A stretch of 38,301 bases of DNA, from positions 1 to 38,301 of the forward strand of contig JALTMP010000321.1 in assembly GCA_027001645.1 (NCBI GenBank). The letters are read 5' to 3'. The notes below the pieces were generated by a model that was not told where the DNA came from, ran no database searches, and was given only the letters and a program-made list of their open reading frames with translations. This stretch comes from Candidatus Heimdallarchaeota archaeon. Lineage in GTDB: Archaea; Asgardarchaeota; Heimdallarchaeia; Heimdallarchaeales; JAJRWK01. Position 1 is the stretch's first letter, and each line of letters begins with the position of its first letter. The position numbers were made by a program, and so were the translations under genes. Positions 1 to 38,301 of this stretch are shown here, piece by piece.

Positions 1-693
1 GATGAATACCTTCTCTATGGGCTAGGCTTATTCAAGACTTATCGCTTATACTCTGGTATCGTGCACGCGTTAAGAGGAGTTAGTCTTGGTATTAAGAGTG
101 GAGAGTTTCTCGGCATAATGGGGCCTTCAGGGTCAGGCAAAACAACCTTACTTAATCTCTTATCTGGCCTCGACCGCCCTGACCAAGGCAAAATCTTTCT
201 AAATGGAAAAGAACTCTCACATCTCTCCGATTCTAAGCTTTCCGAGTATCGAAAGAAACACATGGGATTTATTTTTCAATCCTATAACCTGATCCCCCAT
301 CTAACTGTGCTCGAAAATACCGCTCTACCTGCTCAAATGGCTGGGGAATCTTTTCGGAAGGCCAAAACGAGAAGCTTGACCTTATTGGAGCAGATTGGGA
401 TGGAAACCTTTGCCCACCACTTCCCAACGATGATCAGTGGAGGTCAGATGCAGCGAGCGACAATTGCTCGTTCACTAGTGAATTCTCCTGAAATCCTATT
501 TTGCGACGAGCCCACTGGAGACCTTGATCACGCCACTGGTGAACAAGTAATGGAGGTTCTAAGAAGGTTTAATAAGGAAACCGGTACCACAATTGTACTT
601 GTTACCCATGACGAATCTCTGAAAAAATACTGTGATCGCGTTGTCTATATGAAAGATGGTCAAATAGTTTCTGAAGAAAGCATTCGAGAATAA
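1..693 (+). CDS. ABC transporter ATP-binding protein, LolD/MacB-like (5' truncated by window edge)
   Basis: Walker A GPSGSGKTT, signature ISGGQMQRATIARSL, Walker B ILFCDEPTGDLD. The frame stays open upstream of the listed start (DEYLLYGLGLFKTYRLYSGIVHALRGVSL), so GTG 61 is probably not the true start. Confidence 0.93.
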   Translation, partial: DEYLLYGLGLFKTYRLYSGIVHALRGVSLGIKSGEFLGIMGPSGSGKTTLLNLLSGLDRPDQGKIFLNGKELSHLSDSKLSEYRKKHMGFIFQSYNLIPHLTVLENTALPAQMAGESFRKAKTRSLTLLEQIGMETFAHHFPTMISGGQMQRATIARSLVNSPEILFCDEPTGDLDHATGEQVMEVLRRFNKETGTTIVLVTHDESLKKYCDRVVYMKDGQIVSEESIRE

Positions 694-810
694 GTTGCTA
701 ATCTACTCCCCTTCATTTACATCCTTGCTTTCTTAACTGCGCTAGATTTTTCATAATCTTTTGAAAAAATGCTGAGCATTCTAGCTTTAAGGTAACAAGA
801 TTTTTTTCTA

Positions 811-1665
811 ATGCCGATTTGTATCAGTCAGATGGCATCAGAACTAAGAAACGAGCGCATTCTCGAACTCTATGACATCGATTATCTGCAAATGAGTGAT
901 GGTGTACAATTACGTCTACTTACGCACAAAGCTAACTCCGCTAAGGGCACGATTTTTTTTCACCCTGGGTTGGGAACGCTCTTGCTTTCATGGGAACGAG
1001 TCCTTGAAATGCTCGCGGATGAGGGTTATACGATTTATTACGTAGAATCCCGTGAAAAATACACCGCAAAATACCCTAAAAAAGCAAAACTGACAAGAGA
1101 ACGCATGATCCAGGACTGTGCCGAAGCAGTAGACCTCATAGGCCTTGACAATGACTCCTACATCGCTGTTGGGAGCTCACTTGGTAGCACGATCCTCATC
1201 CACGCCATGGCCCAAGGCTTGATTTCACCTAAACACGCCGTACTCGTTGGACCAAATGCTGAAATGAAACTTCCCATCGGCCTAAAGCTTCTCCTCCCGT
1301 TGGTTAATGATACTATCTATCGATTATCTAAGCCCCTCATCAAGTGGTACATTTTGAAAAAATACGTCGATAAGGAGGCTGATCCAGAACAGTACCATAA
1401 GTATGCACTCGGAATCGATCTTTCTGTACCAAGTAGATTTAGAAAAGTTTTGCGAGCATGGCTAGGGAACAAGGTATGGGAAGATCTTCCTTCTATCAAA
1501 TCCCACTGTATCCTTGTAGGTGCAGAAAAAGACAAGCTCCATGCTAGCAACACCACTCGAAGGATCGCTGAGTTGATTCCCAATTCTGATTATGTAGATC
1601 TTGGCACAAACAAGGCTGCTCATGATAAACCATTAGTAGACTTAATCATATCGCTAGACATCTAA
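811..1665 (+). CDS. alpha/beta hydrolase-like protein
   Basis: FHPGLGT oxyanion-type motif, GSSLGS nucleophile elbow, late AAHDKP candidate His. An alternative ATG lies at 832. Confidence 0.75.
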   Translation: MPICISQMASELRNERILELYDIDYLQMSDGVQLRLLTHKANSAKGTIFFHPGLGTLLLSWERVLEMLADEGYTIYYVESREKYTAKYPKKAKLTRERMIQDCAEAVDLIGLDNDSYIAVGSSLGSTILIHAMAQGLISPKHAVLVGPNAEMKLPIGLKLLLPLVNDTIYRLSKPLIKWYILKKYVDKEADPEQYHKYALGIDLSVPSRFRKVLRAWLGNKVWEDLPSIKSHCILVGAEKDKLHASNTTRRIAELIPNSDYVDLGTNKAAHDKPLVDLIISLDI

Positions 1666-1768
1666 GTCTTTGTTACGCCGGTCCTTTTAGAATCTTCAAA
1701 TTATTCATGTAGGGCATGCTTTTTTCTTGAGGGTTACCATTAAATTTTAGCAAAATCGTTGTTTATCT

Positions 1769-2050
1769 ATGAAGGAACGAGTTCGTCTAAATATAAAAGG
1801 CCGTGTTCAAGGAGTGTTTTTCCGGGCATCTGCAAGGGACGTGGCAAGAAAATTAGGATTAACCGGTTTTGTTAAGAATTTGCCAGACGGAAACACGGTT
1901 CTAGCTGAAGCTCAAGGGCCTGCTGATAAGATTCAAGAATTCATCAAGTGGTGCCATCAAGGACCACCGGCAGCAAGAGTCGATAATGTCACCGTTGAGC
2001 GAATTAGTCCTATCGAAGGAGAATCAACATTCGAAGTTCGCTATTATTAA
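1769..2050 (+). CDS. acyP: acylphosphatase
   Basis: 93 aa with GRVQGVFFRASARDVARKLGLTGFVKNLPDGNTVLAEAQG, a classic acylphosphatase signature. Confidence 0.96.
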   Translation: MKERVRLNIKGRVQGVFFRASARDVARKLGLTGFVKNLPDGNTVLAEAQGPADKIQEFIKWCHQGPPAARVDNVTVERISPIEGESTFEVRYY

Positions 2051-2123
2051 TTGACGACCTTAGGAACATCTGATGTTAGGCCTTAGAAAAGCATAATTTG
2101 CTTTTTGCCTCTGTAAGCTTACT

Positions 2124-3107
2124 ATGAAATATACTTCCTTTGGCAAGACTGGGATTCGCGTGTCAAGACTATGCTTAGGAATGATGTCTTTCGGAAACCA
2201 ACAAGCATGGCACCTAGAAATTGAAGACGCAAAACCTATTGTCAAAAAGGCTTTAGACTTAGGAATTAACTTTTTTGACACTGCAGACGTATATTCTGCA
2301 GGAAGATCCGAAGAAATTACAGGAGAACTTCTAAGTGATTACAGGGACGATGTGGTTATCGCGACTAAGGTGTTCTTCCCAATCGAAGGATTCACTGCTG
2401 AAGCCTCTCCGAATAGGAGTGGTTTATCAAGATACCATGTCTTTCGTGCAATCAAGGCATCATTAGAACGCCTAAAGATGGAATATGTTGACTTATATCA
2501 AATCCATCGATTGGATAAATCTGTTTCACCAGAAGAACTAATGAGGACGCTGAATTATCTTATAGAAAGTGGATCAGTACTTCACATCGGCGCAAGCTCT
2601 ATGTTTACTTGGCAGCTTGCCAAATTACAGTGGGTTGCGGATAAGCTGGGGTTAGAACCCTTCAGTTCTATGCAAAACCATTACAACTTGGTTTATAGAG
2701 AAGAAGAGCGCGAAATGATTCCGTTCTGCATCGATCAAAACATGGCGATTATTCCATGGTCGCCACTTGCAAGAGGATTTCTTACAGGAAAGTATTCGCG
2801 TGGCATCCAACCGAAATCGGTTCGGGCAAAAAGTGACCCCTTCCTCGAAAAACGTTATTTTAAGGATGAAGATTTTGAAATCGTTGAAAGAGTAAAGCAG
2901 TTGAGCGAGGAAAAAGAAGTTAGTCCTGCTCAGATCGCGCTTGCATGGCTTTTCACTAAATCCTATGTGACAGCGCCCGTTTTAGGGGCAACAAAAGTCG
3001 AGCACGTTGAGCAAGCTGTAGAGGCTCTTGATATATCCCTTAGCTCCGGAGATATTTCTTTTCTGGAGGAACCATATACGCCTCATCCTATTATCGGGCA
3101 CTCATAG
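2124..3107 (+). CDS. aldo/keto reductase
   Basis: GINFFDTADVYSAGRSEEITG, DLYQIHRLDKSVSPEELMRTL, IIPWSPLARGFLTGKYSRG. Confidence 0.95.
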   Translation: MKYTSFGKTGIRVSRLCLGMMSFGNQQAWHLEIEDAKPIVKKALDLGINFFDTADVYSAGRSEEITGELLSDYRDDVVIATKVFFPIEGFTAEASPNRSGLSRYHVFRAIKASLERLKMEYVDLYQIHRLDKSVSPEELMRTLNYLIESGSVLHIGASSMFTWQLAKLQWVADKLGLEPFSSMQNHYNLVYREEEREMIPFCIDQNMAIIPWSPLARGFLTGKYSRGIQPKSVRAKSDPFLEKRYFKDEDFEIVERVKQLSEEKEVSPAQIALAWLFTKSYVTAPVLGATKVEHVEQAVEALDISLSSGDISFLEEPYTPHPIIGHS

Positions 3108-3243
3108 ATTACCCCTTCTTGTTGCCTAGATTCTCGCTAGCTTAACCGTGATGTTTCCTGAATTATTCGTCTCGTTCAATCGTTCGTCCTTTTCTATTTC
3201 AAAAACTTAATGGATACTACCACGCTACGTTCCCTTGATTGTA

Positions 3244-4623
3244 ATGCTATCCCAAAAACTAGGCGTTGAGCATATTTTTCGAGCTTATGATATTCGAGGA
3301 ATATTCAACAAAGACCTTGACACCACAATAATGAATCTCATTGGCCGTGCCTATGGTACCCTTGTTGCTAGTAAAGGTGGAGCAAAAATCACCGTTGGTG
3401 GCGACATTAGGGCCTCTACACACATCTTGCTTGAAAGTCTTCTAGCCGGAATAGCCAGTACTGGAATTTCAGTAGAATTTGTTGAACCATCTCCTCTGGG
3501 AGTTACTCTCTTTCATGCTTGGAAGCAAGAACATATTGCCTCTGCTTTTATTACTGCATCACACCTCCCGCCAGAGTGGAACGGAGTGAAATTCTACCAT
3601 GGAAAGGGAATGGGTTTTTCACCTGATGAGAATAATGAAGTGAAATCAATTTTCGATGCCGAGTCGTTCAATAAACCGGATGCATTCAATGTAGGCGATA
3701 TTGAAAAAGTCGACCCATATGACGCGTACATTTCTTATCTTGAGAAAAAGTTTTCCGGGCTTGCCAACACTTCTATTGCAATTGATTGTGGCAATGGAGC
3801 AATGTCTCTTGTTGCAAATGATGTTTTTGAAGCAATAGGTCTCACAACCAAAGTCCTATTTTGCGAGCCTGACCCCAAATTTCCCAATCGCCCTTCAGAA
3901 CCAGGCCCAGAAGTACTTGGTGAGCTCTCAAAGCTTGTAACAGACTCCGAATTTCCCCTAGGGGTTGCCTTTGATGGCGATGGTGACCGTGCAGTGATTG
4001 TTGATGACGAGGGTCATGTACTAAGTGGTGACGAGACTGGTATTATCATAGCGAAATACCTATTAGAAAAATATCCGAAGAGCTCCGTTGTAATAAACGT
4101 AGAAACCTCTTTGATTGTTGAACAGGAACTTAAAAATGCTGGAGCCAACGTAAAATGGATTCCAGTAGGCCACTCTTACCTTTCCTTTGAAGCGGAAAAA
4201 GAGAATGCGATTTTTGGCATAGAAGCTAGCGGACATATGATTGCGCCAAAGGTTTTTCTCTTTGACGACGCAATCGTTATCCCTCTGTTAATGATTGAAG
4301 CTTTGGAACACTTTGGCGAAAAACTCTCAGTTCTTCGAAAACAGATACCATCTATTTTTAAAGAGCGAATTGATTTACCAGCGAGCGATCAGACAAAATT
4401 TGCTATAATTGAAAAAGTGAGAGATGAATTCGAAAAACAATTCGGACAAGTCGTTAGCCTAGATGGCGTGATGGTGAGTACTGACGTTAATCGGGTATTA
4501 ATTCGCGCAAGCAATACGAGCCCTCTTATACGCGTGACAATCGAAGCCAATAGTGCGGAAGAGTTCGAGAATGCAAAAGCCAAATATCTCCCCCTTGTTG
4601 AGCAAATCATAAAGAACAATTAG
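3244..4623 (+). CDS. phosphohexomutase (phosphoglucomutase/phosphomannomutase family), paralog 1
   Basis: FRAYDIRGIFN, ITASHLPPEWNGVKFY (active-site Ser), DGDGDR metal loop, GIEASGHM sugar loop, RASNTSPLIRV phosphate loop. ATG 3244 preferred over TTG 3235. Confidence 0.93.
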   Translation: MLSQKLGVEHIFRAYDIRGIFNKDLDTTIMNLIGRAYGTLVASKGGAKITVGGDIRASTHILLESLLAGIASTGISVEFVEPSPLGVTLFHAWKQEHIASAFITASHLPPEWNGVKFYHGKGMGFSPDENNEVKSIFDAESFNKPDAFNVGDIEKVDPYDAYISYLEKKFSGLANTSIAIDCGNGAMSLVANDVFEAIGLTTKVLFCEPDPKFPNRPSEPGPEVLGELSKLVTDSEFPLGVAFDGDGDRAVIVDDEGHVLSGDETGIIIAKYLLEKYPKSSVVINVETSLIVEQELKNAGANVKWIPVGHSYLSFEAEKENAIFGIEASGHMIAPKVFLFDDAIVIPLLMIEALEHFGEKLSVLRKQIPSIFKERIDLPASDQTKFAIIEKVRDEFEKQFGQVVSLDGVMVSTDVNRVLIRASNTSPLIRVTIEANSAEEFENAKAKYLPLVEQIIKNN

Positions 4624-4655
4624 TGAAACTACGAACACTTCCCAAGGTAAGGTTA

Positions 4656-6020
4656 ATGACTAATAAACAAACTCACATTCATTTCCGAACTAGCGGTTAT
4701 CGTTCAAAAATTGGCAGATCCTTGAATCCCTCAATCGCAGTGGATATTGGTGCTTCGGTGATTTCTCACCTGGAGGAAAGTCCTATTTTCATAGGCTATG
4801 ACAACAGACGGACAAGCCTTGCTCTGGCTCAAGCAGCCGCTTCCGGGGCTATGACTCAAGGCGCTTATGTCTACATCGGAGCAGAAGCCATGCCAACCCC
4901 TGTAGCAGTTAACTACATTGTCCACAGTGATGCAAAAGGAGGCATAATGGTTACCGGATCACACTTGCCACCGTCAGACAACGGTCTCATTTACCTCTTG
5001 GGTGATGGTACCTACTTTAAAGGCAAGATCCCCCTTGTTTCTCCAGCAAACTCCTCGTGGGAGGTCTATGGCGATTCAGAATTCATTGAAGAACCCGTTT
5101 TCGCCTATCTAGACCGAATCCGACAAGCAAAAAGTGACTTCGACATCTATGACCCTGATCGAATCGTTGTCCTAGATACCGCCCACGGTCCTTCTATTCA
5201 TTATTTTCGAGAACTCATGGGTGGTTCCAGCAGATCCATTGTTGAGATTAATACTACACCAAATGACGAGTTTCCAGGTAGACCCAGTGAGCCATTGCCA
5301 AATCACCTAATTAGCACTCAAGCAATTGCAGAGCAAACCAGAGCAACAATTGGAGTAGCAACAGACATGGACGGAGATCGAGTTGTCTTTATCGACGAGA
5401 ACCATCATGTGCTCATTGGTGACTTCATCGGAACTCTGTTTGCCATTCACTATTGGGAAAAAAACCCCGGGAAAACAGTCATCGCGCCGATCAATACCAG
5501 TCTGGTCTTTGAATGGGCGGCTGATAACTTCAATGGTCAGGTCGCGTACACGCCCATTGGTCCTCCTTCCATTATCCAAGGAATAAAAGAACTAGACGCC
5601 AAATTTGCCTTCGAAGAATCTGGAAAATACTTTTTTACAGAATGGGGGCTTTGGCCAGATGCAATGTACTCCACTATCCGCATGCTTCACATGCTGAAAG
5701 AACAAGAGAAACTACTAGGTGAATTCAGCAAAATTCTCCCAAAGACGTATCTCGTTAAAGAAAAAATAAAGGGATCGAGAAGTCTCTTTCAGAAGAAAAG
5801 CACGCAAATAAAAGAACGCCTTGATCAATATCTCCACCCAGAAGAAATTATCAGCATCGATGGCCACAAACTTGTCTTTGAGGACAAATCCTGGGTTCTT
5901 GTCCGTCCCTCGGGAACAGAAAACTACATTCGCATTTTTTCTGAAGCGTTCGAAAAATCTGTCGCGATGGAAAGACTCAATCTCGCTAAACAGATCACAA
6001 AAGAAAATCTGGGAAAATAA
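4656..6020 (+). CDS. phosphohexomutase-family protein, diverged paralog 2
   Basis: HFRTSGYRSKIG, VTGSHLPPSDNG, DMDGDRV, FEESGKYF, RPSGTENYIRI. ATG 4656 follows an AAGGTAAGG purine run; the tracker start is GTG 4623. Confidence 0.88.
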   Translation: MTNKQTHIHFRTSGYRSKIGRSLNPSIAVDIGASVISHLEESPIFIGYDNRRTSLALAQAAASGAMTQGAYVYIGAEAMPTPVAVNYIVHSDAKGGIMVTGSHLPPSDNGLIYLLGDGTYFKGKIPLVSPANSSWEVYGDSEFIEEPVFAYLDRIRQAKSDFDIYDPDRIVVLDTAHGPSIHYFRELMGGSSRSIVEINTTPNDEFPGRPSEPLPNHLISTQAIAEQTRATIGVATDMDGDRVVFIDENHHVLIGDFIGTLFAIHYWEKNPGKTVIAPINTSLVFEWAADNFNGQVAYTPIGPPSIIQGIKELDAKFAFEESGKYFFTEWGLWPDAMYSTIRMLHMLKEQEKLLGEFSKILPKTYLVKEKIKGSRSLFQKKSTQIKERLDQYLHPEEIISIDGHKLVFEDKSWVLVRPSGTENYIRIFSEAFEKSVAMERLNLAKQITKENLGK

Positions 6021-6171
6021 TTACTTGGGGCGTCTAAACGTAACTAGCATTCTTTACTTGCCGTAAAATCTGTTTTTCATTTCCTAAATTCCCCCATGCT
6101 ATTATTTGCTCCCGCAAACCTTAGAAACTAGTACCATCCTATGAAACATAGTGCCAACTAAAAGATATTCC

Positions 6172-7047
6172 ATGTTTGCAGACAAAAATGGTGTCAGTCC
6201 TGTTATTGCTGCAGCTTTGCTTATTGCTCTCATGGTAACATCTGTAGGTGTTGCCTACGTTTTTCTCATCCCCCAAATTCAGCGATTACAAATAAAACAG
6301 AATGAAGCCAGTATCGTCAACGGTCTTCAAAACCTGGGAACCGCTACACTAGACGTAGCCGTAGGGAAAGCAAACGAATCAAGGTACGTGAGATTTGCCA
6401 CTGATACTGGTGTTGAAGTTCGATCATTTGACACGCCTGTTGTACAACAAGGAGTAGTGGTCAATTATCAAGACGCAGGTGGAACTGCTCAAACTCTCAC
6501 CCTTATTCCTCTTTCCAACATGCCAGTACTTGCGGTATTTCAGTCTCCGACTGGGAATAGCCCCATACAAAACAATCAACATAGAATAATGACTGACCCT
6601 GATCCACCAGGGTACGAGACCTTTTTTGTTTCTTCACAAGTTGGAGTTGATATCGGGCGCATAATTCTAAATCTCACACGTCCCGCCCTCGGAGTCAGTG
6701 GAAGTGCAGGATATATCTTGATGTTTCGAATTTCCATTACTTCAAATATTTGGGTTGATTCAAGTGGTCAAACACACTTACAACTAACACTAAACCGAAT
6801 TGTTCTCTCATTCCCAGCTCCCATCCAAGAATCAGATGGAGACTATCAATTCAAGATATTACATGGCAAAACCACCATTACTGAAACGAGCTTAACAGCT
6901 TCTGGACAGACAAGCATTACTGGAACGACAGACACCGACGGCGGCGCGGATTTCACAGAAACACCTTGGTTGCTTACTCCAACTGGAGGCACATACATTC
7001 TTGACATCCAACTAATAACGACTCAGGTCATAATTCAATCACTTTAA
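6172..7047 (+). CDS. archaeal type IV pilin
   Basis: MFADKNGVSPVIAAALLIALMVTSVGVAYVFLIPQI matches the archaeal pilin N-terminal pattern (GVSPVIA). ATG 6172 gives a short class III-type leader. Confidence 0.88.
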   Translation: MFADKNGVSPVIAAALLIALMVTSVGVAYVFLIPQIQRLQIKQNEASIVNGLQNLGTATLDVAVGKANESRYVRFATDTGVEVRSFDTPVVQQGVVVNYQDAGGTAQTLTLIPLSNMPVLAVFQSPTGNSPIQNNQHRIMTDPDPPGYETFFVSSQVGVDIGRIILNLTRPALGVSGSAGYILMFRISITSNIWVDSSGQTHLQLTLNRIVLSFPAPIQESDGDYQFKILHGKTTITETSLTASGQTSITGTTDTDGGADFTETPWLLTPTGGTYILDIQLITTQVIIQSL

Positions 7048-7080
7048 TAATTTAAGAAACAAATAAAAGGAGAAGAAAAA

Positions 7081-7572
7081 ATGCCCTCTGAATACGTTAT
7101 CTATTTGAGTGCCTTTGTGATTGGAGTGCTTGCACTTGGTGCCTTCACTGCCACCTATAGAAACCTAGACTCCCAAACTGAGCTAATCGTTGCATCAGAC
7201 TCTCTTACGAATCTAGTTCAAGACATAGCTCAGAAAGTACAAATCTTGTTTGAAGAAGCAAGCATAAGCATTTCAAGCTATGGACCTGGAACTAGTTTTG
7301 CCAGTACCATTTCGCTCTCACTTCCGCATCTGATAGAAGGCAAAGAGTTCTACGTGAAAGCGATAGTTGATGGTACTGCTGGGGGTGTTCAGACAATACA
7401 AATTGCCGGTTATTTTGTGGATGATCAAGTAAATCCCGTAGCTACCCATAATGTTCCCATAAATGCAACTGCGGTTTCAATTCTAGGGACCCTGTATTCT
7501 TCAGCAATTGAACATACAATCACCCTTTCCTACTCATCTGGAACTTACACCCTTCAACTAACCAGTGTGTAG
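7081..7572 (+). CDS. membrane-anchored pilus-locus protein (ArlF/G-like or minor-pilin-like, function unknown)
   Basis: Single N-terminal hydrophobic helix (YVIYLSAFVIGVLALGAFTATY) then a beta-rich ectodomain. Strong AAAGGAG ribosome-binding site upstream. Confidence 0.6.
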   Translation: MPSEYVIYLSAFVIGVLALGAFTATYRNLDSQTELIVASDSLTNLVQDIAQKVQILFEEASISISSYGPGTSFASTISLSLPHLIEGKEFYVKAIVDGTAGGVQTIQIAGYFVDDQVNPVATHNVPINATAVSILGTLYSSAIEHTITLSYSSGTYTLQLTSV

Positions 7573-7686
7573 CCATGCTCTTTAATTGAGAATCAAGGCT
7601 CCTCCTTTATTCAATTGAGGGATTTAGTCGGAAACATGTCTTTTTGAAGAATTGCTACAATGTCACTTCCGATTTTTGCCACAAGG

Positions 7687-7695
7687 AATAAATAA
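7687..7695 (+). promoter_or_regulatory. candidate TATA box upstream of the pilus ATPase
   Basis: AATAAATAA preceded by AAGG, centred about 26 nt before ATG 7717; the spacing suggests a leaderless transcript. Confidence 0.4.
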
Positions 7696-7716
7696 CTCGA
7701 AAACAGTTGTTAGCCC

Positions 7717-9261
7717 ATGGGAATGATGCCAAACATGCCTTCAAATGATCCGTTAATCGAGCCCGGAGCCATGCCCGTTCTTGAAGAAACCTATCCATTG
7801 ATTCCTCCATTTGCATTCGCTCTGATCCAAACTGATCCGGTTTCTAAGAGAACCCAATACGTAGTCATGGAAAGCCCAATGAACAACAAGGAGGAGAAAG
7901 CCTTCAATTTCATCAAGGATGTCCTTGTTGAAGAGTTAGATATTGATTTCAGAACTTTTGGGGACAAGTCAAAGGCAGAAGAATACCTCAAGCGAAAAAT
8001 CAACAAAATCATAAGCGACTACAAAGTTGCTCTTCAACCAGAGGAACTTGACAAAGTAATGTACTACTTGATTAGGGACTTGATTGGATTCGGCAAAATT
8101 GAACCTTTAATGCGAGACCATCTTGTTGAAGATATCTCTTGCGATGGAGTGGGTATTCCAATTTATATCTGGCACAGAAAATATGAATCAATACCTACCA
8201 ATATTGTCTTTGAAAAAGAAGATGAGCTAGATAGCTTTGTCATTAAACTTGCCCAAAGAGCGGGAAGACATATCAGCATTGCCCAACCTCTTTTAGACGC
8301 TGCTCTTGAAGATGGATCCCGTGTCCAGCTCACCTTTGGCCGTGAAGTTACCCAACGAGGATCAACTTTCACGATTCGTAAGTTCAAAGCAGATCCATGG
8401 ACAATAACAGACCTGATAATTAACAATACGATTAGTTCCGAGATCGCTGCTTTCTATTGGTTTGTTATGGAACATAGAATCTCACTCTTAGTTGCCGGAG
8501 GAACTGCAGCTGGGAAAACATCTCTACTCAATGCTTTAGCCATGTTGATTAAACCTGATGTGAAAGTAATTTCCATTGAAGACACGGCAGAACTTAATAT
8601 TGCCCAGGAGAACTGGATTCCTAGTGTTGCGAGGGGGGGAATCGGAGAAACTGCTGCTGGCACTCGCAAAGGCGAAATCACGATGTATGATCTCCTTAGA
8701 GCCGCGATGAGGCAACGTCCCGATTACATCATTGTGGGAGAAATCCGTGGTGAAGAAGCATATGTACTCTTTCAGGCAATGAGTACCGGGCACAGTGGTC
8801 TGGGAACCATCCACGGTGATTCTGTTGAGGGGGTGATCAATAGGCTGGTTAACAAACCCATGTCCGTTCCCAAGGATATGTTGAGAACATTAGATCTCAT
8901 TCACATCCAGACCAAAGTGCGTCTTCGAGGAAAATTTGCCCGAAGATGCATGAACATCACAGAAATTATAGATATTGATCCCGTAACTAAAGAACTTCTC
9001 ACGAACAAAGTATTCCAATGGAACGCCTCAAAAGACATGTTTACATTTATGGGAAGAAGTTACACCATCGAAAAAATCCGTAACACATCAGGTCTTTCCG
9101 AACAGGAATGCTGGGATGAAATCAAGAGACGCGAAACAGTGCTAAAATGGATGGTTAAAAAACACATTAGGCACTACAGAGACGTAAGTGCTATGATCCG
9201 AGAATACTATTCTAACCCCGAAGAGACTTTTGAGAGAGCCAAACGAGGACTCGAGGCATAA
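7717..9261 (+). CDS. type IV pilus/archaellum-type secretion ATPase (TadA/ArlI/GspE superfamily)
   Basis: Walker A VAGGTAAGKTSLLNAL, PDYIIVGEIRGEEAYVLFQAMSTGHSGLGTIHGDSVEGVINRL. Confidence 0.96.
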   Translation: MGMMPNMPSNDPLIEPGAMPVLEETYPLIPPFAFALIQTDPVSKRTQYVVMESPMNNKEEKAFNFIKDVLVEELDIDFRTFGDKSKAEEYLKRKINKIISDYKVALQPEELDKVMYYLIRDLIGFGKIEPLMRDHLVEDISCDGVGIPIYIWHRKYESIPTNIVFEKEDELDSFVIKLAQRAGRHISIAQPLLDAALEDGSRVQLTFGREVTQRGSTFTIRKFKADPWTITDLIINNTISSEIAAFYWFVMEHRISLLVAGGTAAGKTSLLNALAMLIKPDVKVISIEDTAELNIAQENWIPSVARGGIGETAAGTRKGEITMYDLLRAAMRQRPDYIIVGEIRGEEAYVLFQAMSTGHSGLGTIHGDSVEGVINRLVNKPMSVPKDMLRTLDLIHIQTKVRLRGKFARRCMNITEIIDIDPVTKELLTNKVFQWNASKDMFTFMGRSYTIEKIRNTSGLSEQECWDEIKRRETVLKWMVKKHIRHYRDVSAMIREYYSNPEETFERAKRGLEA

Positions 9262-9268
9262 TCCCATA

Positions 9269-9310
9269 AGCCCGCTCATTCACTGAAACTGCGGGTTCTT
9301 TTTTCTTTCT
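9269..9310 (+). terminator. candidate hairpin plus T-tract terminator after the pilus ATPase
   Basis: AGCCCGC (9269-9275) pairs with GCGGGTT (9291-9297), followed by CTTTTTTCTTTCTC. Confidence 0.5.
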
Positions 9311-9373
9311 CAAGCGCCGATAAAGATTAAGTAGTCTAACGCATAAGCTATACCAGAGTTAGAGGAATGAAAC

Positions 9374-10237
9374 ATGGCTGGAAGATTAGAGCGGCTAGCT
9401 TACCAATACATTGGAAGCATGCTGGAAAACTATCTCGATCGATTTGCTGATCTTAGAATTCAAATCGAAAAAGCTAACATCAGAAAAAGTCTACGAATGT
9501 ACCTCTCAGTAGCCATTTTTTGGAGTATTGCCGCCACTCTCGGCTCCTTTTTTGTTCTCTTGCTTATCAAATTCTTGCTACTTCCCGGTTTGCCTTTTAT
9601 TTTCGTTCCATTGTTTTCATTGATCGCAGGACTTTCAATTATCATCTATTACTTGGTGTATCCCAGCTACGTGGCAAGTGAAAGAAAAAGAAAAATTGAT
9701 TCAAGCCTTCCAGCCGCTGCTTCATATATGGCCGCTATGGCAAGCGCAGGTGTTACTCCTGATAAAATCTTCCTTTCAATGGCAAAACAAGATCTAGGAC
9801 TCATAACCGAAGAAGCATCAAAAATTGCTAGAGATATCCAGTTATTCAATGAAGATGTTGTTAGAGCATTAGATAATGCTGTCAAGCGATCACCATCCCA
9901 CAAGTTTGCCAACTTTCTAGAAGGCATTATTGGGGTATTCACCTCTGGTGGGGATCTCCAAATCTACTTAGAAACAATGGCCGCCAATCTGATGCAAGAC
10001 AAAATCAATGAGCAAAGAAACTTCATTGAAAGCCTTGGCCTGGTTGCCGAACTCTTTCTAGTGATGTGTGTGGTTGCACCGGTATTCTTCGTGGTTATGC
10101 TGGCAATGGTATCCATGCAAGGCACTATGCAACCCAGTGTGATTCTGTTATTTACGGCGATTCTGGTTTTTGTAATTATCCCTATGCTCCAAACAATGAT
10201 CTTGCTAATGGTTGATGGACTACAGCCTGAGCAGTAA
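9374..10237 (+). CDS. T2SF-domain pilus platform protein 1 (TadB/TadC-like)
   Basis: LPAAASYMAAMASAGVTPDKIF...FANFLEGIIGVFTSGGDLQIYLETMA is T2SF-type; N- and C-terminal hydrophobic helix pairs. Confidence 0.88.
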   Translation: MAGRLERLAYQYIGSMLENYLDRFADLRIQIEKANIRKSLRMYLSVAIFWSIAATLGSFFVLLLIKFLLLPGLPFIFVPLFSLIAGLSIIIYYLVYPSYVASERKRKIDSSLPAAASYMAAMASAGVTPDKIFLSMAKQDLGLITEEASKIARDIQLFNEDVVRALDNAVKRSPSHKFANFLEGIIGVFTSGGDLQIYLETMAANLMQDKINEQRNFIESLGLVAELFLVMCVVAPVFFVVMLAMVSMQGTMQPSVILLFTAILVFVIIPMLQTMILLMVDGLQPEQ

Positions 10238-10249
10238 GGAGGTCGCGAA

Positions 10250-11266
10250 ATGTCATCAAAGATTTTAGAAATTGAAGAAGTAGAAGAAGAAATTGTCGTT
10301 GGACGTGCCCCCTTCTTCACCAGGGAGCGAATCATATGGTTATTTTCAGGAATATTGGCGTTCACACTATTTCTGATCGGATTCATTGATTTTATCATGG
10401 ACACAAGAATAGTGAGATCTCCTTCAAACGAGGCTTTTCTTGGCTTTGCAACAACTTCCACAGGAAGTGAAGGCATCATTCCAAATGAACTCGGTCTAAC
10501 CATCAACGATTGGATCATTTTTGCAATAGTCGTTCTAGTTGCAATTCCCGGGATCATGATTTATGAAAGAGAATATCGTAGAGAACGGGCTATTGATAAA
10601 CAACTTCCATTTCTCCTTCGAGAGATTGCCGATGCTCAAAAAATTGGAATGAGCCTACCACGGGCAATTCAAGAAGCTGCCAAACGAGACTATGGCCCTA
10701 TTACGGAACCGCTTCGGAAACTAGCAGCGAAGATCTCTTGGGGGATTCCTTTTCCACAAGCAATGAGGCAATTCATGCAAGAAGTCGATACTCCTTTGTC
10801 TAGACGTGCAAACATTCTCATTTTAGAGGCAGAACGAGCAGGTGGGGACCTGGAGAAAATCTTTGAAGCGGCAGAACGCCATACCCAAGAGATTCTAAAT
10901 GTTGAGGAAGAAAGAATCGGTGCGATCCGTCCTTATCTTTACATTGTATATATCGCCTTTTTTGTCCTACTCGGTGTCATTATTGTTCTCTTCCAATCTT
11001 TCTTTGTTCCATTCAGTCAGAAGTCAATTAGTTTAGGTATCGGAACTGACTTGGGCACAATTTCTATTCCAATTGGCCCCTTCACCATCCTATTCATGTA
11101 CTTCGTTGCCATTGAAGGCTTCTTCAGTGGTCTGGTTGCCGGGAAAATGGCAAGTGGAACTATCAAACATGGATTGTTACATTCAGCGATTATGATGATT
11201 ACCGGATATATCGCCTATAAGGCGTTCATAACCTCAGACTTATTTGGCTTCACTTTACCCGTGTAA
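10250..11266 (+). CDS. T2SF-domain pilus platform protein 2 (TadB/TadC-like)
   Basis: LPFLLREIADAQKIGMSLPRAIQEAA...LILEAERAGGDLEKIFEAAE is T2SF-type; flanking TM helices. AAGGAGG precedes the start. Confidence 0.88.
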   Translation: MSSKILEIEEVEEEIVVGRAPFFTRERIIWLFSGILAFTLFLIGFIDFIMDTRIVRSPSNEAFLGFATTSTGSEGIIPNELGLTINDWIIFAIVVLVAIPGIMIYEREYRRERAIDKQLPFLLREIADAQKIGMSLPRAIQEAAKRDYGPITEPLRKLAAKISWGIPFPQAMRQFMQEVDTPLSRRANILILEAERAGGDLEKIFEAAERHTQEILNVEEERIGAIRPYLYIVYIAFFVLLGVIIVLFQSFFVPFSQKSISLGIGTDLGTISIPIGPFTILFMYFVAIEGFFSGLVAGKMASGTIKHGLLHSAIMMITGYIAYKAFITSDLFGFTLPV

Positions 11267-11279
11267 TGAAGGTGATAAT

Positions 11280-11687
11280 ATGGGAAAAATCGAAGATGAA
11301 GTAAAAATGCTCAAAGAACAAGTTGATTCCCTTAATCGAAAAATGGATCAGACAAATCACTACCTCATTCAAGTCATAAATCAATTGAAAGCGCTTATTG
11401 AAAAAGGCGGAGGAGCCGTTACTGGCGGCGGAGGCACAGTATCTGTTGATCTTGGTCCTATTGCAGAGCGAATCGATAATTTGGAGAAATCACTTATTCG
11501 AAAAGAAGACTTGAATGAATTAAAGGAAGCAATCAGACTTCTTGCCTCCGAAGAGAAAAAACAAGCCCAAGAAACAGTTGTAAGGCTAACATCCTTGTTT
11601 GAGCAGGGCTTAGAACTCATCAAGTTAGAAAACACGTTAGATGACGTGAAAAGCCTACTCGAGGAAGCTGTTCTCTCAGAAGAATAA
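11280..11687 (+). CDS. small coiled-coil protein of the pilus locus
   Basis: IEDEVKMLKEQVDSLNRKMDQ heptads, Gly-rich linker GGGAVTGGGGT, second helical half. ATG 11280 (GGTG upstream) avoids overlap with the preceding CDS. Confidence 0.75.
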   Translation: MGKIEDEVKMLKEQVDSLNRKMDQTNHYLIQVINQLKALIEKGGGAVTGGGGTVSVDLGPIAERIDNLEKSLIRKEDLNELKEAIRLLASEEKKQAQETVVRLTSLFEQGLELIKLENTLDDVKSLLEEAVLSEE

Positions 11688-11724
11688 ATAGCTGAAAGAA
11701 AATATATCCAAAAGGGCGGCAAAT

Positions 11725-12897
11725 ATGAAACAACACATCATGCACGACAAGCGCGGACAGGCACGAGGCATCGACTTAATGGCGGCCATGATTCTTTTTC
11801 TCCTTGTAATGACACAAATGACAGTGTTTACAATTCAGCAAATAAGCGACTCACGATCTCAGAGTGTTGCCCAGAGCCAAGAAAAAGCTGCGCTTGCTAT
11901 TGCTGAAGGCTTGTTGAGCACTCGAGGGAACCCCGAAAACTGGGAAACTTTGAATTCATTAACACTGCCCGCTGATTTCATTTTGGGACTTAAAAAAACT
12001 CGCCTAGGCGAGACGGATGCCGGAAAAATCGGTCGTCTATTTTTTGAAGCTCCGCCCAACTGGGCTCTTACTTATTCCACAATTACAATGAACGGTCAGC
12101 AAGTGTTTTCGGATTGGGACATAGCAATACGTTTTCTTTCCCCAGTTCAAGTTGAAGTAACTTCTGCAAGTTTTCCAAATGGTGCTTCGACAACCATTAA
12201 CGTTGCAGGAACTGCTTCTCTTTCTGGACAGCCCTTGGCTGGACAAACAATACAATTGATCGCACTTGGTTCACCTGGCTTGCCACAAGCAGTTCTTACT
12301 TCAACAGTCACCACTACGGCCACGGGAGATTTCACGGCTACACTCACATCTGCGGCACAAGACAAGTACATTGTTATTGCTTTCACAGAATACACTCCCC
12401 AGCTTCAAGGCTTTGACTTTGTTGCAGTAACCCGTCCCAACGGTGTGGCAACTCCTCCGACAGAAGTCAGAAGCATAGTCACAAACTCGCTAAATAATAC
12501 TGGAGATCCGTTTCCATACGCAACTTCTATTGTTGATGATGCCGTTGCGGGAGTAAATGTAATGTCGCATATTACTATTTATCAAAATGAGACAGCACTT
12601 CTCTCAAGGGATTACACGGGAACATTTATTGCTGCTGCCTCTGAATGGAGAGGCGAGTTTCCCATCCCTAATGTTGGGCTAGTTATTGTTGTCAATCTGG
12701 GTAGAAATGTAGACACAGTCGGGGGAACCGACGAAATCCTTTCGTATTCCGTTCGTTCTTTTCCACAACCAATAGACGATCGCCATTTAACCCCCCTATT
12801 ACCAGCAGTAACAAGTCTTTCAGAGTTTACCTTCACTAGAACAATAGTGAGCAGAGGAATTCTGCTCTACATGGAGGTTAAAATATGGGAAAAATAA
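11725..12897 (+). CDS. pseudopilin-like secreted protein
   Basis: N-terminus HDKRGQARGIDLMAAMILFLLVMTQMTVF: basic leader, RG/Q site, hydrophobic helix; then EKAALAIAEGLLSTRGNPENWE. Confidence 0.75.
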   Translation: MKQHIMHDKRGQARGIDLMAAMILFLLVMTQMTVFTIQQISDSRSQSVAQSQEKAALAIAEGLLSTRGNPENWETLNSLTLPADFILGLKKTRLGETDAGKIGRLFFEAPPNWALTYSTITMNGQQVFSDWDIAIRFLSPVQVEVTSASFPNGASTTINVAGTASLSGQPLAGQTIQLIALGSPGLPQAVLTSTVTTTATGDFTATLTSAAQDKYIVIAFTEYTPQLQGFDFVAVTRPNGVATPPTEVRSIVTNSLNNTGDPFPYATSIVDDAVAGVNVMSHITIYQNETALLSRDYTGTFIAAASEWRGEFPIPNVGLVIVVNLGRNVDTVGGTDEILSYSVRSFPQPIDDRHLTPLLPAVTSLSEFTFTRTIVSRGILLYMEVKIWEK

Positions 12898-13352
12898 ATT
12901 CAAAGGGACAACTCTTCGTTGTCGAGGTACTAATCTCGGTGTCACTTTTGCTTTTGCTCACAACTCTTGTATATCAAGCAAGAGTCAATATCACCTCGGT
13001 CAATAACGATGTAGTTGATCCCACTGAAGACGTTTATGCTGCTATAACAAGTCTTAGATCTACCTACGATCTTGATCAATACATTTCCGATGCGGCGGTG
13101 AGTCCGAGCGGATTGACTGAAGATCATCCCTCCAAGCTATTAGTAAAACGAACTATTCAAGCAGCTCTAGGGCCCAAGTACCTATTTAGGCTAACACTGC
13201 TCGATCGGAGCACTTCCTCAATAATCGACATTGCTAATGCCGGAATAGTTCCTCCAGGAACCGCCGTTTTATCATTCATCACTTACAATGTATTTACGGT
13301 CTTTCAACAAAGCGCAGAATACACCATCACTATTACCGCATGGAGTGTGTGA
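12885..13352 (+). CDS. pseudopilin-like protein
   Basis: MGKINSKGQLFVVEVLISVSLLLLLTTLVYQ: class III-type signal. GGAGGT upstream; overlaps the preceding CDS by 13 nt. Confidence 0.75.
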   Translation: MGKINSKGQLFVVEVLISVSLLLLLTTLVYQARVNITSVNNDVVDPTEDVYAAITSLRSTYDLDQYISDAAVSPSGLTEDHPSKLLVKRTIQAALGPKYLFRLTLLDRSTSSIIDIANAGIVPPGTAVLSFITYNVFTVFQQSAEYTITITAWSV

Positions 13353-13356
13353 GAGC

Positions 13357-14019
13357 ATGAGAACGAACAAAAGAGGCCAGATCTTTCTCGTTATTACTAT
13401 GGTTGTGCTCCTGTACTCCATGTCCATTGCTTTCACACTCCTCTCTGTCCAGCTAGAATCGAATCGGGACACAAACCCAAATGCACAATCCTCTCTCCTC
13501 CGAATCGACAATGTTATCTCAGAAGTCCACATGATCAGCCAAGTAGTTCTTGGAGAATTCACTCAAACCCCTATTGCCCCTAATGTTGCGGAACTTAGAC
13601 TACAAGGTCTCCTCCAGAATGTTGAAACTGCATTTAATGAACAGGGCTTCTTCTTATTATTGGAGGAAACCGCCTTCGGAGCTCAACGTGCAGTTCCTAC
13701 AGATCAATCCCCGGAGGCCAACATTACGTTCCTTCTTTCCATAAACTATGAAAGTGCTGGACGCAATGTTAGTATTTCTACTCAAATTCTTGTAGGCATG
13801 CGGATTCAATTTAATGCCCCAACAGCACCGACACAAGCCTTTATTTCCCTTATCCTCTCAAATCAGATTCTACCTGTGCCCTACGCAGACACAACGGGTT
13901 CAGACGCTATTGCAATCTCACTTGGTAACGGCGTTTACGACATTTCAGCTTTTGCAACCGGGCAAAACTTTCAAGCAATCAGTCCAACAGGTATCTCTGT
14001 AACAGCAACCATACCTTGA
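13357..14019 (+). CDS. pseudopilin-like protein
   Basis: MRTNKRGQIFLVITMVVLLYSMSIAFTLL: KRG/Q plus hydrophobic helix. ATG 13357 lies 4 nt after the upstream stop; the tracker start (13288) overlaps the upstream gene. Confidence 0.75.
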   Translation: MRTNKRGQIFLVITMVVLLYSMSIAFTLLSVQLESNRDTNPNAQSSLLRIDNVISEVHMISQVVLGEFTQTPIAPNVAELRLQGLLQNVETAFNEQGFFLLLEETAFGAQRAVPTDQSPEANITFLLSINYESAGRNVSISTQILVGMRIQFNAPTAPTQAFISLILSNQILPVPYADTTGSDAIAISLGNGVYDISAFATGQNFQAISPTGISVTATIP

Positions 14020-14201
14020 ATCGTTCTAGCGTTTACGTCTCACTTACTCCTCTCTTCACACAATTGCAAATGTGTTCTGAAACAATTTGAGGACATGGAT
14101 AAAAAAACCTAAAACCAAGTAATGAAAGCAACATATGGAGGCAGTGGTAATTGAGCCAGACACCGCATTATGGATTCTTTCCAATACTAAAATTAAACCA
14201 A

Positions 14202-14471
14202 ATGGAGCCAAGAGAAAAAATTAACACAATCAAGCTTCATCTTTCAATTGTCGCCGGAATAATTACTGGATTGATCCCAGTTCCGCTAGAGTGGAGCGGA
14301 TGGTTTGGCTTGTTGATGCTCATCGGCTTTCATTATTTCTCTTCATTTATCCTCAGAAAAAAATACCTGCCAAATGAAACAACTGGCACAGTTATCAAGC
14401 TCAGTATGATTACAAGTACACTAATGTTCCTATTCTTCTGGACCTTCACATGGAATTTAGTCGTGTTCTAA
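14202..14471 (+). CDS. EMC6/Rab5-interacting-protein (RAB5IF) family-like small membrane protein
   Basis: MEPREKINTIKLHLSIVAGIITGLIPVPLEWSGWFGLLMLIGFHYFSSFILRKKYL...ITSTLMFLFFWTFTWNLVVF. Its C-terminal FWTF motif and spacing resemble human EMC6 ...VLFWTFLYGMVHVY and RAB5IF ...GVLPLRGFLGIAGF...WIIFYTAIHYD (compared from memory). The tracker start is TTG 14151. Confidence 0.65.
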   Translation: MEPREKINTIKLHLSIVAGIITGLIPVPLEWSGWFGLLMLIGFHYFSSFILRKKYLPNETTGTVIKLSMITSTLMFLFFWTFTWNLVVF

Positions 14472-14528
14472 GGTCCTCTGTTCCTTCAGACACTTCTTTT
14501 TCTAAACAAGAAAACTCTCTTACCAATC

Positions 14529-14972
14529 CTACTGGTATCCAATAATAAGGTCAAGGCGTTTCCAAAACTCCGCATTGCGCGTATTAGCAATCGTTTCTTT
14601 AATCTCCCCGGGAGACATTTTTTCAGCATCATTTCTGGCCCAGTAACCAATAGCTGTTGTAGCATCGTGTTTGACTTTGAGTAATATCCCTCCAGATCTT
14701 CCATCCTTCCTTATGAATAATAAGAGCCAAAAAACGCCTTCAAGCAAGTCTCTACCCTTTTTTGAGCTTTTTTCTACCCTTTTAATGTTGCGAAAAATAT
14801 GTACGGGAACCAATTGTTCTCGATAAGAGTTGAGAAGCGTTTTAAGCATCTCGCTGTCAACTTGGATGGGAGAATCCAGCATTTCAAATTCTAAAATTAC
14901 ATCATCCATCTTTTTGGAAGATTCTCCTTCGAGAAAGACAAGCACTTTTTCTTTCGTCTCATTATTGTTCAT
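14529..14972 (-). CDS. hypothetical soluble protein
   Basis: 147 aa ORF with a 4-nt overlap with the upstream minus-strand CDS; no family recognised. Confidence 0.55.
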   Translation of the reverse strand: MNNNETKEKVLVFLEGESSKKMDDVILEFEMLDSPIQVDSEMLKTLLNSYREQLVPVHIFRNIKRVEKSSKKGRDLLEGVFWLLLFIRKDGRSGGILLKVKHDATTAIGYWARNDAEKMSPGEIKETIANTRNAEFWKRLDLIIGYQ

Positions 14973-15658
14973 AAGAACGCCTCTCCTAGTACAATAGGAA
15001 TGTTTTCCAAATTAAGTGCTTCCACCAAAGGTTTAACATGACCAAAATGAGCATACCTATACAACGTTAGCCGTTTCTTCTTCTTTGTTCTCTCTTGAAG
15101 CTGATCAAAGCTAGTTACAATTCTAAGTGCGCCTTCCTCCCCCGAATCTATATCTGGGCTTCCAGATTCTTGCTTTCTGCTACTTTTCTTAAATCTCTTC
15201 AAATATGGAGTGTATGTTTCTGCAGGGATCAATTCAACTTGCATTATAGTGCTCTTCAAATAGCTCACGGGCTTTTGAGGTGGGGGGACAATCGCATAAT
15301 CAGCTAGGCTTGTTGCGAGACTGGCACTTCCCAGACTGGCAAGCGCTCCTGGAACGCTTCCAATGGCGAACCCTATGACTGCAGGAGCCGTTTTTTTCAA
15401 GATCGCTCCTATTCTAGTTTTGACGTCTCCAGAAACGAAATATGTTTCTGGCAACCATTGAATTCCCTCACCTCGAACACAAGCAATTACCCCATCGAGC
15501 ATGGGAGCTAAACTGACGTCATGAAGCTCAACACCCAGTCCTTCAACAGCGTGAAGAACCCAGTCTTCAAAGTTATCGAGAGAAATTGTTGGAAGGCTTT
15601 CCAGTCCTGCTTTATTTTTTCCCTTTGGCTGCTGTCTTCCTCTTCGAAACCATCGCAT
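14969..15658 (-). CDS. hypothetical protein with a central Gly/Ala-rich hydrophobic segment
   Basis: 229 aa; APAVIGFAIGSVPGALASLGSASLATSLADYAIV hydrophobic stretch; no family recognised. N-terminus uncertain. Confidence 0.55.
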   Translation of the reverse strand: MRWFRRGRQQPKGKNKAGLESLPTISLDNFEDWVLHAVEGLGVELHDVSLAPMLDGVIACVRGEGIQWLPETYFVSGDVKTRIGAILKKTAPAVIGFAIGSVPGALASLGSASLATSLADYAIVPPPQKPVSYLKSTIMQVELIPAETYTPYLKRFKKSSRKQESGSPDIDSGEEGALRIVTSFDQLQERTKKKKRLTLYRYAHFGHVKPLVEALNLENIPIVLGEAFL

Positions 15659-15779
15659 GGGCTTTCATTTTTCTCTTGGTTGCTGAGCATAAAAAACCTT
15701 GAGCAATCTCTTTTCTACCGTTGCCGGTAATCAAATACCTTCAATGTTTTCCCCATGGTCTCAGATTGCCCTAAGCTGT

Positions 15780-16493
15780 TCAGAATAACAAATATCCCAT
15801 TATTGCAACTGACCATGGTAGAACGATGTTGTCAACAAATGATGTGCTGAGTGCTTCGAGCATCGTAACAATAGCAGATATCAGAACAATCAAAAGAACC
15901 GTCCTAAAGTCGCCAAGGGGGATTTGGGAAATCAGAAACGCTAGCATTATTCCTAGCGCAGCTCCAAGAAATACTCCAACAGATCCCTCAATTGACTTGT
16001 AGCGTGGTTTGCTGGACAGCAAAGACATGGGTGAAACATACTTGTGTTTTCCAAAGGGTCTTCCTACAAACTCGCCAAATCCGTCTGCAATCGCAAGGAC
16101 AAAAATTCCAGCGAGGAACCAAACAAGGTTTTCCCGCTGAAAAACGAAGTATAACGCTAATAGTGAGGCAGAGGTAAGAGCAACTGTGACAAAGGTCTCG
16201 AGGCGTGTCTCTCCCTCTCTTGTGGATTTAATCAATAAGAATTGGAGAAGGCGAATAGGAGGAAGCGAGAATATTGCAAGAAGTATCAAGAAGATCGTGA
16301 GGGCTTGAATAACTTTCCATGGTTCAACTAAGAGCCCAATGAAAACCCCTATCATGATATTTCCAATCGAATGGATAGTTTTTCTCATAAACCACTGGGG
16401 GAGTTTCTTGTTAGAATCGATGAGATACAGTGTGAAAAATAGGACATACGCAAGTGCAGATGGTGCGAGAAGCAACACGTACTCGGGTGGCAT
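15780..16493 (-). CDS. dolichol kinase / phytol kinase-like (CTP-transferase family) integral membrane protein
   Basis: RKTIHSIGN, ADGFGEFVGRPFGKHKY...KSIEGSVGVFLGA, TMLEALSTSFVDNIVLP are typical of the SEC59/VTE5 family. Confidence 0.82.
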   Translation of the reverse strand: MPPEYVLLLAPSALAYVLFFTLYLIDSNKKLPQWFMRKTIHSIGNIMIGVFIGLLVEPWKVIQALTIFLILLAIFSLPPIRLLQFLLIKSTREGETRLETFVTVALTSASLLALYFVFQRENLVWFLAGIFVLAIADGFGEFVGRPFGKHKYVSPMSLLSSKPRYKSIEGSVGVFLGAALGIMLAFLISQIPLGDFRTVLLIVLISAIVTMLEALSTSFVDNIVLPWSVAIMGYLLF

Positions 16494-16670
16494 ACTTAAT
16501 TCCTCTGGAAAGCAACAATCAACATTGATATCATCTTATCCCCCCTACAAAAATGCACCTATAATTCTTGAACTCAGACTAAAGGACTCTTGGGTTGGTT
16601 TGAGGTCTTTCAACAAGTGCTGAGATTTCCAGATTCACTTTCTCACAATTGCTTGTATAGAGTTATGAGA

Positions 16671-16682
16671 GCCTATAAATAA
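16671..16682 (+). promoter_or_regulatory. archaeal TATA box of the surface-protein gene
   Basis: GCCTATAAATAA, about 55 nt upstream of ATG 16733, with a GGTGA ribosome-binding site at 16720-16724. Confidence 0.65.
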
Positions 16683-16732
16683 GAGAACAAACATCAGTAG
16701 ATACAAGAAACCTATTTTAGGTGATCGAAGTT

Positions 16733-19700
16733 ATGAGAAAAAACGTACTCGCTCTGAGTCTTGCTTTTCTCACTATCGCGCTCATGGTGAGCCAAACGTC
16801 CGTCCAAGGGGCGTTGCTCTCGCCAATCGATAGTTGGGGAACTCAAGCTCTAGATACCTCCCGCAAATCCGAATTCTTAACGGTAATCGCGGGAATCGAT
16901 GACGCCGCTCTCGTACAGATCTCCACCTTCGGAGCTCTGGCAGAGAGCGATTACCCGATTACAATCGGGAGTGAATTAAGCTCCGCACTAGCCTGGACAT
17001 TCTACGTGGTCGATCAGTCTGATTATGCATCCTACCTGGTAAGAAAACCACTAGAGGCTCCTGACGGTGCAGTGCTTGCCATTGTATATCCAAACATTGC
17101 TGGCACGAAAGCAATGGCTCTACAAGCAGCATCCCTCTTCGAAGCCGAATACTCCATTACGTTATACCCCATGGGTGTGTTTGAAAGTCCCAGCCAGAAA
17201 GTATACATGTTCGTAGGAGGAGATGCAAGCACATTAATGGGATCCATGCTTGACGACGTAATTGGTTTTGGATCATCTGGCTTTAACGGTCTTGTTGACA
17301 AGACCACTGTTTCAAATGCACCTGTTAAGGCAGCCGGTTATGGAGCCATCAGCATTAACATGGGAATGGGCCCAGCCAAAAAAGTCTCATTCCAAGGCGT
17401 AATGTACGTGGATGCAAATGCAATCACAGGAACTGGCACCGACGCCGATCCTTTCGTGCTTTCCACACAGTCACTGTTTGGCCAAGCCATTAGCCCCCGA
17501 ACAGATTCTTTCCTTAGCAGAGTTCGGTTTAACTTCCCTTACGTTATCAGCGTTGTTCCAAATGGGATCATTCCTGCACAAACAACGAATCCCGTCCCAC
17601 AACTTACTGGAAGCTTCATTTGGGATCTCAAACATCCCAATAATGCGTTGTCGCTGGGCTCCCAAGCAGACATGAAAGTTATCTTCACCGTACCAGCAAA
17701 TGGCATTTCTCAATTCCCAATGGTGAGAGGCAATCTCTTCATAGATAATTCCAAGCTAAACGTAGACAACACCCTGGATGTCAACGTGGTTCTTGAGAAC
17801 CTCGGAAATGCAGAAGCCAAAAACATCGAAGTTGCCCACCCGCTTGGTGACGCTCTTTCATTCTTAGTATCCCAGGACATCAAAGCAAGGGTGCTCAAGC
17901 AAGGAGTTGGTTTCGACACGGGAGTTGTGAACGCAAATCTCAGTCTAAGAGTTGATCTTAGTGGAACTGGCACAATTTATGACAACAGCATTCTGTTTGA
18001 ACAAATAATGATTCAAATGATGGGCTGGTATGTGAACACAACCGATTCCTCAGTACTTGATTGGGACTTCGGTAATGGACAACAGAATGTTTTGACAATT
18101 TCGTTATCAACTGGTGGAACCTTATCATTTACACTCTTATCAAATGGAGGTATGCCTACATTTGTCGTTAATGCGATCAGTTCCGCTTTGTCTGATGTTT
18201 TTAGTGGATACTCACCTTCGCTTACTGATATCCTTTCTGGAGACATCTTTGGCGGCCGAGGTGCGGAAATGTTCTTTTCTACTGTCAACTCAACTTACTG
18301 GGCAATTCAGAATCAATACTATGAAGAGAAATCATTCTTCAATCTGGATGCTGGCAACTTCACGGTTGAAACCACGACAATTGCTCCCGGAACTCCCTAC
18401 GAACGTGATGAAGTCGTCTTGCGTGCAAGTGTTGCTTCACTCGCCCCTGGGGAGAACGTAACCCTCAACTGGAAGCTTACTGATGTTCCTGGAAGCATTG
18501 ATCGTTTTGTTCTTCCAGAAGTTTCTGCTGCGACCTACTTCCAACCAACCTCCGGCGGTGGTGGTTACAACGCTACATTCGTTAAAATCGCTGGAGGAGA
18601 TTATGGCGCAGACGACTTATTCCGCTATGTTTTCTATCATGTTGGCTTTTCTGGAAGATTCGCAACCCTTCCCGCAGTTCCAGATGACATGAAACTGTGG
18701 ATGCCCGAAACGGACGTCGAAGCACAGCTCAGTGTCGGAGGAGTGTTTAGTTACGAAGATGCTAACGGCTTTGGTTACTTTGGGTTGACTAATGGCGTGA
18801 ACTTCCAATATGGTGACGATGAAGCCGTCCTCGTAACCAAACTCCAAGCCAATGGAACAATCTTCAACCCTGGAGATGGAGTCAAGTTTACTGCTGAAAT
18901 CGAAAACACAGGAGATGCAGCAGCCAGCGATGTTACCGTTTACTTCTATCATGCACAACTGGACCGTGGATGGAGGCTACGAAGAATCAGCCTCATGGGC
19001 TCCGTAACCGCTCCTGACATCACCGCTGGAGGAACCGCAACCGTTGAATTCGAAACCGTCGCTAATTCCTACCTTGGATTCCATCCCGTATTTGCAGTGG
19101 TTGAATTCACTTCTGAGGCCGGCCAACCCGCCAAGGAAATTGTCAACTTTGCCAATACAAGCGATCCGCTTTACTGGGCAGACGGTGGAGAAACAAAGCA
19201 ATTCACCATTAGCAACTTGATCGGTGGCTTGCTTCAAGGAACCGGTGGGAGACAGCCTGCCTTCCCACAACCCAACATCGTTCAAGAAACACAAGTAAGC
19301 GAAGTCGACACTGATACCAACCAATTTACTTACACAATAACTGTACGAAATGATGGTGATGCCGCAAGCAACGTTACTATTGTTCAGTACTTCAACCAGA
19401 CGGAAGTCTCCTTCGTTTCAGCAACAGTATCTGGAGGTGGAACTGGCTCAGTAGACACTTCCGAAGCCATGTACCGATACGAAACTGATCAGATCCTTCT
19501 TGAACCAGGAGACTCAGTAACTGTAACAATCACCTTCGAGCTACTCGTTTCTTATGACATAGTCTTGCCTCCCGTCATCGTGGTCTACACAAGTTTGTAT
19601 GAAAGCGAACTTGGAGACCGACCAGTCACTGGTCTACCCGGCTTCAAGTCTGGAGGCGGTGGTGGCACGGGATTACTCGGCCTTAACGCTGAAGCGGCTG

Positions 19701-19906
19701 CAACTGGTTCCGCAGAAGAACAAGCTACTGGCAAGAGCGACTACACTGCTTACAGCAGTAGCACCTCTGTAGGTGCTAACATCGCCACTCAGAACACCCA
19801 AGGAGATGTTCGCGGCAGACAACTCTTCACTGGCTCGAACGAACTTGCTCTTGTCGCAATTCTAGGAACCGCCGGCTTGGCATTTCTCAAGAGAAGAAAA
19901 CGCTAG
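16733..19906 (+). CDS. large secreted, C-terminally membrane-anchored surface protein (S-layer/adhesin-like, with CARDB/DUF11-type modules)
   Basis: Signal peptide MRKNVLALSLAFLTIALMVSQTSVQGA; repeated N-G-D/T-G-D-A-A-x-(N/D)-V-T modules; Gly/Thr-rich linker; C-terminus NELALVAILGTAGLAFLKRRKR (TM plus basic tail). Confidence 0.85.
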   Translation: MRKNVLALSLAFLTIALMVSQTSVQGALLSPIDSWGTQALDTSRKSEFLTVIAGIDDAALVQISTFGALAESDYPITIGSELSSALAWTFYVVDQSDYASYLVRKPLEAPDGAVLAIVYPNIAGTKAMALQAASLFEAEYSITLYPMGVFESPSQKVYMFVGGDASTLMGSMLDDVIGFGSSGFNGLVDKTTVSNAPVKAAGYGAISINMGMGPAKKVSFQGVMYVDANAITGTGTDADPFVLSTQSLFGQAISPRTDSFLSRVRFNFPYVISVVPNGIIPAQTTNPVPQLTGSFIWDLKHPNNALSLGSQADMKVIFTVPANGISQFPMVRGNLFIDNSKLNVDNTLDVNVVLENLGNAEAKNIEVAHPLGDALSFLVSQDIKARVLKQGVGFDTGVVNANLSLRVDLSGTGTIYDNSILFEQIMIQMMGWYVNTTDSSVLDWDFGNGQQNVLTISLSTGGTLSFTLLSNGGMPTFVVNAISSALSDVFSGYSPSLTDILSGDIFGGRGAEMFFSTVNSTYWAIQNQYYEEKSFFNLDAGNFTVETTTIAPGTPYERDEVVLRASVASLAPGENVTLNWKLTDVPGSIDRFVLPEVSAATYFQPTSGGGGYNATFVKIAGGDYGADDLFRYVFYHVGFSGRFATLPAVPDDMKLWMPETDVEAQLSVGGVFSYEDANGFGYFGLTNGVNFQYGDDEAVLVTKLQANGTIFNPGDGVKFTAEIENTGDAAASDVTVYFYHAQLDRGWRLRRISLMGSVTAPDITAGGTATVEFETVANSYLGFHPVFAVVEFTSEAGQPAKEIVNFANTSDPLYWADGGETKQFTISNLIGGLLQGTGGRQPAFPQPNIVQETQVSEVDTDTNQFTYTITVRNDGDAASNVTIVQYFNQTEVSFVSATVSGGGTGSVDTSEAMYRYETDQILLEPGDSVTVTITFELLVSYDIVLPPVIVVYTSLYESELGDRPVTGLPGFKSGGGGGTGLLGLNAEAAATGSAEEQATGKSDYTAYSSSTSVGANIATQNTQGDVRGRQLFTGSNELALVAILGTAGLAFLKRRKR

Positions 19907-19911
19907 GGCTT

Positions 19912-19963
19912 ATTGCTAATTCGCTGGATTAGCAGTCTCTCCTCCCCTTCATTTTTTCTCTCT
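19912..19963 (+). terminator. candidate terminator of the surface-protein gene
   Basis: Perfect 7-bp stem TGCTAAT (19914-19920)/ATTAGCA (19928-19934), then pyrimidine tract CTCTCCTCCCCTTCATTTTTTCTC. Confidence 0.5.
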
Positions 19964-20037
19964 AGCAAGCATTCCTGTTAATTCTTGTCTATTGTTTGTT
20001 TTCTTGATTTCTTAGCATTTAGAAAACTCGAATAATC

Positions 20038-21600
20038 GTGACTTCCACAGATGTTATTAATCCTCCCCTCGTAAACTCTTTTCAAATGAAGGCCAAAATA
20101 ACCCGGAAAACGATAGATGGTGTTCGTCAAAACTATGCTTTATTTCATCCTTCGTTCCTAGAACGTCTGGATCTTAGCCCCGGGGAACTGATAAGAGCTC
20201 CTCCTCATCTCCAGGGATTCTATGTAATGGCTACGGATACTATGGATGACTACACCGTAGGCATACATCCAAAATACTTCGAGAAAAACGAATGGATGGA
20301 AGGAAGTACTATTCAATTTGAAAAATTCAGTGTTGAAAACATCGTTGGACTGATTAGGAACAAAGTTTCAGGAAGAACATGGAACGCGCAAGAAATACAT
20401 TCAATAATTCATGCTATCGATAATGAATGGCTGACTCCAAGTCATATTGCAACTTTTGCGACAGCATGTGAAATCAATCATCTTACAGATTCTGAAACCG
20501 TGTTTGTTGCAAGTAGCTTCTTTGAATTCTCCGCGAAATTACATCTGAAACGTGGACCCGTTGTGGATAAGCACAGTATTGGTGGAATTCCAGGAAATAG
20601 AATCACCCCCATCATGGTTCCAATAATCTCTGCTGCTGGATTGACAATTCCAAAAGTCTCAACACGAGCCATTACATCTCCCGCTGGAACTATTGATTCA
20701 GTCGAATTAATCATGAATGTTGATTTTTCTCCTTCTGAAGCTACGGAAATTGTTGAAAAAACTGGCGGATGTATTGTTAACGGTGAAACAGTAGGTTTGG
20801 GTCAGACTGCAGATAAGCTAATCAAGGTGCTCAAAGAAGTCAGACTTGACCCGAAAGAATTAATGATTGCTTCAATTCTAGCGAAGAAATCTGCCGCTGG
20901 TTCCAAATATGTTCTGATTGATTTGCCCACCGGGAGGGGTGCTAAACTTCCTTCCAAGCAAGAAGCCCGTTCACTGGCTCACTTATTTTCCCGTGTCGGT
21001 CACGAACTTGGGTTACATGTGGAAAGTGTTATCAGTCCTGGGGACAAGCCCATTGGAGAAATGATTGGTCCTGCACTTGAAATGAAGGAAGCATTAATGA
21101 TACTTGAAGGCAAGCCTTCTTCCCTCTCTCTTCGAAGAAAAGCTGTTTCACTAAGTGGAATTATTTTTGAAATGGTTGGTCTTGCAGATAGGGGAGAGGG
21201 AGCCATGATGGCAGAAAATATTCTTGAGTCAGGCAAAGCTCTCCTCAAGCTTCGAGAAATCATAGAAGCTCAGGGAGGGGACCCTCATGTCTCGTCAGAT
21301 GATATTCCAACTGCAGAGTACAAGGAAACGATATTTGCCAAGAAAGATGATGTTGTCTACACAATTGACTCGAAGGCCTTGAGACTGATCGCACATACTG
21401 CTGGAGCTCCTCAAGACAAGGAAGCGGGGGTTGTTCTCCTTGTCGACAGAGGAGAAGAAATTCAAAAAGGAGAACCTCTATTCGAAATCCATGCAAATTC
21501 TAGCAGTAAACTAGAGCAAGCCATATCGCTGGCGAGAGAAAAGCCTCCGCTGGTTCTTGAGAAAATGGTTCTTGAACACATAAAGGACGTCGTTCCTTAG
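20038..21600 (+). CDS. AMP phosphorylase / thymidine phosphorylase family (archaeal AMPpase-like)
   Basis: DKHSIGGIPGNRITPIMVPIISAAGLTIPKVSTRAITSPAGTIDSVE; 500+ aa with the N-terminal extension typical of archaeal AMPpase. Confidence 0.92.
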   Translation: MTSTDVINPPLVNSFQMKAKITRKTIDGVRQNYALFHPSFLERLDLSPGELIRAPPHLQGFYVMATDTMDDYTVGIHPKYFEKNEWMEGSTIQFEKFSVENIVGLIRNKVSGRTWNAQEIHSIIHAIDNEWLTPSHIATFATACEINHLTDSETVFVASSFFEFSAKLHLKRGPVVDKHSIGGIPGNRITPIMVPIISAAGLTIPKVSTRAITSPAGTIDSVELIMNVDFSPSEATEIVEKTGGCIVNGETVGLGQTADKLIKVLKEVRLDPKELMIASILAKKSAAGSKYVLIDLPTGRGAKLPSKQEARSLAHLFSRVGHELGLHVESVISPGDKPIGEMIGPALEMKEALMILEGKPSSLSLRRKAVSLSGIIFEMVGLADRGEGAMMAENILESGKALLKLREIIEAQGGDPHVSSDDIPTAEYKETIFAKKDDVVYTIDSKALRLIAHTAGAPQDKEAGVVLLVDRGEEIQKGEPLFEIHANSSSKLEQAISLAREKPPLVLEKMVLEHIKDVVP

Positions 21601-21820
21601 GCTTGCAATCAGCTTCTGTTTCTCCCTTTCTACTCGGAAATATTTTGATATCCTTCGCTCCCATTGACCTTTTTGGTTCCTCATCCTGTCTTTTCTCACT
21701 TCTCTCTTTTTGAAATCCCTAATATAAGAATGTCCTTTCGCTTCCTTGGAGTGAAACTAAGATTGCTTTTTTCAAGGTGCAAAACATAAGGATTTTAGTT
21801 ATTGCTAAGAACATTGTCTC

Positions 21821-22570
21821 GTGTCCATTGCCATCGAGACCGTTGATTTATCAAAAATCTATGAGGGCGGTGTCTACGCACTCCAGAACATTAATCTGTC
21901 TATCCCCTTAGGTGGCGTGTATGGCCTGATCGGCGCAAATGGGGCTGGAAAAACAACCATGATCCGAATTCTTACTGGAATCCTCAAACCTACAAGTGGA
22001 ACGGCCACTGTTCTTGGCTATGATGTTGTTGAGGAACCTCTCCAACTGAGAGAACGAATCGGTGTTCTTCCTCAAGAATCTGGCTTGTATGAAGATTTGA
22101 CTATCAAAGAGAACCTCGAATTCATTGCAAAGCTACGAGGCATGACGCGTTCAAAAGCTAAGGAAGAAGCAATCCGGGTAGCCAATCTTGTAGGCCTAGA
22201 ATCAAAATTAGAGACACAAGTATCTACACTTTCTGGTGGTATGAAGAGAAGAGCGATGATGGCAAGAGCTCTAATCGGTGACCCGGACATCCTTTTTCTA
22301 GACGAACCAACAACTGGGATCGATGTATTGATCGCAAGAAGAATACGTCAAGTAATAAGAAACCTTGCTACAAAACGGACAATCATCCTCGCAACACACA
22401 ATATGTTTGAGGCGGAACAACTCTGCAATAAGGTAGCGCTCATCAAAAGAGGGCGGCTCATGCATTACGAAACACCTGAGAATCTTAAGAAGCGCTATGC
22501 TAGGCAAGGTGAGACCTTTGAAGACGTCGTTTCAGAACTGCTCAAGCTCGAGGAGGAAATTGAAGAATGA
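21821..22570 (+). CDS. ABC transporter ATP-binding protein (NatA/CcmA-like)
   Basis: Walker A GANGAGKTT, signature LSGGMKRRAMMARAL, Walker B ILFLDEPTTGID. Confidence 0.95.
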   Translation: MSIAIETVDLSKIYEGGVYALQNINLSIPLGGVYGLIGANGAGKTTMIRILTGILKPTSGTATVLGYDVVEEPLQLRERIGVLPQESGLYEDLTIKENLEFIAKLRGMTRSKAKEEAIRVANLVGLESKLETQVSTLSGGMKRRAMMARALIGDPDILFLDEPTTGIDVLIARRIRQVIRNLATKRTIILATHNMFEAEQLCNKVALIKRGRLMHYETPENLKKRYARQGETFEDVVSELLKLEEEIEE

Positions 22571-23874
22571 AAAGATCAATGATGCGTTCAGCCCTAGTGA
22601 TTACTGAAAAAGAAATTATTCAAATGACCCGAAGTAAGCGTCAAATGGCGTTATTACTTGGCGTTCCCTTGATGTTTCTTATTTTCGGGATAATTGGAGT
22701 TACAATTGCAGAAGTCTCCACTTCGCAACAACAGAATCAGTTAGTCCCAGTATGGTATATCAATAAGTCTCCTTCTCAAGAAACTGGGCTCATAATCAAT
22801 GAATGGGATAAAATTGAAGGCGTTCAACTTATTGACCGCTCAAATTCTTCACTTGACACACTACTCAATGATACTGAGATGAGATTAGTTGCTTATTTTC
22901 CATCAAACTTTACACCACTATTTCGGCTCAACCAAACTGCAACAATCTATATTTACTATTACAAAGGTGATTTCGAGGCAGAACAAGTTGCAAACCAACT
23001 CGTTGTCGCTGTGAGCACAATTAACCTCGAGATCGTGATAAGGGAAAACCCAAATCTAAATCTCATCCGAATTCTTCCCGTAATTGAACCGGTAGAAACT
23101 CGAAAAGAAGGTCTTCCCCCCGCATTAGCATCTATCATTTCGATTCTACCGCTCTATCTTGTCCTCATCCTCGTAATCCCTCCCCTTTCATTAATCCTAA
23201 TATCGGTAACAATCGAAAGAGAACAGCGAACACTTGAGAGCTTACTTGTTCAGCCAATAGAGCGTACTAGTCTTTTTCTAGGAAAAATCCTTTATGGCTG
23301 GTTTGTCATCGCAGTTTATCTCGGGGCGAATCTTGGTGCTGTATCCATTACAGGAATTTACGCTTTCTTTGTTCTGTCCCCCTCATCGGAATCCGAGTTT
23401 ACCGGATTTCTAAGAACCATTGTAAACCAACTGAAAGGGCCTCTGTTAGCAGAGTTCCTAGTAGGGATACTCGTATTTTTGGTGCTATCTGCTCTAATGT
23501 TGAATCTCGCGGTGTTTCTCTCTTTGCTTGCCAAGGATGAGCGAGAGGCCAACTTGATATTTGGTCTGACAACGGTCTTCCCCGTAATGCTAACGATTCC
23601 TATCGTGGCAGTTGGAACCAGTGAAACCATCCCTTCATTTGTGTATGCAATCATGGCTTTTCTACCCATGCTTGGTATCGTTCTTGGATTTCAATTCATG
23701 CTACTTTACGGACACATTCACTTCGTGACGATTCTTGGCCTATTTACTCACATATACTATGTGCTAGCTATTTTGAAATCGACTGCTTCTTTGTCAGAAG
23801 ACGAGAGCTTCTTAGAAATCAAATGGACGAAAGCGTTTCGATATCTATTTCGAAGCCTCCTATTATGGAAATAA
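22567..23874 (+). CDS. ABC-2 type permease (NatB-like)
   Basis: Overlaps the ATPase stop by 4 nt; N-terminal TM, large ectodomain, then multiple TM helices with the TIEREQRTLESLLVQPIERTSLFLGKILYG motif. Confidence 0.92.
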   Translation: MKRSMMRSALVITEKEIIQMTRSKRQMALLLGVPLMFLIFGIIGVTIAEVSTSQQQNQLVPVWYINKSPSQETGLIINEWDKIEGVQLIDRSNSSLDTLLNDTEMRLVAYFPSNFTPLFRLNQTATIYIYYYKGDFEAEQVANQLVVAVSTINLEIVIRENPNLNLIRILPVIEPVETRKEGLPPALASIISILPLYLVLILVIPPLSLILISVTIEREQRTLESLLVQPIERTSLFLGKILYGWFVIAVYLGANLGAVSITGIYAFFVLSPSSESEFTGFLRTIVNQLKGPLLAEFLVGILVFLVLSALMLNLAVFLSLLAKDEREANLIFGLTTVFPVMLTIPIVAVGTSETIPSFVYAIMAFLPMLGIVLGFQFMLLYGHIHFVTILGLFTHIYYVLAILKSTASLSEDESFLEIKWTKAFRYLFRSLLLWK

Positions 23875-23876
23875 AT

Positions 23877-24557
23877 ATGCCTAGCTTCCTAAATGCTTTC
23901 CAAAGCCCTCTTAAACCACAACGGGTTACTGTTAGTGTGGAACAGTCTCCGCACCAGTACACCTATCCCGCAGCAATATACGGTGCAATAGCCAGAATCC
24001 TCAACACAAGCGTTGGATTCAAACTGATGGAGATTGACTCACCGTTCCTATTTCTAAGAATCCCAATCATTCCTGGCCACAACGACAGTCTGATATCAAG
24101 ACTCTTGGAAAAACTCGCAGAAGCCATAAAAATCATGAATGAAAAATACGGGCTCCGTGCACGCACGAGTATTCTTCCAGAAATTAAGCTTGATTTTCAA
24201 AACACCAAAAACCACTTCCTCTTTACACTGACCGGGTTCGAACTCATCCCTCCTGCTAAGATTCTAGGTTTGAGCGACATGATCGTATGGCACGTAATAA
24301 CTTATGTTACTGGATCCAAGCCTAAAGAAACAGAACACGGAACTCAAATGATGGAGGCTTGGAAAAACAAGAAAAAATCGTTTTCTACTTTTATTAATTC
24401 CTTAGCAAGAGAAAGAGGAACACTAGCAAAAGGAGCAAGATGTGCGATATGCGGCGAAGGTGCAATTAAGGAACAAGTCTGGTGGTATTCTGATCTCCAT
24501 GGAAAATATAAAATTCGAACACCAGTCTGTATAAAACACGTAAACAGACTAATCTAA
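23877..24557 (+). CDS. hypothetical protein with a C-terminal CxxC...CxxH putative zinc site
   Basis: CAICGEGAIKEQVWWYSDLHGKYKIRTPVCIKH. Start ambiguous: tracker 23823, alternatives 23865/23877. Confidence 0.65.
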   Translation: MPSFLNAFQSPLKPQRVTVSVEQSPHQYTYPAAIYGAIARILNTSVGFKLMEIDSPFLFLRIPIIPGHNDSLISRLLEKLAEAIKIMNEKYGLRARTSILPEIKLDFQNTKNHFLFTLTGFELIPPAKILGLSDMIVWHVITYVTGSKPKETEHGTQMMEAWKNKKKSFSTFINSLARERGTLAKGARCAICGEGAIKEQVWWYSDLHGKYKIRTPVCIKHVNRLI

Positions 24558-24576
24558 AATGAGATTAACTGCATCC

Positions 24577-25797
24577 TTACTCGTTGTTCTTGGCCTCAGC
24601 TAATGCCTCAATCGCTGGCAAAGGTTTGCCCTTGATGAATTCAATTAAGGCTCCTCCTCCACTACTGACAAAGGAGAATCTCTCCGTTAAATCGAGTAAA
24701 GCTAGGGCTGCCAATGTATGCCCTCCACCAGCCACGGAAAATGTAGAAGATTCTGCAATCCCTGAAAAAACCTTTTGCGTGCCAATTCTGAATTCTTCGT
24801 CCTCGTAGACTCCCATGGGTCCATTGATAAACGTGGTCTTGGCCTTGTTTACCGCCTCTACAAACGCTTTTGCTGTCCTAGTCCCAATGTCCTTGATCTG
24901 ATATTTAGTAATTTTAGGGTCAGTAGCAGGGACTTCCACTCGCCTTCCATCAACATCCAAGGCCACATCTATGATATCCACCCATGCGTTTGATCCTTTA
25001 AGCAATTCTGTTGCAATGGAGATGAGATGTTTCACCTTGAATTTTTCTAGAACAGCCATATTGATTTCTCCTACATCAAGACCCCTAGCTGCAATCACTA
25101 CTGTTGATAAAAGTCCTCCTGGCATGATGAAGTCAGCTTGGCCTTTTTCAATGAAAAATTTCGCAACATCTAAGGAATCGTCAATTTTAGTTCCACCAAG
25201 TAATAACGCCAGTGGTCTTTCTCCCCTCTGAACACGGGTAAGGGCGCGAACTTCTCTTTCCATAACCAGCCCAGCAACACTGGGCATGACTTGCGGAAAA
25301 CCGACGAGTGATGTTTGAGCTCTGTGGGCAGCGGCAAACGCATCATTCACGTAAAGATCAGCAAGAGCAGAAAGTCTTTCCACGAGTTCTGTTTTAGCAA
25401 GCTCTTCAGGCGTCTTTTTCAGCAATTCGTCAGGATGCTTGCGAATATTATCCAAGACGAGAATATCTCCCTCGTTTAAGCCTCTAATTGCCGATTCTGC
25501 CTTCTTACCTATGATGTCATCTACAAAAGAGACAGGACTAGAAACGTATTGCTTCAATGCCTCCGCGTGCATTGAAAGGTCAGTGAAATCGTCAGATCCC
25601 GGCCGACCTTGATGAGCTAAAACCACTATTTTTGCTCCTCGCTCTGACATATAATTAAGTGTTTCACTGTGCATTCTGATACGAGAATCATCGCCTATCT
25701 TACCATCCACTATTGGTGAGTTGAAATCAACTCTTACAAGACATGTCTTACCCCTTAACTCAACTTCACTAAGAACACGAAATGGGAGCTTCATCAC
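24577..25797 (-). CDS. pgk: phosphoglycerate kinase (archaeal type)
   Basis: VRVDFNSPI, LVLDNIRKHPDE, YVNDAFAAAHRAQTSLVGFP, FINGPMGVYE, FSVAGGGHTLAAL, SSGGGALIEFIKGKPLPAIEAL. Confidence 0.96.
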   Translation of the reverse strand: MMKLPFRVLSEVELRGKTCLVRVDFNSPIVDGKIGDDSRIRMHSETLNYMSERGAKIVVLAHQGRPGSDDFTDLSMHAEALKQYVSSPVSFVDDIIGKKAESAIRGLNEGDILVLDNIRKHPDELLKKTPEELAKTELVERLSALADLYVNDAFAAAHRAQTSLVGFPQVMPSVAGLVMEREVRALTRVQRGERPLALLLGGTKIDDSLDVAKFFIEKGQADFIMPGGLLSTVVIAARGLDVGEINMAVLEKFKVKHLISIATELLKGSNAWVDIIDVALDVDGRRVEVPATDPKITKYQIKDIGTRTAKAFVEAVNKAKTTFINGPMGVYEDEEFRIGTQKVFSGIAESSTFSVAGGGHTLAALALLDLTERFSFVSSGGGALIEFIKGKPLPAIEALAEAKNNE

Positions 25798-25870
25798 TGA
25801 TTATGGCCATCGAAATTTTAAAACATATTCTGTTAAAATCTGGACATTTAGAAATCCGGATCAATAACCC

Positions 25871-26515
25871 TTACCACGGACTTCGTAATTCCTTCCACCA
25901 ATTCCACGTTTTGACCCAAGATACCAACGTAAGGATGTACCCCGCTACGATGATAAGCCCTTGAAGGACGAGATTCACAGTATCCGTATAAGAATCCTGA
26001 AGAATATTCTTTGCCATGGTCGAAATGTCGATGGCCGCTTGAACCGGAAAAGCAATAACGCCAAAAATCAACATAGTAGGAGTCAGTTGATAAATCAAGT
26101 ATTTCATGGCTGAATTTGCTGAAAACTCTGATCCACCTACATCTGGGACCACGCTCGCAATCCCAATATAGGCCAAAACGCCTACAATTGTTACTGCAAG
26201 CCAGACAAGGTTTGCTAGAAAATATGTAATGATAAATGGATAAGAGCGCTGTATGGGAGATGGAGGTTTGAGCACTCTTGCTTTAGCAAATTCATAAAGT
26301 TCCCGAATTCTCTCTCTCTCATTGGTGAGCTCATTAATACACTCCGGTCTTGAGCACAACGCTCTCCCATATCCAAGAATGGAGGCCGTCGCTGTACTGG
26401 TTGGTTTTCCGCAAGCCTCACAAAGTCTAACATGCAAATCACACGCTTTCCCTCGCTCTACTTCATGTTTTCCGGGAAATGTGTTGCAAGCAATACAACG
26501 TTGTTCCTTCGACAT
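25871..26515 (-). CDS. zinc-ribbon N-terminal, multi-TM membrane protein
   Basis: CIAC...C..H...CEACGKP...CSRPEC, then several hydrophobic helices. Confidence 0.75.
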   Translation of the reverse strand: MSKEQRCIACNTFPGKHEVERGKACDLHVRLCEACGKPTSTATASILGYGRALCSRPECINELTNERERIRELYEFAKARVLKPPSPIQRSYPFIITYFLANLVWLAVTIVGVLAYIGIASVVPDVGGSEFSANSAMKYLIYQLTPTMLIFGVIAFPVQAAIDISTMAKNILQDSYTDTVNLVLQGLIIVAGYILTLVSWVKTWNWWKELRSPW

Positions 26516-26639
26516 CTAAGGATGAAACACTGTTTTAGCATAAAAGTGTTTGACTCAAAAGAGCGTCTTTTTCTGATCCGAACTAGGAGAAAGGTTTTTG
26601 GTTTGGATGCGCCAAAGGTGTTTTCAGTAGGAGATTATT

Positions 26640-28853
26640 ATGCCGCTCGAAATAGGATTCCATCAGAAAACAAATGAACCAATTACTCTTCCCCGAAATG
26701 CATTGAAAAGACACATAGTGGCACTGGGGTCTTCAGGAAGTGGGAAAACGGTCATGGGCAAAGCAATTATCGAAGAATGCGTTCGAGAAGAAATTCCTGT
26801 GATTGTCATTGATATCCAAGGAGATCTTGCGAGTCTCGCTCTTCTAGGAGATAAGAACTCAGTAACTGAGAAAGGAACCCCTGAAAGAATATATGAAGAC
26901 TACAAAAAGAAAGCCGCGGTGGCCATTTTCACTCCTGCGTCGCGAAAAGGCATTCCAATAAGCATTAATCCTCTAAAAGCCCCTCCAGAAGGTATTGATG
27001 AAGAAGACCGGATCCTTTCTATTGATGCAACAGCGTCATCTGTTCTCCCGTTCCTCGGCTATGATGAAGATACCGATGCGGGAAGCCTTGTAAAAGACTA
27101 TTTATTTGTCCTTCTTCAAAGAATTTGGGAAAAGAACGAAGAAATTAATGGATTTGGAGATCTCGCCCAAGCTATCACGAACGATGCTAATTACTTGCAG
27201 CCCGGAGAAGAAAATCTGCTCACAGAAAAAGAAAAGGAAAAGCTAGCTCGCAAAGTGAGAGGCTTAACTGTTGGCGCTGATGCTCTGCTTTTCAACTTGG
27301 GGATCTCTCTGGATGTAGAAAATCTAATTAGCTGGGCGCCTAAGGGTAAGGTTCCTGTCAACATATTATATCTCAACACTCTTCATCGGGATAGAGACAA
27401 GCAATCCTTCATTGCAGTCATTGCTCAGGAGACCTATCGATGGATGCTTAAGAATCCCTCTAGGAAAGTTCAGCTCATCTTCTTCATCGATGAACTTGCC
27501 GGATTGGTTCCACCACACCCGTATAACCCGCCAACTAAGAAATACATACAGCTTCTCATGAAACAAGCTCGGAAATATGGCGTGTCAATGATGCTAGCAA
27601 CTCAAAACATCTCGGATGTGGATTACAAGTCTCTTTCTCAAGTAGCTACCTGGTTTCTTGGTAGAATGATGACACAGCAAGATCTTGCAAAAGTCAGACA
27701 AATCATTGAATCTATCAGCCCTAGTGAGGCTGACTCCATCATTGCTCAACTTCCAAAACTCACCGTTGGAAAATTCATGCTTCTATCACCTGACAACTAC
27801 GATGAGGTTCAACCCATTAGAGTAAGATGGCTAGTTACTGATCATCGAACCCTAGATGACACTCAAGTCAAGGAGATCATGGATCAATCTGGTTATCGCT
27901 CATTATTCACAAAAATGGAAGAAACCGCAGAGGAAGAGGCGAAAATTAAAGGAATTGTTGAATCCTCTGCCATAATTGAGGAGGAAGAGGAAGAAAAGCC
28001 CCCAGAAGAAACTAAGAAAATCGAAAAAGGAAACCTCAATCAGATCATCAGCCAGCTTCAAACTAAGCCTGAAGCCCTCAGTGCTGAAGAAATTGCTGAA
28101 CTAAGTGGAGTTTCCAAGAGCCAAGCTAACAAAGAATTAAAAGCGCTTGTAGATTCTGGAAAACTCGTAAAAGGTAAGTACAAAGGAAAGACTGTTTTCT
28201 ACAACCCTGAAACTGGAATTGATCCCGAGAAATTCATTGTGGGGGCTGTCTATAGATTCCCCTTGAAATTCCCAATCGCTAAGGCCAAAAAGAGAATCAG
28301 AGACGGAATGATGAAAACACTGGGAGTTGTCCAAGAAAGAGTAGTTGGACAACCTCGACTTTACTACGTCCCCTTCTGGAGGGTGCCAGTATTTAGATGG
28401 GTTAAGAAAGGTGGCTTGCTTGGCTTTGTTGGCAGAAAAGAGGTAAAAGAACGATTCTATGTGTATGTCAATGCATTAACTGGAGAAATTTTTGTTCCAG
28501 ATTCTGGACAACTCAAGTCTATAAATATGCTTGAGGAAATTAATCTGAATAAGCTCGATCTTCCTAGCAAAGGTTCAATCCGCTTCGAAAAACTTGTTCC
28601 TGGAACACTACGAGGGCAGGATCTTTTACCAAAGATGGCTCGCGAAGACGCCGCAGAACAAGTAAGGATGGTAATTGGAGCTGACCTAGCAGAGGACGAA
28701 AACCCAGCACTAGTCTATATGCCACTATGGGAATTCCTTGTTGAGGATAAACAGATTCCCGATAATAAGCGCTATCTATGGCTGGATGGTTACCTTGGAA
28801 CCATTTACAATGAAGACATCACTGCTCAAGCTCGACTCGTTGCAACGGACTAA
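26640..28853 (+). CDS. HerA/DUF87-like P-loop ATPase with winged-helix and duplicated C-terminal module
   Basis: Walker A LGSSGSGKTVMGKAI, VIVIDIQGDLASL, LIFFIDELAGLVP, MLATQNISDVDYKSLSQ; wHTH LSAEEIAELSGVSKSQANKELKALVDSGKLVKGKYKGKTVFY; two YVPFW/YMPLW segments. Confidence 0.88.
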   Translation: MPLEIGFHQKTNEPITLPRNALKRHIVALGSSGSGKTVMGKAIIEECVREEIPVIVIDIQGDLASLALLGDKNSVTEKGTPERIYEDYKKKAAVAIFTPASRKGIPISINPLKAPPEGIDEEDRILSIDATASSVLPFLGYDEDTDAGSLVKDYLFVLLQRIWEKNEEINGFGDLAQAITNDANYLQPGEENLLTEKEKEKLARKVRGLTVGADALLFNLGISLDVENLISWAPKGKVPVNILYLNTLHRDRDKQSFIAVIAQETYRWMLKNPSRKVQLIFFIDELAGLVPPHPYNPPTKKYIQLLMKQARKYGVSMMLATQNISDVDYKSLSQVATWFLGRMMTQQDLAKVRQIIESISPSEADSIIAQLPKLTVGKFMLLSPDNYDEVQPIRVRWLVTDHRTLDDTQVKEIMDQSGYRSLFTKMEETAEEEAKIKGIVESSAIIEEEEEEKPPEETKKIEKGNLNQIISQLQTKPEALSAEEIAELSGVSKSQANKELKALVDSGKLVKGKYKGKTVFYNPETGIDPEKFIVGAVYRFPLKFPIAKAKKRIRDGMMKTLGVVQERVVGQPRLYYVPFWRVPVFRWVKKGGLLGFVGRKEVKERFYVYVNALTGEIFVPDSGQLKSINMLEEINLNKLDLPSKGSIRFEKLVPGTLRGQDLLPKMAREDAAEQVRMVIGADLAEDENPALVYMPLWEFLVEDKQIPDNKRYLWLDGYLGTIYNEDITAQARLVATD

Positions 28854-28997
28854 CCTTTATTAACGATCTCTTTACATTCCCTCCCTCTTCTTTTTTCTCT
28901 GCACTCGGAAATCCAAGAATCGCATGGTTTATTGAGCTTGCTCCCATAAACCATTTATTTTAGAAGATTGATTAGCTGTGTAGGAATAGGTGTCATT

Positions 28998-30032
28998 ATG
29001 AGTAAAGAAGAAAAAGCATCTAAGTCAAAAACTGATTCCGCCACTAAGAAAGGAGCAACATCTAGTCAACCCACAGAAAAAAAAGAACCAGTATTCGATT
29101 TGAGCGACGGATTCAGTAAAGAAGATGTTCGAGCAATTCTGCTAAGCCTATGGCGATTCATCAAGTATTTTATCAAGTTGATTCTCTATCCCGTTATTTC
29201 ACTCGCAAACTGGATCAAGAAATCAATTGTATTCCTGCGAGTGCCAAGCGATAACACAAGAACACTTACAGAAGATGAAAAAATCTACGTCGAATCTATA
29301 CCCGTCGTTATCCTGACAACAGGGATTGGACTTGGAATAACAATCAGTATTTTTGCACTTCTCCAAATTAATTCTCTCTTGGAGCAACTACTCTCATTCG
29401 AGTTTACGAAAGCAATAGGGAAGATCTGGGACGCATTTGTTTGGGTCATTACTGGGATTTGGACCGTTCTAAAATACGTCGTCTTAGGAATTTGGTCTGC
29501 TGTTTCTGCTGTTTATGATTTCCTAAACAGTCTTGTTAATAATCCATATGTTGCTATGACAATCTTGGCATTCATCGCTATGATCATTATTCTGCTGTTC
29601 CTCGTATTGCTAGAACTGGAAGTTTTCCAAAAAAGTGCTGGAGTTTTCAGCCGTTTTGTGAATTGGTTATTGGAACGACCTGAAGAAGCATTGAACCGTA
29701 TCACACAATTCATTAGAAAGATAAATCACTTAATTAGTGTGCTCGTGATTGGTGAAGACAAGCTAAACACAAGAAGCCAGAAATACTTCAAAAGAGTTGT
29801 TGGTGCAGTGCTAACCTTCAGCTTTGTGTTCCTCTTCATTGCAATAGCCATTGCATGGAGCTCTCCACAACTTCATGAAGGAAATGCAATCCAAGTCTTT
29901 TGGTACGCCATCTTTGTATGCGTCCTTTTCGCACTGCTTGCGGGCTTTTTCATGTTTTGGATAACAGCGAGTGTCCTCGACCTTATCGCCAGGGGAAAAT
30001 ACACTATCAAGTCTGCCACAGCTACCTCTTGA
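28998..30032 (+). CDS. polytopic membrane protein, unknown function
   Basis: Charged N-terminal tail then about 5 hydrophobic segments. ATG 28998 has GGTG upstream; the tracker start is TTG 28968. Confidence 0.75.
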   Translation: MSKEEKASKSKTDSATKKGATSSQPTEKKEPVFDLSDGFSKEDVRAILLSLWRFIKYFIKLILYPVISLANWIKKSIVFLRVPSDNTRTLTEDEKIYVESIPVVILTTGIGLGITISIFALLQINSLLEQLLSFEFTKAIGKIWDAFVWVITGIWTVLKYVVLGIWSAVSAVYDFLNSLVNNPYVAMTILAFIAMIIILLFLVLLELEVFQKSAGVFSRFVNWLLERPEEALNRITQFIRKINHLISVLVIGEDKLNTRSQKYFKRVVGAVLTFSFVFLFIAIAIAWSSPQLHEGNAIQVFWYAIFVCVLFALLAGFFMFWITASVLDLIARGKYTIKSATATS

Positions 30033-30091
30033 TAAACAGCGAACAAATCCTTTCTCCCCTTCTTTCAATTATGAACAGAGGCGTTCCTTGA

Positions 30092-30643
30092 ATGGAAAAA
30101 CGTACTTCTCCTTCTTCCAATGACACCGGCGCCATAATTCGAGACGCCCTTGCTAACGATCTGCCCCATATTGTCAGCCTTTGGAAAGAAACACTAATCG
30201 AGCATGTTAAGGCAGAACCTGACCACTACCAACCAGATGAACAAGCTCTGAAATTCTATTTCAATATGCTTGATCGTGTCCGAGAAACTCCTGATCACTA
30301 TTTGCGCGTAGCAGTCGTTGATGACTATGTTGTTGCCTTCCTTTATGGGTACATGCGTTATCTTCCCCCAGTGTTCAAGTCAAGCAAACAAGCGTACATC
30401 TCTGACATCACAGTTCAGAAAGAATACCGCTCAAAGGGCCTTGGCCGGTTATTAATTGCCGATTTCACAAAATGGGCTAAACAGCGATTTGCAGACAGCA
30501 TAAGTCTCCATGCGCATGTTGCCAATACTTCTGCCATTGAATTTTATGAAAAAATAGGTCTTAAGAAGCAAATGTACGTAATGAGAGCACCCCTTTCAGA
30601 AGTTCTGTCAAAAATGAATCTCCTTTCTGACTCTGACCACTAG
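30092..30643 (+). CDS. GNAT-family N-acetyltransferase
   Basis: IRDALANDLPHIVSLWKE; AYISDITVQKEYRSKGLGRLLIADFTKWAKQ acetyl-CoA loop; NTSAIEFYEKIGLKKQMYVM. Confidence 0.93.
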   Translation: MEKRTSPSSNDTGAIIRDALANDLPHIVSLWKETLIEHVKAEPDHYQPDEQALKFYFNMLDRVRETPDHYLRVAVVDDYVVAFLYGYMRYLPPVFKSSKQAYISDITVQKEYRSKGLGRLLIADFTKWAKQRFADSISLHAHVANTSAIEFYEKIGLKKQMYVMRAPLSEVLSKMNLLSDSDH

Positions 30644-30718
30644 TTGGGTGCGGCGTCTGCCTTATTCAAAGCAAAATGCGAATGCTAATTAACTTCTCAG
30701 TTCATTCGAAGAATAGAC

Positions 30719-31654
30719 ATGGAAAATAACCGATGCCCCAACTGTGGGATTTTACTTCGAGAAGACTTTCGCTTTTGTCCCTCGTGCGGCCAGCCATTGA
30801 ATCGTGTTCTTCCTAACCCCTCCGAACCCTTAAAGGACGATACAACTACACCACCCCCTATCTCATTTTCAGAACGCCAATCTCTCTCTAAACCCCATGG
30901 AACCTCGGTCCCCGCCCAGCCCGGTCATGTTCCCACGCAAGACTTTGTCTCCGCAACCACGGAAGAGCAACCTTACTTGGCGAGAATGTTACCCGCCCAG
31001 CCTCTTCCACCCTTTCTTACAAAAACAGATGTGTTTTCTGGATTGTATTACTGGTTTGCAGTTTCTATTGGACTTCTCCTTAGATACATTCTACTCACAG
31101 ATTCTTTGCTCTCTTTTTCTCAAATCGTCGATAGTCTTCGAGGAGGATTCTTAGTTGCTCTTACCGTTTTCATCATTTTAAAAGTAGTAACCCGGTCTAA
31201 TGCGTATTATGCAGAATTTACGTTTTCAAGCGACTCTTTTGCTAGCGTTATGGCTGGAACTTCGATCTTTCTAGGGTATCTGCCAGATATCGCCAAGCTC
31301 AAGAAAACAAAGCTCCCCCCTCAACAGAAAGGAAAAATTGCCACATTCACGAGTCTCTGGATATTTGTTTCTAGCATTATCTATCTGTATCTTGGCTATG
31401 CCCTATCTCCTCTGTCTGGCACTCCCGCTCTACTGTTGGGTAATAATAGCGGTTCACTGAGCGTATTATGGATGTCTGGTCAAGTGATGGCAGCTATCGC
31501 ATTTGTAATGACGATTTCTGCCCCGTTTAGTTTTGGCAATGAAATGTCTATGAGTAACCCAAGAATCCAAAGTTTGGTCAGAATCGGTTCTTTCATCGTA
31601 TTATTCTTTGGTTTAAGCTCACAAGGTCAATCCCTTCTTCCTTCTATCGCTTAG
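30719..31654 (+). CDS. zinc-ribbon (CPNCG/CPSCG) multi-TM membrane protein
   Basis: RCPNCGILLREDFRFCPSCGQPL, Pro-rich linker, then multiple hydrophobic helices. Confidence 0.8.
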   Translation: MENNRCPNCGILLREDFRFCPSCGQPLNRVLPNPSEPLKDDTTTPPPISFSERQSLSKPHGTSVPAQPGHVPTQDFVSATTEEQPYLARMLPAQPLPPFLTKTDVFSGLYYWFAVSIGLLLRYILLTDSLLSFSQIVDSLRGGFLVALTVFIILKVVTRSNAYYAEFTFSSDSFASVMAGTSIFLGYLPDIAKLKKTKLPPQQKGKIATFTSLWIFVSSIIYLYLGYALSPLSGTPALLLGNNSGSLSVLWMSGQVMAAIAFVMTISAPFSFGNEMSMSNPRIQSLVRIGSFIVLFFGLSSQGQSLLPSIA

Positions 31655-31703
31655 GTATCGATGAATAAGTCTTAAACAAATTGTGACAATAGAGGTAATA
31701 GTT

Positions 31704-32690
31704 ATGTCAAAACAGCAAATATCAATAGAAACAATTTCGAAAAAGCTCGAAAAAACCGTTGAAGAAATAAAGAAAGTCATTGTGGGCCAAGACGAAATCA
31801 TTGAGGGCGTCTTGCTTGGTTTGCTAGCTGATGGACACGTGCTTTTGGAAGGTGTTCCCGGAGTCGGAAAAACGCTCCTTGTACGCGCGCTTGCAAAATC
31901 CTTAAGTTGTGATTTTAGCCGTATACAATTTACCCCTGATTTGATGCCTGGCGACGTTACAGGAGTTACAGCGTATAATCCAAGCACTGGAGAATTTTAC
32001 TTTAAGCGAGGACCTATTTTTGCGAATATTCTTCTAGCGGATGAAATAAACCGTGCTCCACCTAAAACACAGGCATCAATGCTTGAAGCCATGCAAGAAA
32101 GACAGGTTAGCATGGATGAAAAAACTTACACTTTGGAAAGACCTTTCTTAGTCATAGCAACTCAAAACCCCGTTGAGCAAGAAGGAACCTATCCTTTGCC
32201 AGAAGCGCAACTTGATCGGTTTGTCTTCAAGTTGCTCGTTGAATATCCCGGGGTTGACGACGAGTTAGAAATTGTTGAAAGATTTACTTCTGGTGAGGAC
32301 GCCTATGTCAAACTTGAACAAATAGTTCCCTCTCTCAACAAGTCCGAAATAGTTCAAGTTCAGCAAGTTCTTCGAGAGCAAATTAAACTAGAACGAGAAA
32401 TTATGGAATATATCGTTAAACTAGTAAATGCCACTCGACAAAGTGAAGAAGTAGAAATAGGAGCATCACCACGAGCAAGCTTATGGCTTGCAATCACCGG
32501 GAAAGCAAGAGCTTTGTTAAGCGGCAGGGATTACGTTAGCCCCGGAGACATTCAAAGAGTGGCTCCCATGGTCCTTCGCCATCGAATCATCATCAAGCCC
32601 GAGTGGGAATTTGAAGGCATAACTTCTGATACCATTATTGAACGAGTTCTCAAATACGTAGAACCCCCAACACTTGAAGTATCATCGTAA
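31704..32690 (+). CDS. MoxR-family AAA+ ATPase
   Basis: GQDEIIEGVLLGLLADGHVLLEGVPGVGKTLLVRALA, IQFTPDLMPGDVTG, LLADEINRAPPKTQASMLEAMQERQV, ATQNPVEQEGTYPLPEAQLDRF. ATG 31704 preceded by GAGGTA. Confidence 0.96.
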   Translation: MSKQQISIETISKKLEKTVEEIKKVIVGQDEIIEGVLLGLLADGHVLLEGVPGVGKTLLVRALAKSLSCDFSRIQFTPDLMPGDVTGVTAYNPSTGEFYFKRGPIFANILLADEINRAPPKTQASMLEAMQERQVSMDEKTYTLERPFLVIATQNPVEQEGTYPLPEAQLDRFVFKLLVEYPGVDDELEIVERFTSGEDAYVKLEQIVPSLNKSEIVQVQQVLREQIKLEREIMEYIVKLVNATRQSEEVEIGASPRASLWLAITGKARALLSGRDYVSPGDIQRVAPMVLRHRIIIKPEWEFEGITSDTIIERVLKYVEPPTLEVSS

Positions 32691-32837
32691 AAGGTAGCAT
32701 GGAGAAGAAAAACAATGCAGATCAAAATGCTGAGTAATATGCGAACGCTACCGTCTCCTATCAACTCAGATGCATCTCTTTTCCTTTTTGAAAATACTTA
32801 CATCCATCCAAGTATAGGACCTATCTAGGTGAAATCT

Positions 32838-34991
32838 ATGCAAAAGTTATTTCTGATCCTGGCCATCTTGATGCTGACTACCAGCGTTGCTGTGAGTACA
32901 GAACTTCTTGCTAATCAACTAGAAGACACCAATGCCAACAAAGGCCTCGATCAAGAAATAGTTCGATCCACACCTAGTGATGTTTACATTGAAGAGTATG
33001 CTAGATATGAGCGTGCGGTTGGGAATGAACGACCAAGACAATATTTGAAAGGACTAGTTTCTTGGTTTCTTCTAGCAGGTGTTTCAATTGAGTTTTTCTT
33101 GAACACATCTGATATTATTGGTGAACCTAAAATCTGGGACCCAAACGACCCCAATGATCCAACAAAGGTCGAATACGAGATACACCCTGACCGCATCACT
33201 ATAACCCCCAGTAGCCAAACTTTCATGTACGAAATAGAAGCTTATTACGACCCTGACGTAATCGGAGATACTGGATTCATTGTTATCTTCCAGACTCAAA
33301 CCGTAAACTTTCCCCTAAACTTCGATCTAGAAAACGGCACTACTATCTATGCTTACACCGATTACAAATACACTGTCCTACTCCCTGAAGGAGCCGGAAT
33401 CGTTAGTTACGGCCCTACTGATGCAGAGCTCTTCAAAGAAGGGAATCGCTTTGGTTTAAAATGGGAATATCGCCATCGGGCAATGGACAGTAAACATGAC
33501 CCCTTTGTAGGTGTTATTACATACGCCTTTGATCCCATCTATCTCCAATTTACCGAGATTATCTATCAAAACCGAAAACAACAAGAAATCAAACAAGAAC
33601 AAGAACAGCGTCTCCGTCTCCAAAACCTTGCTCTCATACTCATTGCCATTTTCAGCTTCATTGCGGCCCTACTGGCAATCTTACTTGCCTACCTCATAGT
33701 AAAACGACAGTTTAAGCCTAAATTGGAAGAAGCCAAGCAACTTCCTCGAAAAACAGCCAAAGATGTTGAAAAGACAAGAACCATGCAGAAAAAAATAGCA
33801 GCATTTCTAGCAATCGGATTCTTGGTTCTTTCATCACAAGCATTCCTATCAGTAACATTTGCTCAAGATGCAATACAACCAAAAAATGATCGCATTGTTT
33901 GGGATGGGGTCATTGAATTGTTCAAGGACGGTCTTTCAGAGGAAACCGTCCAGATGGCTCTTCCAATTCCCCAGTCCAGAATAGTTATCTGGGTTAACAC
34001 TTCTCAAGTTCTTGCCTTTACACCTTATGATTCATCTGGAGCTGAGCTCAACTACGAGACCTTTTCGGATCGATTTGTTGTAAATAACCCTGGGGATTAT
34101 ATCAAGTATCGCATGACTAAGCCCTATGAGGTTTACAATAACAGCGGAATGCTCATCTACATCAATCGGTTCTGGCTGGAATTTGTGAATCCAAATGCTC
34201 AACCCGATGAAATCTCGTATTTTCCAGCAGACATAACTTACACTGTTGTGTTACCCAGTGACGCCATTGTATATTCCGCTTCCCCGTCAGACCTCATGAA
34301 ATTTGAGCGGGGTCAAGATGGCAGAAAAAGGATCTCTTTCAAAGATGAATTACGGCAGATAGACGCATTTCATGATCCCTTCACTCTTCAAGTAACGTTT
34401 AGCTTTGAAAATGTCCTAGATGCAATCGAGAACCTAAATGTTGAATTTGAGCAGTTTAAGGTAGAAACCTTAAATCAACAAGAACTTATCCAATCAACAG
34501 CACAACAACTGCTCCTCATTGCTCTCCTTGCAATCATTACTCCAATTCTAGCATTCATCCTTGCTTATTGGGTTTTTAGAAAAAGATTTCAACGTATGCT
34601 TGAGGAGCAACAAGAAAAAACCGAGGAAGAACTACTTTTAGAATCTCCTCAGATACAAATTCTCCTCGAGATGCAGAAGAATCTTGAAAAACAACCTTGG
34701 CGTGCAGTCAAAGGTGCCTACGACATGTTGAAACACCTATTAGCAACCATTAGCCATCAGTCTCTCGATCGATTCGATCTCGACATTGCCTTACAAGAGC
34801 TTATTGAGCTAGGGTATTCTGTTGATATTGAACGGATTAAGGAAACCTACAAGTTGTTGCAACCCCTAATCGAAACCATCGAACGCGAAAAAGGCATTCC
34901 AATGGATAATGACGAAGCTGCCAGAATCATTCAAGACACTGATGATCTAATTCAAGAGCTGTGGAAAATATACCGGAGGCAAAAAACATGA
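32838..34991 (+). CDS. internally duplicated membrane protein of the MoxR-DUF58 operon
   Basis: Signal peptide MQKLFLILAILMLTTSVAVS, ectodomain, TM; then a second signal-peptide-like segment, ectodomain and TM; helical C-terminal domain. AGGTGA upstream of ATG 32838. Confidence 0.8.
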   Translation: MQKLFLILAILMLTTSVAVSTELLANQLEDTNANKGLDQEIVRSTPSDVYIEEYARYERAVGNERPRQYLKGLVSWFLLAGVSIEFFLNTSDIIGEPKIWDPNDPNDPTKVEYEIHPDRITITPSSQTFMYEIEAYYDPDVIGDTGFIVIFQTQTVNFPLNFDLENGTTIYAYTDYKYTVLLPEGAGIVSYGPTDAELFKEGNRFGLKWEYRHRAMDSKHDPFVGVITYAFDPIYLQFTEIIYQNRKQQEIKQEQEQRLRLQNLALILIAIFSFIAALLAILLAYLIVKRQFKPKLEEAKQLPRKTAKDVEKTRTMQKKIAAFLAIGFLVLSSQAFLSVTFAQDAIQPKNDRIVWDGVIELFKDGLSEETVQMALPIPQSRIVIWVNTSQVLAFTPYDSSGAELNYETFSDRFVVNNPGDYIKYRMTKPYEVYNNSGMLIYINRFWLEFVNPNAQPDEISYFPADITYTVVLPSDAIVYSASPSDLMKFERGQDGRKRISFKDELRQIDAFHDPFTLQVTFSFENVLDAIENLNVEFEQFKVETLNQQELIQSTAQQLLLIALLAIITPILAFILAYWVFRKRFQRMLEEQQEKTEEELLLESPQIQILLEMQKNLEKQPWRAVKGAYDMLKHLLATISHQSLDRFDLDIALQELIELGYSVDIERIKETYKLLQPLIETIEREKGIPMDNDEAARIIQDTDDLIQELWKIYRRQKT

Positions 34992-35638
34992 ATTCAAACA
35001 AATCACTTTCAATGCTCCTTTTGGTTCTCCTATTCTTTGGTGCTATGAACATATCCTTAGGAGCTGCAGCACCCGCTACACAGACCTACATCGAAGATTT
35101 CGATGATGGCTTTCAACTCAAAATTCAAGTAACGGGAGAATTACAATGGCCAGAACAAGAGCCCCAACCGATCAATGTCACAATAATCGCGCATGAAATG
35201 CCTTTGGACGTGGCTGCAAGGATTTTCATTACGCTCATTAGCATTCAAGTAATCCAAGGGGATCAAGCCATCGATCTAAAAGCATCTACCATAAACAAGG
35301 CCCTAGACGCAATCAATCAATCTATCACAGAGACCATAACTCTGAATCCGCCACCAGTAGACAGTTTTCATTTAAACGTCACTGTGATCGGATCAACAGA
35401 ATTGGGAGGAAACCAATCCCCCCAGAAGCAAGTGGTAGTCCAGTTTCCTAAAGAAGGGTCGATAATTGTTTTGAGAGAAGAATTAAAGCCATTGATTCAA
35501 CTTTATGGTTTTCCTGATCGAACTTCATTTTGGTTGTGGTTCCGAATCTTCTTGGTTCCCCTTGGGATTATAGCACTACAATTTGGGTTTGTAGCCACAT
35601 ACGTTGGTTTGAACAAAATGCGGAGGAAACAAAAGTGA
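34988..35638 (+). CDS. signal peptide + ectodomain + single C-terminal TM protein of the MoxR-DUF58 operon
   Basis: MNSNKSLSMLLLVLLFFGAMNISLGAAA; C-terminal TM SFWLWFRIFLVPLGIIALQFGFVATYVG. Starts in an ATGA overlap; GGAGG upstream. Confidence 0.78.
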   Translation: MNSNKSLSMLLLVLLFFGAMNISLGAAAPATQTYIEDFDDGFQLKIQVTGELQWPEQEPQPINVTIIAHEMPLDVAARIFITLISIQVIQGDQAIDLKASTINKALDAINQSITETITLNPPPVDSFHLNVTVIGSTELGGNQSPQKQVVVQFPKEGSIIVLREELKPLIQLYGFPDRTSFWLWFRIFLVPLGIIALQFGFVATYVGLNKMRRKQK

Positions 35639-37263
35639 GTATTACCACCTCAAGACAAGACAAAAAACCAACAGACGCCTATTCCAGAGTAGTTGACAAG
35701 GTCAGAGCATACCTTCGCTTTTTCGGAATGAAAATTACCGCTGTCAAGCCAGGGAACCGTAGGGCAAGCATTTACGCAAGAAGAGGAGTTTATCCCTCTC
35801 AAGTTCAAATTCACATAAGAGAAACAATCAAGGGAACTGCAGTAGTTTTTCGGCCTCACAACTATTGGACCTCTTTCTTCGCTGGTCTACCATATTTTTT
35901 CCTTGGGTTGTTTTCTCTCCTCGCTTACCAGACCCCTGCAAATAAATTAGTAGAAAAATTCTCTTCATGGGCGCTCATAAACCCCGGTATTCTCTTCTTT
36001 GGGACAGAAAATCCTAGTTGGTATATTGGCCTCATATTTTTAGTACTTGGAGCAATGTACTCCATTGTCGAAATTGTCGAGCGAAATATTAGAGTAAGCA
36101 AGCTCAAACAGCGATTTCCTTACTTCACAAGAAATGCAATCTGGTCTCCTTCTGACACTCCAACTGTTATTGATGTAATTCGTTCAACAAACTCTCCTTT
36201 CATATTCTCTTACATCATTGCGATTGTCTATTTCTCTCCCCTAAGCTTAGACCAGGAAATTCTCAATAAGTTAATTTCCGTATATGGGATATCTGCTGAG
36301 CAGTTGCATCAATCAATTACGATTGCCTCATTCATAATCATAACGTTTGTTGCTGGATTGTACTCCGGTGGGAAAATCATTCATCATGTTGCTTTTAGAT
36401 CTAAGATCGACCCCTCAGCTAGACTAAAAGGAACTCACCGAGAAAAAAGGTTGCAAATCCTCGCTATTGGGTCTACAACTGGCGGCCTAGCAGTTTTGCT
36501 CATTATTATGGTTATAGGTGCGATATTTGGATTTCCAAACTGGCAAATTCTCCTCCTTCTAACTCCTATTATCGGTGCTGGAGCTGGGGCCCTAGGTGCT
36601 CTAGCAGCAAACGAGGGGGAAGAATGGCTAATTGGCTTCTCAGTTGCTTACTTCTTGGCTGCTGACATGATTTTTGTCTTCAATACCGGAAAAAATGGAG
36701 GCTTCGCTTGGCTTATCATCATCACATTGATGTTGCTTTTGTTTCCGCTTTCTAACTATGTCATGGCAAAATTCATCCAGCAGACCAGTTCTGCTCATGA
36801 TGAAGATCCCCAGTTATTCTATTCGCTCTTTCCTCTCTTTCTCTACGTATCAATTTTCTATTTCAGAAAAGAAAAACAAGCAAGCCAAGTCATCCAGAAG
36901 ATAATACAAACCGCCGAGGAATCAGCAGTCGTTTCCGATACAGACATGGAACGATTGAGAATGGTACTAATAGATAAGCAGAGACTAATCTCAAAAAACC
37001 CCACACTCCCATCTGTCGCTAAACTATACTTTTCAATTATTTCTAAATACACATTAAGTCAAAAGGAAACCACACTAATACCTACTCCCGAAGAATTAAT
37101 CGATTGGATTAAGAACAAGATTCCAGCAACTTCCGCGCTCTCGGTTGATGAAAACATTCTGACTATTGATGCTGCTCTTTGGAATCCCCATTACATCCCT
37201 GATAATTCTGAACTAAGCCAGGCTGAAATTGAGTTGCAAAAGATACTAGACCTAATTAAATAA
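35635..37263 (+). CDS. polytopic membrane protein of the MoxR-DUF58 operon
   Basis: Multiple TM segments. GTG 35635 in a GTGA overlap, preceded by CGGAGGA; the tracker start (35530) lies inside the upstream gene. Confidence 0.78.
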   Translation: MSITTSRQDKKPTDAYSRVVDKVRAYLRFFGMKITAVKPGNRRASIYARRGVYPSQVQIHIRETIKGTAVVFRPHNYWTSFFAGLPYFFLGLFSLLAYQTPANKLVEKFSSWALINPGILFFGTENPSWYIGLIFLVLGAMYSIVEIVERNIRVSKLKQRFPYFTRNAIWSPSDTPTVIDVIRSTNSPFIFSYIIAIVYFSPLSLDQEILNKLISVYGISAEQLHQSITIASFIIITFVAGLYSGGKIIHHVAFRSKIDPSARLKGTHREKRLQILAIGSTTGGLAVLLIIMVIGAIFGFPNWQILLLLTPIIGAGAGALGALAANEGEEWLIGFSVAYFLAADMIFVFNTGKNGGFAWLIIITLMLLLFPLSNYVMAKFIQQTSSAHDEDPQLFYSLFPLFLYVSIFYFRKEKQASQVIQKIIQTAEESAVVSDTDMERLRMVLIDKQRLISKNPTLPSVAKLYFSIISKYTLSQKETTLIPTPEELIDWIKNKIPATSALSVDENILTIDAALWNPHYIPDNSELSQAEIELQKILDLIK

Positions 37264-37271
37264 AACGTGAG

Positions 37272-38180
37272 ATGAAAATGCTAGAACCCCTACTACGCCG
37301 TAAACTTCGCAATCTTTTCATCCAATCGCGGATTAAAGTAACAACGTTCTTACAGGGTCATAGACGATCCGTTTTTCTTGGGCCAGGGACAGAATATGCT
37401 GATTTACGAGAATACGTCCCGGGTGATGACTTGAGAAGGGTTGATTGGAGAGCCACAGCTCGAAGACCCGGAACCTTGATAGTTCGAGAGTATGAAGTTG
37501 AACGGAATGTAAATGTCCTCGTCACTATTGACGCCAGCCAATCAATGTTGCTCGGAGAAGGTTCTCCCAGAATTCGTTCTGCTATTTTGGCTGCAGCCGC
37601 GCTTGGTCAGGCTACAATCAATAGCCGCGATTTTTTTGGAATTGGTCTCTTCTCCTCAGATATTGACTTGTTCCTTCCTCCAAGAGGAGGAAGAAGACAT
37701 CTGTACTCCGCGCTCTCAAAAGCTATTGGTGTAATTCCCAGTGGAACAACCACTCTTGGCCCCTCGATTAGGGAGGTCGCTGGAAAACTCAAGAGAAGAA
37801 GCATTATTATCATTATTACTGATTTGCATGATAATTTTGAAGAAACCATCAAGGGTTTTCGAGCTGCTGTTAGTAGGGGGCATGATATTCATGTGATACA
37901 CATTAGCGACCCTTTGGAGTACGTATTCCCAGGAAGGCTTGGAAAGGTGAAAATCTTCGACCCTAACCAAGATGACCCCGTAGTAATTGATCTTTCTGAT
38001 CCCATTGATCGGGGGATCTACTATGAAGCTTTGATCCAAGAAATCGAGAACGTGCGGAATTTTGTCAAAACCCTAAGATCGCTTCGAATCCGGGTTGTTG
38101 AAGCATCTACAAAGGACGTGGTAGATCAAATACTTTTAACATATTACAGCGCGAAGCGAAGAGGAAAGGGATTGAGATGA
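37272..38180 (+). CDS. DUF58-family protein (vWA-like)
   Basis: EYADLREYVPGDDLRRVDWRATARRPGTLIVREYEVERNVNVLVTIDASQSM, a DUF58 core with DxSxS MIDAS-type motif. Confidence 0.94.
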   Translation: MKMLEPLLRRKLRNLFIQSRIKVTTFLQGHRRSVFLGPGTEYADLREYVPGDDLRRVDWRATARRPGTLIVREYEVERNVNVLVTIDASQSMLLGEGSPRIRSAILAAAALGQATINSRDFFGIGLFSSDIDLFLPPRGGRRHLYSALSKAIGVIPSGTTTLGPSIREVAGKLKRRSIIIIITDLHDNFEETIKGFRAAVSRGHDIHVIHISDPLEYVFPGRLGKVKIFDPNQDDPVVIDLSDPIDRGIYYEALIQEIENVRNFVKTLRSLRIRVVEASTKDVVDQILLTYYSAKRRGKGLR

Positions 38181-38301
38181 GGAGACTAGGGCTTCCCTTA
38201 ATATTCTCTATTATTCTTTTGGGTGTTTTCTCTGCACACACAGTCATTCCAGTTACTGCTTCAGAAAGTGCCGAAGGTGATCCAACTCCACCCACTGGAG
38301 G
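38177..38301 (+). CDS. secreted/membrane protein, N-terminus only (3' truncated by window edge)
   Basis: ATGA overlap with the DUF58 stop. MRRLGLPLIFSIILLGVFSAHTVIPVTASESAEGDPTPPTG is signal-peptide-like. Absent from the ORF track. Confidence 0.7.
   Translation, partial: MRRLGLPLIFSIILLGVFSAHTVIPVTASESAEGDPTPPTG

Follow-up and report, generated by a model that had tools for sequence, protein, structure and literature searches.

A single open frame in a Candidatus Heimdallarchaeota genome encodes a membrane protein whose two halves resemble each other, which raises the questions of how such a protein arose, to which family it belongs and what it does. Within the window, i.e., the whole stretch of 38,301 nucleotides that was analysed, the frame stays open from 32829 to 34991 on the forward strand and gives 720 amino acids if it starts at the GTG at 32829 and 717 if it starts at the ATG at 32838. 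The Asgard archaea are the microbes nearest to eukaryotes, and ribophorin I, a subunit of the eukaryotic machinery (OST) that attaches sugars to proteins, is a eukaryotic signature protein that is also found in them. The duplicated protein is real, ancient and order-wide, and it is related to ribophorin I.

Table 1. Features of the duplicated gene and of its operon partners in the window.
Feature	Position	Strand	Remarks
MoxR AAA+ ATPase	31683..32690	+	PF07726 E 9e-66; adjoins the duplicated gene wherever the contig allows
Duplicated membrane protein gene	32838..34991	+	717 aa; two tandem ectodomain-TM units plus cytosolic tail
N-terminal signal / TM1	32838..32900	+	residues 1-21; hydrophobicity 2.45
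Ectodomain 1, beta-sandwich	32970..33527	+	residues 45-230; AF2 pLDDT mostly 80-92; homologous to ectodomain 2
RAMDSKHD motif, copy 1	33477..33500	+	residues 214-221; D and H invariant in both copies
Membrane-proximal helix and TM2, putative stop-transfer	33534..33701	+	residues 233-288; AF2 model, hydrophobicity 3.15
Positively charged loop, predicted cytosolic	33702..33797	+	residues 289-320; net charge +8
Internal signal-peptide-like segment / TM3	33795..33845	+	residues 320-336; hydrophobic in 27/27 orthologues examined
Signal-peptidase-like site T-F-A/Q	33855..33866	+	residues 340-343; A and Q in 8/9 f1-f3 orthologues
Ectodomain 2, beta-sandwich	33870..34403	+	residues 345-522; match to ribophorin I domain 2
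RQIDAFHD motif, copy 2	34353..34376	+	residues 506-513
TM4	34509..34577	+	residues 558-580; AF2 model and hydrophobicity
Helical tail, predicted cytosolic	34578..34988	+	residues 581-717; AF2 model; weakly similar to DUF4350-protein tail
Small signal-ectodomain-TM protein	34988..35638	+	ATGA overlap with the duplicated gene; no Pfam family above cut-off
Multi-TM protein	35635..37263	+	no Pfam family above cut-off; found with the MoxR-DUF58 operon
DUF58 (vWA-like) protein	37272..38180	+	PF01882 E 7e-35

The earlier note had described the two halves as alike in layout and sequence, and this is borne out. Indeed, BLASTP aligns half 1 with half 2 over 222 columns at 25% identity (50.8 bits, E 1e-11), their Smith-Waterman score of 197 compares with a shuffled mean of 37 +/- 5, and the ectodomains freed of signal and TM segments still score 132 against 34 +/- 5.5 for shuffled sequences (z = 17.8). 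When the halves are compared as profiles, ectodomain and TM together match at P 99.8% (E 5e-28) and the ectodomains alone at P 99.4%. On these scores the homology between the halves is real, and the alignments and profiles support a tandem duplication, within one frame, of a unit made of hydrophobic segment, ectodomain and TM. The peptides quoted when the resemblance was first described are found in the translation of 32838-34991, and the ATG at 33783 is in frame as residue 316. The motif R-x-[MI]-D-x-x-H-D occurs once in each half (Table 1), and its D and H account for two of only six columns that are invariant when both halves of 15 orthologues are aligned together. Of the HDPF motif, said to be conserved in both copies, D..H[DE] stands, while HDPF itself is not kept in the second half, where HDAW, HDVF, HELF and HDLF are seen.

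The gene is present in 35 of the 38 genomes searched, every match falling within the order Heimdallarchaeales; of the three genomes that lack it, two belong outside the order and the third is a fragmented MAG from within it. Complete orthologues are single frames of about 710-741 aa that contain both copies. The named relatives carrying the gene are Heimdallarchaeota and Kariarchaeota MAGs, one of which is closed (CP084167, Heimdallarchaeum endolithica) and has the same fused frame. With a profile of the single ectodomain-TM unit, the copies were found paired in one frame and split at contig ends only. Single-unit and full-length profiles found no credible homologue outside Heimdallarchaeales among 224 genomes of the phylum, no genome searched contained an unfused or single-unit form (other Asgards gave TM-level noise only), and a scan of genome contigs gave no loci other than those titled Heimdallarchaeota, Kariarchaeota, Asgard group or unnamed archaeon. 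A tree built from 36 half-sequences sets the 18 N-halves apart from the 18 C-halves by a branch with support of 100/100. Since the halves form two fully supported clades, the duplication, as read from the sequences, predates the Heimdallarchaeales ancestor, which excludes both a recent event and an artefact. The MAG from which the window comes, as contig C321, is fragmented into 430 contigs, a setting in which a recent fusion, a frameshift or an assembly error might produce a fused frame; more than 25 further genomes, and closed CP084167 as well, have this open frame, which, together with the separation of N- and C-halves in the tree, makes such an origin next to impossible. Thus, the survey of split versus fused homologues found all complete orthologues fused, with a junction that is no assembly or frameshift artefact. 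The fusion of a formerly separate complete gene, as the earlier note had it, is not supported, given that no unfused or single-unit form was found and that the duplication is older than the order.

The likeness of the ectodomain to ribophorin I had previously gone unrecognised, and searches with sequence families do not reveal it. In particular, Pfam and NCBIfam gave no family at cut-off for the duplicated protein, with sub-threshold TM matches only; PF04597 was absent from the Pfam matches of the window protein (E up to 1) and from the 25 commonest families in a scan of 18 family members, and a PDB sequence search with the protein returned no match. The AlphaFold2 (AF2) model, obtained with 27 orthologues, shows a beta-sandwich in each ectodomain and a long helix after each (mean pLDDT 75.7). 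When the full-length model was compared with the PDB by Foldseek, ranks 1-7 were all OST subunit 1 (ribophorin I/Ost1, E 6.5e-14 to 9e-10; chain identities confirmed by sequence search), and M1 aminopeptidase N-domains came after them at about 1e-7. By AF2 and Foldseek, the predicted structure has two tandem beta-sandwiches of the ribophorin fold. The TM-scores to OST subunit 1 are low (0.18-0.32) and the rmsd is high, perhaps from flexible domain orientation, so that a fold relation is supported rather than a close superposition.

The M1 aminopeptidase N-terminal domain (PF17900) has this beta-sandwich fold in common (Foldseek E about 1e-8), and the ectodomain could simply be an instance of it, resembling ribophorin I by a shared fold with no specific evolutionary link. 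With the C-half alone, M1 N-domains fit almost as well as the top-ranking OST subunit 1 (E 2.6e-8 versus 1.8e-8), and searches of Pfam and PDB at the HMMER level did not link the family to ribophorin I. The profile comparison separates the two candidates, however. In HHalign, the C-half against 36 Asgard ribophorin I sequences scored 61.9 over D2 plus TM (P 93%), against a maximum of 36.5 over 60 block-shuffles, 23.6 for the reversed profile, up to 35.6 for operon-protein decoys and 21.1, a shuffle-level value, for M1_N. The C-terminal unit profile thus matches ribophorin domain 2 with its TM helix (P 91-93%) above every shuffle and decoy, in a comparison built on shallow alignments of 18-36 sequences. 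This match stays co-linear when Heimdallarchaeales ribophorins are left out (180 columns over D2 plus TM) and takes in the following TM, which M1 enzymes lack, and the first seven full-length structural matches point the same way. Pfam scans of the window protein and family members detected no peptidase M1 domain, and the duplicated protein, unlike these enzymes, is membrane-anchored and has no profile similarity to PF17900. As its score is background, the M1 aminopeptidase was rejected as a relative at the sequence level, and a likeness by fold alone is unlikely.

The relation to ribophorin I is specific to one of its domains. The ectodomains match D2 at P up to 70% and D1 at P up to 2.3%, the joint ectodomain profile scores 36.1 against D2 (shuffle maximum 31.1), and the N-half alone matches ribophorin I more weakly (P 27-55%), while ribophorin D1 and D2 profiles match each other at P 98%. 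Since both copies match D2 and not D1, and D1 and D2 match each other, the simplest history is an independent duplication of a D2-TM unit; profile and structure comparison support the relation of the unit to ribophorin D2-TM. PF04597 was found in 138 of the 224 Asgard genomes searched, and the genome of the window has a separate canonical ribophorin I gene (G000:C414:4809-5522, in a 703-aa frame, PF04597 E 4e-16). Full-length ribophorins of Heimdallarchaeales consist of signal, ectodomain, one TM and tail and, at about 700 aa, are longer than most in other Asgards. Because this gene exists separately, the duplicated protein counts as a family of its own, duplicated independently. Like ribophorin I/Ost1 (PF04597, including Asgard Ost1), it has two homologous beta-sandwich ectodomains, a TM helix and a cytosolic helical tail. 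Ribophorin I, however, is laid out as D1, D2, a single TM besides its signal and a cytosolic four-helix bundle, whereas here each sandwich has its own TM, there are four hydrophobic segments and both copies are D2-like. Moreover, the protein lies below all Pfam detection and is encoded with MoxR and DUF58, and its tail is unrelated at the profile level (homology to the ribophorin four-helix tail was rejected, P below 2%). As neither the Pfam match nor the layout of ribophorin I was found, the protein is a relative of ribophorin I but does not belong to its family. No earlier description of the duplicated family was found in the literature searched.

The hydrophobic segments of the protein, near residues 4-20, 264-288, 320-336 and 558-580, suggest how the chain may enter the membrane. 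The N-terminal signal/TM1 would start translocation and place ectodomain 1 outside, TM2 would halt transfer and leave the positive loop in the cytosol, and the internal signal-like segment would restart translocation, so that ectodomain 2 would also lie outside, followed by TM4 and a cytosolic tail. The third segment has a hydrophobicity of 2.04, below TM2 (3.15) and TM4 (3.01), and AF2 pLDDT is below 50 in this mid-protein region; the segment most likely re-inserts the chain. Two sequons (N-x-S/T), N89 (33102) and N434 (34137), are each conserved in 24 of 27 orthologues, which fits with both ectodomains being outside.

The earlier note left it open whether the internal segment re-inserts or is cleaved. 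Its signal-like character is upheld; the conserved xxA/Q site favours cleavage in three of the four families, and the fourth lacks it. In f1-f3, a positive n-region and an h-region are followed by xxA/Q, in keeping with the small residues at -3 and -1 of a type I signal peptidase site; the motif is found in eight of nine orthologues, the ninth having a shifted VNA. The Heimdallarchaeum-type family, f4, has no xxA/Q and no A/Q at that position, some of its members having TEAQ further on. In f1-f3, signal peptidase I thus probably recognises the internal segment, and plausible cleavage would yield two separately anchored chains; in f4 the segment would stay a plain TM. The alternative, an ordinary TM helix in an uncleaved four-TM chain in all species, falls only a little short of an even chance. 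Indeed, f4 keeps the segment without the xxA motif at that place, and the retention of the fused frame throughout the order suggests that covalent linkage matters; against this, A342 and Q343 are conserved in f1-f3 within an otherwise variable linker, past a helix-breaking residue and at signal-peptidase distance, and xAQ lies behind only one of 59 other internal in-to-out segments, a background taken from the ORFs of the loci compared plus the window rather than genome-wide. The ATG at 33783 is not kept as a start codon, orthologues having M, I, V, Q, L or P there; for this reason, and because no ribosome-binding site is evident, separate translation of the second half from it was rejected.

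The genomic context, which the earlier note left unused, places the gene in one operon with MoxR and DUF58 genes. The order MoxR, duplicated protein, small membrane protein, multi-TM protein and DUF58 is kept across Heimdallarchaeales, a conservation visible in the loci themselves, and is intact at nearly every locus long enough; the exceptions are L035, with no DUF58 within the stretch covered, and L038, whose MoxR is split over two frames. Start/stop overlaps (ATGA, GTGA) at 34988-35638 and 35635-37263 suggest translational coupling; for the multi-TM protein, the listed ORF starts at TTG 35530 and the orthologue start suggests GTG 35635. In relatives the operon continues, beyond the point at which the window contig ends, with a CARDB protein and then a large Rce1-like/HEAT membrane protein; at L031:9081-13132 these further operon genes encode 608 and 742 aa, respectively. 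Elsewhere in the window, a HerA-like ATPase with a winged-helix region (26640-28853) is also encoded near the operon in L032 and, though on the opposite strand, in L035, and a 1061-aa protein with DUF11/CARDB surface repeats (16721-19906) lies downstream of a type II/IV secretion-like pair (T2SSE 7717-9261, T2SSF 10250-11266).

The MoxR-DUF58 operon takes another form in the other Asgards examined, where it includes a DUF4350 protein as well as a transglutaminase/DUF4129 protein, domains that were not detected in the duplicated protein or its operon partners. Both operons share the MoxR and DUF58 neighbours and encode, beside MoxR, a membrane protein with a cytosolic helical tail. The neighbour of MoxR is the DUF4350 protein in other Asgards, whereas in Heimdallarchaeales the duplicated ribophorin-like protein takes this place and DUF58 has a short form of 300 aa, unlike the about 440-470 aa of the other operons. 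The two tails score 28.7 against 17.1 for shuffles (P 15-54%), a weak match that is suggestive of kinship. The DUF4350 protein of a canonical Asgard operon (L081:5043-6377) matches OST48_N at E 9e-6, below cut-off. By their domain matches, MoxR-linked proteins appear to resemble both ribophorin I and OST48, two accessory subunits of OST, the latter with this match below cut-off.

MoxR-vWA pairs have been described as modules of chaperone and co-chaperone to which each system adds a third component of its own (PMC7159879), and because of its genomic context and topology the duplicated protein is proposed as the extracytoplasmic, anchoring subunit of a MoxR (AAA+)-DUF58 (vWA) envelope system. 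It would likewise join an AAA+ MoxR and a vWA partner, although the third components of those ternary systems are VMAP, iSTAND, FtsH or beta-propeller proteins and not membrane-anchored sandwiches (PMC7159879). MoxR and DUF58 may engage the tail on the inside, and on the outside the paired sandwiches may bind partner subunits or else clients, in the form of surface or nascent glycoproteins; eukaryotic Ost1, with two similar luminal beta domains, has been reported to bind glycosylated peptides (PMC7226087). The protein might instead be a translocon or OST accessory subunit, a second, diverged ribophorin acting with STT3 or Sec61. Its ribophorin D2-like units with TM and its conserved sequons would suit such a role, ribosomes are bound through the cytosolic tail of Asgard Ost1 (PMC11417166), and many OST subunits are encoded by Heimdallarchaeia (PMC10307638). 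However, a canonical ribophorin I is already present in this genome and in nearly all relatives, the gene is tied to MoxR and DUF58, and the tail is unlike that of ribophorin, so that this role is distinctly improbable.

The best explanation as a whole, somewhat likelier to be right than wrong, is a MoxR-DUF58 envelope subunit of four TMs, in which a beta-sandwich like domain 2 of ribophorin I occurs twice, each time with its TM helix, ahead of a cytosolic helical tail. The duplication behind it antedates the Heimdallarchaeales ancestor and would be independent of the one that gave D1 and D2 within ribophorin I. The fuller claim, unlikely when all its parts are taken together, is that the ribophorin I superfamily has a Heimdallarchaeales branch not described before, which was duplicated on its own along with the TM, is cut at an internal site by signal peptidase after translation and serves a MoxR-DUF58 AAA+ system as its surface subunit. 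The protein offers a testable case of internal signal-peptidase processing, and the conserved surface residues D..H give a handle for a test of function. If true, and together with the OST48_N-like DUF4350 proteins, the finding would suggest a common ancestry of the OST accessory ectodomains, those of ribophorin I and OST48, and the envelope proteins linked to MoxR in Asgard archaea. If ribophorin I has a second relative, one with duplicated domains that is tied to AAA+ and vWA proteins rather than to OST and is universal in Heimdallarchaeales, this would show that the ectodomain family had roles besides N-glycosylation before eukaryotes.
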